Positions 1 to 50,342 of a stretch of 50,342 nt of DNA are shown piece after piece. The stretch's first letter is position 1. Every line of letters begins with the position of its first letter. The DNA comes from Candidatus Iainarchaeum sp. (GTDB lineage Archaea > Iainarchaeota > Iainarchaeia > Iainarchaeales > DTGL01): the NCBI GenBank assembly GCA_026396995.1, contig JAPLVS010000044.1, forward strand, positions 1 through 50,342, in the 5' to 3' direction. Below the pieces are notes generated by a model. The model was not told the origin of the DNA. It saw only the letters and a program-made list of their open reading frames with translations, and did not search any database. Position numbers and translations under genes: made by a program.

Positions 1-2
1 AA

Positions 3-65
3 GGCAAGGAAGAAAAAGGCGGCGCCAAGAAAGAAGAAGCCAAAGAAGAAAAAGGAAAGAAATAA
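3..65 (+). CDS. C-terminal tail of an upstream gene (partial)
   Basis: The window opens inside a frame that reads about 20 residues rich in Lys, Glu, Gly and Ala and ends at TAA (63-65). The alternating acidic/basic tail looks like the end of a real protein rather than chance: the other two frames give only runs of Lys/Arg/Gln. Such tails occur on many archaeal proteins, so no function can be given from it. Confidence 0.4.
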   Translation, partial: GKEEKGGAKKEEAKEEKGKK

Positions 66-134
66 AGGCGCCTTTGCTTTCGGCAGTCATTGCCCCCCTC
101 CGCGATTACCGTCGCCGATTTGAACTTTGAAAAG

Positions 135-144
135 GATTAAATAG
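135..144 (+). promoter_or_regulatory. TATA box of the gene at 166
   Basis: GATTAAATAG is centred 27 nt before the ATG at 166, the spacing expected for a leaderless archaeal transcript. A GGAG at 151-154 lies 11 nt from the ATG and could act as an SD if the transcript has a short leader. Confidence 0.5.
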
Positions 145-165
145 GGGAAAGGAGTTATTGTCCAT

Positions 166-645
166 ATGGGCAGAAAAGAAAAAGTACTGATTATTGCCGC
201 TTTGCTTTTAATTCCCCTTATCTATTTCACCCTATTCTCCGGTCTTGATCCGGCCATTTCCATATTCTTTCTATTTTTGGCTACTGGCGACCTTTGCGTA
301 ATAGGCGGAATTGTTTGGTTGTATGGCCAAGCATCGGCTTCTCAAGAGGACAAAAAGTTGGCAAAGCTAAACTCTCGCGAACGATGGAACATATTGATTA
401 GGCCGAACCTAACGCCCTCAGAACGGTGGAATAGACGGATTATCATAGTGCTTCTCTTGATTATTACTTCAATATACGAGTTTTTTGAGCTTGAAGGGCA
501 TAAATGGAGTTTAAATAAAAATGCTTTTGACGCTTGGAAATTGTCCGAAAACATACTTCTGGTTTTATGCATAATCCTAATTGCTTATGCCCTAATAATA
601 GAGTTTCGCGCTAAAAAAAGAGGAAAAGACAAAGAACTCAAATAA
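166..645 (+). CDS. Small four-TM membrane protein, unknown
   Basis: I do not recognise the family. The 159-residue product has four hydrophobic stretches, at about residues 7-26, 31-51, 92-108 and 128-146. A basic loop lies between helices 2 and 3 and a Lys/Arg-rich tail follows helix 4, so both termini are probably cytoplasmic. The ATG at 166 is supported by the TATA box 27 nt upstream. The gene stands alone, with 124 bp between it and ppsA that show no clear feature besides the ppsA promoter. It is a genuine gene judging by the promoter and hydrophobic pattern; the function is open. Confidence 0.65.
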   Translation: MGRKEKVLIIAALLLIPLIYFTLFSGLDPAISIFFLFLATGDLCVIGGIVWLYGQASASQEDKKLAKLNSRERWNILIRPNLTPSERWNRRIIIVLLLIITSIYEFFELEGHKWSLNKNAFDAWKLSENILLVLCIILIAYALIIEFRAKKRGKDKELK

Positions 646-737
646 CCCGCATTGCCGCTTGGTTTTTTCTGAAACCAGGGGAATGAAGCAATCAGCCCAA
701 ACCCGCCAAGTTGACGACCGAGCCGCTTCCTCGAAAC

Positions 738-747
738 ATTAATATAC
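738..747 (+). promoter_or_regulatory. TATA box of ppsA
   Basis: ATTAATATAC is centred 27 nt before the ATG at 770. This makes a leaderless transcript likely and picks ATG 770 over the in-frame TTG at 761. Confidence 0.55.
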
Positions 748-769
748 TTCTTCTGCGTTTTTGTTATTC

Positions 770-3469
770 ATGCCTGACAAGAACATTGTTTTGTTTGCCG
801 AAGTGGATAAGACAAGCATTCCTTTGGTCGGCGGCAAGGGCGCAAACTTAGGCGAAATGACAAACGCCAATTTCCCTGTGCCGGGCGGATTTATTGTCAC
901 TGCCAAAGCATACTTCGCTTTTTTGGAAGAAACAGGCATCAAGGCAAAAATAGTCCAGAAAATAGATGCAATCAACGTTGAAAACACCGAGGAACTGAAA
1001 AAGGTTTCCGAGGAAGTCAGGGCGCTCGTGCAGAAAACCAAAATGAACGAGGCACTCAAAAACGAAATCATGGTTGCATACACCAAATTGGGCGAATCAA
1101 GGCTTGCCTGGCTCACTTCCACCGAACTGCCTTATGTGGCGGTAAGGAGCTCGGCAACCGCAGAAGACCTGCCTGAGGCAAGCTTTGCAGGCCAGCAGGA
1201 AACCTACCTTAACATTATGGGAAAAGAGGCGGTGGTAAGGGCGGTGAAGCAGTGCTGGTCTTCGCTGTTCACTGCGCGCGCAGTATACTATAGAAAAAAG
1301 CAGGGCTTTTCAACTGAAAAGGTCGGCATTGCGGTTGTAGTGCAAAAAATGGTGAATTCCGAGGTAAGCGGGATAATGTTCACTGCAGAGCCGACAGGCG
1401 ACACTTCGAAAATCATTATTGAAGCGGTTTTCGGCTTGGGGGAAGCGATTGTTTCAGGGAGCGTGACGCCGGACACTTATATTGTGGACAAGGGAAGGAT
1501 GAAATTATTGGATAAAAAGACAGGAAGGCAGGAATGGAAGCTTATCAGGGGCGGAAAAGCCAACAGGAAAATAATGCTGCCTGAAGGCAAGGGCAGGAAG
1601 CAGAAGCTTTCAGACAGGCAGATAATAGAGGTTGCGGCGCTCGGAAAGCAGATTGAAGAGCATTACGGCGCACCGCAGGACATAGAATGGGGAATCGAGG
1701 AAAGCAGCGTTCTCATACTGCAAAGCCGTGCAATCACAACCCTCGGCTTAAAAGACAAGGTTGAAAAGGAGCGCGGGAGAAGGGAAGCCCTTGAAGCGCT
1801 AGATGCAAAGGTCTTGATTGACGGCCTGGCTGCATCGCCTGGCATTGCAACAGGCAAGGTAAAGATTGTGCCGACAGCAAGCCATATCGAAAAAATCAAG
1901 GAAGGCGACATCCTTGTCACGAAAATGACAAATCCAGACTGGGTGCCTGTGATGAAAAAGGCGGCAGGAATAATAACCGACGAGGGCGGCACAACCTGCC
2001 ATGCAGCCATAGTGAGCAGGGAATTAGGAATTCCCTGTATTGTCGGCGCCAGCGATGCCACAAGGAAACTGCACGACAACCAGGTTGTCACGCTTAACGG
2101 CTATAATGGCTTTGTTTATGAAGGGCAGGTTGAAATAAAGGTCGAGAAAAAAACAGAGGAAAAAATCATCCATCTCGAGGATGTGGACAGGCTGGAGGAT
2201 GCGATAAAAATAGAGATAAAAAAACAGCCGAAAATCCAGAAGCCGGCAAGGCTGAAACCCATGGTTTGCGAGCCGAAGCCTGGCCTTATGGGCATTGCAA
2301 CGCTTATCAAAGACGAAAGGAAAATGAAGGAAAAAATAAAGGAGCAGATGGCAGAACTCCTGGCAGTGGAAAAGGAAAGGGAGGACGCCGAAAAAGCGCT
2401 TGAAGCCGAAGAGCGCGACGAAGAGGAATCGGAAAAGCTCGCCGAACAGCCTGAGGCAAAAGAGGTTGTGAAGGAATTCGGGGAAAAGAAAGCAGAGGAA
2501 ATGGGCGAAAGCGATTATGAAAAGGAATCCATTGAACTTAAGGAACTGCTTGAAAAAATCTCGGCAAAAGTGAAAGTGAATGTCGCACTGCCCGAGGCCG
2601 CGGAAAAAGCCGCTGCAACAGGCGCAGACGGCGTGGGATTGCTGAGGGCGGAGCACATGATTACTGCCGCAGGCGTGCATCCAGCGGAATACCTGCGGAT
2701 GGGCAGGCGGGACATGCTTATAAGAGCGGTAAGGGACGGAATCGAGGCAGTGCTCAAGCAATTCAACGGCAAGCCTGTATGGTACAGGACCTTCGACGCA
2801 AGGACCGACGAATACAGGAACCTCAAGGGCGGCGAGAAAGAGCCTGGCGAGGAAAATCCCATGATCGGATGGCACGGCATAAGAAGGGACTTGGATGAGC
2901 CTGAACTTTTAAGGGCGCAGTTTATCGCAATAAAACAGCTCCTGGACAAAGGGTACACAAATATCGGCATAATGCTGCCTTTCGTGATTTCAGAGCAGGA
3001 AGTAAGGAAAGCTAAAGAGATGGCAAAAGAAATCGGCCTTGAAAGGGAAAAAGGAAAACTGGAATTCGGGGTAATGGTTGAAACGCCTGCAAGCGTCTGG
3101 GTAATAGACGAACTGATTGCCGAAGGCATTGATTTCATTTCGTTCGGCACAAACGACCTGACACAGCTCACGCTCGGCATAGACCGGAACAATGAAAGAA
3201 TCCAGAAAGGCTTCAGCGAAATGCATCCCGCAATACTGCGGTCGCTCAAGAGGGTAATCGACAAATGCAAGGCCGCCGGAGTGACAACTTCGATCTGCGG
3301 CCAAGCCGCAAGCGACCCTGAAATGGTCTCGAAACTGATTCGCTACGGCATCGACTCGCTTTCAGCGAACATCGACGCAGTCGAGCACATAAAGCACGTG
3401 GTGCTTGTCGAAGAAAAGAAAATGATACTTGAAGGCCTGAAGGGAAAGGAAAAGCATGGTAAAGATTGA
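770..3469 (+). CDS. ppsA: Phosphoenolpyruvate synthase (pyruvate, water dikinase)
   Basis: Converts pyruvate, ATP and water to PEP, AMP and phosphate, the entry to gluconeogenesis. The N-terminal ATP-grasp/PPDK domain starts at once with the GGKGANLGEM signature. The swivelling phosphohistidine domain has the catalytic His at about residue 411 (GGTTCHAAIVSRELGIP). The C-terminal PEP-utiliser barrel carries the GADGVGLLRAE motif and the catalytic Cys in SICGQAASDPEM. Between the His domain and the barrel, roughly nt 2130-2570, lies an extra highly charged Glu/Lys-rich, probably coiled-coil stretch of well over 100 residues, which makes the 899-residue protein longer than the usual 750-820. Start 770 is chosen from the TATA spacing. 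The 3' end overlaps dph2 by 14 nt, so the two are probably cotranscribed. Malic enzyme at 32.3 kb could supply pyruvate. Confidence 0.95.
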   Translation: MPDKNIVLFAEVDKTSIPLVGGKGANLGEMTNANFPVPGGFIVTAKAYFAFLEETGIKAKIVQKIDAINVENTEELKKVSEEVRALVQKTKMNEALKNEIMVAYTKLGESRLAWLTSTELPYVAVRSSATAEDLPEASFAGQQETYLNIMGKEAVVRAVKQCWSSLFTARAVYYRKKQGFSTEKVGIAVVVQKMVNSEVSGIMFTAEPTGDTSKIIIEAVFGLGEAIVSGSVTPDTYIVDKGRMKLLDKKTGRQEWKLIRGGKANRKIMLPEGKGRKQKLSDRQIIEVAALGKQIEEHYGAPQDIEWGIEESSVLILQSRAITTLGLKDKVEKERGRREALEALDAKVLIDGLAASPGIATGKVKIVPTASHIEKIKEGDILVTKMTNPDWVPVMKKAAGIITDEGGTTCHAAIVSRELGIPCIVGASDATRKLHDNQVVTLNGYNGFVYEGQVEIKVEKKTEEKIIHLEDVDRLEDAIKIEIKKQPKIQKPARLKPMVCEPKPGLMGIATLIKDERKMKEKIKEQMAELLAVEKEREDAEKALEAEERDEEESEKLAEQPEAKEVVKEFGEKKAEEMGESDYEKESIELKELLEKISAKVKVNVALPEAAEKAAATGADGVGLLRAEHMITAAGVHPAEYLRMGRRDMLIRAVRDGIEAVLKQFNGKPVWYRTFDARTDEYRNLKGGEKEPGEENPMIGWHGIRRDLDEPELLRAQFIAIKQLLDKGYTNIGIMLPFVISEQEVRKAKEMAKEIGLEREKGKLEFGVMVETPASVWVIDELIAEGIDFISFGTNDLTQLTLGIDRNNERIQKGFSEMHPAILRSLKRVIDKCKAAGVTTSICGQAASDPEMVSKLIRYGIDSLSANIDAVEHIKHVVLVEEKKMILEGLKGKEKHGKD

Positions 3470-4421
3470 ATTCGGCCTCGGCAAAGCAATCGAGGCAATC
3501 CGCAGGAAAAAAGCCAAGCTTGTTGTTTTGCAGGTTCCTGAAGGTTTAAAGCCGAAAACAAGGGAAATTGCGAAGGAAATCGAGCAAAAAACCGGCGCAA
3601 AAACAATAACTTTAGTGCAGCCCTGCTATGGGGCATGCGATATTCCGCTGGGCGAGGCGAAAGCCCTCGGCGCTGATTTGGCAATCCATTTCGGGCATAC
3701 CGCATTCTTAAAATCGAAAAACATTGTTTATGTCCCGCTCCATTACCCTTTGAGGAAACCGCTTCTGAAAAAGCTCGTGAAAGCGTTCTCGAAAAAAATC
3801 GAGGGGAGGCAATATTGGAAAATCGGCCTGGTTTCCACTGCACAGTTCCTTGGATGGCTGCCTGAAGCAAAAAAACTTTTGGAATTGGAAGGCTTCAGGG
3901 TTTTTATCGGGAAAGCGCCTTCCATGCAAAAAGGCCAGGTGCTGGGATGCAACACGATTGCAGCGCAGAACGTTTCAGGGAAGGCAGACTGCCTTGTGTT
4001 TGTGGGCGACGGGAGGTTCCACCCGCTTGGAATCGCTTACAGGACGCGGAAGGCTGTTTTCATGCTGAACCCGCTGGCCGGCTCTGTTTCCGAAATAGAG
4101 CACCCGGAAGTAGAAAAGCTTGAGAGAGGGCATATTGCAAGGATTGAAATTGCAAGACAGGCAAAGAGCTTCGGCATCCTTGTTTCCACAAAGCCAGGGC
4201 AGATGAATATCAGGAAAGCGCTGGAATTGAAGGCTTTGGCTGAAAAGAAAAGGAAAAAGGCCCTGATTCTGGTTTCAGATGAAATCAGGGAAGAATTTGT
4301 TTTGGGCTTGGACCTCGAATGCTTTGTGAACACTGCCTGCCCGCGCCTAGTGCTCGATGACGCGGTGCACTGGAAACGCCATCTGGTGAGCGCGGAAGAA
4401 ATGCAGGAAGCCATGCAATAA
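3456..4421 (+). CDS. dph2: Diphthamide biosynthesis enzyme Dph2 (archaeal homodimer type)
   Basis: First step of diphthamide formation on elongation factor 2: an unusual [4Fe-4S] radical enzyme transfers the 3-amino-3-carboxypropyl group of SAM to a histidine of aEF2. The 321-residue product matches the archaeal Dph2 length. The three cysteines expected to hold the cluster are visible as C61 (CYGACDIPLG), C165 (VLGCNTI) and C295 (NTACPRLVLDD), with spacing like that of the structurally known Pyrococcus enzyme. It starts inside the end of ppsA (14-nt overlap) with GGAAAGG upstream, so it is translated from the ppsA message. No later diphthamide gene is in the window. Confidence 0.93.
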   Translation: MVKIEFGLGKAIEAIRRKKAKLVVLQVPEGLKPKTREIAKEIEQKTGAKTITLVQPCYGACDIPLGEAKALGADLAIHFGHTAFLKSKNIVYVPLHYPLRKPLLKKLVKAFSKKIEGRQYWKIGLVSTAQFLGWLPEAKKLLELEGFRVFIGKAPSMQKGQVLGCNTIAAQNVSGKADCLVFVGDGRFHPLGIAYRTRKAVFMLNPLAGSVSEIEHPEVEKLERGHIARIEIARQAKSFGILVSTKPGQMNIRKALELKALAEKKRKKALILVSDEIREEFVLGLDLECFVNTACPRLVLDDAVHWKRHLVSAEEMQEAMQ

Positions 4422-4423
4422 TG

Positions 4424-4432
4424 GTATAAAAG
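4424..4432 (+). promoter_or_regulatory. TATA box of HExxH paralog 1
   Basis: GTATAAAAG lies just after the dph2 stop, centred 27 nt before the ATG at 4455. It argues for a leaderless mRNA and for ATG 4455 as the start rather than the in-frame start at 4437. Confidence 0.6.
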
Positions 4433-4454
4433 GCGTTTGAAGATAGAGATTTTT

Positions 4455-5393
4455 ATGGCAGTGTTCGGGAAAAGGAAAGCCAAGAAGCCTTTGGAAAAAA
4501 GGAAAGGAGGAGTCAAGCCCCGCCCTCCGGCAAGGCAAAGGAAGCGCAGGCCTGTTTGGGGCGATGAGGCCAGTGTTGCCAAAAGGATTTCGGAAATTTA
4601 CGACATTTCCTTGGAAGAACTGAACCCGGATTTAGTTCTTTCAAAAAAAAAGATAAATTGGTTGGGCACTACTGCCGGCAGTTTTAGTCCGCGAACAGGA
4701 GCCATTACAACAGTTCCAGGCTCACCTGCCGCTTTATCTCACGAAAAGCTGCATAGGGACCAAGAACTATTGACCAGGCAGAGCGTTGAGCAAAGAAGGC
4801 AAATTTGGTTGGCTCAAGAGGCTATCTTGCGCGGTGAGGAAAGAAAGACCCGACGTAGGGCCACGTTAAAGAACAGATTGGAACAGAGCAGGGAAAGCAG
4901 ATTCAATGAATACCTGCCAACTTTCGACAAGGCCCCAGAGTCAAAATTGTGGGCCATTGGGCCTTATCGGCTGTTGTTCCGTTTCGCCCCCACAACAATT
5001 CTTCTTCTTGAAATCGCAAGCCTGGCAAATCCAGGGGCCCGCAAGGCATACTCCGGTTATTTTGCCGCAGTTATAGCCGCAAAGGCAGCCAGCTTAGTGT
5101 ATATCCAAGCAGGCCTCAACCACTGCTTCAAAAAGCACGGCGCCGATGCATTCATCCTGCTCTCGGTGAAACCACCGAAAAAACACAGAGTTGAAAGGAT
5201 TTGGTTCTGGGAAAGGCAAATGATAAGGCAGGGCTATCTTTCAAAGGAAGGCGGCCTTACAAGGAAAGGAGTGGAGTTGGTCAGGGAATTGCAGCCAAGA
5301 GAAGTCATCCTTGAAAGAGTCAACCGCTGGAAAGCAGTGCAAGAGGTAATGCTGGAAAGGGAGAAAGCACAGAAGGAAAAAGCGCTGGAATAA
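4455..5393 (+). CDS. Putative membrane zinc-peptidase-like protein, HExxH paralog 1
   Basis: First of three tandem paralogs; I know no named family for them. Seen in order (312 residues): a basic N-terminal 35 residues; a conserved helix (RISEIYDIS); an HEKLH motif at about residues 96-100 followed by RDQELL; a charged linker; two hydrophobic helices at about 172-195 and 200-219; then the shared tail block KHGADAF, PP-K-, W-ERQM, and GYLSKEGGLTRKG at about 264-276, which resembles the wing and last helix of a winged-helix domain. HExxH is the zinc-binding signature of many metallopeptidases, with Glu as catalytic base. Peptidase activity is inference. It has its own TATA box, so it is probably expressed separately from dph2. 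See also the paralogs at 5437 and 6402. Confidence 0.75.
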   Translation: MAVFGKRKAKKPLEKRKGGVKPRPPARQRKRRPVWGDEASVAKRISEIYDISLEELNPDLVLSKKKINWLGTTAGSFSPRTGAITTVPGSPAALSHEKLHRDQELLTRQSVEQRRQIWLAQEAILRGEERKTRRRATLKNRLEQSRESRFNEYLPTFDKAPESKLWAIGPYRLLFRFAPTTILLLEIASLANPGARKAYSGYFAAVIAAKAASLVYIQAGLNHCFKKHGADAFILLSVKPPKKHRVERIWFWERQMIRQGYLSKEGGLTRKGVELVRELQPREVILERVNRWKAVQEVMLEREKAQKEKALE

Positions 5394-5404
5394 TGCCCTG
5401 GAAG

Positions 5405-5413
5405 CCTTTTTAA
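5405..5413 (+). promoter_or_regulatory. TATA box of HExxH paralog 2
   Basis: CTTTTTAAG, centred 27 nt before the ATG at 5437, lies in the 43-nt gap after paralog 1. Each paralog therefore appears to have its own promoter. Confidence 0.5.
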
Positions 5414-5436
5414 GGAAAAAAAGTCGTATCTTATTT

Positions 5437-6336
5437 ATGCCGAATAAAGTGCTGGAAAGGCGCAGGCTGCCTGCAAAAAGGCAAAAATGGCGTCGCCCTA
5501 ATCTGCAACCGCGCGAGCCGATTTCTTTGGATGCAATGCCACCTGTGCCAAGGGCAATGGTGAAGCGCATTTCCCAGATTTGGGGAATTCCGGTAAGGGA
5601 AATGGAAACAGTGTATGCCGGCAAGACCCAAACACGGTTTGCCAGAGGCATGTGTAACCGAATTAGCTTCGAAATCAGGAGCTCTACCAAGCAGGCTGTT
5701 TTAGGGCACGAATTGGTTCATTCGAACCAAGATCTGCTTGCCCCCTTAAATTATGCTGAAAGGCAGGCCCTTAAGGGGGAGGCTGAAGAAGCCAAGATGC
5801 CGAATGCTGAAAAAGCGCCGACCCAAAAAGGCAAACAAAAAAACGCATTTTATGAACATGCTGGAAAAAAAGACGGGATTGATGAACTGACTGCCAGAGC
5901 CCCCCATAAAAGGCAATGGCTGGATGGCGGAGGTTTTAGAAAAAACACGGCTATCGGTTTCATAGCTTCCACTTTGCCGGTTGTAGTCGGGCTCGAACTG
6001 CTTCTATTACGTAACCCTGCCTGGCCTTATTTGCTAATGGGAAGCGGGGGCGTGATAGGAGCAACAAGATTTAGTCGACTCTATACCGCTTATAGGGCAG
6101 GGGGCTATTTCAGGAGGCATGGCGTCGACGGGCTAATCCTTATTTTTGTTAATCCTCCGAAGGACTTTAAGGCAAGCAAAATGTTCAAATGGGAGCGCGA
6201 AATGGTTGCAAAAGGCTATCTGCTCAAAAAAGGCGGAATGACAAGAAAAGGAATGCAGCTGGCGCGCTCGCTCCAGCCAAGGGAAATGATTTTCAAAAGG
6301 GCAAAACAGGCAAGGAAGTGCAAATCGCAAAAATGA
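5437..6336 (+). CDS. Putative membrane zinc-peptidase-like protein, HExxH paralog 2
   Basis: 299 residues with the same architecture as its neighbours. It has a basic N-terminus, the conserved RISQIWGIPVREME helix, HELVH at residues 91-95 followed by SNQDLL, and NYAER at 105-109 whose Glu is a candidate third zinc ligand. A long Lys/Glu/Ala linker at 110-165 is followed by two hydrophobic helices at about 172-191 and 195-210. The shared tail comes last (RRHGVDG, NPPKDF, KWEREMV, GYLLKKGGMTRKG). Motifs around HExxH and in the tail are better conserved among the three than the linker and membrane helices, which is the pattern expected if the zinc site and tail are functional. The start at 5437 fits the TATA box. 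Confidence 0.75.
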   Translation: MPNKVLERRRLPAKRQKWRRPNLQPREPISLDAMPPVPRAMVKRISQIWGIPVREMETVYAGKTQTRFARGMCNRISFEIRSSTKQAVLGHELVHSNQDLLAPLNYAERQALKGEAEEAKMPNAEKAPTQKGKQKNAFYEHAGKKDGIDELTARAPHKRQWLDGGGFRKNTAIGFIASTLPVVVGLELLLLRNPAWPYLLMGSGGVIGATRFSRLYTAYRAGGYFRRHGVDGLILIFVNPPKDFKASKMFKWEREMVAKGYLLKKGGMTRKGMQLARSLQPREMIFKRAKQARKCKSQK

Positions 6337-6368
6337 AGGACGGAAGAATCTGACATAAAGAAAGCAAT

Positions 6369-6378
6369 GCATAAAAAA
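6369..6378 (+). promoter_or_regulatory. TATA box of HExxH paralog 3
   Basis: GCATAAAAAA is centred 27 nt before the ATG at 6402, the same spacing as for paralogs 1 and 2. Confidence 0.55.
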
Positions 6379-6401
6379 AACCTTGAAAGGAAAAGATTGT
6401 C

Positions 6402-7292
6402 ATGGCTGCGATTGGCAGAAAGAGACAAAGGGCAATTCCAAAAAACAGGGAGAAATGGCGTCCTGTCCGTCTTAAGGCCGGAAGGCCGTTGCCGATGCAC
6501 AGGATGCCTCAGTTTTCAAGGAATGTTTTCAAAAGGATGTCAGAGATTTACGGCATCCCAATGGCTGAAATGGCGCCGCTTTATTTGGGGTGGTTTCCCA
6601 GCCTGAGATACGGCGGCATTAACTATAGGAATAGTGGAAGTATTTTTGGGCAGCCTGGCAGGGAGCTACTGGAGCACGAATTGGGCCATTCGGCTTCCGA
6701 TCTGTTGGAGCGGGAAAACTATGCGGAAAAAACCGCCACGCGCAAAAAGCAGGCCAAACTGATTGGCACATTAAGAGATAAAACTGATTCAAAAAAAACT
6801 GCAATTGGAATTGCTATGGATTTCGGGGAGCCAATCGCTGAAAACAATAAAAATGCCCTGAGAAAGCATCGTTTTGGTGAAAAAATCGCAGTAGCATCTA
6901 GCGAAGCTGGTGTCCCATATTGGCAGCAGGCAATGCTTGGAATGATGTGGGCAATGAGTTCAGTCATGTTGAGAAGTCCGGCTCTTCGCAGCTATATCCC
7001 CAGTTTAGCGCTATCAAGAACTCTCAGACGGCACGGCGAAGATGGCTTTATTTTGCTTGTAGCAAACCCGCCTAAAAATTACAGCACTAGGAACCTGCTG
7101 GGCTGGGAATATAAAATGGTAAAGAGAGGCTACCTTGAAAGGAAAGGCGGCCTTACAAAGAAAGGCATACAGCTTGTAAGGGAATTGTCGCCAAGAGAAG
7201 TAATACTTGACAGGTTGAAGCGGCAAAAGGAAGTCCAAGCAGCAATAGTTGAAAGGATGAAAGCCGAGCGCACTAGAAAAGCAGCCAAATGA
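6402..7292 (+). CDS. Putative membrane zinc-peptidase-like protein, HExxH paralog 3
   Basis: 296 residues, third tandem copy. It has a basic N-terminus, the RMSEIYGIPMAEM helix, HELGH at residues 92-96 followed by SASDLL, and NYAEK at 106-110 (candidate third zinc-ligand Glu). A charged linker leads to hydrophobic segments near 174-190 and 196-206, shorter than in the other copies, and then the tail block RRHGEDGF, NPPKNY, GWEYKMV, GYLERKGGLTKKG. HELGH is the most peptidase-like of the three motifs. It converges on pyrH with only 9 nt between the stop codons. Alternative reading: a non-proteolytic zinc-binding membrane protein, or a distant ImmA/IrrE-like or M48-like peptidase. I cannot choose between these. 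Confidence 0.75.
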   Translation: MAAIGRKRQRAIPKNREKWRPVRLKAGRPLPMHRMPQFSRNVFKRMSEIYGIPMAEMAPLYLGWFPSLRYGGINYRNSGSIFGQPGRELLEHELGHSASDLLERENYAEKTATRKKQAKLIGTLRDKTDSKKTAIGIAMDFGEPIAENNKNALRKHRFGEKIAVASSEAGVPYWQQAMLGMMWAMSSVMLRSPALRSYIPSLALSRTLRRHGEDGFILLVANPPKNYSTRNLLGWEYKMVKRGYLERKGGLTKKGIQLVRELSPREVILDRLKRQKEVQAAIVERMKAERTRKAAK

Positions 7293-7301
7293 AACCGCTT
7301 T

Positions 7302-8120
7302 TCAGTCTTCCATTTCAAGAATCCTTGTGCCTTCGAATTCATTGCCTTTGACTGCGTTTTCGAAGTTGTTTAAGTCCTTGCCGTCAAGGACAATTCCTGG
7401 AATTTTGGAGCGTTTCAGGAACATACAGGCAGGCATGTCTATGACCAGATTCTGGCCTGGCTTGCTTTCCGCGACTTTCATGAGGCTCAAAAGGCGCTCG
7501 AAGGAAACCTTTTCGAACATGCGCGCTTTCGGGTGCGTGTTCGGATCGGAAGAGTAAATGCCTTCCACGTTGGTCATGTTGATGTATTCAACATCGCATT
7601 CGCCTGAAAGGAATTCGGCGAGCAGGACAGCGACAGCATCAGTGGTGAATCCGGGCATAAGGCCTCCGAAGACAGGGATTTTGCCGATTGCAATTATTTC
7701 TTTTGCCCTGCGGATATCTGTGAGCACTTCGGGATAGGCGCGCTCGATGCCCTGTATGAGTATTGATGCGTTCAGGCGCGTGGCCTGGATCCCTATTTCG
7801 TCAAGGGCAAAATTATTGGCCCCGAGGACCTTGGCGGCCGCAATGTAGTTCCTTGCGGTCTGGCCGCCGCCTGCAACCAGAGCGAAGCGATATCCTTCCT
7901 TGTAAAGCCTTTCAAGGCATTCGCCGAATTTTGAAATGAATGCGGCGTCAGGCTTGTTTGGCGCAAGGATCGAGCCGCCGACCGAGAGCACGAAGATTTT
8001 TTTCGGGGTTCCAAAGGAAATAGTTTCAATCTGGCCAGAAGAGCCATCGCCCTGCTGCCGCCCCTGGCTTTGCTCTTCCATGCCTTCGTTGTACATTTTG
8101 AAGAAATCCTCGTCGAACAT
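7302..8120 (-). CDS. pyrH: Archaeal uridylate (UMP) kinase with N-terminal extension
   Basis: Phosphorylates UMP to UDP in pyrimidine nucleotide synthesis; amino-acid-kinase fold. The nucleotide-binding VLSVGGSILAP loop, the VAGGGQTARNY segment, and the DAVAVLLAEFL and TNVEGIYSSDP segments are typical of the archaeal enzyme. The core is about 225 residues; here an extra acidic, Gln/Gly-rich N-terminal stretch of about 43 residues precedes it. I place the start at the ATG at 8120, not the in-frame one at 8150, because a TATA-like ATTAAATAG lies about 22-24 nt upstream. It is divergent from aRF1, with the inverted-repeat region 8145-8233 between them and touching the pyrH promoter. Confidence 0.92.
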   Translation of the reverse strand: MFDEDFFKMYNEGMEEQSQGRQQGDGSSGQIETISFGTPKKIFVLSVGGSILAPNKPDAAFISKFGECLERLYKEGYRFALVAGGGQTARNYIAAAKVLGANNFALDEIGIQATRLNASILIQGIERAYPEVLTDIRRAKEIIAIGKIPVFGGLMPGFTTDAVAVLLAEFLSGECDVEYINMTNVEGIYSSDPNTHPKARMFEKVSFERLLSLMKVAESKPGQNLVIDMPACMFLKRSKIPGIVLDGKDLNNFENAVKGNEFEGTRILEMED

Positions 8121-8137
8121 AAATATGGTCCTGAGGC

Positions 8138-8148
8138 TATTTAATATC
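8138..8148 (-). promoter_or_regulatory. TATA box region of pyrH
   Basis: On the minus strand GATATTAAATA runs into the ATG at 8120 with about 22-24 nt spacing. Its upstream edge, where the BRE would sit, overlaps the first arm of the inverted repeats (8145-8158), so a protein bound there would compete with TBP/TFB. Confidence 0.5.
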
Positions 8149-8233
8149 AAAAGACATTAATGATGGTCTTTTTTAAATGTCTTTTGATAGCTATCAAAGG
8201 ACAAATTTATACGATTACTTTTGTCCTTTGATA
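8145..8233. promoter_or_regulatory. Four-copy TATCAAARGACA inverted-repeat region (candidate operator)
   Basis: Two inverted repeats lie side by side. Arms 8145-8158 (TATCAAAAGACATT) and 8176-8189 (AATGTCTTTTGATA) are perfect complements. Arms 8192-8205 (TATCAAAGGACAAA) and 8220-8233 (TTTGTCCTTTGATA) are also perfect complements. All four copies share TATCAAARGACA, differing at one purine. The junction of the two units is itself a perfect 16-nt palindrome, TTTGATAGCTATCAAA (8183-8198). The region sits between divergent pyrH and prf1, with one edge in the pyrH promoter. A cooperative regulator binding site is the simplest reading. A transcribed double hairpin is possible but less likely, as no T-tract follows. 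Confidence 0.7.
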
Positions 8234-8266
8234 TAAGCCCGCAAATCATTAACTATAAATGCTTTC

Positions 8267-8280
8267 TGTATATAAAAATA
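8267..8280 (+). promoter_or_regulatory. TATA box of prf1
   Basis: TGTATATAAAAATA is a strong TATA match centred about 31 nt before the TTG at 8305 and about 61 nt before the ATG at 8335. A second TATA-like CTATAAATG lies near 8252. Confidence 0.5.
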
Positions 8281-8304
8281 TTTTGAAACCTCTTTTTTAA
8301 GAAA

Positions 8305-9576
8305 TTGGTTCAAAATGCACCGGAATTGTCCAAAATGGCAGTGGAAGAAGAGCAGGCAAGCGAGCTCGAGAGAACGCTTTTCGCGAAAAAAATGAAGAAG
8401 CTGAAAAGCATAAAAAAGGGTTCAGGCACAGAGCTGATTTCTGTTTACGTGCCGTACGGTGCTGACCGCTCTTCTGTGATGAACCAATTGACAGAAGAAA
8501 AAAGCCAGAGCTCGAACATAAAGGATTCGAACACAAGGAAGAACGTGCAGGGCGCGCTCAAGAAAGTGATAAACTTCCTGAAGCGAATAGATTTCAATAT
8601 TCCCAAAAAAGGGCTTGCGGTTTTTTCTGGAAATGTCTCGCAGCAGGAAGGCAAATCTGACATAAAGCTGTTCACGATAAAGCCGATAAAGAAGCTTGAG
8701 ACAAAGCTTTACTGGTGCGATTCAGAATTCAACCTCAAGCCATTGGAGGCAATGGCAAGGCCGACAGAGGTTTACGGCCTGCTGACCATCGACAAGAATG
8801 AGGCAACAGTCGCGCTGCTGTCAGGCAAAAAATACGAAATCATCGGCCAGTTCAAGAGCAGGGTTGCAGGCAAGTTCAGGGCAGGAGGGCAGTCTGCGAA
8901 AAGGTTCGAGCACTTAAGGCACGAGGCAGAGCACAATTTTTACGTCAAAATCAGCGAGAAAATGAACGAGATTTTCGTGAAAGATGTTGATAAGCTCAAG
9001 GGCATTGTAATCGGCGGCCCTGGAATGACCAAGGATTATTTCCTGGAGGAAGGGCTTTTGGACCACAGGATAAAGGCGAAAATAATAGGCATCGTGAACA
9101 CCTCTTACACTGACGAATCAGGGATAAGGGAATTGGTGCACAATTCCTCTGATGTTTTGAAGGAAGCCGAAGTGATAAGGGAAATGGAAATCGTGCAGGA
9201 GTTCATGCGCAACGTAATCAAGACCGGCCTTGCGGCTTACGGCGAAAAGGAAGTGCTTGAAGCGCTCCGTGCAGGCCAGGTAAAGACGCTTTTGCTCAGC
9301 GAAGAACTGGAGAAAACTGTTTTCATGCTTGAATGCCCGAAGTGCCAGTCAAGGGAGGAAAAAATCGCCAAATCCGAGTCAGAGGTCACAGGAAGGAAGT
9401 GCGCAAAATGCGGCGCTGAAATGGAGGACGCCGAGGAAATGGAATACATTGATTACCTGCAGGAAATGGCGGAAAGGATTGGCGCTGAAACGCGCATCAT
9501 CAGCACCGATACCGATGAGGGAATGCAGTTCCTGAAGGCTTTCGGCGGGATAGGCGCAATACTGCGCTACAGATGA
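8305..9576 (+). CDS. prf1: Peptide chain release factor aRF1 (NIKD variant)
   Basis: Recognises stop codons and triggers peptide release. Domain 1 (about residues 20-145) holds the decoding motifs: NIKD at 71-74, where NIKS is the usual form, and Y136-x-C138-xxx-F142 (YWCDSEF). Domain 2 holds the catalytic GGQ at 194-196 (GKFRAGGQSAKRF). Domain 3 has a minidomain zinc motif (CPKC...CAKC) near residues 346-372. At 423 residues it is full length. The start is uncertain: TTG 8305 fits the TATA box, while ATG 8335 would remove ten residues; no SD is seen for either. The stop overlaps an ATG at 9573 of truD, so the two genes are probably one operon. The Ser-to-Asp change in NIKS is the notable feature. 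Confidence 0.95.
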   Translation: MVQNAPELSKMAVEEEQASELERTLFAKKMKKLKSIKKGSGTELISVYVPYGADRSSVMNQLTEEKSQSSNIKDSNTRKNVQGALKKVINFLKRIDFNIPKKGLAVFSGNVSQQEGKSDIKLFTIKPIKKLETKLYWCDSEFNLKPLEAMARPTEVYGLLTIDKNEATVALLSGKKYEIIGQFKSRVAGKFRAGGQSAKRFEHLRHEAEHNFYVKISEKMNEIFVKDVDKLKGIVIGGPGMTKDYFLEEGLLDHRIKAKIIGIVNTSYTDESGIRELVHNSSDVLKEAEVIREMEIVQEFMRNVIKTGLAAYGEKEVLEALRAGQVKTLLLSEELEKTVFMLECPKCQSREEKIAKSESEVTGRKCAKCGAEMEDAEEMEYIDYLQEMAERIGAETRIISTDTDEGMQFLKAFGGIGAILRYR

Positions 9577-9599
9577 CCTGGCCTGAGGAAATGGTTTTT

Positions 9600-10859
9600 A
9601 TGGGAAAAGAAGCGTTTTATTATACGAAATGCCCTGGCATCGGGGGGCAAATCAAAAGGCTTTACACTGATTTTGTGGTCGAAGAAATCCTGAATGATGG
9701 AGGAATTTGCGAGGCAAAAGCCTTCCTTTCAGGGGAAACCTCATACGAGCAGCTGAAAATACCTGAAAAGCCTGCAGGCAAGGATTACCTGCACTTAGAC
9801 CTTGAAAAAATAAACAAGGATTTGCATTCGGTGATAAAGCAAATGTCAAGGTTTTTGCAGGCAAGCGGGAAAAGGATAGGGTATGCTGGAATCAAGGACA
9901 AGCGCGCTGTGACCTGCCAGAGAATCAGCATATGGAATCCCGACGTGAAGCTTGTGGAAAACTTCCATCCGGGCGGGATAAGATTAAGGAATGCGGAATG
10001 GAGCAATGAAAAAATAGATTTGGGCATGCACAAGGGGAACAGGTTCACGCTGACAATAAGGGATATCGGCCTTGAAAAAGATGAAGCCGAAAAAAGGGTT
10101 CTGGACTGCTTTAAGGAAATGGAGGGCGGCATTGCGAATTTTTTCGGCGAGCAGAGGTTCGGCGGCATCCGCGCTGTAAGCCATCTTGTCGGAAAGGAAA
10201 TCGTGAAGGGAAACCTGGAGAATGCCGCAATGCTTTATCTTGCGGCAGGAAGCGAAGGCGAGGAACCCGAAGTGAAGGAGGCAAGGGCAAATCTTGCGAA
10301 AACAATGGATTTCCGCGCCGCGCTCAAGGCATTCCCGCAAAAATACAGGTATGAAAGGGCAATGCTGAACGCATTGTGCCATGACCCCAAGGATTTTGCT
10401 GCCGCACTGCAGGCAATCCCTTTAAGGCTCAGGTTTTTGTTCACGCACGCTTTCCAGTCCCATCTTTATAATGAAATCCTGAGGGAAAGGATAAGGCAGG
10501 GCATCGGTTTCAAGGCGCTGGAAGGCGAACCGCAGGAGGGCGGCATTGCATTGGGTCTCCTTGCAGGCTATGAGTCAAGCTTTTCCCCTGGAAAGGTCGG
10601 GGAAATCGAAAGGGCAGTGATGGGAAAAGAGGATGTTTCATTTGCGGATTTCAAGCTTGAAAAATTGGAGGAGTGCTCGAGCAGGGGTGCCAGGCGGAAA
10701 ATAATGATTGTGCCTGAAAAACTGTGCCTGCTTGAAACCGGCGATGACAATGTATTCAAAGGGAAGCGCTTCTGCACTGTTTCTTTCGACCTTGGAAAAG
10801 GCGCTTATGCGACAGTTGTATTGAATGAAATCCTGAAAAACCCTGAAGCGATTCCCTGA
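9600..10859 (+). CDS. truD: tRNA pseudouridine synthase TruD
   Basis: Isomerises uridine in tRNA (position 13 in the bacterial family; Pus7-like roles in archaea and eukaryotes). The family signature GYAGIKDKRAVTCQ carries the catalytic Asp at about residue 100, and the later FFGEQRFGG, AFQSHLYNEIL and RKIMIVPE motifs are in order. Three in-frame starts exist: 9573 (ATGA overlap with prf1), 9591 and 9600. I favour 9600, because family members begin about 20 residues before the conserved YTDFVVEEI-like segment and GAGG (9585-9588) lies 11 nt upstream. Coupling to prf1 through the overlap remains possible and would add nine residues. Confidence 0.93.
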   Translation: MGKEAFYYTKCPGIGGQIKRLYTDFVVEEILNDGGICEAKAFLSGETSYEQLKIPEKPAGKDYLHLDLEKINKDLHSVIKQMSRFLQASGKRIGYAGIKDKRAVTCQRISIWNPDVKLVENFHPGGIRLRNAEWSNEKIDLGMHKGNRFTLTIRDIGLEKDEAEKRVLDCFKEMEGGIANFFGEQRFGGIRAVSHLVGKEIVKGNLENAAMLYLAAGSEGEEPEVKEARANLAKTMDFRAALKAFPQKYRYERAMLNALCHDPKDFAAALQAIPLRLRFLFTHAFQSHLYNEILRERIRQGIGFKALEGEPQEGGIALGLLAGYESSFSPGKVGEIERAVMGKEDVSFADFKLEKLEECSSRGARRKIMIVPEKLCLLETGDDNVFKGKRFCTVSFDLGKGAYATVVLNEILKNPEAIP

Positions 10860-10881
10860 ATTTCAAGGCCGGAAAACCGCG

Positions 10882-10955
10882 GAAAATCCAGATATAAATC
10901 CGGGCAGTTTCCTTAATCCGCAGTTCAAAAACAGGGCGAAAATCCAAATATAAAT
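10882..10955. repeat. 18-nt direct repeat upstream of the GPT gene
   Basis: GAAAATCCAGATATAAAT (10882-10899) and GAAAATCCAAATATAAAT (10938-10955) differ at one base and start 56 nt apart. Both contain an ATATAAAT TATA-like core. The second is placed to start a transcript near 10977, giving a short leader. This may be a duplicated promoter or a paired regulator site. Confidence 0.5.
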
Positions 10956-10989
10956 GTTTTGAATTACTTTTATAGCGTTTGGTGGACCG

Positions 10990-11943
10990 ATGGCTGGACA
11001 GGAAATGCTTGCAGCCGCTTTCTTTGCGGTTTCCTTTGTGCTTGGGCTGATAGCTGTAAAATGGGTTGCTGCAAGGAATTTCAAAAAAGGGCTTATAGGC
11101 ATAGACATCAACAAGCCAGGCCTGAAAAAGATACCGGAAAGCACAGGGCTTGCCCTCCTCCTGCCTGCATGGGTTTGCGCCCTGGCCTTTTTCGCGCTGT
11201 TCAATGACGTGAATGTGCTTTTGTGGGCGCTCATGGTTTCATGCTTTTCGCTGGTGGGATTTTTCGACGATACCAAGCCCAAATTCATTTCCGAAACAAG
11301 GAAATGGAGGTACAGGGCGCTCATCATAGCGGTTATTTCGCTCGCTTTTGCAGCGCTTTTCTTCAAAAAACCCGAGGAAATAATCCTTGCCTCGCTGTTC
11401 CTTGCAGGGATAGCGAGCTTTGAAAACACTTTTGCAGGCTTGAACGGCTGGGAGGTCGGCTCAGGCTTTATCCTTTCGGCTTTTTTTGCGCTTTTATTGT
11501 GGAACACTGCATATTTCCCGCTTGCGATTGCTTTGGGCGGCGCAATACTTGCACTGCTGTCCTGCAATGCATTCCCGGCAAAAGTGTTTCCTGGGGATTC
11601 AGGCACGCTTCTCATAGGCTCAGGCCTTGCAGGCCTGATGGTTTTGACCCAGGATTTCAGGCTCATGGCGGTGTCATTCCTTTTCTTTATCCCGCACATC
11701 ATAGATTTCACTGCAAAGCTTTTGACCAATCCGTCTGACCCAAGCCAGAGAAAAGCATTGCCTTACAGCCTGCTCCCTGGCCAGAAAATCGCTTTGCCTG
11801 CAAAAGGCAAAGGCAGCAGGAAATACGATTTTGCAAAAATACTGCTGAAAATCTTCGGGCCGATGGGCGAAAGCAGGATAGTCCTTCTCATATGGGCAAT
11901 ACTGATTGCAAACTGCTGCATTGTGTTCGTATTGCTTGCCTGA
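10990..11943 (+). CDS. GPT/MraY-family glycosyl-1-phosphate transferase
   Basis: Transfers a sugar-1-phosphate from a UDP-sugar to a polyprenyl (dolichyl) phosphate in the membrane. In archaea this starts the lipid-linked oligosaccharide for N-glycosylation of S-layer and other surface proteins. The 317-residue product has about ten hydrophobic helices. The cytoplasmic FFDDTKPK motif has the metal-binding Asp pair, FAGLNGWEVG and FPGDSGTLLIG are the family loops, and RKALPYSLLPGQK is the family's late loop. The start ATG is preceded by GGTG exactly 5 nt upstream. The exact sugar cannot be told from sequence. The S-layer gene 4 kb away is a plausible acceptor. Confidence 0.85.
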   Translation: MAGQEMLAAAFFAVSFVLGLIAVKWVAARNFKKGLIGIDINKPGLKKIPESTGLALLLPAWVCALAFFALFNDVNVLLWALMVSCFSLVGFFDDTKPKFISETRKWRYRALIIAVISLAFAALFFKKPEEIILASLFLAGIASFENTFAGLNGWEVGSGFILSAFFALLLWNTAYFPLAIALGGAILALLSCNAFPAKVFPGDSGTLLIGSGLAGLMVLTQDFRLMAVSFLFFIPHIIDFTAKLLTNPSDPSQRKALPYSLLPGQKIALPAKGKGSRKYDFAKILLKIFGPMGESRIVLLIWAILIANCCIVFVLLA

Positions 11944-12096
11944 ACCAGTCCTGCCTCAAGACATTGCAGCCTCTTGTCGGTCGTAACGCGCTTGCCGCCA
12001 TTGTGCCCATGCTGCCTGAGCCTTGCTGTAGTGGGGAAGCAAGCAGAAACACACAAGAGCTGCCTGCATTTCAACGCCATAAATTGCCTTGCAGGC

Positions 12097-13101
12097 CTAA
12101 ATCTTTGCCCTGGCAGTGCTTTTTCTTGATTTTTTCCACAAAAAATAAAATAAAAGCGATGCCACCGTAGGGAAAATCAATCTTGAGGCATCGTATATTA
12201 TCAGGACTGAGCTTATTTCTGCCACTGACAGCCTTGAGGCGCTGATTATCGGGAAGGAAAGGAATGCAAAGCCTGCGCTTTCCACGAGCAGGATGCCGCG
12301 AGGCAGGAACGGCGCCCTTTCAAGCAGGGCAAGCAGGACGAAAAGCACTGCCAGCGGCAGCGGCGAAACCCCGATTGAAAGCGCTGCAAATGCAAAGAAA
12401 AGCGAGGCAAACTCGAAAGCCCATGAAACTGCTGCAAAAAGCATTGTTGCAAGCAATGCCCTGCCTGAAAATTCCCCAAGGAACTCCGAATAATCCAGGA
12501 AATATTTTTCAAGCGGCTTCAGGAAATGGATTGTTTTCGAGAGGCTGCCGAAAAGGCGCGAAATCCTGTGCCCTGTTTTTTTGTCCAAAGGCAGCAGGAA
12601 AAGAAGCGAAGCAAGCAGCACCACAAAAAGGCCTGAAAACAGCGGGAGGGCAAGCGACGCGTCTATTGCTGCGGAAAACAGCGCAAAAGACAAAAGCAAT
12701 ACAGATACAAAGGAAAGGATGCTGAATTTTAAGCCCTTGACAATCATCGAGGCCGAAAACCCTTCGGAAAAATTGGCATTGAATTCCTCTTTCAGGAACA
12801 AGCCCCTTAAAACATCAGAGCCGAGCTGTATCGGGGTGAGGGCGCCGAAAACCGAGGCAAAGCCTGCGCCGAAAACTTTCCCAAACTGCCTTCTGCCGCG
12901 CTTCATCACAAGCAGGCACCAGCCTGAAAGCCAGGCAATTATTGAAAAAAGGAAGCATGCAAGGCTGAGAAAGAAAAATGCAAGGTTCGATGCCATGATA
13001 AGGCCGAAAGCGCCTGTGAAAAAACCGAGAGCCAGGACCGCTAGCGAAACCAGTGCGAGAACAAGGATTGCGATTGAAATGAATTTTTTGGCGTTTTCCA
13101 T
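12097..13101 (-). CDS. Flippase-like (UPF0104/AglD C-terminal type) integral membrane protein
   Basis: About eight membrane helices over 334 residues. The motif FGALTPIQLGSDVLRG near residue 85 is the hallmark of the lysylphosphatidylglycerol synthase TM / UPF0104 family, which in archaea is often linked to lipid or glycolipid transfer across the membrane. The start is set at the ATG at 13101, not the upstream in-frame one at 13140, because GGTG stands exactly 5 nt before it. The gene ends in TAG. It lies downstream of the lipoprotein gene (45 nt gap) in the same direction, so they may be cotranscribed. A role in surface glycolipid handling, with the nearby GPT gene, is inference. Between its end and the GPT gene (11944-12096) I see no recognisable feature. 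Confidence 0.75.
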   Translation of the reverse strand: MENAKKFISIAILVLALVSLAVLALGFFTGAFGLIMASNLAFFFLSLACFLFSIIAWLSGWCLLVMKRGRRQFGKVFGAGFASVFGALTPIQLGSDVLRGLFLKEEFNANFSEGFSASMIVKGLKFSILSFVSVLLLSFALFSAAIDASLALPLFSGLFVVLLASLLFLLPLDKKTGHRISRLFGSLSKTIHFLKPLEKYFLDYSEFLGEFSGRALLATMLFAAVSWAFEFASLFFAFAALSIGVSPLPLAVLFVLLALLERAPFLPRGILLVESAGFAFLSFPIISASRLSVAEISSVLIIYDASRLIFPTVASLLFYFLWKKSRKSTARAKI

Positions 13102-13146
13102 TATTCCACCGTTGCAGCCGGCTGCCGGCCGATAAGCCAAAAGCCA

Positions 13147-13791
13147 TTACTGGGTTCCTGTTTTATTGCTGTCCAGCTGCCCGAGCTTTTCCTTTGTTTT
13201 CTCCAGGATTTCAGAGGCATTAGGATACAATTGCAGGGCAAGCGAGCGCGACAATATCACGAGGTCTTCGGTGTTTTTGGCCCTGACTGTCGCCCTGCTG
13301 GAATCAAGCCAGATAACAGAGCGGCTTAAGGAAGCATCCGGGATCCTGAAAAGAATCGTGAGATTATGGTCTTCTGCAGCAAGAAAAGCCTCGCATTCAG
13401 CCCTTCCGAGCACTTCCTGCGTCTTAACATCCCCGTAATTCGTATGGCATTTGGAGATTTGCCCGCCTGAATCCTTGAAAATTATGAGTTGTATTGCATT
13501 CCTGTCATTGCCTGCAACCACCGCATAAAACGGGATGAAGGCATTGTTGAATATGTCGGCATTCTTTCCTGGCTCGCCAAGCCAGAGTTCTGCAGCAACA
13601 ACCACTTTTGGCTCAATGGAAAAGCCCCTTAACAGTTCCTTCGGCTCCCCGGCATCGGACTGGTAGAAAGCGCTTCCGGCACCCCATTCAAATGCCGGCT
13701 TTTTCTCAGGCTGGCTGCAGCCGGCAAGGGACAGTGAAATCAGCACTGCCAGGGCGACAACTGCCAAAAAAGCGGTTTTCCTGCAATCCAT
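13147..13791 (-). CDS. Predicted lipoprotein, unknown
   Basis: 214 residues beginning with a typical signal peptide and lipobox (SLSLAGC, lipid-modified Cys at 25), then a soluble extracytoplasmic domain with no motif I recognise. A GAGGGA lies 4 nt before the ATG. It is probably the first gene of an operon with the flippase-like gene. Surface anchoring is inferred from the lipobox; function is unknown. Confidence 0.7.
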   Translation of the reverse strand: MDCRKTAFLAVVALAVLISLSLAGCSQPEKKPAFEWGAGSAFYQSDAGEPKELLRGFSIEPKVVVAAELWLGEPGKNADIFNNAFIPFYAVVAGNDRNAIQLIIFKDSGGQISKCHTNYGDVKTQEVLGRAECEAFLAAEDHNLTILFRIPDASLSRSVIWLDSSRATVRAKNTEDLVILSRSLALQLYPNASEILEKTKEKLGQLDSNKTGTQ

Positions 13792-13860
13792 TCTTTCCCT
13801 CCGACCAATACAATTTGGGCAAAAACATTTTTATTCCCAGGCGCACCGGCGCCGCCCATG

Positions 13861-13934
13861 GCTGCGGAAAAAAAATAAAAAAAGAAAAAGAAGAAAAAAA
13901 AGAAAAAAGAAAAGGAAAAAAATTTCCTTTTCTT
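13861..13934 (-). terminator. S-layer gene terminator: 12-bp hairpin plus T-rich tract
   Basis: Reading the minus strand after the S-layer stop, a perfect 12-bp stem is formed by 13923-13934 and 13907-13918 (AAGAAAAGGAAA and its complement, 4-nt loop). About 45 nt that are almost all T follow (13861-13906). Poly-T tracts terminate archaeal RNA polymerase; the added hairpin resembles a bacterial-style terminator and may also protect the 3' end of an abundant mRNA. Confidence 0.6.
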
Positions 13935-13947
13935 GCTTGATGTTTAT

Positions 13948-16890
13948 TTACCCGAAGGCCGCATCGAGCTGGTCGATGAATTCCTTGGCAGCGTCTGCTG
14001 TGTCGCCTGCAGTGAATCCTGCAACAGCCCAGTCGCCGTCCTCGGTTACCGCGACAACAGTCTCGCCTGCAGCTGTCAGCTTTTCCGCTAAGGTCAAGCC
14101 GTCAGCGAATGTTGCATTTGCAGCGAGTTTGTTGACGAGGTGCCCGCCGACTATTACCACGCCGGTGTTTGGCGCGGAGTCGTCCGTGTAGACAATCTGT
14201 GAGCCTATTTTCTTGAGGTCCTTGACTGTCTTCACGTTTGGCGAGACTGCAACATCTGTTGCCAGGACGTTTCCGCCTGCAGCGCAGGTGCACGCTTCGC
14301 AAGCTATGTTTTCAATCACGTAGCTTGTGGTGTCCACCAACTGTTCGACTCCCGACTGGAGTGAGGGGTAGTCGCAGCCTGTCGCGCAGAACGAGGTTCC
14401 GCCTGTCGTGGTTGTCTCGGCGCCGAAGCCCTTTACAACCATGTCCAGCTTTTCCTGGTTCTGTGGCATGCTTGCTTCGAAGTAGCCAGCGGTTGTGCTG
14501 AACTTGCTTCCGAAGTCGGTGTATGCTGCTGCCGTGTAGCTGTCCGGTGTGTCCGGGTGCAATACCCAGGTCTCTGTGGTGTCATTGTAGTTGACGTCGT
14601 TGCCGTACCATGACAGGTTGGAGTTCGGATATGACGGGAACTTGTCTTCGGCTGTGTCGATGTACACTCTTGTGTCCCATGTCCCTGTTGTGCTGTTGTC
14701 CTTCACTCCGAATGTCGCGACATAGTAGTTGTTCACAACGCCGCCGCCGAGATCAAGTTCGTTTGGCAGGTAGTAGGTTGCGTTGACTACGCCGTCTTCG
14801 CCTGTGTCTGTTCCGTACAGCTGTATGTCCTTTGAGTACTGGAGGTCGAAGTTGGTTGTTGCGTCAAGCAACAGCCAGAGGTCGCCGTAGGTTGTGTTCT
14901 CCATGAACGCATACTTGAAGACCTTGCTGTTCGTGCCTGAGCCTGTCAAAGGTATTGTTGCCCTTCCTGCTGCTGTGACCCCGTTGTTGGCATCGTCGAC
15001 GTACCAGTACGTGCTGTTGGTTGTGTCTGCAGTGCTGTAGCCGATGTATACGTCGTCGCCTGCCGAGGACAACTGCTCTGTTGCAACCCTGAAGTATCCG
15101 TCCGCTATGCAGTTGAAGTCCCAAGCCGGGCCTGCATTGTAGGTTGTGCACGTGTAGTTAATTCCGTTCAAGTCAACGTTCTTTGTCTGCAGCGTTGCTG
15201 TCGGCGTCCATTTACCCTCATCAGTTATCAGGTTTCCGTCCACTCCCATTACGGCTATTCCGTTCAACAGGTCTGTTGTCGCGTCAATCTGGAAGTTTGT
15301 GTCAGTTTCCACTGTCTTGTAGTAAAAGGTTTGTTTGTCGATGACGAAACTTCCCTGTGTCGCGTTGTTGCTCTGCTGGAGATAGAATGGGACCTTGTGC
15401 GCGGTGTCGCCGCTGTCCGTGTATTCCACGTACGCGCCGTTCCCGATTTTCACAACTGTCCTGTCCTCGTCTCCTTTCCAGCCGTTGAAGACCACTGACG
15501 CGTAGCCGTAACCTGGCGTGGTTGTGGCTTCGCCTTCAAGGAACAATGCTTCGTTCGCTGCGGTCTTGCCCGCATCTGTCAAAGCCCATATGCTCCCTGC
15601 ATACAACGCCGTTCCGTCGCTTGCCTTCCAAAGCTTAGGGCTTTGGTTGGAGATTGTTATGTCGGTTATGACGTTCGCGTCCGGGCTTGAGTCGCTTGTG
15701 CCTACCTTTAAAGTCGCAATCCAGCGGTCGTTGCTTGTGTCTGTGTCCGTAGCGCTGTAGGGGTATTGTGCCGCATTCTGGATTGTTACGAGGTCTGCCC
15801 CTGTCGCAATTATGACTTTTCCGCTTCCGGTGGCTGCGTTGAAAGTGACTGCTTTCAGGTAGAGCGATGTTTCCAGTGCGTAGGCGCCGGTATCGTCTGT
15901 AAAGCTCTGTTCGAGGTAGATGCCTTCTTGTGAAGTGCTTATGCTGTCAACCTCGTTTCCTTCGTCGTCCAACAGGGTGAATTCAGCCTCTGTTGTGCTC
16001 GAGATATCTTCCACCTTTACGGACATTGTTTTGCCTGCGTATTTGCCTGCACCAGCGAGGCCTTCGATTGTCTCGGTAAGGGCGTAGGTCTTTTCTCCGC
16101 TTGCCTTGACAATTTTTATCTTGTCTGCGGATGTTACTGTGCCTCCGCTCCTTGTGGTGTCAACGTCGTACAGCTTGTATTCGACGCCGAACAGTACTGC
16201 AATGACGTTGTCTGTGTCATCAGCCACAAAGTCGGTGTTATCTGTTGCATCGTTGTCGAGTGGCAGTCCCTTGGAGTAGTGCACCCTGTAGTTGAAGTCG
16301 CCTGCAGAGTCCAACTGCAATATCAGGTCGTCGATTTTCGGGTGGGTGTAGTCCATCCTTGCGTCGGCCTGTATGCCGATGTATTCTGTTATTGTCTGGT
16401 TGTAGCTGTTTGATTTGTAGCGCCAGTTCTTGGTCTCTTTGTAGAGTGTTCCAAGCTGTGACTGGCTTAGTTCGGCAAGGAATTCTGCCGCTGTCCCTGA
16501 CAGTGAGTCAAGGTTTGTTGTGTCGTAAGGCTTGCTTTTCTCTGAGGAATAGGTCTGGGTTCCGCCGACTGTCAGGTCAACGCTAACGCCTTTGCAGGCT
16601 TCGCTTGTGCCTGTTCCTGTCGGGCCCTTTCCTTCCTTCCAGCCAGATACTATGCAGGAAACCTCTGTGTCATCTGTCGCTAACTGTGCCAGTTTTGCTG
16701 CAATGTTGCCTGCCCACAGATAGTCTGAGGTTGCTGCATTCTTTCCGACGACAACGTCAAAAGGAGTACTGTCCCCTTTTAGCACTTGGTCTTTCGTCAG
16801 TGCCGCTGCCGCCATTGGGGCCAACGCCATGCCAATCAAGGCTGCGCCTGCTCCGATTGCCGCCAGTTTCTTGACGTCCAATCTCTTCAT
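13948..16890 (-). CDS. S-layer protein
   Basis: Main surface-lattice protein, secreted through Sec. 980 residues from the ATG at 16890. A signal peptide covers about residues 1-30 (KRLDVKKLAAIGAGAALIG then AAAA), followed by an N-terminal domain starting ALTKDQVLKGDSTPFDVVVG as in methanogen-type S-layer proteins. A long Thr/Asp/Asn/Gly-rich beta region follows. The C-terminal domain (VKTVKDLKKIGSQIVYTDD, GVVIVGGHLVNKLA, VAVTEDGDWAVAGFTAGDT) is the conserved S-layer C-terminal fold. Cysteines cluster near residues 860-895 (CATGC, CEACTC), suggesting disulphides. There is no C-terminal membrane helix or sorting signal. The upstream in-frame GTG at 16902 is rejected because GAGGTG is better placed as SD for the ATG. 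Strong promoter, leader hairpin and terminator fit very high expression. Confidence 0.9.
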   Translation of the reverse strand: MKRLDVKKLAAIGAGAALIGMALAPMAAAALTKDQVLKGDSTPFDVVVGKNAATSDYLWAGNIAAKLAQLATDDTEVSCIVSGWKEGKGPTGTGTSEACKGVSVDLTVGGTQTYSSEKSKPYDTTNLDSLSGTAAEFLAELSQSQLGTLYKETKNWRYKSNSYNQTITEYIGIQADARMDYTHPKIDDLILQLDSAGDFNYRVHYSKGLPLDNDATDNTDFVADDTDNVIAVLFGVEYKLYDVDTTRSGGTVTSADKIKIVKASGEKTYALTETIEGLAGAGKYAGKTMSVKVEDISSTTEAEFTLLDDEGNEVDSISTSQEGIYLEQSFTDDTGAYALETSLYLKAVTFNAATGSGKVIIATGADLVTIQNAAQYPYSATDTDTSNDRWIATLKVGTSDSSPDANVITDITISNQSPKLWKASDGTALYAGSIWALTDAGKTAANEALFLEGEATTTPGYGYASVVFNGWKGDEDRTVVKIGNGAYVEYTDSGDTAHKVPFYLQQSNNATQGSFVIDKQTFYYKTVETDTNFQIDATTDLLNGIAVMGVDGNLITDEGKWTPTATLQTKNVDLNGINYTCTTYNAGPAWDFNCIADGYFRVATEQLSSAGDDVYIGYSTADTTNSTYWYVDDANNGVTAAGRATIPLTGSGTNSKVFKYAFMENTTYGDLWLLLDATTNFDLQYSKDIQLYGTDTGEDGVVNATYYLPNELDLGGGVVNNYYVATFGVKDNSTTGTWDTRVYIDTAEDKFPSYPNSNLSWYGNDVNYNDTTETWVLHPDTPDSYTAAAYTDFGSKFSTTAGYFEASMPQNQEKLDMVVKGFGAETTTTGGTSFCATGCDYPSLQSGVEQLVDTTSYVIENIACEACTCAAGGNVLATDVAVSPNVKTVKDLKKIGSQIVYTDDSAPNTGVVIVGGHLVNKLAANATFADGLTLAEKLTAAGETVVAVTEDGDWAVAGFTAGDTADAAKEFIDQLDAAFG

Positions 16891-16920
16891 GTTTTGTTTC
16901 ACCTCTTATTTTAACACTAA

Positions 16921-16980
16921 AAGCCAAAATTGCCTATAAACCAGTCTCCATGAATGAAACTGCATAGGCAATTACGGCTT
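16921..16980 (-). promoter_or_regulatory. Stem-loop at the 5' end of the S-layer mRNA
   Basis: 16921-16937 pairs with 16964-16980 in 15 of 17 positions (AAGCCnnAATTGCCTAT and its complement), with a 26-nt loop. The TATA box at 17006-17014 predicts transcription starting near 16984, so the stem would begin almost at the first nucleotide of the message. Such 5'-terminal stems stabilise mRNA in other systems. A regulator-binding or riboswitch role is also possible. Confidence 0.6.
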
Positions 16981-17005
16981 AACTATACATCCTTAGAGGT
17001 CCTTG

Positions 17006-17014
17006 TTTATATAG
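17006..17014 (-). promoter_or_regulatory. TATA box of the S-layer gene
   Basis: CTATATAAA on the minus strand, a near-perfect archaeal TATA box. It places the start of transcription near 16984 and gives a leader of about 95 nt, unlike most genes in the window, which appear leaderless. The stretch 17015-17127 further upstream has a T-rich run on the plus strand and a CCTGTTTC/GAAACAGG inverted pair, with no gene. Confidence 0.6.
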
Positions 17015-17127
17015 GCTTCGGTTTTTGAACCAAGGGAAATACCCCTGAATTCATGAATAAGGGCATTTTTACTGTTATCGTAGAAGCCTGTTTCGTTGAT
17101 TTGCGAAAGCGTTTTTTTGCTGTTTTT

Positions 17128-17775
17128 TCATTTCTTTTTTTGCTGAAACAGGGTTTTATTGAAGTTTTCTATCTCCTGGCGCTTCATATTGGAGTTTATG
17201 AAATGGTTGTATTTGAAAACCCACTGGCTCAAATCCATGAAACCTTCCTGCAAATCGAACGCAGTGAACTCTGCTTTGGCAGGCTTGACCACTTCTATCA
17301 CGGTCGGCGCGTACATTAATATAAATCTAATAATTGAATTGAAGTCTCTTGCAGAAAAATTGATTTCCACAAAGCCGCTGTAATACTCGCCTTCCTTCTG
17401 CTTTTCAGGCCTGCCGACTTCGACATTGTAAATTACAAAATCCTGGTCGTTTTTCAGCTTTTCCTGGAAGCTTGCAAGGTTTTTTTCCACAACCTTGTCG
17501 CTCAAGGCCTGGTTTTCAATTGAAGCCATCAGCCTTATCTTGAAGGAATCCTGCTCTTCAATGTCCTTCCTGCGCCTGATTTCTTCGGCTATTTCTGCCT
17601 TGAGTGCGAAAGAATCGCCCTTTTGCTCCACTAATCCAAGGGAAACAAGGGCTTTCAGCTCGCGCTCCACCGAAGGAATTGCCTCGCCTGTCATCTTTGA
17701 GGCGTCCTGCATTGTCTTCGCGCCCTTAAGGAGAGCCGAAGCGATTTTAGTCTGGAGATAACTGAATCGAGCCAA
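17128..17775 (-). CDS. Winged-helix domain protein (possible transcription regulator)
   Basis: 215 residues. The first 65 form a winged-helix-like domain: ALLKGAKTMQDASKM, SVERELKALVSLGLVE as recognition helix, then a short wing KGDSFAL. The rest (EEIRRRKDIEEQDSF onwards) is a mixed helical/strand domain I do not recognise. It starts with TTG, preceded by GGTG and five T: the same GGTGTTTTTTTG string precedes the genes at 19425 and 43592. The promoter side faces a 23-nt direct repeat (17805-17899) shared with the divergent BofA-like gene, which could be its own operator. It might regulate the neighbouring S-layer gene, but this is only proximity. Confidence 0.65.
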   Translation of the reverse strand: MARFSYLQTKIASALLKGAKTMQDASKMTGEAIPSVERELKALVSLGLVEQKGDSFALKAEIAEEIRRRKDIEEQDSFKIRLMASIENQALSDKVVEKNLASFQEKLKNDQDFVIYNVEVGRPEKQKEGEYYSGFVEINFSARDFNSIIRFILMYAPTVIEVVKPAKAEFTAFDLQEGFMDLSQWVFKYNHFINSNMKRQEIENFNKTLFQQKKK

Positions 17776-17804
17776 AAAAACACCTTCAAACTACTTAATG
17801 CCAT

Positions 17805-17899
17805 GATAAATGTTAAAAAAGGAATGCTGGCGCCAAGAGGAAGAGGCCAAAAAACCCTTAAACTGCCAAACCCGCTGGATAAATGTTAAAAAGGAATGC
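17805..17899. repeat. 23-nt direct repeat between divergent genes
   Basis: GATAAATGTTAAAAAAGGAATGC (two blocks: GATAAATGTTAAAAAA then GGAATGC; 17805-17827) recurs at 17878-17899 with one A fewer, starting 73 nt apart. Both copies lie between the winged-helix gene and the BofA-like gene. Candidate operator pair or a duplicated promoter segment. Confidence 0.55.
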
Positions 17900-17918
17900 C
17901 GCGCATGGAAAAACAACC

Positions 17919-17927
17919 GTTAAAAGG
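17919..17927 (+). promoter_or_regulatory. TATA box of the BofA-like gene
   Basis: GTTAAAAGG, centred 26 nt before the ATG at 17949, points to a leaderless transcript and selects this start over the in-frame ATG at 17883. Confidence 0.5.
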
Positions 17928-17948
17928 ATTTCCCAGCGCAATTCTTCC

Positions 17949-18317
17949 ATGAATGCATTGCTTTCGCCAATCCTGGCTGCTGTTGACATTCCCGGCGCCG
18001 CCGACATCGGAAGCAAGGCAGGGGATGTTGCAGGGAAAGGTGCGGAAGCTGTCGGAAGCCAGCTCGCAGGCTTTGTGGGAAACCCTGCAGTCCTTGCGGC
18101 AGGCATTGGATTGGTCATAATCACAGTGCTCCTGATTGTAATGCTGAAAAAAATCATAATCAATTCTGTCCTGGGCATCATTGCCTGGGTTGTGCTCACC
18201 TTTGTGTTGCACATCGAAATGCCTTTCTTTCCAAGCCTTGTTTTGAGCATTGTTTTCGGCCTGGCAGGAATCGGCTCAATCCTGGTTTTAAAGTTCCTTG
18301 GCGTGTCGTTGGCGTAA
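17949..18317 (+). CDS. Small membrane protein with BofA-like C-terminal domain
   Basis: 122 residues. A Gly/Ala-rich amphipathic N-terminus (to about residue 45) is followed by three hydrophobic helices. The segment KKIIINSVLGIIAWVVL followed by FPSLVLSIVFGLAGIGSIL resembles the BofA/pro-sigma-K inhibitor family (Asn and Gly positions in a two-helix hairpin), which in bacteria regulates an intramembrane protease. In archaea the role is unknown. Start chosen from the TATA box at 17919. Convergent with amrS, 6 nt between stops. Confidence 0.6.
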   Translation: MNALLSPILAAVDIPGAADIGSKAGDVAGKGAEAVGSQLAGFVGNPAVLAAGIGLVIITVLLIVMLKKIIINSVLGIIAWVVLTFVLHIEMPFFPSLVLSIVFGLAGIGSILVLKFLGVSLA

Positions 18318-18323
18318 AAAGGC

Positions 18324-19361
18324 TTATTTTGCACTTTTGGCGCGGTTTTTGCCTGTTTTAGCCATGATTATGCCTGTTCTGGCGCCGCAGAAAACGCATT
18401 TCCCTTTTTCATCCAGGCCTGAAACAAGGATAGAATAGCCGTGCCTTTCGATAAGCAGCTTGCCGCAGGAAGGGCAAACAGTGTTCTGCCCCTGGTCAAA
18501 ATTGCCCAAATACACGTAAGAAAGGCCTTTTTCCTTGGCAATCCGGTAAGCCTGCTCCATTGCCTTTGCCGGCGTTACAGGCGAATCAGGCATTTTGTAG
18601 TGCGGGAAAAAGCGGGAGAAGTGCAATGGCATTCTTTTGTCGACAGAGGCGATGAATTCCACAATTTCCTCAATCTGCTTTTCCAGGTCATTGAAGCCAG
18701 GCACAATAAGGTTGGTCACTTCAACGTGGACGCCTTTTTTGTGGAACAGCCTTATCGAGTCCATTACAAAATCCATATCCGCATTGCCGCACATCTTTTT
18801 GTAAAACTCGTTGTCGCCCTTCAAATCTATGTTTATCGCATCCAGATTCTTCGCAATTTTCCCAATGGCTTCTTTTGACATGTAGCCATTGCTTACCCAG
18901 ACATTGTAAAGGCCTTTTTTCCTCGCAATTTTCATGGTATCGAGCGCATACTCCGCAAAAATCGTGGGTTCCACGTAAGTGTAGGAAATTCCCTCCACGT
19001 TTTCCTTCAGGGAGCGCTCCACAAGCACTTCGGGCTCAATATCCGGCACCGCTCCAATCATCCCTTCAGTGAAATCCTGCGAAATGCCGTGGTTCTGGCA
19101 GAACTTGCAGGAAAAATTGCAGCCATAAGTCGAAATGCTTGTGCAGAACGAGCCAGGCATAAAATTGTAAAAAGGCTTTTTCTCGATTGGGTCGACTGAA
19201 AGCGTGAGGGCCTTGCCGTAAACAAGCGAATAAAGTTTTCCATCCAGATTCTTGCGCACCCTGCAGAAGCCGGTTTTGCCTTCAGCAATGGAACAGCGCC
19301 TGCCGCAAAGGAAACAATTTGCCTGAGTTCCCTTCTTTGAATAGAATTGAGCTTCCTTCAT
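18324..19361 (-). CDS. amrS: AmmeMemoRadiSam-system radical SAM enzyme
   Basis: 345 residues. The radical-SAM core has C81-xxx-C85-xx-C88 (CNFSCKFCQN), binding a [4Fe-4S] cluster for SAM cleavage, inside the pyruvate-formate-lyase-activator-like layout typical of AmrS (VDPIEKKPFYNFMPGS just before it). An N-terminal Cys set (C16, C19, C23, C33) and a C-terminal CPSCG/CVFCG ribbon probably bind zinc. The usual partners AMMECR1 and Memo are not in the window. The chemistry of the system is still poorly known; it is associated with a radical modification or ring chemistry. Divergent from the endonuclease Q gene, sharing a 63-nt promoter region. Confidence 0.88.
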   Translation of the reverse strand: MKEAQFYSKKGTQANCFLCGRRCSIAEGKTGFCRVRKNLDGKLYSLVYGKALTLSVDPIEKKPFYNFMPGSFCTSISTYGCNFSCKFCQNHGISQDFTEGMIGAVPDIEPEVLVERSLKENVEGISYTYVEPTIFAEYALDTMKIARKKGLYNVWVSNGYMSKEAIGKIAKNLDAINIDLKGDNEFYKKMCGNADMDFVMDSIRLFHKKGVHVEVTNLIVPGFNDLEKQIEEIVEFIASVDKRMPLHFSRFFPHYKMPDSPVTPAKAMEQAYRIAKEKGLSYVYLGNFDQGQNTVCPSCGKLLIERHGYSILVSGLDEKGKCVFCGARTGIIMAKTGKNRAKSAK

Positions 19362-19424
19362 AAAACCCCTTTAAACCTTATACCCAATAATAGTTAGTGA
19401 AAATTTAATTAAAAAGGTGTTTTT

Positions 19425-20693
19425 TTGCAAACAGACTGCGACCTGCACTTGCACGGCTATTTTTCAGGCGGCGTAAGCAAGAACATGATGATACAAAACC
19501 TTGGCTCGCAGGCAAAACTGAAGGGACTGCACCTGATGGCCACAGGTGACATCCTGAACAAGGACTGGCTGCAGCAGGCAAAATCCTGCCTTTTCGAGGA
19601 AAACGGCTGCTTTTTGGAAAAAGAATCGCGGACAGCCTTTGTCCTGCAGACAGAGGTCAATGATTCGGACCGCGTGCACCACATTGTTTTCCTGCCGGAT
19701 TTCAACGCGGTTGACAAGCTGAGGGCATCTCTCGAGAAATTCGGCAAATTGGACGGCTTAGGCTACGGAAGGCCGACCTTAAAGGCAGATGCTGAGGCAA
19801 TTGCGGAAAAAGTCAAAGAAGCAGGCGGCGTTATGGGGCCAGCGCACGCATTCACCCCGTACTTTTCTGTTTATTCGCATTTCAATTCAGTTGAAGAATG
19901 CTATAAATCAATGGCCGGAGAGGTTGATTTCATCGAACTCGGCCTGAGCGCGGATTCGTATTTCGCAGACCTGATGGAAGAAAACCACAAATACCATTTT
20001 TTGTGCTGTTCCGACTCACACTCGCCATGGCCGCACCGCATCGGAAGGGAATTCACGCGCATTGAAATGAAAAAGCCGTGCTTTGAAGGCCTGAAGAAAG
20101 CGCTCAAGGAAAAAAAGCCCGGTGTGTTCCTCCTGAATGCGGGATTGGATCCTCGCGAGGGAAAATACCACTGCACCGCGTGCACCCAGTGCTTCCAGAA
20201 ATATTCCATGGAAGATTCTGCGAAAATGAAATGGAAATGCCCGCGCTGCGGAAGCCGCATCAAAAAAGGCGTGAGGGACAGGATAATGGAATTGGCTAAA
20301 TTCAAGGAAGAAATCCATCCGGAATTCAGGCCGCCTTACATGCACAGCATTCCCCTTGCGGAAATAATCAGCATTGCGATCGAAGTTGAAAATCCCCAAT
20401 CCCCCAAAGTGCAGGCACTGTGGCTGAAATTCGTGCAGTCCTTCGGTTCCGAAATCAAGGTGCTTGTGGATGCCCCGGTCGTGGAACTGGCTGAAATCGA
20501 TGAAAAAATCGCCTTGAAAGTGGAAGCGTTCAGGAAAGGCTTCGTGCACTACATTGGAGGCGGGGGCGGAAATTACGGAAAGCCTATAATCTGCGATTCC
20601 ATGGAAGACTTTGAAAGGAAAAGAATCGAATTGAAGGACTGCCTGGACTGCAATACCTCATTCAAAGGGCAGAAGACGCTTGGGGAATACTGA
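19425..20693 (+). CDS. Endonuclease Q-family PHP-domain DNA repair nuclease
   Basis: 422 residues. The PHP metal site opens the protein (CDLHLHGYFSGG), followed by KGLHLMATGDILN, GPAHAFTPYF and CCSDSHSPWPHR, all PHP metal-binding motifs in order. A zinc ribbon (CTACTQC, then CPRCGSR) lies near residues 250-285. This is the EndoQ layout: the enzyme nicks DNA 5' of deaminated bases (uracil, hypoxanthine) and works with PCNA in some archaea. The start is TTG, with GGTG exactly 5 nt upstream. Two PCNA genes are further along the window. Confidence 0.88.
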   Translation: MQTDCDLHLHGYFSGGVSKNMMIQNLGSQAKLKGLHLMATGDILNKDWLQQAKSCLFEENGCFLEKESRTAFVLQTEVNDSDRVHHIVFLPDFNAVDKLRASLEKFGKLDGLGYGRPTLKADAEAIAEKVKEAGGVMGPAHAFTPYFSVYSHFNSVEECYKSMAGEVDFIELGLSADSYFADLMEENHKYHFLCCSDSHSPWPHRIGREFTRIEMKKPCFEGLKKALKEKKPGVFLLNAGLDPREGKYHCTACTQCFQKYSMEDSAKMKWKCPRCGSRIKKGVRDRIMELAKFKEEIHPEFRPPYMHSIPLAEIISIAIEVENPQSPKVQALWLKFVQSFGSEIKVLVDAPVVELAEIDEKIALKVEAFRKGFVHYIGGGGGNYGKPIICDSMEDFERKRIELKDCLDCNTSFKGQKTLGEY

Positions 20694-20748
20694 ATTTTTT
20701 GGGCAGGCAAAAGTTTAACTATATGGAAGCGCTAATTTTATTGATTTT

Positions 20749-22065
20749 ATGGAAGCGCAGGCAGTTAATGTGTCTTGGAGGAAGCGGCTCGACGCCTCAT
20801 ACCCTGTTTATCTTGTGCTGTTGGGTTCTGCAATAATCCTTGCTTCTGCAAAGATTTTTTCCGGTGAGGAAATCTTTTTTTATGTGCTGGCAATGTCGCT
20901 TGTCCTTGCAGTAAAGCTCATTGCAACCAACATATTCAGCGTTTTGGACTTGAAAGCCTGGGATCCGAAGCCGCTGGATTTGATTCCGGATTATGGCGAC
21001 TACGTAAGTGAAAAAACTAGTTTTGCGAGAATCATCTTGGCGATGACGGTTTTTTGCGCCATATTGGCACTAATAGTGTTATTTCTGGCGGTGCCATTCT
21101 TTATTGAAATGCCATTTAAACCCATGACTGGCCTAAAGCCGCAGGCCTACATTATAAGCCTGCTTATTGCCACCGCCCTCACTACGTGCCTCGCTGTTTT
21201 TTTCATTTGCGCTGCGGTTTTCGTGGTTTTTTACAGCTACTGCCTATTGCTCTTCGTTTTTCCTGGCAAAAGGAAAAAAATCAGGCGCATTATGCCGAAC
21301 CTATACGCTTCACTTTTGGCTTTCTTTGGAAACAACTTAGTATTTGCGCTTTATTTGGGCTTCCTTTTTTTGGCCGTTTTAGCGACAATAGGGCTGGACT
21401 ACGAATTCGGCTTTTTCGGCCTGTTCGCTTTGGCTGTGTTCTTTTGGCCTTATCTCAGGTTCCTGGCAAGGCTCCAGAAAAAAAAGGCAAAAATTCAAAA
21501 AATAAGGGGGTTCCTTGCAAAAGACCCTATGACCAAAAGCCTTATCGCGTTCGTCCTGATGATTATACCTGTTGCAGTCATGCTCCTCTTTGGCCTTTTA
21601 ATCCTTTCAATCACAACAGGAAATAAACAGCCAACGGAAATTACCGCAGCCACCCTGAAAATTCCGATTTTAAAAGAGTTCTTGTGGATTGCGGCCGGCA
21701 CAATCGTTTTTTGCTTTGGGCTCACTCAGCTTGGGAGGGCTGAAAAACAGGCGGCATTGGCAGGAAACTATAGGAAAGATATTGCATTGTTCGCGTTTTC
21801 CGCGACAGTGGCTTTTTTGCTCGCATGGTTTTCGATTTTTCCTTTGGCCTTCAGCCTGCTGGCGGTTGCGCTCATTGCCGTGCCTTTGTTCCAAAAATTC
21901 TTAATCCCAAAAATGGAGAAAAGCCGCAGGGCGGCCAAGGGCACACGCGTAATAATGCTCCAAAACAACAGGTGGATTGCAGGGCTCAAGCCTGTCGCAG
22001 CAAGGCTTTACATTCCGCTTGTGGCAGCCCATTACATCGTATTTTTTCTCGCAGGCTGGCTGTGA
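20749..22065 (+). CDS. Polytopic membrane protein, unknown
   Basis: 438 residues with about nine or ten hydrophobic helices and short basic loops (KKKAKIQKIRG, KMEKSRRAAKG). I recognise no family. A TATA-like AACTATATGG lies about 28 nt before the ATG. The ten bases ATGGAAGCGC at the start codon also occur 26 nt upstream (20723-20732), a small direct repeat spanning the promoter. The gene stands alone; transporter or membrane-enzyme roles are both possible. Confidence 0.7.
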   Translation: MEAQAVNVSWRKRLDASYPVYLVLLGSAIILASAKIFSGEEIFFYVLAMSLVLAVKLIATNIFSVLDLKAWDPKPLDLIPDYGDYVSEKTSFARIILAMTVFCAILALIVLFLAVPFFIEMPFKPMTGLKPQAYIISLLIATALTTCLAVFFICAAVFVVFYSYCLLLFVFPGKRKKIRRIMPNLYASLLAFFGNNLVFALYLGFLFLAVLATIGLDYEFGFFGLFALAVFFWPYLRFLARLQKKKAKIQKIRGFLAKDPMTKSLIAFVLMIIPVAVMLLFGLLILSITTGNKQPTEITAATLKIPILKEFLWIAAGTIVFCFGLTQLGRAEKQAALAGNYRKDIALFAFSATVAFLLAWFSIFPLAFSLLAVALIAVPLFQKFLIPKMEKSRRAAKGTRVIMLQNNRWIAGLKPVAARLYIPLVAAHYIVFFLAGWL

Positions 22066-22070
22066 AAAAG

Positions 22071-22914
22071 TCAGCGCACATAGCTTAGCAAGAACTGCTT
22101 AGGCTGGTTGAATGCTGATTCTGGCTGAACCGCTTTTTGATTAGGTTTAAATAAAGGTTAAGCAAAAATCCATTATGTGCGCAGTTTCTGTTCTGCCGAA
22201 AGTATCGCTTTCGGATCTTATTTATGACCCCTCGGCAATCCTGCTTCTGGCTTCAAACGTTTTAGTCATAATAATGGCCTTGTTTGCTGGCTGGGGGTTT
22301 GCCGACGCATTCTGGGTTTATGTTTCTCAAAGCGCCATACTTTCGTTTTTCCTGGTTTTGAAAATAGCCCGCAAAAGGCCCACCGAAGAGGATTTAAAAA
22401 ACACTGAAGCTAGGTTTGGCAAAAAGGAAATGGAAAGGCAAAAAGCACTTTTAAAGGAAATGGAGGAGAAAAAGTGGGCAAGGCCCGCCATGGTCTTTGT
22501 AATATGGCTTTTCCTGGGCGTTGGATTAAACATTGGCTTGGTTTATGCAATCGTCAGAGCCGGCGTTGACCCGGCCTACCTGCTTACTGATTTCATTGCC
22601 TTGATTCCGATTATCCTTTGCTTTTTCATTTCACACTTGGTCTCTTTTGTTGTGTACAAAAAAGAAATGTCTTATTCTGAAATCGACAAAGCATTTCTAA
22701 GCAACATGCGAAGATTTTTCATCATGTACGCTTTTTTAGGTGTGACCGCTTATTTTATTGCAGCAACGAACCAAACTAGCAGCAAGGCATTGCTTGTTGT
22801 TTTCCTTGTTGGCAAGACCATAACCGATTTGTGGCTGCATTTGGGCGAACACAAAAGCCAAAGAAAATATTTCAGCCAAAAAAGCAGCGCATAATTCAGC
22901 GCACGTAGCTCAGC
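22071..22914. repeat. 19-nt direct repeat flanking the gene at 22175
   Basis: TCAGCGCACATAGCTTAGC (22071-22089) and TCAGCGCACGTAGCTCAGC (22896-22914) match at 17 of 19 positions. The second copy is the last six codons and stop of the PAC2 gene (LSYVR-stop on the minus strand). The first copy also reads LSYVR-stop with synonymous changes. The repeat brackets the DUF6498-like gene, suggesting insertion or duplication at the PAC2 3' end. Confidence 0.55.
22175..22894 (+). CDS. DUF6498-like membrane protein
   Basis: 239 residues with about six hydrophobic helices. The first helices (ILLLASNVLVIIMALFAGWG, FWVYVSQSAILSFF) and the end (KTITDLWLHLGEHK) resemble DUF6498 membrane proteins, whose last helix carries a conserved Asp/His pair; the match is from memory and moderate. 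A charged cytoplasmic loop (about 65-100) separates the first two helices from the rest. TATA box GTTTAAATAA is centred 25 nt before the ATG. The gene is bracketed by a 19-nt direct repeat derived from the neighbouring PAC2 3' end, so it may be an insertion. Confidence 0.6.
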   Translation: MCAVSVLPKVSLSDLIYDPSAILLLASNVLVIIMALFAGWGFADAFWVYVSQSAILSFFLVLKIARKRPTEEDLKNTEARFGKKEMERQKALLKEMEEKKWARPAMVFVIWLFLGVGLNIGLVYAIVRAGVDPAYLLTDFIALIPIILCFFISHLVSFVVYKKEMSYSEIDKAFLSNMRRFFIMYAFLGVTAYFIAATNQTSSKALLVVFLVGKTITDLWLHLGEHKSQRKYFSQKSSA

Positions 22915-23675
22915 TTTTCTTCGGGGTGCTCTTCTTCTTTCCTTTCTTCAAGCTGCTTGTTTAAGGTGGCGAAGGCTTTTTCGATGTTTTTGGATTCCTT
23001 TTCTATGTTTTTCATGTCCAGCTTGAAGCCGAACAACTTCACAAGCATTTCAAGAACTTTTTTTGCGGCGCCGTGGTCGCCGTAAACCAGCCTTGCGTTC
23101 GTTTCGCCCATAATGCATGCGCCCTCGATGCCCTGCGCCCTTGCAAGGCCAGGCAATAATCCTGCGGCTCCGGAAATCAGGCCGCCGTAAGAATCAACAG
23201 TGGCGCCGAGCTTTGTGAATTCGGCCACCATCTCTTTTTTTGTCACAGCAACAACGATTTTAGGCTCCTGTTCCATGCGCTTGTCGCCGATGTTTATGCC
23301 TGCAAGGGCGTAAATTTTTTTCACTCCGAGGGATTTCATTGTGGAAACGATTTTTTGCGCGAACTCGTAGTGGTCCTGCGATGAAGACAGCCTTATGTCA
23401 AGCGACGGTTGCACTGGCCCGGCCAAAAAAAGGAAAGAGCGGCCCTTGAACTCGTACAGGTGGAGCTCGTCATGGATTAAGTCCATTAATCCCTTTTCAG
23501 TGTGCACGCTCGGCGGAAAAGAATCGGAGTAAACATCGGCGATTTTTTCTGTCTTGCACTGCTTTAACAGGTAATCGACAGCGATTTTGCCGACCAGGCC
23601 TATGCCTGGCAGCCCGCTTACCAGCACGGCATTCTTCAATTTTTTCTTTTTCAGGAATTCAATCCGTGTAGCCAT
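22896..23675 (-). CDS. PAC2-family proteasome-assembly chaperone homolog
   Basis: 259 residues. The N-terminal VLVSGLPGIGLVGKIAVDYL motif, the FLAGPVQP segment and the YALAGINIGD region define the PAC2/PbaB family; archaeal members (PbaA/PbaB) help assemble the 20S proteasome or bind as complexes of unknown function. The C-terminus after about residue 215 is a charged helix. It is the last gene of the leftward replication/translation operon, 9 nt after eif2a. In many archaea Nop10 sits between these two genes; here there is no room for it. Confidence 0.85.
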   Translation of the reverse strand: MATRIEFLKKKKLKNAVLVSGLPGIGLVGKIAVDYLLKQCKTEKIADVYSDSFPPSVHTEKGLMDLIHDELHLYEFKGRSFLFLAGPVQPSLDIRLSSSQDHYEFAQKIVSTMKSLGVKKIYALAGINIGDKRMEQEPKIVVAVTKKEMVAEFTKLGATVDSYGGLISGAAGLLPGLARAQGIEGACIMGETNARLVYGDHGAAKKVLEMLVKLFGFKLDMKNIEKESKNIEKAFATLNKQLEERKEEEHPEEKLSYVR

Positions 23676-23684
23676 TTTCCCACA

Positions 23685-24455
23685 TCATTCTTCTTTTGCG
23701 AATTCCGCTTTCCCTTTCGATTTCTCTATTTCATCGATAACCGTGTCCCTGACAGCAGTCATGTCCCGGTCCGCAGTCTTGAAATCCATTGCGGTCGAAA
23801 TGATTTCATAATGTCCGCCGCCCTTGTAGTGCGCCTCGACTTTTGCCTCTTTCGCTTTCGGCAATCCTTCCCTGAACGCCTTCCTGATTTTTTCAATCGC
23901 ATCAGGCGCCTCGCTTTTGATTGTAAGAATGCCCTTCAATGTCTTGAAGGGAACCTTTATGTTTTTCTGGACGAGTTCAACCAGGGGCTTTGCCCATTTT
24001 TCCGGAACGCCTTCCGCTGCGATTTCGCCTTTGGCTGCGATTTCCTGGAATGCATCGAACAATGATTCGTGCCTTTCAAGCAGCGGTTCGGCGACGGCTT
24101 TCCAGGCCTCATCAAAAGTCTTTTTCTGGCTTTTTGCGAGAATTTCAACCATTTTTTTTACGCGCTTGAACTGCTTCCAGGATTCGAGCTTCTGCCTTGC
24201 GGCCTGCTGCGAAACCTTTATCAGCGAGAGGTCGATTTGGTTCTTGCCCCTGTCCACAGAAAGCACCTGTGCAACGCGCGTCTCGTTTTCCTTCACATAG
24301 TTCCTTATGTTCTTGACCCAGCGCGATGCGACCTGCGAGATATGGACAAAGCCAGGCTTGTTGTCGTATTCTATCAATTCGACAAACGCACCGTAAGCGA
24401 GCACTTTTGAAACCCGCACGACAACAATTTCCCCTGATTCAGGCTCTTCCACCAT
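23685..24455 (-). CDS. eif2a: Translation initiation factor aIF2 alpha subunit
   Basis: 256 residues. An N-terminal S1 domain (GEIVVVRVSKVLAYGAFVEL, PGFVHISQVASRWV, LSVDRGKNQIDLSLIKVS, about residues 9-85) is followed by the helical domain and the C-terminal alpha/beta domain. With the beta and gamma subunits it delivers initiator Met-tRNA to the small ribosomal subunit. It lies between S27e and PAC2 in the order found in many archaea. The SD is weak (GGTTTGAATG). Confidence 0.94.
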   Translation of the reverse strand: MVEEPESGEIVVVRVSKVLAYGAFVELIEYDNKPGFVHISQVASRWVKNIRNYVKENETRVAQVLSVDRGKNQIDLSLIKVSQQAARQKLESWKQFKRVKKMVEILAKSQKKTFDEAWKAVAEPLLERHESLFDAFQEIAAKGEIAAEGVPEKWAKPLVELVQKNIKVPFKTLKGILTIKSEAPDAIEKIRKAFREGLPKAKEAKVEAHYKGGGHYEIISTAMDFKTADRDMTAVRDTVIDEIEKSKGKAEFAKEE

Positions 24456-24495
24456 TCAAACCAACCTTTTGCCTCAAAAAAACCTGCAAATGCAT

Positions 24496-24699
24496 TTATT
24501 CTATTTTGCTTATTTCTTTGGATTTGAACTTTGCCTTGTGCCCAGTGCTTTCCGCAAGGACCTGATTGCAGACAAGGCACTTGACTGCCATTGCCGGCAC
24601 AGAAAAAATCACCTGTTCGTTGCCGCAGCCCTCGCATTTCACCTTCACAAAGCCGTTCTTGGGCCCTTTGTTAAGGTCTGATTCCCTGATTACCGCCAT
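24496..24699 (-). CDS. rps27e: Ribosomal protein S27e
   Basis: 67 residues. The four-cysteine zinc site CEGCGNEQ...CLVCNQVL is complete and the flanking [10 protein letters not shown] and STGHKAKF segments are typical of archaeal S27e. GGAGG lies 6 nt before the ATG. Its usual archaeal partner L44e is not next to it; instead it follows the GINS gene. Confidence 0.95.
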
Positions 24700-24723
24700 G
24701 CAATGCCTCCTTTAAAACCATGA

Positions 24724-25299
24724 TTATTTTTTGACAGCCAGCTTCCTTTCAACAAGCAATTCCGCAGTCTTTCCCGGGAGCTCGGCTTCCTGCCCTTTTG
24801 AGAAAGGGCCGTATTCCTTCATGTCAGCCCCGATAAAGCTCGGGATGTCGGAAAGAATTTGGAGAGGGAGTTTTTTTAAATCCTTTTCCTCTGTTCGCTC
24901 TTTTCCGGCCTTCGCGCCGAACAAATCGCTTGAATCCGCCCGGAATTTCTCCAATACGCCAAGCATGCTGTTGAAAAGTTCTTTCTCGCCCCTGGTCAAC
25001 CCGTCCAATGAAAACTCGTTTGTGCGCGATGCAACCAGCGCCTTGTTCAATACCTTCCTTTCCCTTATGGCCAGGAACTCAAGCACAATCTGCTCCAGGT
25101 TCGAAAAATCCTTGGCTTTCGATATATGCCCGTTCTTAAGCTCTTCAACGTAATTCTCGCGCTCCTTTTTCATGAATTCCTTGAGCGCAGGCCAGAAATC
25201 CGCTTCGAGCACGCACAGCTGGCTTGAATTCTTTTCAAGCCTGAAAGCGCGCCTCACATCATCATAATCCAAGAACTCACCCGCGGGAAAAAAATTCAT
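24724..25299 (-). CDS. GINS complex subunit (Gins51/Gins15 type)
   Basis: 191 residues. A helical A domain (DYDDVRRAFRLEKN...LRERKV-like region to about residue 110) is followed by the small B domain LSDIPSFIGADMKEYGPF...LPGKTAELLVERKLA. B domain after A domain is the Gins51 arrangement. GINS joins MCM and GAN/Cdc45 in the replicative helicase. Start ATGA overlaps the priS stop (4 nt), so it is translationally coupled to the primase genes, a known archaeal gene order. Confidence 0.88.
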   Translation of the reverse strand: MNFFPAGEFLDYDDVRRAFRLEKNSSQLCVLEADFWPALKEFMKKERENYVEELKNGHISKAKDFSNLEQIVLEFLAIRERKVLNKALVASRTNEFSLDGLTRGEKELFNSMLGVLEKFRADSSDLFGAKAGKERTEEKDLKKLPLQILSDIPSFIGADMKEYGPFSKGQEAELPGKTAELLVERKLAVKK

Positions 25300-26537
25300 T
25301 CAAGGGCGGCTTTTCCGGCCGCAACAAGGAATACCGCCGCATCCATGGGCAGCTCTTCCCTTGCATCCAGGAATGCCTTGAACTTTTTGCCCCCAAGAAA
25401 GAATTCTGGTGCCTTATTAATAAAAACCTTTACAGGGGCATTCGAAAAAGCAATTGCGTCCTTAAAAGGGTCGAATCGCTTGAATTCCTCCAGGGAAACA
25501 GATTTTGCCACGAGGCCGGTGCCTCCATGGATTGAATCAGGCAATCTCAGGATTTTATGGATGTCCACAGAAGTCTGCCTGTCGATGTTCAATGCAATCG
25601 ATTCCTCGCGCAATGCCTCGTCAATCAAAAGCATCCAGAACTTCCGGCTTGTTTCAGGCTTAGACGCATCGACAGGGAAAAGGATGCCGTGCGCCATTTT
25701 TTCAAGAATAACAGACCTGTTTTTTATGAGGAACGCTGATTGCTTCCTGTTAAGGTTGCCATGCACTGCAAGCTTGTCCGCACTCCAGTCACTGATAAAA
25801 GAAACAAGCCTTTCCATGAACCTCTTCGCAATGCCGACGCTCCGCAGGGGAACAGGGCATGTGAGAGCCGAAGCGTCGAGCCTTCCGAAGCCGTGCGCTT
25901 CAAGGTCCACGCCGTTAAGCGTGAGGTAATCGATCAATTCAGTCCTCGCGCTCTGCGGCAGGCCCCTGACCGCTTCGCCCCTTATGTGCACATGGTACCC
26001 TGCCTTTCCTGAAAAATTGATGCTGATGCCTTCATCAAAGCCGAGCTCGCCAGAAACAACCTCGAGCAGTTTCAATGCCTGCTTTTTCGCCTCGCCCAGG
26101 CATTCTGAACAAAACCATTGCTCGACTTTCACCCCAGAACCGCACTTCGGGCATTCCACAACCTTGCCTTTCCCGCTTGCACCGCATTTTTCATCAGAGC
26201 ACTGCCATGAATCATGCTCTTCCTTGCATTTTGTCTGGATGTCGTCAGCATCAAATTCATAAACAAGGTCCGATCCTAAAAAGCCTTTGGCTTCCATCGG
26301 CCTTGCGGAAGGCCTTTCATAATATGCAGCGGAATACGAAATGTAAGGCGGAACCTCTTTCCGCAAAAACATGTTCAATTCCTTTTCTCCCTTAAATTCC
26401 ATGTGCCTTTTCACTATTTTTTTCCCAAAATCGCCTATCCCGAATTCCCTTTCACTGCAGGCAGGAATTGAAAGCGAATGCTTTTCGTAATATGAGCGGA
26501 ATGCTTCCCTCAAAAAAACATTTTCCTTTTCGCCCAT
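25296..26537 (-). CDS. priS: DNA primase catalytic subunit PriS
   Basis: 413 residues. It makes RNA/DNA primers with PriL. The catalytic aspartates are D96 and D98 (EFDADD), and SGKAGYHVHIRG supplies the nucleotide-binding His. A Cys/His-rich insertion at residues 104-146 (H108, C113, C118, then CPKC and CSEC) can bind zinc and makes this copy longer than the usual 330-380. The ATG follows the priL stop at once (TGAATG), with GGTG exactly 5 nt before the start. Part of the priL-priS-gins-rps27e-eif2a-PAC2 operon. Confidence 0.95.
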   Translation of the reverse strand: MGEKENVFLREAFRSYYEKHSLSIPACSEREFGIGDFGKKIVKRHMEFKGEKELNMFLRKEVPPYISYSAAYYERPSARPMEAKGFLGSDLVYEFDADDIQTKCKEEHDSWQCSDEKCGASGKGKVVECPKCGSGVKVEQWFCSECLGEAKKQALKLLEVVSGELGFDEGISINFSGKAGYHVHIRGEAVRGLPQSARTELIDYLTLNGVDLEAHGFGRLDASALTCPVPLRSVGIAKRFMERLVSFISDWSADKLAVHGNLNRKQSAFLIKNRSVILEKMAHGILFPVDASKPETSRKFWMLLIDEALREESIALNIDRQTSVDIHKILRLPDSIHGGTGLVAKSVSLEEFKRFDPFKDAIAFSNAPVKVFINKAPEFFLGGKKFKAFLDAREELPMDAAVFLVAAGKAALE

Positions 26538-27557
26538 TCAAACACCCTGCTTCGGCATCGTTTTTTCTTCCCTGAATTTATTCCGGTAATATTGCGTGGG
26601 ATGCCTCACATTGCACTGCGCAATGCACAGCGCATGCGAGCGCACCTTATCGCAGGAAGCAGGCGAGTATCCCTTGCCCTGCCTTCCCCCCTTAATGATT
26701 TTTTTAATCTGGTATCTTGTGATGCCTTCGTCGAAATTCGGGGCCTTCGAGAAAGCCTTGACCATTTCCTCTTCAGGCATTCCCACGGCATTCAAAAATG
26801 TGGTCAAATCAAACCTTGCAAGGTGTGGCAGGTTTTTCCCTGCAAGCAAATCCGAATACATTTTTTCCATGCACGGCGGGAAAAAATCCGGCCTGACTTT
26901 TCCAATCATCTGCTTGAATTCGATGTTTTGCTTTTCCCTGAATTCCGCGCCGAGCGCGAAAGCCTCGCTTTTCAGCTTTCCGGGAATGCCATCCAATTTC
27001 ACCGGAAGTGACTGCAGTACAGAACTGAAAACCTGCTCTGACAAAAGCCTTGCAAAGCGCTGGCTGTCAAGGAAAACAAGGCCTTTTTCAACGCGCTGGT
27101 TCACAAGTTTCAGCGCAGGAACGCCGTTGGAAGCATTCAAAAAATCAGTAACACTCACAGAAAAAACCCCGTCATCCGGCATCCCGAATTTTATGTTCAG
27201 TTCCTGTGCGAATCTTATTTTCAGGGCATCACCCTTCTCCTTTTCGAGCAATGCGAAAACCGATTCTGCATTGCTTTTCGCAAAAAGCGTGAACAGTTTC
27301 TGCTGTGAAATAAAGGAAAGGTAGATTTTTGCAATCGGAAAGGAAAGCACTTCGGCTTCCAGCATTTCCTTGTGGCCTTCAAGGTGCTCCACGAAATACT
27401 GCTTTCTTGCGGACGCAGCCCTGATGCGCGCAACAGCGCTCTTTTTCGCGTCCTCGCCGGCACCATCAAGCGATACGTTGAGTTCTTTTATCGTGCGCTT
27501 CCCGGTATCAGAAAACGGGAATTTCTGCGCAAACTCCAGGCCAGCCAAAAGCGCCAT
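26538..27557 (-). CDS. priL: DNA primase large subunit PriL
   Basis: 339 residues. The C-terminal iron-sulphur domain has all four cysteines: C229 (FFPPCM), C302 (YSPASC), C311 (SHALC) and C315 (IAQC). The N-terminal helical domain contacts PriS. It leads the operon: a minus-strand TTTTTTAAAG box centred about 27 nt before the ATG suggests a leaderless transcript. The tail after C315 is short (about 24 residues). Confidence 0.93.
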   Translation of the reverse strand: MALLAGLEFAQKFPFSDTGKRTIKELNVSLDGAGEDAKKSAVARIRAASARKQYFVEHLEGHKEMLEAEVLSFPIAKIYLSFISQQKLFTLFAKSNAESVFALLEKEKGDALKIRFAQELNIKFGMPDDGVFSVSVTDFLNASNGVPALKLVNQRVEKGLVFLDSQRFARLLSEQVFSSVLQSLPVKLDGIPGKLKSEAFALGAEFREKQNIEFKQMIGKVRPDFFPPCMEKMYSDLLAGKNLPHLARFDLTTFLNAVGMPEEEMVKAFSKAPNFDEGITRYQIKKIIKGGRQGKGYSPASCDKVRSHALCIAQCNVRHPTQYYRNKFREEKTMPKQGV

Positions 27558-27625
27558 AAAAATAGTTGAGTTGAATAGTCTTTAAAAAAGCGCGAGTGCA
27601 GGGTTCCGGTGAAAAACGCCTAGGT

Positions 27626-28555
27626 TCAGCTGAGGGACGGGCTGCCCCTCGGCGTCGGCAGAGACCTATAGAATGGAAGGCGCTTGACATTCGGATTGCG
27701 CCTTAAAAGACTAGGGTCTGTCACAAAGATTTTGCATGGCTCTCCTTCAGGCTCCAGGCCGTGCATTATCCTTTCAAGCTGTGTCCTGAACCAGTGGCAG
27801 CCTTGAATGGCGCCCCCAGTAAGGGAAATGCCTATCGGGATTCCGTCCGGCGTCCTGACAAGCCACATTTTATCCCAGCCTGCGTATTCGCGCGGGCTTG
27901 GCTTCGGGATATGCACAAGCTGGACTCCTTCGACTACGCCTTCACCCATTTGCCTGCGCAGTTCAGGGCCTATTCCCGCCCTGGTGAGCGAAGCATCCGC
28001 AGTTTCCGGATATGTTTGCCTTAAACCCCTGATAACATCGCCGCCAATCTCGCCCTTCAAAAGGAAAGGTTTTTTTGCATGCGGGAAAAACTCAGGCGAA
28101 AAATCCACTACAACTTTGATTTCGACAGCATCCTTGAAGCCGCCGGCCGCCTCACCGGGAGTAACGCGCCTTGTCCACTTATATTTGCCAGGCCCGCTCG
28201 GCTCCTTGTTTGGCATCGGCGCAAACAAAGTCATTAATGTGCGGTACCGGAATTTACCGCTTGGCAATTCAATTACCTTGTTTTCCTGAGGGATAAGTTC
28301 CGGAGCCAATGGAATGATTTTTCCGCTTCTATGTTTTCCGGGCACACCCAGTCTCCTTGAGTAATCCCCATAAAACGTATCTCCTTTTTCATGCCGCTTG
28401 GATTTAGTGCCTTGTTCAGTGTAAAACCGCCCAACGGTTTTTTTCTCCCGGCGTGTCATGTTCCTTGGATCTCTGACGCCGAGTCCTGCCCTGATCCGCC
28501 TGCCGCCTGTGCGCTGGCGCCCCGGGGGCGTTAGTGGTTGATTTCGTTTCGGCAT
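27626..28555 (-). CDS. Hypothetical basic protein
   Basis: 309 residues, not recognised. The first 60 residues are Arg/Lys/Pro/Gly-rich and probably disordered. The middle (about 130-290) looks folded, with alternating strands and helices (EIKVVVDFSPEFF, MWLVRTPDGIPIGISLTGGA, CHWFRTQLERIMHGL). The tail is again Arg/Pro/Ser-rich. A CTTAAATAAAT box about 30 nt upstream supports the ATG at 28555. It is transcribed toward priL, but priL has its own promoter. Several unrelated-looking basic hypotheticals of this style occur in the window (34849, 37313, 45648). Confidence 0.6.
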   Translation of the reverse strand: MPKRNQPLTPPGRQRTGGRRIRAGLGVRDPRNMTRREKKTVGRFYTEQGTKSKRHEKGDTFYGDYSRRLGVPGKHRSGKIIPLAPELIPQENKVIELPSGKFRYRTLMTLFAPMPNKEPSGPGKYKWTRRVTPGEAAGGFKDAVEIKVVVDFSPEFFPHAKKPFLLKGEIGGDVIRGLRQTYPETADASLTRAGIGPELRRQMGEGVVEGVQLVHIPKPSPREYAGWDKMWLVRTPDGIPIGISLTGGAIQGCHWFRTQLERIMHGLEPEGEPCKIFVTDPSLLRRNPNVKRLPFYRSLPTPRGSPSLS

Positions 28556-28640
28556 AAACTATACTTTGTAATTAACATTTATTTAAGGTTTGCTGGGAAC
28601 AAAATTCAGCGGAAGCGAACTCTAAACTGCCTTTTAAGGC

Positions 28641-28694
28641 TTGCCGGCAATAGTTTTTGTAATGCCGTGGCCGGAGGATATTATTATATTCCGG
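28641..28694. repeat. Palindromic segments in the 28556-28729 gap
   Basis: TTGCCGGCAA (28641-28650) is a perfect 10-nt palindrome. It is followed by CCGG ends bracketing an AT-rich core at 28671-28694, nearly self-complementary with a GG bulge. No gene is seen in 28556-28729. This may be a small structured leader or RNA, or a regulator site, before the gene at 28730. Confidence 0.3.
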
Positions 28695-28729
28695 TTTTGT
28701 ATTATGATTTATTGGCATGGGTGGTTTGA

Positions 28730-29128
28730 TTGAAGGGAAGTTTTTGCATTAAGGCTAAGGAAGAAAATGCCATTACGGAAAAGGGAGCCAGGGCGTTCAT
28801 AATGGAGCGCCTGCTCAACTCGCCCTTCTCCAAGGGCTCGGTTGTCAATGTCGACTCAAAGACAGTGCAAGTCAATGTTGAGGGCGATGAAAAGCAAATA
28901 AGGGATTTCGTGAAAAAACTGGAAAAAGACCTGGTCTCCAAGTTCAGCAACCCTTCAATTTCGTTTACGCTGTTCCAGGAAGACAGTTCACTCGAAATCC
29001 CTGACCTGATGCGGTCAAGCCAGGCGCTCATGGTCGGCCAGTTACAGAAAGGGATAAATGTCCAGCTGGACATTTTGTCCACCCTAAAGCAATTGCCAAA
29101 AGAACTGGCAGGCGCGCTGAAAGAATAG
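28730..29128 (+). CDS. Acylphosphatase-like small protein
   Basis: 132 residues. The segment GSVVNVDSKTVQVNVEGDEKQI followed by RDFVKKLEKD (given in two parts; about residues 36-68) resembles the GxVxNxxDGxVxVxxEG core of acylphosphatases, keeping the Asn. The active-site Arg loop (GVxFR) is not evident, so catalysis is doubtful. A C-terminal helical extension of about 50 residues is extra. Start TTG at 28730 is forced by an in-frame TGA just before it, with GGTGG about 5-6 nt upstream. The stop is TAG. Alternatively a Pcc1-like or unrelated ferredoxin-fold protein. Confidence 0.5.
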   Translation: MKGSFCIKAKEENAITEKGARAFIMERLLNSPFSKGSVVNVDSKTVQVNVEGDEKQIRDFVKKLEKDLVSKFSNPSISFTLFQEDSSLEIPDLMRSSQALMVGQLQKGINVQLDILSTLKQLPKELAGALKE

Positions 29129-29146
29129 GGTGAAAACTGCGCCCAC

Positions 29147-29875
29147 TCACAGTATCATGTGCGCCAAATGGAATTGCAGCGTGGTGTCGCCTATAGCATA
29201 GGAGATGCGCATGGGCGCCTCGCTTTTCAATTCCATGAGAACCGTGCTTTCAGGGTCCGCTTCCTTGACAATGTTTTCAAGGAAATTCAATGAATATTTG
29301 CTGGTGACGTCCTTTTTTGCCTTGACCTTGAAAAGCTCGCCGGATTTGGCTTCTGTTTTAAGAGTGCCCTGCGAACCCCTTGCCTCAACCAAAAATCTGC
29401 CTTTTTCGACCTTGAGGACAACGCTGCTCCCGAACAATTCCGCATCCTTGAACGCTTCCTGCAGCACCCTTGCCTTTGTTTCAATCTTTGCATCGTATTC
29501 CTGCTGCGGTATTTCGGCTTCTTCATCGCTGATATCTATAAGCGAAAGCCTGAAGCTCCTTTCAAGGTCGCCCTTCAGTTTCACAAGCAGGTGGTTGTCG
29601 TTCAGGTCCATTTCAATCGTGTCTTTCATTAACGCCCTCTTCATGACCTTGTTGAATTCGTCCAAATCAATGCCCACAAGATTGGGTTCGACCTTGAATT
29701 CTTCAAAGAATCCCTTCGGGGCCTCGTACTGCACCAAAACAATCTGCGAGGGGTCGATTGCTTTCAGGGAGATGCCTTTGTCGTTGAAACGGAAGTTCCC
29801 TTCCGAAATGAAATTCGAAATAGCCCTTATGGCTGTCTGGAACTGCGCTACCTTTGAAAGCTTTATCAACCGCAT
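29147..29875 (-). CDS. pcn: DNA polymerase sliding clamp PCNA, copy 1
   Basis: 242 residues from the ATG at 29875. The PCNA fold is evident from ISEGNFRFNDKGISLKAIDPSQIVLV near the N-terminus, VGIDLDEFNKVMKRA, the interdomain linker region, the VEKGRFLVEARGSQGT strand and the C-terminal LMELKSEAPMRISYAIGDTTLQF. As a ring around DNA it tethers polymerase, ligase, FEN1 and EndoQ. GGAGGG directly precedes ATG 29875, so the in-frame start at 29899 is not used. A second, diverged PCNA lies at 36203. Lies downstream of the methyltransferase-like gene, about 40 nt apart. Confidence 0.93.
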   Translation of the reverse strand: MRLIKLSKVAQFQTAIRAISNFISEGNFRFNDKGISLKAIDPSQIVLVQYEAPKGFFEEFKVEPNLVGIDLDEFNKVMKRALMKDTIEMDLNDNHLLVKLKGDLERSFRLSLIDISDEEAEIPQQEYDAKIETKARVLQEAFKDAELFGSSVVLKVEKGRFLVEARGSQGTLKTEAKSGELFKVKAKKDVTSKYSLNFLENIVKEADPESTVLMELKSEAPMRISYAIGDTTLQFHLAHMIL

Positions 29876-29913
29876 CCCTCCGACAAGAGTAATATACAAT
29901 AAAGGGCAAGGGT

Positions 29914-30615
29914 TTAAATGGTTTTTCGTAAACGTTGCCTTGCCAGGCCCACAGTCCCCCTATACGTTTGCATGACCTCATTTATATCAAAAGGCTCAAG
30001 CATTCTCGCCACAGGCACCATTTCGCCCTTCTGTTTCTGGAACAAAACATAACGCAGCCTGCCTTCCCCTTTCCCGACAACAGGGGCCTTCCCGACAGGA
30101 TGCTTCGCACGGTCATACAGCACGCCCTGCGCATCCTCAACCACCTCAACGTTAGACAGCATAAGCCCGCCTTCGGCAAGCCGCTCATCTGCAAGTTTTT
30201 TCAGGGAAGCGGGCCAGAAAGGTGCACCGCTCAGATTGGCCGCCTTGATGTAATGATACTCCGAGCCTTTCTCCCCCCAAGCCAAAGAGTCAACGTCTAT
30301 TTTCCTGTAATTGACTGTTTTTTTCAGGGGTTCGAATTTTTTGGGAAAAACAGGGTCAATTGCCTCGATTTTTGCATTGATGCCTGCCCTTGAAAAAACC
30401 CTTGCTGTTTCCTCGGTGGTCGGAGCGCCACTTTTTTTAGGCGCAACACCGACGTCAAGAATCCTGAATTCCTGCCCCCTAAAGCGCCTGAGGCCGAATG
30501 CCCTGATGACAAAACTATCAATATGGCTTGTCCTTGTCCTATAAGTGATGCGCGGCGTTTTTACTGTGGCAAAATCACGTTTCCGCCTTAAATTAAGCCT
30601 TCTCCTTGAACCCAC
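29914..30615 (-). CDS. Rossmann/methyltransferase-like protein
   Basis: 233 residues. An Arg-rich N-terminus is followed by FRILDVGVAPKKSGAP at about residues 50-65, resembling SAM-binding motif I of class I methyltransferases, then KIEAIDPVFP (motif II-like acidic Asp) and ERLAEGGLMLSNVEVVED (motif IV/V-like). Substrate unknown. Start is GTG immediately after the coaW stop (TAAGTG), with GGTG exactly 5 nt before it, so it is translated from the coaW message. Confidence in the methyltransferase assignment is moderate; the gene itself is solid. Confidence 0.6.
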   Translation of the reverse strand: MGSRRRLNLRRKRDFATVKTPRITYRTRTSHIDSFVIRAFGLRRFRGQEFRILDVGVAPKKSGAPTTEETARVFSRAGINAKIEAIDPVFPKKFEPLKKTVNYRKIDVDSLAWGEKGSEYHYIKAANLSGAPFWPASLKKLADERLAEGGLMLSNVEVVEDAQGVLYDRAKHPVGKAPVVGKGEGRLRYVLFQKQKGEMVPVARMLEPFDINEVMQTYRGTVGLARQRLRKTI

Positions 30616-31410
30616 TTAACCACCACAAACGCACGCCCCGGCCGCTGTCGCAATGCCGTAATCCCCAGGCACTATCGCTTTTTTGCCGAACATTTTGAAT
30701 GCTGCCAGGAGCCTTTGCCTGAAAACAGGCACAGCAAGAAGCTTTCCTGTGAGCACTATTTCTTTCTGCCCGCATTTTTCGGCTGCAAGCGAAACAAGGA
30801 CTGCATTGGTTTCGGCAACCATGTTGATTATGCCGAGGGCAACATCGTTCCTGCCGGCCTTTTTGCATTTCGCGAAATTTGCGGCGGTGGCATTGCCAGG
30901 CAATTTCCCTATCCCTTTGCCGACAATGTCTTCAACCAGCAAATCCACTTTGGAAAGCCTGCCTTTTTGTGCCAGCGCGTTTATTTCCTTCAATTCTTTT
31001 GTGCCAAGCGATTGCACCGAAAGGCCGAGCAAGGTGCCTCCGCCGACTCCTGTACCGGAACAGTGCTCGAATTTCCCTTGCCTTTTGGCATTCACTATGC
31101 ATGTGCCTGTGCCGAGCGATACGACAAGCGCTGATTTTTTGCCTGAAACAAACAGGCCGCCTGCCCCTATGGCTTTGATTTCACCAATCCTTTTCACAGG
31201 AATGCCGAGCATTGATTTTTTCGCGCTGGCGCTTTTTCCCCCGGTGATGCAGAAGCGCTTTACACTGGAAAGAGGCCATTTTAAGCTCAAAATTTCTTTT
31301 TCAAGTTCGGCAAGGGAAATCGCTTCAATGGATTTTTTCTTCAGCACCCTGCCTTTTTCCATCAGGACAAAATCCGTTGTGGAAGCCCCAAGGTCAATGC
31401 CCAAAAGCAT
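30616..31410 (-). CDS. coaW: Type II pantothenate kinase
   Basis: 264 residues, ASKHA (actin-like) fold. The N-terminal phosphate loop GIDLGASTTDF, the ALVVSLGTGTCIV motif, the HCSGTGVGGGTLLGL phosphate-2 loop and ETNAVLVSLAAEKCGQKEIVLTG-type C-terminal segment (read in two parts) all match type II PanK, which phosphorylates pantothenate in CoA synthesis. Most archaea instead use pantoate kinase and phosphopantothenate synthetase, so this is an unusual find. It shares a palindromic-looking GATTTAATC promoter core (31431-31439) with the divergent EamA gene. Confidence 0.82.
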   Translation of the reverse strand: MLLGIDLGASTTDFVLMEKGRVLKKKSIEAISLAELEKEILSLKWPLSSVKRFCITGGKSASAKKSMLGIPVKRIGEIKAIGAGGLFVSGKKSALVVSLGTGTCIVNAKRQGKFEHCSGTGVGGGTLLGLSVQSLGTKELKEINALAQKGRLSKVDLLVEDIVGKGIGKLPGNATAANFAKCKKAGRNDVALGIINMVAETNAVLVSLAAEKCGQKEIVLTGKLLAVPVFRQRLLAAFKMFGKKAIVPGDYGIATAAGACVCGG

Positions 31411-31430
31411 AAAGGGATTAGGGCGGAAAG

Positions 31431-31440
31431 CGATTTAATC
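31431..31440. promoter_or_regulatory. Shared TATA-like core between coaW and the EamA gene
   Basis: GATTTAATC on the plus strand reads GATTAAATC on the minus strand. It lies about 26 nt from the coaW ATG (31410) and about 33 nt from the EamA ATG (31469), so it may serve both directions. Confidence 0.4.
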
Positions 31441-31468
31441 TGATTGCCGGAAATTGTTTTGGGAAAAA

Positions 31469-32353
31469 ATGCTTTGGTTTTTTTTGGCAGTGCTCTGCGC
31501 TGCACTTTGGGCCGTATCGAATATAGGCGACAAGGTGCTTGTGACAAAGTACACCAACAGCCCGCTGGCAGCAATGGCTATCGCCAGCCTTGCCGGGTCG
31601 CTTGCGCTGACGCCGTTTGCATTCGCTTTCGGCTTTTCAATTCCAGCCCCCGGGCTGCTGGCACTGTATTGTTTCACTGTTTTCCTCTGGATGCTCGGCG
31701 TGATATTGTATTACAGGGCAATGCAGGAAGCAGAAGCTTCGAGGGTTGCCGTGGCATACAATTCCCTGCCTATTTTCACTCTCGCGCTCGCAATATTGTT
31801 CCTGGGTGAAACGGTTTCACTACTGCAGTTCGCAGGCATAATCTGCCTGATGCTCGGCGCAATCCTTGTGTCTTTAAAAAAAGCAGGGCATATAAAAGTC
31901 GGGAAATGGGCGCTTGCAGTGCCGGTATCCGCAGTCCTTCTCGCAACAGACACTGTTGTTTCAAAATATGTCCTTGAAGGCAGCGACTGGTGGTCGCTTA
32001 CAGTTCTCAGGTCCTTCATTTTCAGCGCTTTCCTGATTATCGGGCTGCCTTTGTATTATAAGAAAGTCAAGGAAACAATAATCGCAAAGCCGCGCGTGCT
32101 TGCAGTTGCGCTTTCAAGCGAATCCTTTTACCTTGTCGGCCGCGCCGCATTCATGCTTTCCCTTTCCCTCTGCGCAGCCTCCCTGGTCGGCGCGGTCACG
32201 GCAATCCAGCCTTTCTTTGTGCTGCTTTTTGCAGTTTTCCTCACAAAAGTCTTCCCTTCCTTCCTGAAAGAAGAAATAGGCAAAGAGCACTTAAAACTGA
32301 AAATTGCAGCAGTCGTGCTAGCGGTGGCCGGCGCGGCGATGGTTTCACTCTGA
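31469..32353 (+). CDS. EamA/DMT-family transporter
   Basis: 294 residues, ten hydrophobic helices in two homologous five-helix halves, the layout of the drug/metabolite transporter superfamily. The end of each half has the typical ALAILFLGETVSLLQFAGIIC and FAVFLTKVFPSF...LKLKIAAVVLAVAGA patterns. Substrate unknown. ATG 31469 is preferred over TTG 31454 because of the promoter. It overlaps the end of the convergent malic enzyme gene by 9 nt. Confidence 0.85.
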   Translation: MLWFFLAVLCAALWAVSNIGDKVLVTKYTNSPLAAMAIASLAGSLALTPFAFAFGFSIPAPGLLALYCFTVFLWMLGVILYYRAMQEAEASRVAVAYNSLPIFTLALAILFLGETVSLLQFAGIICLMLGAILVSLKKAGHIKVGKWALAVPVSAVLLATDTVVSKYVLEGSDWWSLTVLRSFIFSAFLIIGLPLYYKKVKETIIAKPRVLAVALSSESFYLVGRAAFMLSLSLCAASLVGAVTAIQPFFVLLFAVFLTKVFPSFLKEEIGKEHLKLKIAAVVLAVAGAAMVSL

Positions 32354-33493
32354 AGCCTTTTCCACTGCCTTCACTATTTTTTGCACATAGCCTTTGTCGA
32401 GTGCGTGCGGCAAAATCTTTTCCCTTGAAGGCTTTACAGATGATGCCAGTGCTTTGGCTGCGGCAACCTTTGCGCTTTCGGTCAGGCGCTTTGCGCGCGC
32501 ATCCAGCAATCCGCGGAACAAGCCTGGAAAAACCAGGACATTGTTGATTTGATTTTTATAATCTGAGCGGCCTGTGCCCACAATGAAAGCGCCTGCTTTT
32601 ATGGCAAGCTCTGGCGCGATTTCTGGAACAGGGTTTGCCATTGCAAACACAATCGCTTTCTTGTTCATCGCCCTGATATCTTCTTCTTTCAGAATATTCG
32701 GGGCTGAAACGCCGATAAAAACATCAGCTCCCTTAAGTGCCTCGCCGATAGAGCCTGAAAAATCATTCTTGGTAAGTTGTGCGATTTCTTTCATGTGTTC
32801 CGGCATTCCGGAATTGTTCCTGTGCACCGCGCCGAAGCGGTCGAAAACAACCATTTTTTTGGGAACAAATTCAGGCGAATAATAGAGAAGTTTTGTTATT
32901 GCTGTTCCTGCAGCGCCACAACCGGAGAGCACGATTTTCGCATCTGAAAATTTTTTCCCGGCAAGCTTTAAGGCATTAATCAGCCCTGCAAGAACCACAA
33001 CTGCGGTCGCGTGCTGGTCGTCGTGCACGACAGGAATCCCCAAATCCTGCAATTCCTTTTCCACAAAAAAACAGTGCGGGGCTGCAATGTCTTCAAGGTT
33101 TATTCCGCCAAAGGACGGCGCCATCGCCCTTATTGCCTGAACAGTTTCCTGCGCGCTGGCGGTTTTCAAAACTATAGGGAACGCATTCACGCCCGCCAGT
33201 TCCCTGAACAACAGTGCCTTGCCTTCCATTACCGGCATTGCGGCTTCCGGGCCGATGTTGCCAAGGCCAAGGACAGCCGAACCGTCCGAGATGACGGCAA
33301 TAGTATTTGATTTTCCGGTTAATTGGAAGGATTTTGCCTTATCGCCGGCAATTTCCATGCACGGAGCAGCCACTCCCGGAGTGTACAAAAGAGAAATGCT
33401 TTTTTTTGTAAGCGCCGCGCCCTTCTTTGCCCTTGCCTCGATTTTTCCCCTGAGACGGGAATGCAGTGCAAGCGCTTCCTCTTTCTGGCCCAC
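32345..33493 (-). CDS. maeB: Malic enzyme (decarboxylating malate dehydrogenase)
   Basis: 382 residues, the short form without a phosphotransacetylase domain. It oxidises malate to pyruvate and CO2 with NAD(P). Conserved pieces are YTPGVAAPC, the KSNTIAVISDGSAVLGLG segment, GGINLEDIAAPHCFFVE (metal-binding acids), HDDQHATAVVVLAG and the dinucleotide loop SGCGAAGTAITKLL. The start may be a few residues off. The broken fumarase/aspartase gene lies immediately upstream in the same direction, so the pair probably once linked fumarate, malate and pyruvate. Pyruvate can go on to PEP through ppsA. Confidence 0.93.
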   Translation of the reverse strand: MGQKEEALALHSRLRGKIEARAKKGAALTKKSISLLYTPGVAAPCMEIAGDKAKSFQLTGKSNTIAVISDGSAVLGLGNIGPEAAMPVMEGKALLFRELAGVNAFPIVLKTASAQETVQAIRAMAPSFGGINLEDIAAPHCFFVEKELQDLGIPVVHDDQHATAVVVLAGLINALKLAGKKFSDAKIVLSGCGAAGTAITKLLYYSPEFVPKKMVVFDRFGAVHRNNSGMPEHMKEIAQLTKNDFSGSIGEALKGADVFIGVSAPNILKEEDIRAMNKKAIVFAMANPVPEIAPELAIKAGAFIVGTGRSDYKNQINNVLVFPGLFRGLLDARAKRLTESAKVAAAKALASSVKPSREKILPHALDKGYVQKIVKAVEKASE

Positions 33494-33497
33494 AAAT

Positions 33498-34786
33498 TCA
33501 CCTTATAGATTTCAAAAATGCAATGAACTTTTTGTCCCGCGAGATTTTCTTTTTCAGCTTCAAGTCAGACCTGCACGGCTTCGCCATTGCTGAAACCGAG
33601 AGCATGCGCGCCAAATCCGCTTTTGAGATGAAACCTTTTTCGAGAATCAACTGCTCGATTGAAATTTTCCTGTGCAATGCCTCTTTGATTAGTTCGGCTA
33701 CGGCTGCGTATCCCAAATAAGGGTTGAGCGCGGTCGCATAAGAGTAGGAGGAAAACAAAAGCTCGCTGCAGCGCTTCTTGTCAGCCTTTATCCCGGAAAT
33801 GCATTTCGAGCTGAACATTTTAAGGGAACTGGAAAGAATGCCTGTCGCCTGCTCGAGCGAGAAAAGAATCACTGGAGTGTAAACATTTATTTCGAGATGC
33901 CCTTCTTTTGCAGCGCCTGCCACGGCAGCATCAAGGCCTTCAACGTAAAAGCAGGACATTTTCACGGCCTCAGAGATGGAAGGGTTTACTTTCCCTGGCA
34001 TAATGGAGCTGCCGGGTTCAACTTCAGGCAGGATTATTTCAGCAATTCCGGCCTTCGGGCCTGAGGAAAGGAACATCAAATCGTTGCAGGTTTTATGCAA
34101 TGAAATCGCAAGGCACCTGAGCGCATTCGAATAATCCACGAAAGCATTCATTGAATGCATCAGTTCAAAGTTGTCCTTCGGGGCGCTGAACTTGAAGCCG
34201 GATTCTTTGGACAGTGCGGCAATAACCGCCTTCCTGTAATTCGGGTGGGTTGTGATTCCTGTTCCCACTGCGGTGCCGCCAAGAGGGATTTCTTTCAGAC
34301 CTTCGAGAGAGCATTCAAGCCTTTCTATTGCGGAACCGATAAGCGCTTCATACGAGGCAAATTCCTGCCCAAGCGTGAGCCGAACCGCGTCCAAGTAATG
34401 TAAACGTGTGCTCTCCGATGGCCGCGCTTTCCGCCCAGGAGTTCGGTGGCGCGGTTCGCGATTATTTCGTTCGCGTTCATGTTGTATGGTGTGCCTGCGC
34501 CTGCCTGGAAATAATCGAGGGCAAAGCAAGGCGCGAATTTTCCTGCGCCGAATTCTTTTGCAGCGCGGATAATCGCATTCCCTTTCTTTGCCTCAAGCAG
34601 GCCGAGCTTCATGTTTGCGCGCGCCGAGGCGATTTTTACCTGCGAAAGCGCTTTCACAAGCGCGGGGGAAGGCTTCGAGCCTGAAATTTTAAAATTTTCA
34701 AGCGCCCTGGAAGTGAACGCGCCGTAATATGCGCCCGAAGGGATTTTTCGCAAGCCCAAAGCATCTCGTTCAGTGCGGTATTGCAT
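33498..34786 (-). pseudogene. Class II fumarase/aspartate ammonia-lyase, broken by internal deletion and frameshift
   Basis: The N-terminal part (34786 to about 34430) reads [28 protein letters not shown], with [18 protein letters not shown] at its end. The rest continues in another frame (about 34420 to 33498) from [16 protein letters not shown] through GGTAVGTGITTHPNY and the catalytic-loop GSSIMPGKVNP to the end. Compared with E. coli FumC, the segment between ELLGG and the active-site His is missing (about 55-60 residues, including the conserved PND-N-SQSSND substrate loop), and the frame is shifted. An intact TATA box (TTTATAAAAATA, about 25 nt upstream of 34786) remains. Either a recent pseudogene or an assembly deletion. 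Confidence 0.8.
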
Positions 34787-34848
34787 GAAAGAATTAGGTG
34801 GATTATTTTTATAAACCAGATTAGCCAATGGTATTATTGTTGAGTTAG

Positions 34849-35424
34849 ATGGTTCAAAGGCTTGAAAAACTTTCAAATGAAGAGCTTGAAGCGCTGAAGG
34901 CGGGTTTTAACGGCCAAGAGGCGCTTATAGTCATGCACCCGTTTTACGGGGCAACACCCAATCGGCGATTTGAAAGATATCTTAAGCGCGGCGGATATGG
35001 GAGAAGGCTCACTATAATTTTTGAGGAATATGCAAACCTGAACGCCTTGAATGCCAGGCTTGAAAGGCTTGGGGTTCCCCCAGAAGGCAATGTCTTGGCC
35101 GTATCAACAAAAATCGGCAGTCCGATTCCGACCACCGGCTGGCAGAAAATAATCGGAAGGCTTAGGTTTATCGGCGTAAAGAATTTGGCAATTGACGGCA
35201 GGCTCCGCGGATTGGACCCGACAAGCAAATTGGCAATAGTGCGGGAATATGGTAAGGGGCGCTCGAAGTCCATAGAGCGCAGGCAAAAAAGCTCGGATTT
35301 TCGGGCCATGGCAAGGGCATCCGCTGGCCGACTGACCTGCCCGAGTTTGTGCGTTGGGCTGGCCTGGTCAAAATTGACCGCAAGCGGCAGATTCAAAGCC
35401 AGAATCAGGAGAAGGTTCCGCTGA
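34849..35424 (+). CDS. Hypothetical protein with HP motif, probably frameshifted
   Basis: Not recognised. The first about 137 residues look folded ([56 protein letters not shown]). After a G4 run at 35255-35258 the annotated frame becomes Arg/Ser-rich and unprotein-like. The -1 frame instead reads [20 protein letters not shown] and then [22 protein letters not shown], which looks real. One extra G would join them. The joined protein resembles the hypothetical at 45648: HP motif near the N-terminus and a similarly placed VxKxIDxxK segment. In the joined frame the natural stop is not clear, because it would run over the antisense gene at 35426. Confidence 0.5.
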
Positions 35425-35425
35425 C

Positions 35426-35683
35426 TTATTCGCCCAACCCGAGGAATTCCTTTATTTCCTTGAGTTTGTGCGGGTTCACTGAAATGTGGAGTTCGCCTGT
35501 AGATGGCTTGGCAAGCAGGAAGCGCTCGTTTATCAGTTCTTTGATTGCCTGCTCTATTGCCTTGCGACCCTGCTTGCTTGAACGGATGTGCCCCGGAAGG
35601 CCTTTGCTCAAATTGAAAGCAGAAGTGTGGGCTCCGCCTATTTTGCCCAGCGTGACAAGCTTCCTTAGCATGACACGCTTCAC
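35426..35683 (-). CDS. Small winged-helix-like protein
   Basis: 85 residues: KLVTLGKIGGAHTSAFNLSKG, a helix EQAIKELINERFLLAKP and a wing-like STGELHISVNP followed by a terminal helix. The overall pattern is a small winged-helix domain. The sequence has good protein character and no overlap on its strand. Function unknown; a DNA- or RNA-binding role is a guess. Confidence 0.6.
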   Translation of the reverse strand: MKRVMLRKLVTLGKIGGAHTSAFNLSKGLPGHIRSSKQGRKAIEQAIKELINERFLLAKPSTGELHISVNPHKLKEIKEFLGLGE

Positions 35684-35746
35684 TAACTCAATCTACCCTG
35701 GCATTGGAAACAATTATGCCTGCAAGAAATTAAATTTATAAACTGT

Positions 35747-35763
35747 TATACTATAATAGTATA
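35747..35763. promoter_or_regulatory. Palindromic operator candidate before the winged-helix gene
   Basis: TATACTATAATAGTATA has perfect 7-nt arms around a 3-nt centre. It lies between a TATA-like AATTTATAAAC (about 35732-35742) and the start of the regulator gene, exactly where an autorepressor would block RNA polymerase. Confidence 0.5.
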
Positions 35764-35781
35764 TTAATATACCAAAAGGAA

Positions 35782-36195
35782 ATGATTGGAATGGAAAACA
35801 GTTTTTTGGAAATAATGGGAAATACGCCTAAAATGCGCCTGCTCGCATTCTTGATTGACGGAAGGGAATTCGATTACTCGCTTTCCGACATCTCCAAGAA
35901 TGCGGGAATCCCCTGGTCAACGCTGCACCGCATAATGCCGATCTTTGAGAAAAGCAAAATTGTTGTCAAAACAAGGGAAATCGGGAGGGCAAAGCTTTTC
36001 CGCATCAACCAGGAAAGCGAAGAAGCCAAGGCGCTCATTGAAATCTTTGACGGCATCCTGGAAAAAGAGCTTGAAAAGTACCAGATTAAAGCTGAAGCAA
36101 GGACAAGGCCAAACAGCACTGCACTTCTGAGCGAAAAAAGCCTTGCAAAAGATTGGCTTTTGCACAGGGAAGAAAAAGCCTGGAAACGCCTATAA
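35782..36195 (+). CDS. Winged-helix transcription regulator (ArsR-like)
   Basis: 137 residues. Helices NTPKMRLLAFLIDG, the turn LSDISKNAGIPWSTLHRIMPIFEK (recognition helix) and the wing IVVKTREIGRAKLFRIN form a typical archaeal winged helix. A helical C-terminus (EAKALIEIFDGILEKELEKY) may dimerise. It can start at 35782 or at the ATG at 35791. The palindrome at 35747-35763 is a likely autoregulatory site. Target genes unknown; PCNA-2 is the convergent neighbour (7 nt between stops). Confidence 0.8.
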   Translation: MIGMENSFLEIMGNTPKMRLLAFLIDGREFDYSLSDISKNAGIPWSTLHRIMPIFEKSKIVVKTREIGRAKLFRINQESEEAKALIEIFDGILEKELEKYQIKAEARTRPNSTALLSEKSLAKDWLLHREEKAWKRL

Positions 36196-36202
36196 TGCCG
36201 CT

Positions 36203-36949
36203 TTATTCGCTTTCAATCCTCGGCGCCAAAAAGTAGGCGATGCTGGCCTGCCCGATTTTGTAGGATATGAAGAGCGGGGCATCGCTTTTCAGCTTCAATT
36301 CTATTTCGTCGTCGCCTGAAGGGGTTTTCAGCATGTCTTTCAGGTAATCCAGCGGGAACATGCTTTTGCAGTCCTTTTTTGCGACAAAAGATTTCATTTC
36401 CTTTTCCTTTTTGCTTGTCTCGTTTCTCAATGTGCCTTTGCTGCTGTTGGCGTTCACGAAAAAGGTTTCCTTTTCAACGCCAAGCAAAACATGCGTGCTG
36501 ATGAGTTCAGCATCCTTCAATGCGTCCTGCACTATGCCTGCCTTCATTTTCAGTTCAACATCAAATTCTATTTTCGGATTGGGCACAGGATTCTTTGAAA
36601 CATCGATGAGCGGAACCGAAAAATGCCTTGTGGAGGCGCCCTTGAATGTGACGCTCAGGCTGGTTTTTTGGGGAACAAGCTCGATTGTAAGTTCATCGGT
36701 CGGCTTTGCCCTGCCCATAACCTGGTTCAAATAATCCAAATCAAGGCCAATGCGCTGGGCCGCTTCGAACTTGAATTCCTTGAATGCTGCTTTTTTCATT
36801 TCGAAATCGACCATTGAAATCTGGCTCGGGTCCGTGGCTTTAAGTGCGATGCCGTTTTCGCCGACATCGAATTCAGCCTCGTGAATGAGCACTGCAATTG
36901 CCTCGCAACTTTTCTTGAAATCGCCTGCTTTCTCCAAAACCAGTTTCAT
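36203..36949 (-). CDS. DNA polymerase sliding clamp PCNA, copy 2
   Basis: 248 residues. PCNA features are DVGENGIALKATDPSQISMVDF, RIGLDLDYLNQVMGRAKP, GVEKETFFVNANSSKGTL and the C-terminal LKLKSDAPLFISYKIGQASIAYF. It is clearly diverged from copy 1 (29147), with a more acidic/Lys-rich middle strand (NETSKKEKEMKSF) and different interface residues. Two PCNAs could form a heteromeric ring or have separate partners. ATGA overlap with the upstream OB-fold-like gene indicates translational coupling. Confidence 0.9.
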   Translation of the reverse strand: MKLVLEKAGDFKKSCEAIAVLIHEAEFDVGENGIALKATDPSQISMVDFEMKKAAFKEFKFEAAQRIGLDLDYLNQVMGRAKPTDELTIELVPQKTSLSVTFKGASTRHFSVPLIDVSKNPVPNPKIEFDVELKMKAGIVQDALKDAELISTHVLLGVEKETFFVNANSSKGTLRNETSKKEKEMKSFVAKKDCKSMFPLDYLKDMLKTPSGDDEIELKLKSDAPLFISYKIGQASIAYFLAPRIESE

Positions 36950-37271
36950 TTTTCCCCACCAAAGTGCTTTTTTTCCAGTTCCCTGACTTTCTTGTACTGA
37001 TTTGAATCAAAACGCCCGGAAGCATGTCACCCTCGGTGAACACCACAATGCACTCCTCGGTGCCGTCAGAGAGCACGCCCTGCATATCTTTCTTGTCCAC
37101 TGATTTGAGGGTGCCGATCACAGCGACCTTTTTTTCCTTGCCTGTGATTTCTTTCAACGAGCATTCCTTTGCCGATTCGATTTTGAAGGCACCCCTGTCG
37201 CCCCTTGAAGGCCATTTCTCGAACTCCTTGTTATAGGAATCACCTGGCTCTTCCTCGGATTCTTCGTCCAT
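36946..37271 (-). CDS. Small OB-fold-like protein coupled to PCNA-2, apparent frameshift
   Basis: An acidic N-terminus (MDEESEEEPGDSYNKEFEKW) leads to a beta-rich core (CSLKEITGKEKKVAVIG, LKSVDKKDMQGVLSDGTEECIVVF) that looks like an OB fold. Near 37017 the open frame turns into unlikely sequence overlapping PCNA-2. The neighbouring frame instead reads SGRFDSNQYKKVRELEKKHF and GGEK, then TGA overlapping the PCNA-2 ATG (ATGA). A single missing base (for example in a T run) would restore a protein of about 108 residues. A TATA box about 24 nt upstream of the ATG marks it as operon leader. A single-strand-binding helper of PCNA-2 is a guess from context. Confidence 0.6.
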
Positions 37272-37312
37272 AAAAAGAAGTAAGGCTGGAATGGTTTAAA
37301 AGCGGTTGCCTG

Positions 37313-38347
37313 TCACGAAAGTTTTTTGGCCATGAACACTGTCGAAATCGGTTCTCTGACAGGCCTGCTTGTGGGGGTTTTGAAAACCCAGGCTTGTGGC
37401 AGGCCGGAATGTTCAATCTTCGAACCTAGGTCTTGAAGTTTATAACCGTCCTTTGCAAGCAGTTTTTCCAGTTCTCCATACCTGGCTATTATGTGTTCTT
37501 TTGTTTTCGCCTTCCTTGGGTCGGTTACATTCGCAACATGATAGGAACCGGTTTCCCTGACGCCGACCACATCATACTGTCTTGCCTGGTGCTGTGAGCA
37601 GACTGCAATCATCGAGGCGCCTGCCCTTCGCCCGATTTCTTCCAGGTATTTCATTGTTTCAACAGGCCATTCACGGTATTGCTTTAAAAAATGCCTGGAC
37701 AAGTTCAAGGCCCTCGGCTGCCAGTTCCAGACAACCAAAACCGGCCTGCCGTCTGTGCCCTGGTGGAACTTGCAGGAAACATATCCGACAGCGCCCTCAA
37801 GATACTGGTGGAGATCGTGCTCATAATTCCTTTCAAGGCCTTTCACTATTTCTGGGTTCGCTTTCCTGTCGAAAACCGGTTTGACCATGGCTTGCATAAC
37901 CGGCCCAAGGCCTGAAAACCCTGCAAGGCTACGTTCACCCTGTGTCCTGAACTCAACCCTGGCCATAGATTTCGAGAAAACCGCAAAATGCCTTGTCGGC
38001 ATAACTCCGAAGGCAGCCACATTCAAATCGAAGTCGGCCGGAACCTCATTTCTGCGAACCCACCAGTCCAGCAAATATTCAAGCTGCCTGCCTGCATTTT
38101 TCCCCGGCATGCCATCCGGCATCTTCGGGCTTTCACCAAAAGCAAGTTTTGCAGCGCGCCTTGCAACATACCACATCTTTCTCGGCTCAACCGGCCTGCC
38201 GCCTGTCACAACACGGACAGCATTCCTGAACCGCTGCTTGCCATGGCCTGAAGTCGCCAATGTTCTCTGCTCCAGGGAAAGGTGCGACAAGGCATCCGAA
38301 ATCAAAACAGGCCTTGGCTTAGGCCTTTTCGGGACAGGCGCAGGCAT
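37313..38347 (-). CDS. Hypothetical protein, larger paralog of the gene at 38352
   Basis: 344 residues, not recognised. A basic Pro-rich start is followed by a helical part, then EGAVGYVSCKFHQGTDGRPVL and VVWNWQPRALN (about residues 190-220), which match the shorter neighbour's GGSIGYAVFKIHRPSKGKPL and IVSNFQMRAL. The later half (LEEIGRRAGASMIAVCSQHQ, IIARYGELEKLLAKDGYKL) has a helix-strand pattern faintly like an acetyltransferase, but no motif is decisive. Its ATG overlaps the stop of the repaired upstream frame (TAATG), so the two paralogs form one operon. Confidence 0.6.
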   Translation of the reverse strand: MPAPVPKRPKPRPVLISDALSHLSLEQRTLATSGHGKQRFRNAVRVVTGGRPVEPRKMWYVARRAAKLAFGESPKMPDGMPGKNAGRQLEYLLDWWVRRNEVPADFDLNVAAFGVMPTRHFAVFSKSMARVEFRTQGERSLAGFSGLGPVMQAMVKPVFDRKANPEIVKGLERNYEHDLHQYLEGAVGYVSCKFHQGTDGRPVLVVWNWQPRALNLSRHFLKQYREWPVETMKYLEEIGRRAGASMIAVCSQHQARQYDVVGVRETGSYHVANVTDPRKAKTKEHIIARYGELEKLLAKDGYKLQDLGSKIEHSGLPQAWVFKTPTSRPVREPISTVFMAKKLS

Positions 38348-38348
38348 T

Positions 38349-39055
38349 ATTTCAGCTCCTTGACAAGGAACGGCACTTTTGAGGTCGGCATCATCTTGAA
38401 CCCGACTGTTTCATCAATGGTTAAGGATTGCGGTGAAAAGCCTGGCAGGGGTGCCAGGCAAAGCCCGCATCTGGAAATTTGACACAATCAGCAAAGGCTT
38501 TCCTTTGGAAGGCCTGTGAATCTTGAACACAGCATAACCGATTGAACCGCCAAGCAACTTGGTTGTATCCCGGAAGCCGTCAACATAAGAAAGGGTGCGG
38601 CCTATTTCTCCGCTTTGCCTTTTCTGTAAAATAGGCTTTACCGAAACAAAGGTGTACGGGCCTGCACCGAACTTGAAGCCGCCGCTACTGTCAGACTCGA
38701 AAGAAGTAAGCGCAATCCTTTGCCCTGAAGGCAGAACAACCCTGCGCACGCTTTCAAGCAAAGACGGCTTGCCCCACGCCAATGCCGCCTTTCTTTTCCC
38801 TGCATTCGGCGACCTTGCAGGCTGTTTGCCGAGCGCAATATCCGCAGCAACATTGCCCATCCTTTCCAGGCGCCTTTCGCTCCACCTTTCCCCTGAATCC
38901 AATCTTTCCCTTGAAACCCTTTTCAGAACAGAATTGAGCCTTTGCATTGCGGGCTGGTTTGCGGCCAAGGCAGCCCTGCGCTCAGGGGAAAGCCTTGCAA
39001 GAATCGTGTCAGTCCTCGCTGCAACCAGGGAAGCGTTAGGCTTGGGCTTAGGCAT
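38349..39055 (-). pseudogene. Smaller paralog of the 37313 gene, interrupted by a 13-nt hairpin insertion
   Basis: The open frame from 39055 runs to NFQMRALPG and then ends early (stop near 38414). Removing 13 nt (ACCCCTGCCAGGC, minus strand) restores LPGFSPQSLTIDETVGF and KMMPTSKVPFLVKELK, ending in TAA that overlaps the next gene's ATG. The restored C-terminus has the same position and character as the paralog's end. The extra 13 nt create a perfect 7-bp stem with a 4-nt loop (38441-38458). Promoter CTTTAATCT about 25 nt before the ATG. Function unknown. The frame might be a true pseudogene or be bridged during translation. Confidence 0.6.
38441..38458. repeat. 7-bp hairpin at the frame break
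   Basis: CCTGGCA-GGGG-TGCCAGG, a perfect stem with a GGGG (minus strand CCCC) tetraloop, lies exactly where the reading frame of the 38349-39055 gene is interrupted. Identical GGC codons flank the skipped segment. Confidence 0.7.
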
Positions 39056-39102
39056 ACTAAAATATTCGCCCGAAGAGATTAAAGAGGTTTATGGAAAGCG
39101 CT

Positions 39103-39975
39103 TCACGGGAACGCACATTTCGCTTTTGTCATCGGGCTTGACAGGAAGCACGGCAAATCGTCCAGCAGGATCAGTTTCATGTAACCAATCCAAGGAATCA
39201 TCAGGATTGTTTTGCCCTGTAGCTTGCCGAAGGGGACAGCGCCGTATGAGAGCCCGGCATCCTGGTCGATAAATGCGTTGAGCACTGAATCGCCTTTTGT
39301 GAGCACGAAAAAGCCGTCCTTTGCGCGGATTTTCGCGACAGCGCGGTGGATTATGGGAATGCCCTGCGCCTCCGAAAAGTAAACCACCACATCACCTTTT
39401 TCTGTGATGTCAATTTCTTTGTTGAGTTTCGGGAAAACGATTTTCTCAGCCAAAATGTCCTTTGCAGAAGCCTGCAACGCCCCGGACTGGATTTTTTTTA
39501 TTACTGACCTGCAGGGCTCAAGGCCTTCAACGCCTTTCACAGAGCACAAGGTGTAAGCGTATTCGGAAATGTCCAGGCCATCGATTTCCGTGTTCGGCAT
39601 TTCAATAAGCGGTGCATTCAATTCCTCAAGGTTCCATCCAGAGAGCGCCATCACATCGCCGCGGTAAAAGGTCGGCTCCATCGAACCGCTCACCACAATC
39701 ACCATCGGCGAAGGGCTGTGGAAAAGAAAGCCAAACAAAGTGTAAAGGAGAAGTGCAGAAACGAACGCGGTGATTAAGTACACCATCCAGCTTACAACCT
39801 GGCTGTCCTTTTTGCCGATTTTTTCCAAAAGCATGTCGGCATAAGTGAAAGGGTCAAGCCATTTCAGGGAAGCAAGCCTTTTTTTGAGCCTTTTCCAGGC
39901 GGAGTTTTCCTTTTTTTCGGCTTTCTCCCTTTCCCTGGCTTCCTGTTCCAATCTCAGTCTTTTCTTTTCCTTCAT
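39103..39975 (-). CDS. Signal peptidase I, archaeal Sec11 type
   Basis: 290 residues. A charged cytoplasmic N-terminus (about 1-60, Lys/Glu-rich) precedes one membrane helix at 63-85 and the catalytic domain: Ser98 in VVSGSMEPTFYRGD, His210 in PIIHRAVAKI (His instead of bacterial Lys, as in archaeal/eukaryotic enzymes) and Asp229 in LTKGDSVLNAFIDQD. It removes signal peptides of exported proteins such as the S-layer protein. A C-terminal hydrophobic stretch (GKTILMIPWIGYMKLILL) may be a second helix. GGTG lies exactly 5 nt before the ATG. Last gene of the csl4-rpoL-DUF99 cluster. Confidence 0.9.
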   Translation of the reverse strand: MKEKKRLRLEQEAREREKAEKKENSAWKRLKKRLASLKWLDPFTYADMLLEKIGKKDSQVVSWMVYLITAFVSALLLYTLFGFLFHSPSPMVIVVSGSMEPTFYRGDVMALSGWNLEELNAPLIEMPNTEIDGLDISEYAYTLCSVKGVEGLEPCRSVIKKIQSGALQASAKDILAEKIVFPKLNKEIDITEKGDVVVYFSEAQGIPIIHRAVAKIRAKDGFFVLTKGDSVLNAFIDQDAGLSYGAVPFGKLQGKTILMIPWIGYMKLILLDDLPCFLSSPMTKAKCAFP

Positions 39976-39989
39976 TTTTTCACCGTTTT

Positions 39990-40562
39990 TCAGGGCGAGG
40001 TGCTTCTCCCCAATGTTACCGCGCTTGCAACCAGGTGCGCGATGCGCACAGGCTCAGGGAAATTCGAATGGATTGTGAATTTCCTTATCGCTTCTCTGGC
40101 CCCTTCCCCTGAAATGCCGTGGCACTGGAAGAAAATTTTTTCCGCTTTGTGGATTTTTCCTGCTTTTCTGAGCAACGAAATCCTCTTCTTTGAATCCTTG
40201 AATTTTTTCAATGCAGCCTCGATGCCCTTAAGGCCAGGCTGCTTCCTGAAAACAATTATTACCGGCAATCCTGTTTTTTTGCTTATGGTTTGCGCATCAG
40301 CCATATTGAAACCGGCGAAATTGATTCCTTCAAGGAAAATACAGCGCGCCTGTTCCAAAAAACAGGAGTTCGAAAGCGTTTTGATTATTGTTTTTGTGGA
40401 ATCTGCGCCGTCAACAGTGATTTCAGAAGAAAGGATTCCTTCAAGCCGGTTGTCTGCACGGAGCAGCACAAAGGCCAGCTTTGTTTTGCCTTTTTTCCTG
40501 GGCGTGAAGTGGCCGTCGTCTATGCCGATTGCCCTGATGAGTTCCTTATTAGGCTTCGGCAA
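39990..40562 (-). CDS. DUF99 / endonuclease dU family protein
   Basis: 190 residues. IRAIGIDDGHFTPRKKGKT near the N-terminus with a conserved Asp pair, FLEGINFAGFNMADAQTI, GLPVIIVFRKQP and the C-terminal PEPVRIAHLVASAVTLGRS are typical of the archaeal DUF99 family, some members of which are described as nucleases acting on deaminated DNA. Start is TTG at 40562, with GAGG just upstream. Located between rpoL and the signal peptidase gene, as in several archaeal genomes. Confidence 0.85.
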   Translation of the reverse strand: MPKPNKELIRAIGIDDGHFTPRKKGKTKLAFVLLRADNRLEGILSSEITVDGADSTKTIIKTLSNSCFLEQARCIFLEGINFAGFNMADAQTISKKTGLPVIIVFRKQPGLKGIEAALKKFKDSKKRISLLRKAGKIHKAEKIFFQCHGISGEGAREAIRKFTIHSNFPEPVRIAHLVASAVTLGRSTSP

Positions 40563-40571
40563 TGCCTCGCC

Positions 40572-40847
40572 TCACTTTCCGAGCGATTTGAGGCATTTTG
40601 TGAATTCTGTGGCTTCTTCCGCGATTTTCTTGTTCGCTTCAAGGAGCGCTTTTTTCGGGCTTTTGCCCTTTGTTTTCAGTATGAACAATGAATCCTTGTC
40701 GTGCGGGTGGTTTAATTTGTAAGAGGCGAATTCCACATCCGAGTCCTTCAAAAGATAGTATTTCAGGAGCAATGGGAATGTGTGCCTTTCCCCTTTCAGC
40801 CTGAATTCAAGCGTTTCCTTTTCGTTCTGGAGTATTTCCATTTCCAT
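40572..40847 (-). CDS. rpoL: DNA-directed RNA polymerase subunit L
   Basis: 91 residues, homolog of eukaryotic RPB11. The EKETLEFRLKGERHTFPLLLKYYL and ASYKLNHPH segments (first given in family order) form the dimerisation fold that pairs with subunit D in polymerase assembly. GGTG then five A precede the ATG. Follows csl4 closely (10 nt), a gene order kept in many archaea. Confidence 0.95.
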   Translation of the reverse strand: MEMEILQNEKETLEFRLKGERHTFPLLLKYYLLKDSDVEFASYKLNHPHDKDSLFILKTKGKSPKKALLEANKKIAEEATEFTKCLKSLGK

Positions 40848-40857
40848 TTTTTCACCC

Positions 40858-41427
40858 TTATTTCAGTATATATCCGCTGCCTGTTTTCCTTTTTTCAACG
40901 CTGCCGCAGTTCGTGCACATGAGCTTTTCCTGCACCATATGCAGCGGTGTCCTGCATTTTGAACAGTACGCCCTTATGACCCCGAGATCAGGCTTGTTTG
41001 TGCGCAAATTCACGCCATAGGGCTTTATAGCCTCGACTTCCGCGACAATTATGTCGCCGACCCTGAAAGCATCCCTTATGTCCCTCACATAGCCCTGGGC
41101 AATCATTGAAACCATTATTGTAGCGCTGCCCCGCGTAAGGACGCGCTTTTCGGTTCCGGCATACGCTTCCCTCATGCTCACCAGCACATAGTTCTTCCTT
41201 ACTGCCGAAACCACTGCGTAAACCTTTGTGCCGGGAGTGAAAATCTTGAGCGGCTTTGCCTTTTTCACCTTTACCTCATAATTGCCTGAGTCGAATTCCG
41301 CTTCGCCTATCGAATCTGAGAAAACAATCCCGTCATCTTGGAATGTGTTTTCCCTGCCTTCGAATTCCTCGGCTGTGCTGAGTTCTTCCCCCGGCAATAC
41401 TATTTTCTTGCTCAAATCAATCCCCAC
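40858..41427 (-). CDS. csl4: Exosome RNA-binding subunit Csl4
   Basis: 189 residues. An N-terminal strand-rich domain (VLPGEELSTAEEFEGRENTF) is followed by an S1 domain (GTKVYAVVSAVRKNYVLVSM...DAFRVGDIIVAEVEAIKPYG, in two parts) and a C-terminal zinc ribbon (CSKCRTPL...CTNCGS). It caps the archaeal RNA exosome and recruits substrates or DnaG. The start is GTG at 41427; a TATAAAAAT box about 24 nt upstream suggests a leaderless transcript. First gene of the csl4-rpoL-DUF99-signal peptidase run. Confidence 0.92.
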   Translation of the reverse strand: MGIDLSKKIVLPGEELSTAEEFEGRENTFQDDGIVFSDSIGEAEFDSGNYEVKVKKAKPLKIFTPGTKVYAVVSAVRKNYVLVSMREAYAGTEKRVLTRGSATIMVSMIAQGYVRDIRDAFRVGDIIVAEVEAIKPYGVNLRTNKPDLGVIRAYCSKCRTPLHMVQEKLMCTNCGSVEKRKTGSGYILK

Positions 41428-41502
41428 AAAAAAAGCAGTATGTTGGATTTTTATACTGATTATTGATTAAAAAGATATTTAAAGCATTGCAAGGTGTTCC
41501 GC

Positions 41503-42459
41503 ATGGTTTTGGAGTCATTGCTGGAAGAGGAATCGCTTGTGAGATTCCCACTTTATGCCCTCTTCCTCGGCTTTGTTTTCAGCAGCGTTTCGATGTGGAT
41601 TGCCTTCATGTCATTCCCTGGGTCGGCAAGCATACTTTCAATCGCTTTCATAACAATAGCAGCCATTCCCCTCGTGCACCGCGTTTTCCTCGTGGAAGAA
41701 GAGGCTGCGGCGAAAGTGTGCGCCCACCACAGGAATTTTGTGGAAAGGAATTTTGACCTCATAAAAATTTATGCATGGTTCGCGGTCGGCATAATCGCAA
41801 GCTATGCTGTCTGGTACATGCTTTTCCCATCAGAGCCTTCAAGCGTCTGCATTGACAAGGGAAAGTGCATTTCCATTCCCACAAGGGACGTGGTTTTCAA
41901 GGACCAGGGGACTGCGCTTGGGCGCATTGCAATGATTGCCCCGAGCGGCAGCGCCACAAATGTGGCCAATGCAATACAGCAGTCCGGCGGGGCCTGCGGA
42001 AAGGATTTCTGGTGCTGGTTCAATCTCATTTACTCAAACAACGCTTCCCTGATGGTGCTGGCCGTATTCTTGTCCGTGCTGTTCGGGGCAGGCGCGCTTT
42101 TCCTTATAATCTGGAATGCCTCGATTGTCGGCGTACTCTTAGGCCAAAACGCGGTCGCAGCAAACCACCTGATGTTTTTCAGCCTTTTGCCGCACGGCAT
42201 TCCCGAATTCGCAGGTTACTTCCTCGGGGCAATCTCAGGCGGCCTTATTTCTGTGGCACTGGTTAAGAAAAAATATTACCCGAACGAATTCCAGATGATC
42301 GCCAGGGATTCCTTCCTTCTGCTGGTGATAGCGCTTTTCTCGCTCCTTGTGGGCGCGGCAATCGAGGCCTTTGCGCTAGTCCAGGAAGAAATGCTCGCAA
42401 TGGCATTGTCCGTTGGATACATCCTGTTCATTGCAATACTGGTCGCAAGACAGATTTGA
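41503..42459 (+). CDS. SpoIIM-family membrane protein
   Basis: 318 residues with about seven helices. The motif IIWNASIVGVLLGQ followed by the LPHGIPEFAGYFLGAISGGLI helix is the stage II sporulation protein M (DUF95) signature; archaeal members act in unknown membrane processes. A soluble extracytoplasmic loop at about 110-170 contains two Cys. ATG 41503 is preferred to GTG 41494 because AAGGTG then serves as its SD. Ends 31 nt from the convergent slipin gene. Confidence 0.85.
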   Translation: MVLESLLEEESLVRFPLYALFLGFVFSSVSMWIAFMSFPGSASILSIAFITIAAIPLVHRVFLVEEEAAAKVCAHHRNFVERNFDLIKIYAWFAVGIIASYAVWYMLFPSEPSSVCIDKGKCISIPTRDVVFKDQGTALGRIAMIAPSGSATNVANAIQQSGGACGKDFWCWFNLIYSNNASLMVLAVFLSVLFGAGALFLIIWNASIVGVLLGQNAVAANHLMFFSLLPHGIPEFAGYFLGAISGGLISVALVKKKYYPNEFQMIARDSFLLLVIALFSLLVGAAIEAFALVQEEMLAMALSVGYILFIAILVARQI

Positions 42460-42489
42460 AAAAAAGCATTATTGAAAAAAGGAAGCGGA

Positions 42490-43476
42490 TTATTTGGAAC
42501 GCTTTTTTCCGCCTGCCTTTTTTTCCCTGCCTTCCGCCGGCTTATCCCACTTGCCCCTGCCGCCAACTGTGGTTTCCAGCGCGCCTGCAATGCGCGCCTC
42601 GCTTTTCTGGTCGAGCTTTCCGCCAAGGGACTGCGCCAGGTTCGAGAACTGCACAGGGAAGAACACCTTTGTGCTCCTGCCCTTGGCCATTTCCTCGAGC
42701 GCCTTAATGTAATAATAGTTCAGGGCTTTCTCTGAAAGGCCTTCCGCAGCCTCTTTCACCGCGTCTATTTCAGCCTTCTGCGCCTCGGCTTTCTCCATCC
42801 TTGCAAGCTTTTCCTGGACTGCCGCCTTCTGTGAGTGCATTGCACTAAGAACAGTTGGCGGAATAGTGATGTCCTTTATTTGCACTGCAATCGCCTCAAC
42901 GCCCCAGTCGATGGCAATCTTGGAAAGCGATGCGTGGACCTGCCTGTTTATGTCCTCGATCCTTGAAATGACCTCGCTCAAAAGCATTCCGCCGATAATG
43001 TCACGGATTGTGGAAATCACGAAAAGCTTTGCGGCATTCTGGTAGTCTTCAACTTCAAGGACCGAGTTTATCACTGACTGGTTGTCCTTCTTTACCTTGA
43101 GGTAAATCACCGAATCGACCTTTATTTCGATGGAATCCTTTGTGACCGCGTCCTGTTCCTGCACATCAAGGGTCTTGACCCTTAAGTCCACCAGCGAATA
43201 AGTGTCACTGAATGGCAGGAGCATAACCCAGCCAGGGCCTGCGACATTCTTGAATTTTGAAAACCTGAAAACAATTGCGCGCTCATAGCCCTTGATTTTC
43301 AGCATCCTGGCCTTCCACGCAAATGCAGCAAATGCCGCCAGAAGAAGGAACCAGAGGATATTGCCGATAAAAAACGCGGAAACATCTTCAAAATATATTG
43401 AAGCAAGCAAAACAGCTCCCGCCAAGGCTAGGAAAATCACAAGAAACACTACGCTCTTCATTGCAACTGCAGCCAT
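42490..43476 (-). CDS. Slipin/stomatin-like SPFH (band 7) protein
   Basis: 328 residues. Two adjacent N-terminal hydrophobic segments (about 6-26 and 33-52) are followed by the SPFH domain (YERAIVFRFSKFKNVAGPGWVM...TLDVQEQDAVTKDSIEIKVD...IRDIIGGMLLSEVISRIEDIN, in parts) and a coiled-coil region rich in Ala/Glu/Lys (KAAVQEKLARMEKAEAQKAE). Such proteins oligomerise in membranes and organise domains or proteases; they often sit beside NfeD, which is absent here. ATG 43476 is chosen over TTG 43488 because of the GGGG upstream. The Lys-rich tail is GREKKAGGKKRSK. Confidence 0.88.
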   Translation of the reverse strand: MAAVAMKSVVFLVIFLALAGAVLLASIYFEDVSAFFIGNILWFLLLAAFAAFAWKARMLKIKGYERAIVFRFSKFKNVAGPGWVMLLPFSDTYSLVDLRVKTLDVQEQDAVTKDSIEIKVDSVIYLKVKKDNQSVINSVLEVEDYQNAAKLFVISTIRDIIGGMLLSEVISRIEDINRQVHASLSKIAIDWGVEAIAVQIKDITIPPTVLSAMHSQKAAVQEKLARMEKAEAQKAEIDAVKEAAEGLSEKALNYYYIKALEEMAKGRSTKVFFPVQFSNLAQSLGGKLDQKSEARIAGALETTVGGRGKWDKPAEGREKKAGGKKRSK

Positions 43477-43591
43477 GCGAATCCCCAAAAAATTAAAACA
43501 GGATGGTTATATATAGTATCGTACAGACCAGTATTTAAATAATTAACTGGTGAGAATTAATAAGTTAAAACTATCTAAAACTGGTGTTTTT

Positions 43592-44836
43592 TTGGCTGCA
43601 GCGAAAAAGGAATGCGTTCTCATCCTCTGCGTTGACCGGGACAATGACCTCGGCAAAAAAACAGGCATTACAGGCCCGGTCATCGGCAGGGAGGAAAACC
43701 TGAAAGCCGCCACAAAGCTCATCCTTGCCGATCCCGAAGAGTCCGATGCCAACAGCATTTTTGCGGCGATAAAAAAATACGACTCGCTGAGGAAAGAATT
43801 CCAGAACCTTGAGATTGCGACCATTACCGGCTATGACAAGGGCGGCTTCCGCTCTGACAAGGAACTGAACGAACAGCTCGATTTTTTGGAGGGAAAGGTA
43901 AAGCCTGAGGCCTTTATCCTTGTCACCGACGGCGGCGAGGACGACCAGGTCCTGCCCTTGCTGCAGTCAAGGAAGAAAATCCTCTCAAAGGAAATGGTCA
44001 TAGTGAAGCAGGCGCAGCAGGTCGAATCCGTTTATTACACCATAAAAGAGGCATTGAAGGACCCATACCTTGCAAGGATTTTCTTCGGCATCCCCGGAAT
44101 GATTCTCCTGCTTTACGCGCTCACCCTTTACCTAAACGTCGAAAACTTTTTCCTGCAGGGCGTCGCATTCATTGTGGGCTTTTATTTCCTGATTAAAGGC
44201 TTCGGTATAGAAGCAAGGCTGCATGACTTCTACGAAAGCGCGGTTCCCTCGATTTCCCTGCAGAGGATGAGCTTCATCCCCTACGTTGCAGGCATCTTTG
44301 TCTTAATTTTCGCAATAATAACGCTTATCTCCAGCCTGCCTACGAGCATCGCCCCGATTGAAACATATCTCGGCGCGGTGCAGGGCATTTACTTTTTCCT
44401 CACGCTTTCCGCAATCTGCATGGTGATAGGCAAAATCGCGGACGCAATGCACTTCAGGCTTGCCGTCAAATTAAGGAAATATTTCATTTACGCGATATCC
44501 ATTGTCATTCTCTGGTTCCTGCTTGACGCAGGCACCCTTGTGCTGCTAGGAAAGGCCACAGTGGACTTTTTCTGGCTTGCAATAGTGGTATCACTTGCAG
44601 TGATTTTTGTCTCGATTAAAGGATTGGAAATCTTCGATTTCAGGACAAGGGTTTCGGAGTTATTAGTAGGATTGCCTGTTTACACAAAAAACGGCTTATG
44701 GCTCGGCACAGTAAGGAAAATAGACAAGCGCGCCAACACAATCGCCTATCTTAAAGGCGAAACAGAAGCAGACAGCAAAACCGCAAAAAAAGGCGACTTC
44801 CTGCTCAAGCACGGCAGGGTGCTCCTGACAGGGTGA
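43592..44836 (+). CDS. DUF373 family membrane protein
   Basis: 414 residues. A soluble N-terminal domain (CVLILCVDRDNDLGKKTGI, ITGYDKGGFRSDKELNEQLD, FILVTDGGEDDQVLP) typical of DUF373, an archaeal family, is followed from about residue 170 by six to seven membrane helices and a short cytoplasmic tail. The acidic Asp clusters suggest metal or nucleotide binding. Function unknown. I choose TTG 43592, which has the GGTG-five-T signal directly before it; GTG 43550 is an in-frame alternative that would add 14 residues without family support. Confidence 0.8.
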   Translation: MAAAKKECVLILCVDRDNDLGKKTGITGPVIGREENLKAATKLILADPEESDANSIFAAIKKYDSLRKEFQNLEIATITGYDKGGFRSDKELNEQLDFLEGKVKPEAFILVTDGGEDDQVLPLLQSRKKILSKEMVIVKQAQQVESVYYTIKEALKDPYLARIFFGIPGMILLLYALTLYLNVENFFLQGVAFIVGFYFLIKGFGIEARLHDFYESAVPSISLQRMSFIPYVAGIFVLIFAIITLISSLPTSIAPIETYLGAVQGIYFFLTLSAICMVIGKIADAMHFRLAVKLRKYFIYAISIVILWFLLDAGTLVLLGKATVDFFWLAIVVSLAVIFVSIKGLEIFDFRTRVSELLVGLPVYTKNGLWLGTVRKIDKRANTIAYLKGETEADSKTAKKGDFLLKHGRVLLTG

Positions 44837-44838
44837 GC

Positions 44839-44863
44839 CTCGCGCAGGGTGCTAAAGCGCGAG
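44839..44863. repeat. GC-rich hairpin between DUF373 and the receiver-like gene
   Basis: CTCGCGC (44839-44845) and GCGCGAG (44857-44863) form a perfect 7-bp stem around an 11-nt loop, extended by three more pairs past a one-base bulge. It starts 2 nt after the DUF373 stop and ends 14 nt before the next ATG. Candidate processing or attenuation element. Confidence 0.5.
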
Positions 44864-44877
44864 CTATCGGAAAAGGA

Positions 44878-45645
44878 ATGCGGGTTCTTTTCATCGAAGA
44901 CGACTCAATGAAAAAGAAACTCCTGTCGAGAATTTTGGAAGACGCCAGCATTCGAGTGGCCGAATTAAGGTTTGCGGAAAACGTTGAAGGTGCCCTCAGC
45001 CTGATAAAGGACAGCAATGCTGAAAGAAAACCACCATTCAATATTGTTTTTATTGACAAAAACCTTGTTAACCCGCAAAGTGCTGAAAGATATGCGGGGG
45101 CAAGAAAAGCAATTGATGCGGTGGCCGAAGCCAGCCCGCGCTCGCATGTCTGCATTGAGAGCGCTGAAAGAGGGCCAGGGCAACTCGGAAACCTGCCATT
45201 CATTTCGCTTTTGGGCGACATACTTGAAGAAGTGCCGGAAAAATTCAGGAACTTCTTTGAAACTGTTGAAAGGGAGCCGTTCAGGACAGAAGCATTGCGC
45301 GCAAACCTGAACGCGTTGCAGAGGCCGCTTGCGGTAAGAAATAAAGACGGGAGAATAGAAGTCTTCTATTTCGTCGAAGGCGACCCTTTCCCTGAAAAAG
45401 CGCAGGCAATGCTCAGGCAGGGAGGGCAAATGCTGTCTATCAATGACGCGTTAAGGCTTGGCGAAGAAACCCTGAGCGCAAAAGACAGGTCTGCACTGAT
45501 GGCAGCAAGAGAACACCAAACAGGCAAGCATGAAAACAGGCCAAATCCAGGCCCGGCACAACGCGGAGCAGGCAGGCCCCCAAGCGGAATGCCGCACAAA
45601 GACACCTTCCACCGGCTGCCGCAAAGAAGGCATGCCCTGCGCTGA
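44878..45645 (+). CDS. Receiver-like (CheY-fold-like) protein, unknown output
   Basis: 255 residues from ATG 44878 (SD-like GGAAAAGGA). The first about 75 residues resemble a response-regulator receiver: MRVLFIEDDS gives the acidic pair, and PFNIVFIDKNLVN places an Asp at the phospho-acceptor position. The rest of the receiver is weak (no clear Thr/Ser-Lys end). The last about 45 residues are low complexity (Gly/Pro/Arg/His/Gln). No histidine kinase lies in the window. It might be a pseudo-receiver. GTG 44833 is an alternative start that overlaps the DUF373 stop. Confidence 0.5.
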   Translation: MRVLFIEDDSMKKKLLSRILEDASIRVAELRFAENVEGALSLIKDSNAERKPPFNIVFIDKNLVNPQSAERYAGARKAIDAVAEASPRSHVCIESAERGPGQLGNLPFISLLGDILEEVPEKFRNFFETVEREPFRTEALRANLNALQRPLAVRNKDGRIEVFYFVEGDPFPEKAQAMLRQGGQMLSINDALRLGEETLSAKDRSALMAAREHQTGKHENRPNPGPAQRGAGRPPSGMPHKDTFHRLPQRRHALR

Positions 45646-45647
45646 GT

Positions 45648-46472
45648 TCAGCCACGCGGCGTGCGATGCCGCCCGTAAGCCCTTTTTCTCACGGCTTCTT
45701 TTCTCGCTGTCCTTGCATAATTCTCACTTGTATGCCTGCGGATTCTGCGCGCTTTAACCCCCTCAAGCATGTCGCCGCAATAGCGCTCGTCCACAATGCC
45801 TTTCGAGCCAGGAATGCGTGCCTTGGTTTCGTCAATGGTTTTTGCAACGCACAAATAGCTCAATTCCCCGATGCCCCTTACCAACGGCCGCTTGAATTGC
45901 AATCCCTGCCTTTTAGCCTCTGAAACAATGCTTTTGGCTATTCCCCTAAAATCATCATATCTTGGCGGGATTTTTGCCTTAATGAACCTGTTTCCGAACT
46001 CGGCTCTTGCAAAACGTTCAAGCCTTGAAATGTGGGTTTCGGCAAGCAAAGCCCTGTCACGCGCATCCTTCAAATCCTTGTATTTCCAGACTCTTGAATG
46101 AACAAACGGCAAATCCACAAATGCAACCGCAACACCCGGCCTTTTTGCTGCCTCTTTTATTGCAAGCCCGTAACGATTGAACACTTCCTTCCTGTAGCGG
46201 TTCAGGTCGACATCCTCGACTGTTTTCCTGAAACTCAGCCATTCCGGGCTATCCGGGCCGTGCTTCGCCAAACCCATCAACGCAGCTTTCAGGCGCTCGG
46301 CGTCCAATTCCGGCGGCCTGAATCCAGGCTTGCCTGCAAAATAAAAAAGCCTCATGGATTCCTCTTCGAACCTGCGGTCCATGGAATGGTTCTGCCCGTA
46401 CAAAAACCAGCCTGGGTGGACAACCAAAAGCAGTTCAGTGATTTTTTCCACTTGGGGCGAGCCTGAAGCCAT
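45648..46472 (-). CDS. Hypothetical protein with HP motif
   Basis: 274 residues, not recognised. LLLVVHPGWFLYGQNHS near the N-terminus, a helical middle, VAVAFVDLPFVHSR, a charged helix run and GIGELSYLCVAKTIDETKAR (about 200-225). The tail is strongly basic (RRIRRHTSENYARTARKEAV), which suggests nucleic-acid contact. It resembles the hypothetical at 34849 in its hydrophobic-HP motif and in the position of a KxIDxxK segment. Starts with a TATA-like AATTAAAGG overlapping the lonB stop about 24 nt before the ATG, so it has its own promoter. Confidence 0.6.
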   Translation of the reverse strand: MASGSPQVEKITELLLVVHPGWFLYGQNHSMDRRFEEESMRLFYFAGKPGFRPPELDAERLKAALMGLAKHGPDSPEWLSFRKTVEDVDLNRYRKEVFNRYGLAIKEAAKRPGVAVAFVDLPFVHSRVWKYKDLKDARDRALLAETHISRLERFARAEFGNRFIKAKIPPRYDDFRGIAKSIVSEAKRQGLQFKRPLVRGIGELSYLCVAKTIDETKARIPGSKGIVDERYCGDMLEGVKARRIRRHTSENYARTARKEAVRKRAYGRHRTPRG

Positions 46473-46500
46473 AAATAGATTGCAGGCATTCAGCCTTTAA

Positions 46501-48441
46501 TTATTTTCCCACTGCTTTTCCGCCGAGCATTCCAAGCCTTCCCGAAAAGGAAAGTGAGAGGATTTTTTTGAGCGAGCGGAGCATTTTGTTCTTGCCTTTG
46601 CCGCGCTCGAAAGCATTGTCCAAAACCTGTTCAAGCGAAGAAACAGGGATGACCTTTATTTTTTTCAGTTCGTTCTGGTTAATCACAATGTCCTGCAGGT
46701 TTGCCCTAGGGATAATCACTTCGGTAAAGCCTGCCTTCATTGCTGCCTCGATTTTTGCTGTGATGCCGCCCACCGGAAGCACTTCCCCGCGCACAGACAA
46801 TGAGCCTGTCATTGCAAGGTTCTGCTTTACCGGGATTTTTTCCAAAGCGGAAATGACTGCGGTCGCAACGCTCACGGAAGCCGAATCTCCTTCAACGCCC
46901 TCATAGGTTTGCAGGAACTGGATGTGCAAATCGTGCCTGCTGATATCCTTCCCGCTGATTTTTTTCACAAGGGCGGACACATTCTGCACCGCCTCGCGCG
47001 CGATTTCGCCAAGCTTTCCTGTAGCAATGATTTTGCCCTCTGCCTTTGAAGCAGCAGGGGCAATTTCCGCTTCAATCGGCAGGATCATTCCCGCGGAGCC
47101 GTCCCCGCTTACTGCAAGGCCGTTCACCCTGCCGATTGCTGTGCCTTTCGAAATGTAAACCTCATAATCTTTCCTGTGCTCTATTATTTTTTCCATTATC
47201 TGCTGTTCAAGGGTTAAAGCTGACATTTTTGCCTCGATTACATCCTGCCTTGAAACAAGCACCGCGCCTTTCTTTTTCGCAATGTCCCCTGCTGCTCTTA
47301 CCAGGCCGCCCAAATCCCTTAATTTCAGGGTTAAGCGGTGCTTTCTCTGCGCCCTCTTCCTTGCCTCCAAAACTATTTCTTCGACCGCATCCCTTTCAAA
47401 GTGCGGGATTTTTCCATCTTTTTTGATTTCCTGCGCGACAAACTGGACAAGTTTGGTGCGGTTCTCTTCATTGTCTTCCATGTCCAGGTTCATGTAAATT
47501 TCATAACCGTAACCGCGGATTCTCGAGCGCAGTGCCGGGTGCACCCTAACAAGATCCTCATAGTTGCCTGCAGCAACCAGGACAAAATCGCATGGCACAG
47601 GCTCTGTGCGCACCATTGAGCCTGAGGAGAGCTCGCTCTGGCCTGTAATAGCGTATTTTTTTTCCTGCATTGCCGTGAGCAGTTCCTGCTGTGATTTAGC
47701 GCTCAAAGAGGAAATTTCGTCAAGGAATAAAACGCCGTTGTTTGTGCGGTGGATCATTCCAGGTTCCACCCTGAGGTGCGCCGGTGTTCCAAGACCGCCG
47801 CTCTGCAGCGGGTCGTGCTTTACGTCCCCCAAAAGCGCTCCGGCTTTTGCGCCAGTGGCCTCGATGAAGGGCGCAGTTTTTTTGCCTGCGTTGTCGATCA
47901 AGAGTTTCGGCGTTGAAATCGATTCCCTGCTCCTCATCTGTGTCGCAAGCGCCGCTGAAATCAAAATGAATCCGCCCAAGATAAGGCTGGCTGCGAAGAT
48001 AACTGCGGCCGCGACAGGGTCAGGGCTAATCCAGCCCATCTGCCATAAGACAAAAGTAATCAGGAAAAACGCGAGCGGAAGAATCATTCCGACCATCCTT
48101 GAATTGCCTTCTTCTTTCATTGCCTCGATTGCAGCATCGTTCACTACTTTTTTGCCTTCGGCCGCCTTCACCACTCTTATTTTCGGGTTATTGGGATCGG
48201 CATTGTTCGGGTAAACCAAAATGTCCTGCAGTTCCTGTATCGGCATTATTTCGGCCATTGCCTGTGCAAGCATTGACTTGCCGATTCCCGGAAGCCCCAC
48301 AAGCAGGACGTTTCTCTTTTGGATTGCGGCTTTCCTTATCAGTTCAACGCTTTTTTCCTGGCCTATGACCTGGTCTATTGTCTTTTCAGGCACAGGAATG
48401 TCCGCAGTGGACTTGAAATCCTTTACCATAGAAACAGGCAT
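46501..48441 (-). CDS. lonB: Membrane-anchored ATP-dependent protease LonB
   Basis: 646 residues. AAA+ domain with Walker A at 49-56 (GLPGIGKS) and Walker B at 237-243 (VLFLDEI). Between them lies an insertion with two membrane helices at about 117-136 and 143-166, which is the archaeal LonB hallmark. The protease domain has the Ser520/Lys563 dyad ([15 protein letters not shown]). It degrades unfolded and regulatory proteins at the membrane, as archaea lack FtsH. TATA box CTTTAAATC about 27 nt upstream of the ATG. The C-terminus after about 620 is basic. Confidence 0.96.
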
Positions 48442-48495
48442 ATAACTAGAAAAGCCAGCGAACGGATTTAAAGGTTTTGCTTTTGGGACGGCTGC

Positions 48496-49173
48496 CTATT
48501 TCTTTCTTGTGATGTAAACGATGTGCAAAACGCTTCCCTGCGAGACAATGTTCTCCCTTTCCATGACCGCTCCGCTTTGCACCACTGCGCCCTGGATTTC
48601 ATCCATAATCCTTTCATTCAGCGACAGCGAAATGTCGGTCAAATTCAGGGCAATCTTTCCGCCCACCGAAAGCTTGGGAACCAATTGTTGCAGGTGCTGT
48701 GCCAGGCCGCCCTCTTTTTCGGACAAATGGTCAAGCCCGAAATAAGAATAAATGAGGTCCACTGAACCGTTCTTGAGATACCTTGGAAGGTCTTCTTTTG
48801 TTGCATGAATGAATTTCACTCCGCCGGCCTTCGCCCAGCTCGGATAGGAATCCTTCGAATAACCGTAAACCCTAACTTTGTCGCCGTATTCCCTAGCGAG
48901 CTCCTTTCCGGTCCTGCCGTTCTCACAGCCCCAGTCGAGGACAACAGCCGGTTTTCCTTTGGCCTGTGCAGTTTCTTCAATAAAGCTTGGCTTGCCGTTC
49001 ACAGGCATAAAAATGGCCGGAAAAATGCCCTTTATTTTTTTAAAAGGCGTATTTTTGACACACCAGTTCTCGGCTTCCCCATACTGCCTTTTGCCTTTCC
49101 AGTACCTGGAGATTTCCTTTCCAAGCAAACCCCTTTTCTTTTGTGGGATTTTCCCGCCCCTGAAAACCGGCAT
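48496..49173 (-). CDS. SAM-dependent methyltransferase, class I
   Basis: 225 residues. Motif I VVLDWGCENGRTGKEL (about residue 76 on), VRVYGYSKDS (motif II), FIHATKEDLPRYL and VDLIYSYFGLDHL (motif IV region), LSVGGKIALNLTDIS (motif VI). An Arg/Lys-rich N-terminus of about 50 residues precedes the domain. Substrate not predictable. Between lonB and the DUF2339-like gene, all leftward. Confidence 0.8.
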   Translation of the reverse strand: MPVFRGGKIPQKKRGLLGKEISRYWKGKRQYGEAENWCVKNTPFKKIKGIFPAIFMPVNGKPSFIEETAQAKGKPAVVLDWGCENGRTGKELAREYGDKVRVYGYSKDSYPSWAKAGGVKFIHATKEDLPRYLKNGSVDLIYSYFGLDHLSEKEGGLAQHLQQLVPKLSVGGKIALNLTDISLSLNERIMDEIQGAVVQSGAVMERENIVSQGSVLHIVYITRKK

Positions 49174-49226
49174 ACAAAAATTAGCGCTTGGAATAAAAGT
49201 TAATCTTTATGGTTTGAATTTGGCAT

Positions 49227-50342
49227 TCAAGCGAACTGCTTTTCGTATTTTTTGTAAAGGAAAGCCGCTGCCAGAAGAACAATCCCCAAAACAAAGAAGG
49301 AAATTATGCGGTAAAATATTTCAAGATGGCTCAAATCAAACAAAACCACTTTCATGATTGCAAAGGCAAAAAAACCGAACCCGGTAATCCTGCTTTCCTT
49401 CAGCTTTGCCCTGAACCCGTACAAAACGTACGCTATTGCGAGCGCCACCCACACAACAGAAATCAATGTCGACCTAATGGTCGGCTCGAACACGGAAGCA
49501 TTTATTTCCAGCGAGATGAACTCAAGAATCAAAAGGCTGGCTCCGGCAAAGTAGGCCGGGGCAACCAAGTCCTTTGTGCCATCATTAAGCTTTTCGGCCA
49601 GCTTTTTGGATTCAAGCCACAGCAGGTAGAAAACCGGGGCAGAAACAACAAACAAGAACATCCTGCTGTACGCCCACAGGTCGTCGAAAGAAAAGTTTTT
49701 AAGCCAGAACAATGTTGCGAAAACAAACACAAAAGCCACAACCGAAACAAGCCTGGCTGGAACCAGCAGCGTGTGTTCCTCCCTCGATGCAAACACCACA
49801 AAGAAGAGAGAGAAAGCGATAAGCATCATCAGAAGCGGCATAACATTGAACAGGGTAAGGAAACCTGCCGCCGCAAAGGGCACAACGACATGCCAGTCTG
49901 ATTTCTGGATTGAAAGGCTTTTTCTCGCAAAGGCTGCGAGCAGCAAGGCGATTAACAGGAAGGCAATCCTGAAAAGCAAGTGCAATCCCGGGAAGTGAAC
50001 TGTGAAAATGTCCGATATTGCCCAATAAAACCAGATCGAGGCGAACAAGTGAAGCGTGGCACCGGCCAAAAAGTTCTTTTTCTCTGATGCAAACAATATT
50101 GCCCCGATTGAAAACAGCGCATAGAAACCCATCATGAAGAGAACAATATCCCCTGCCTGTGCTGCCTCATACCCGAAGTTTTTCAAGGTCCACACAGCGT
50201 AAAGAAAAAAAGTCGCAGCAATGCCCTCAAAGTAAACCACCGCCCAGCGCTTTCGGGTGAACAGCGCGATTATTGCCGCGAGCAGTATCAGGGCATAAAT
50301 AAGCATGAAAAAATCAAGCTTTTGGGTTATCAGCGGGAGCAT
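49227..50342 (-). CDS. DUF2339-like polytopic membrane protein (touches window edge)
   Basis: At least 371 residues with about twelve membrane helices. The C-terminal segment GFGFFAFAIMKVVLFDLSHLEIFYRIISFFVLGIVLL (in parts) with Lys/Asp/Arg at conserved places is typical of DUF2339. The ATG is the last codon of the window, so it may be the true start or an internal Met of a longer protein. Function unknown. Confidence 0.75.
   Translation of the reverse strand: MLPLITQKLDFFMLIYALILLAAIIALFTRKRWAVVYFEGIAATFFLYAVWTLKNFGYEAAQAGDIVLFMMGFYALFSIGAILFASEKKNFLAGATLHLFASIWFYWAISDIFTVHFPGLHLLFRIAFLLIALLLAAFARKSLSIQKSDWHVVVPFAAAGFLTLFNVMPLLMMLIAFSLFFVVFASREEHTLLVPARLVSVVAFVFVFATLFWLKNFSFDDLWAYSRMFLFVVSAPVFYLLWLESKKLAEKLNDGTKDLVAPAYFAGASLLILEFISLEINASVFEPTIRSTLISVVWVALAIAYVLYGFRAKLKESRITGFGFFAFAIMKVVLFDLSHLEIFYRIISFFVLGIVLLAAAFLYKKYEKQFA

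Follow-up and report, generated by a model that had tools for sequence, protein, structure and literature searches.

The stretch of DNA analyzed here, which we call the window (50,342 nucleotides), is contig C26 of an 81-contig, 1.35 Mb assembly of an uncultured Diapherotrites archaeon. It contains three adjacent open reading frames that run in the same direction (4437/4455–5393, 5437–6336 and 6402–7292), flanked by dph2-like and UMP-kinase-like genes that were named by eye from their translations. A first-pass annotation had described these frames as a tandem triplet of paralogs, and the triplet is real: the copies can be aligned over their length, with copy 2 37% and copy 1 35% identical to copy 3. 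All features of the window given below lie on the forward strand. Copy 1 (4455–5393, in a frame that opens with TTG at 4437) carries the motif HEKLH at 4740–4754, a linker with a glutamate in NEYLP, two hydrophobic segments and a winged-helix-like tail that was located by a profile match at 5103–5330. Copy 2 (5437–6336) has HELVH at 5707–5721, the linker motif DELTA, hydrophobic helices and a tail at 6085–6309, which is seen both as a profile match and in a structural model. Copy 3 (6402–7292) has HELGH at 6675–6689, the linker motif GEPIA, a weakly hydrophobic segment only and a tail profile match at 7008–7223. As first described, an E/D-L-L step directly follows the metal motif in each of the three copies, the charged linker between this motif and the tail drifts among them, and the tail is conserved.

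Promoter-like elements precede each gene. TATA-like boxes are found at 4425–4432 (TATAAAAG; −30 from ATG 4455), at 5407–5414 (TTTTTAAG; −30 from ATG 5437) and at 6371–6378 (ATAAAAAA; −31 from ATG 6402), and each of these octamers scores within the top 1.5–3.6% of random positions. Of the 15 strong upstream boxes in the window as a whole, a set that includes those of the three genes, 10 lie at −29 to −31. This spacing plausibly fits leaderless archaeal transcription with an own promoter for each gene. Since a TATA-like box sits 30–31 bases upstream of every ATG, the proposed separate promoters are plausible, by an argument from consensus and predicted starts. The box position also makes ATG 4455, rather than TTG 4437, the most likely start of copy 1.

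A fourth paralog is encoded in the same genome on contig C5. Among all genomes carrying the family, a tandem array is seen in the window genome only, and the copies in G004 and G073 are dispersed. The three window copies may form one clade; a tree test neither rejects nor establishes their monophyly (p-AU 0.37).

Distribution of the family

Neither Pfam nor NCBIfam has a model that matches any family member, which bears out, within these two libraries, the statement that no named family with this order was known. By profile search, 11 of 87 Diapherotrites genomes carry the family; they belong to seven families within a single order, and among the 25 more complete genomes the count is 5. As it is patchy and missing from several nearly complete genomes, we regard it as accessory. 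In a second archaeal phylum it occurs in 3 of 301 genomes: G315 has a full-length member (E = 3.8e-48, then 2.8e-77 with a profile including G315), the member in G306 is split by a frameshift, and that in G427 is divergent. A profile search of 156 genomes from another archaeal phylum, run without a positive control, detected no member. In a scan of named genomes the relatives are archaea, one of them Candidatus Diapherotrites. Full-length members have 231–318 residues and carry the conserved tail. By these sequence comparisons, the family is uncatalogued in the libraries searched and restricted to few lineages.

Several other leads were set aside. Two Bacteroides matches (L054 and L055) look by eye like the C-terminus of a TatD-like protein, in which a single helix is similar by chance. 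Neither two scans of viral contigs nor PHROGs gave anything convincing for a viral origin, the sole PHROG line having an E of 0.14, and a role in anti-phage defense was dropped after PADLOC returned no match. A conserved operon was likewise rejected, as the neighbors vary between genomes and are mostly housekeeping genes; when the neighborhoods of relatives were compared, no conserved gene neighbor pointed to a substrate. In G005 and G073 nrdD-nrdG is located upstream of the family gene, and G005 shares with contig C1 of G004 a methyltransferase gene downstream of it; both recurrences are weak.

Variation at the metal motif

HExxH has not been lost from most homologs. It is present in 14 of 19 members (the three window copies, two copies in G073, and those of G022, G026, G035, G001, G046, G055, G031, G315 and G306, the G001 copy being cut off before the tail), is replaced by EExxH in four (the C5 paralog of the window genome, two copies in G004 and that of G005), and is lost in one. 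The glutamate and second histidine of HExxH are invariant in a 15-member alignment of low-identity members. The motif arises easily by chance, with 151,223 instances found in TrEMBL versus 80,000 expected (PMC3650047); here we do not consider it a chance occurrence, because even distant relatives can be aligned around it.

The four EExxH proteins form one group, with tree support of 99/96 against the window copies. They retain all other family motifs and share an invariant E-x-x-A-x-x-H (EPSAxxH/EATARVH) in the otherwise drifting linker. Because the other motifs are kept and a histidine is invariant, the EExxH form looks selected rather than decaying. The change also has precedent, as a survey of zincins found the first histidine replaced by glutamate about twice as often as in the average protein, and a number of substituted zincins are presumed inactive (PMC3650047). 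The motif-less member, that of G427, reads NNILI at the motif position and keeps the first helix, the hydrophobic region and the tail.

Two alternative explanations draw on this variation. One takes the zincin fold as a non-catalytic scaffold or sensor that would bind metal or protein and signal through the tail with no proteolysis, so that EExxH and motif-less members would be as functional as HExxH ones. The selected appearance of the EExxH group, the parts kept in G427 and the recurrence of the same substitution in other zincins would all agree with such a role. However, 14 of 19 members keep the full motif, including the catalytic glutamate, in a fast-drifting protein, for which a scaffold offers little reason, and we consider this explanation somewhat unlikely. 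The other treats EExxH as a natural rewiring in which the first histidine became glutamate and a new histidine arose six residues after the third-ligand glutamate. The outcome would be a metal site, or a chemistry, of another kind, with HExxH and EExxH paralogs side by side in one cell. The invariant histidine of this group is a possible replacement metal ligand, judging from the alignment; the rewiring in full strikes us as rather unlikely. The earlier designation of these proteins as metallopeptidases needs qualifying: because one group has EExxH and one relative has no motif, some members may not be peptidases.

Predicted fold and third ligand

Structures of copy 2 (pLDDT 68.7, pTM 0.62) and of a relative without hydrophobic helices (pLDDT 66.2, pTM 0.65) were modeled with AlphaFold2. 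Both models are of medium confidence and have the same plan, consisting of a helix, a short helix, three strands, the HExxH helix, weakly modeled linker helices and the tail. In both a strand is followed by the HExxH helix, as in gluzincins (MA(E) clan), where HExxH lies on a helix after an edge strand. A minimal zincin with a three-stranded sheet has been described (PMC3890501). Much of the linker that bears the third glutamate has a pLDDT below 50, and the three ligands therefore cannot be placed relative to each other.

In Foldseek searches no fold match passes an E of 0.001, and PDB sequence and fold matches all have E above 0.1. The top seven matches for copy 2 include selecase, SPRTN twice, an M32 and an M1 peptidase, and among the 38 matches for the relative without hydrophobic helices abylysin, jannalysin, selecase, LTA4 hydrolase, M1 and collagenase G recur, none of them significant in either list. 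A viral structure library adds SprT-like proteins and a zincin fusion. When a profile of the metal helix alone was compared with PDB sequences, three of four matches were zincins aligned at HExxH (E of 0.13–0.94). A PDB sequence match to a botulinum light chain (E of 0.24 and 1) was discarded as generic around HExxH and not significant. Since AlphaFold2 may favor a zincin fold wherever HExxH occurs, we take the fold evidence as moderate support.

The glutamate of NYAE had been proposed as the third ligand. Of the three copies, 2 and 3 have NYAE, whereas copy 1 and the relatives do not, so this assignment is not supported. A better candidate is likely the glutamate of a downstream E-x-x-A/D, which resembles the E-G-S-A-D of ordinary gluzincins. 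The candidate codons lie at 5884–5886 in copy 2 (D-E-L-T-A, placed by eye against the relatives), at 6828–6830 in copy 3 (G-E-P-I-A) and, least certainly, at 4908–4910 in copy 1, where NEYLP was chosen by eye and is without the A. Among gapless motifs common to the linkers, the best one comprises words including GEPIA/EPIA, EPSA, EPTA and EPLA, and its score is above those of all 40 shuffles (126.5 versus a maximum of 123.2 at width 6, and 157.5 versus 142.3 at width 8); because the width-6 solution places copies 1 and 2, G022, G026 and G055 elsewhere than the proposed glutamate, the residue in these members is assigned by eye. The member from G315, in the other phylum, reads HELQH...YEPTADVF. 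The family profile also retrieves two tail-less proteins, in G271 (HEMFHHMQ...YSEGSADLF) and G383 (HEFFHHIQ...YTEGGA), with an E of about 1.5e-4 per genome across 245 genomes searched. Both are ordinary-looking gluzincins with the usual E-G-x-A third-ligand word, and YEPTADVF of G315 resembles YSEGSADLF of G271; the HMMER alignment does not superpose the third-ligand words of the family and of these two proteins, and their equivalence is one that we infer.

Models and motif matches support the zincin fold and the candidate third ligand, and we regard the fold as highly probable. It could be argued instead that HExxH lies within a non-zincin fold, such as a helical membrane-associated protein, as an inherited structural feature, and the lack of any significant zincin match in Pfam, NCBIfam or PDB sequences, or of a significant fold match, would be in keeping with this. 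Such a fold fits poorly with a glutamate and second histidine that are invariant across 15 low-identity members, with the gluzincin-like order of strand and HExxH helix, HxxQ and later E-x-x-A/D, and with fold lists rich in zincins from two libraries, and we judge it improbable.

Among the known zincins, the M95 minigluzincins (abylysin, jannalysin and selecase) recur most clearly in the fold lists, with matches that are not significant. As in the models of the family, their small archaeal zincin core has a modest sheet ahead of the HExxH helix, but they are soluble, single-domain proteins of about 100–105 residues without a tail, hairpin or basic head, and they have no sequence match to the family. 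Gluzincins of family M78 (ImmA/IrrE) are often joined to a DNA-binding-type domain. Their HExxH and preceding strand align with the family, the right residues being matched in a profile–profile comparison at about 10% probability, but PF06114 has no match in any member; it is also absent from the window genome, and M78 occurs separately in this phylum. M48 (HtpX/Ste24) and M56 (BlaR1/MecR1) are gluzincins with membrane helices and a third ligand of the E-x-x-A-D type. Unlike them, the family has no match to Pfam M48 or M56, and its hydrophobic part is dispensable and comes after the presumed third ligand; the window genome has a separate HtpX-like protein (L001). The proteins described here are novel as a family and as an architecture, and as a kind of system they are a variant of known zincin-plus-binding-domain proteins.

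The tail, the hydrophobic segments and a proposed role

At about 75 residues, the tail is better conserved than any other part of the protein, with a mean column identity of 44% versus 35% for the metal segment, and is marked by the motifs [KR][KR]HG-D[AG], [NK]PPK and WE--M[VI]--GYL---GG[LM]T-KG. Both segments are constrained, in agreement with the suggested selection on a putative zinc site and a tail domain. The tail models show a helix, a helix, a very short hairpin, a helix and a helix, with pLDDT mostly 76–94, and the stretch GYL---GGLT-KG presumably resembles the end of a winged helix. The description of the tail as winged-helix-like is a resemblance at the level of models and sequence pattern: no Pfam winged-helix family matches the tail, the possible fold matches (a MarR protein and the retron Ec86 effector) both have E above 1, and a search for the tail in other proteins gave marginal matches only (E above 0.002). 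From the models, we lean slightly toward a winged helix. DNA binding, for which a weak fold likeness and basic charge are the grounds, is put forward tentatively as a putative function.

Hydrophobic helices stand out in copies 1 and 2, but the hydrophobicity peak of copy 3 is 1.09 (Kyte-Doolittle), which makes a membrane helix doubtful there, and members in G073 (C96), G004 (C4), G055 and, by eye, G315 have the whole plan without a hydrophobic helix. The initial view of the family as membrane proteins thus applies to part of it: because several full-length relatives are without the helix, the membrane part is optional and not a family property. If the segments form a hairpin, both domains would lie on the same, probably inner, side.

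A basic head and tail, together with the winged-helix-like character of the latter, invite comparison with SprT/SPRTN and WLM/Wss1, which combine a minigluzincin-like core with DNA-linked activity. To our knowledge these proteins have no tail of the family's type and no hairpin. As a special case of the explanation that we favor below, the family could be a DNA-linked quality-control protease of the SPRTN/Wss1 kind that removes proteins stuck to DNA. SPRTN is in the fold list of copy 2 and SprT-like viral proteins are in that from the viral structure library, and WLM and SprT domains have been called minigluzincin-like (PMC4559962). However, the SprT-like model PF10263 matches no member, nor does any other Pfam peptidase, and it is found nowhere in the window genome; a presence in 11 of 87 genomes is a poor fit to a core repair role, and the hydrophobic hairpins of many members are a poor fit to a chromatin enzyme. 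We consider this special case quite improbable.

The explanation we favor is that the family consists of minigluzincin-like (pseudo)peptidases that are probably cytoplasmic. They would comprise a basic, proline-rich head; a minigluzincin-like zincin with an R-[IL]-S-x-[IL]-x-G-[IV]-P helix, a small strand sheet, the HExxH helix and, after a variable linker, a third glutamate ligand in E-x-x-A/D; an optional hydrophobic hairpin; and a short winged-helix-like tail. For a minigluzincin-like zinc peptidase domain joined to an optional hairpin and a nucleic-acid-binding-like tail, taken as one statement, we see about an even chance. What the data show is the family itself, with its conserved motifs, its distribution and the promoter-like elements ahead of each window gene. 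Peptidase activity, DNA binding, topology and substrate are parts that we infer, and of these activity in the HExxH members is predicted with moderate confidence. These members would most likely be cytoplasmic zinc peptidases. A two-helix hairpin would hold both domains on the inner side of the membrane, and head and tail would tether the enzyme to nucleic acid or to a regulator. As a protease of regulation or quality control, it would there cleave a few substrates close by. Relatives with EExxH or with no motif would be paralogs, altered or dead, in which the binding role persists. Counting against this explanation, 5 of the 19 members are without the first histidine or the whole motif.

This is an unannotated family in poorly known archaea, and no named family could be matched to its order of zincin, optional hairpin and winged-helix-like tail. 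Should the proteins prove active, small-genome lineages would have one more compact protease of a regulatory or quality-control type. With HExxH, EExxH plus a gained histidine, and no motif all in one family, it would serve as a natural experiment on the alteration or retirement of a zinc site under continued selection elsewhere in the protein.

Truncated and split family members and neighbouring genes

Two members of the HExxH family are truncated or split. The first, a 154-residue protein in G001, a genome of the same phylum (L061, 6915-7379), ends after the metal domain and lacks the tail; a ppsA-like gene lies near the window triplet, and its homolog in G001 is about 6 kb away from this truncated protein. 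The second, in G306, a genome from a second archaeal phylum (L132, 1139-1812), is broken across two frames, one encoding the metal helix and the other the hydrophobic region and the KYGADG start of the tail; this break is a pseudogene or an assembly error. In two genomes that belong to different families (G005 and G073), a family member has nrdD-nrdG-like genes (L049, 1361-4200; L052, 40-1675) upstream of it, at a distance of 1-3 kb.

Proline-rich heads and putative surface-layer and signal-peptidase-like proteins in the window

Basic proline-rich heads are repeated on unrelated proteins in the window, in G046, and on the contig of the triplet's genome that carries a fourth paralog (C5). Within the window, such heads are present on a 309-residue protein (MPKRNQPLTPPGRQRTGGRR...; 27626-28555, minus strand) and on two adjoining orphans at 37313-38347 and 38414-39055 (both minus strand), whose N-termini read MPAPVPKRPKPRP... 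and MPKPKPN... and which resemble each other in places. The orphans are possibly a second tandem pair with the head type of the triplet.

By eye, a 984-residue protein with a signal-peptide-like start (13948-16902, minus strand) looks like an archaeal surface-layer protein, and a signal-peptidase-I-like protein (VSGSMEPTFYRGDV; 39103-39975, minus strand) carries a long charged stretch N-terminal to its membrane helix.

Other zincin-like proteins

The triplet's own genome encodes an HtpX-like M48 protein (VIAHEMSHIGNYD...REYLADASA; L001, on contig C64) that is grazed by the M56 model, and no search found a relation between it and the triplet. Small proteins of 130-166 residues bearing HELTHYFQ or HEL[LM]H[IV]PH occur in other genomes of the phylum, at L123, L124, L125, L129 and L130. 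They match the SprT model below the cut-off, and are perhaps additional small zincins that are uncatalogued.
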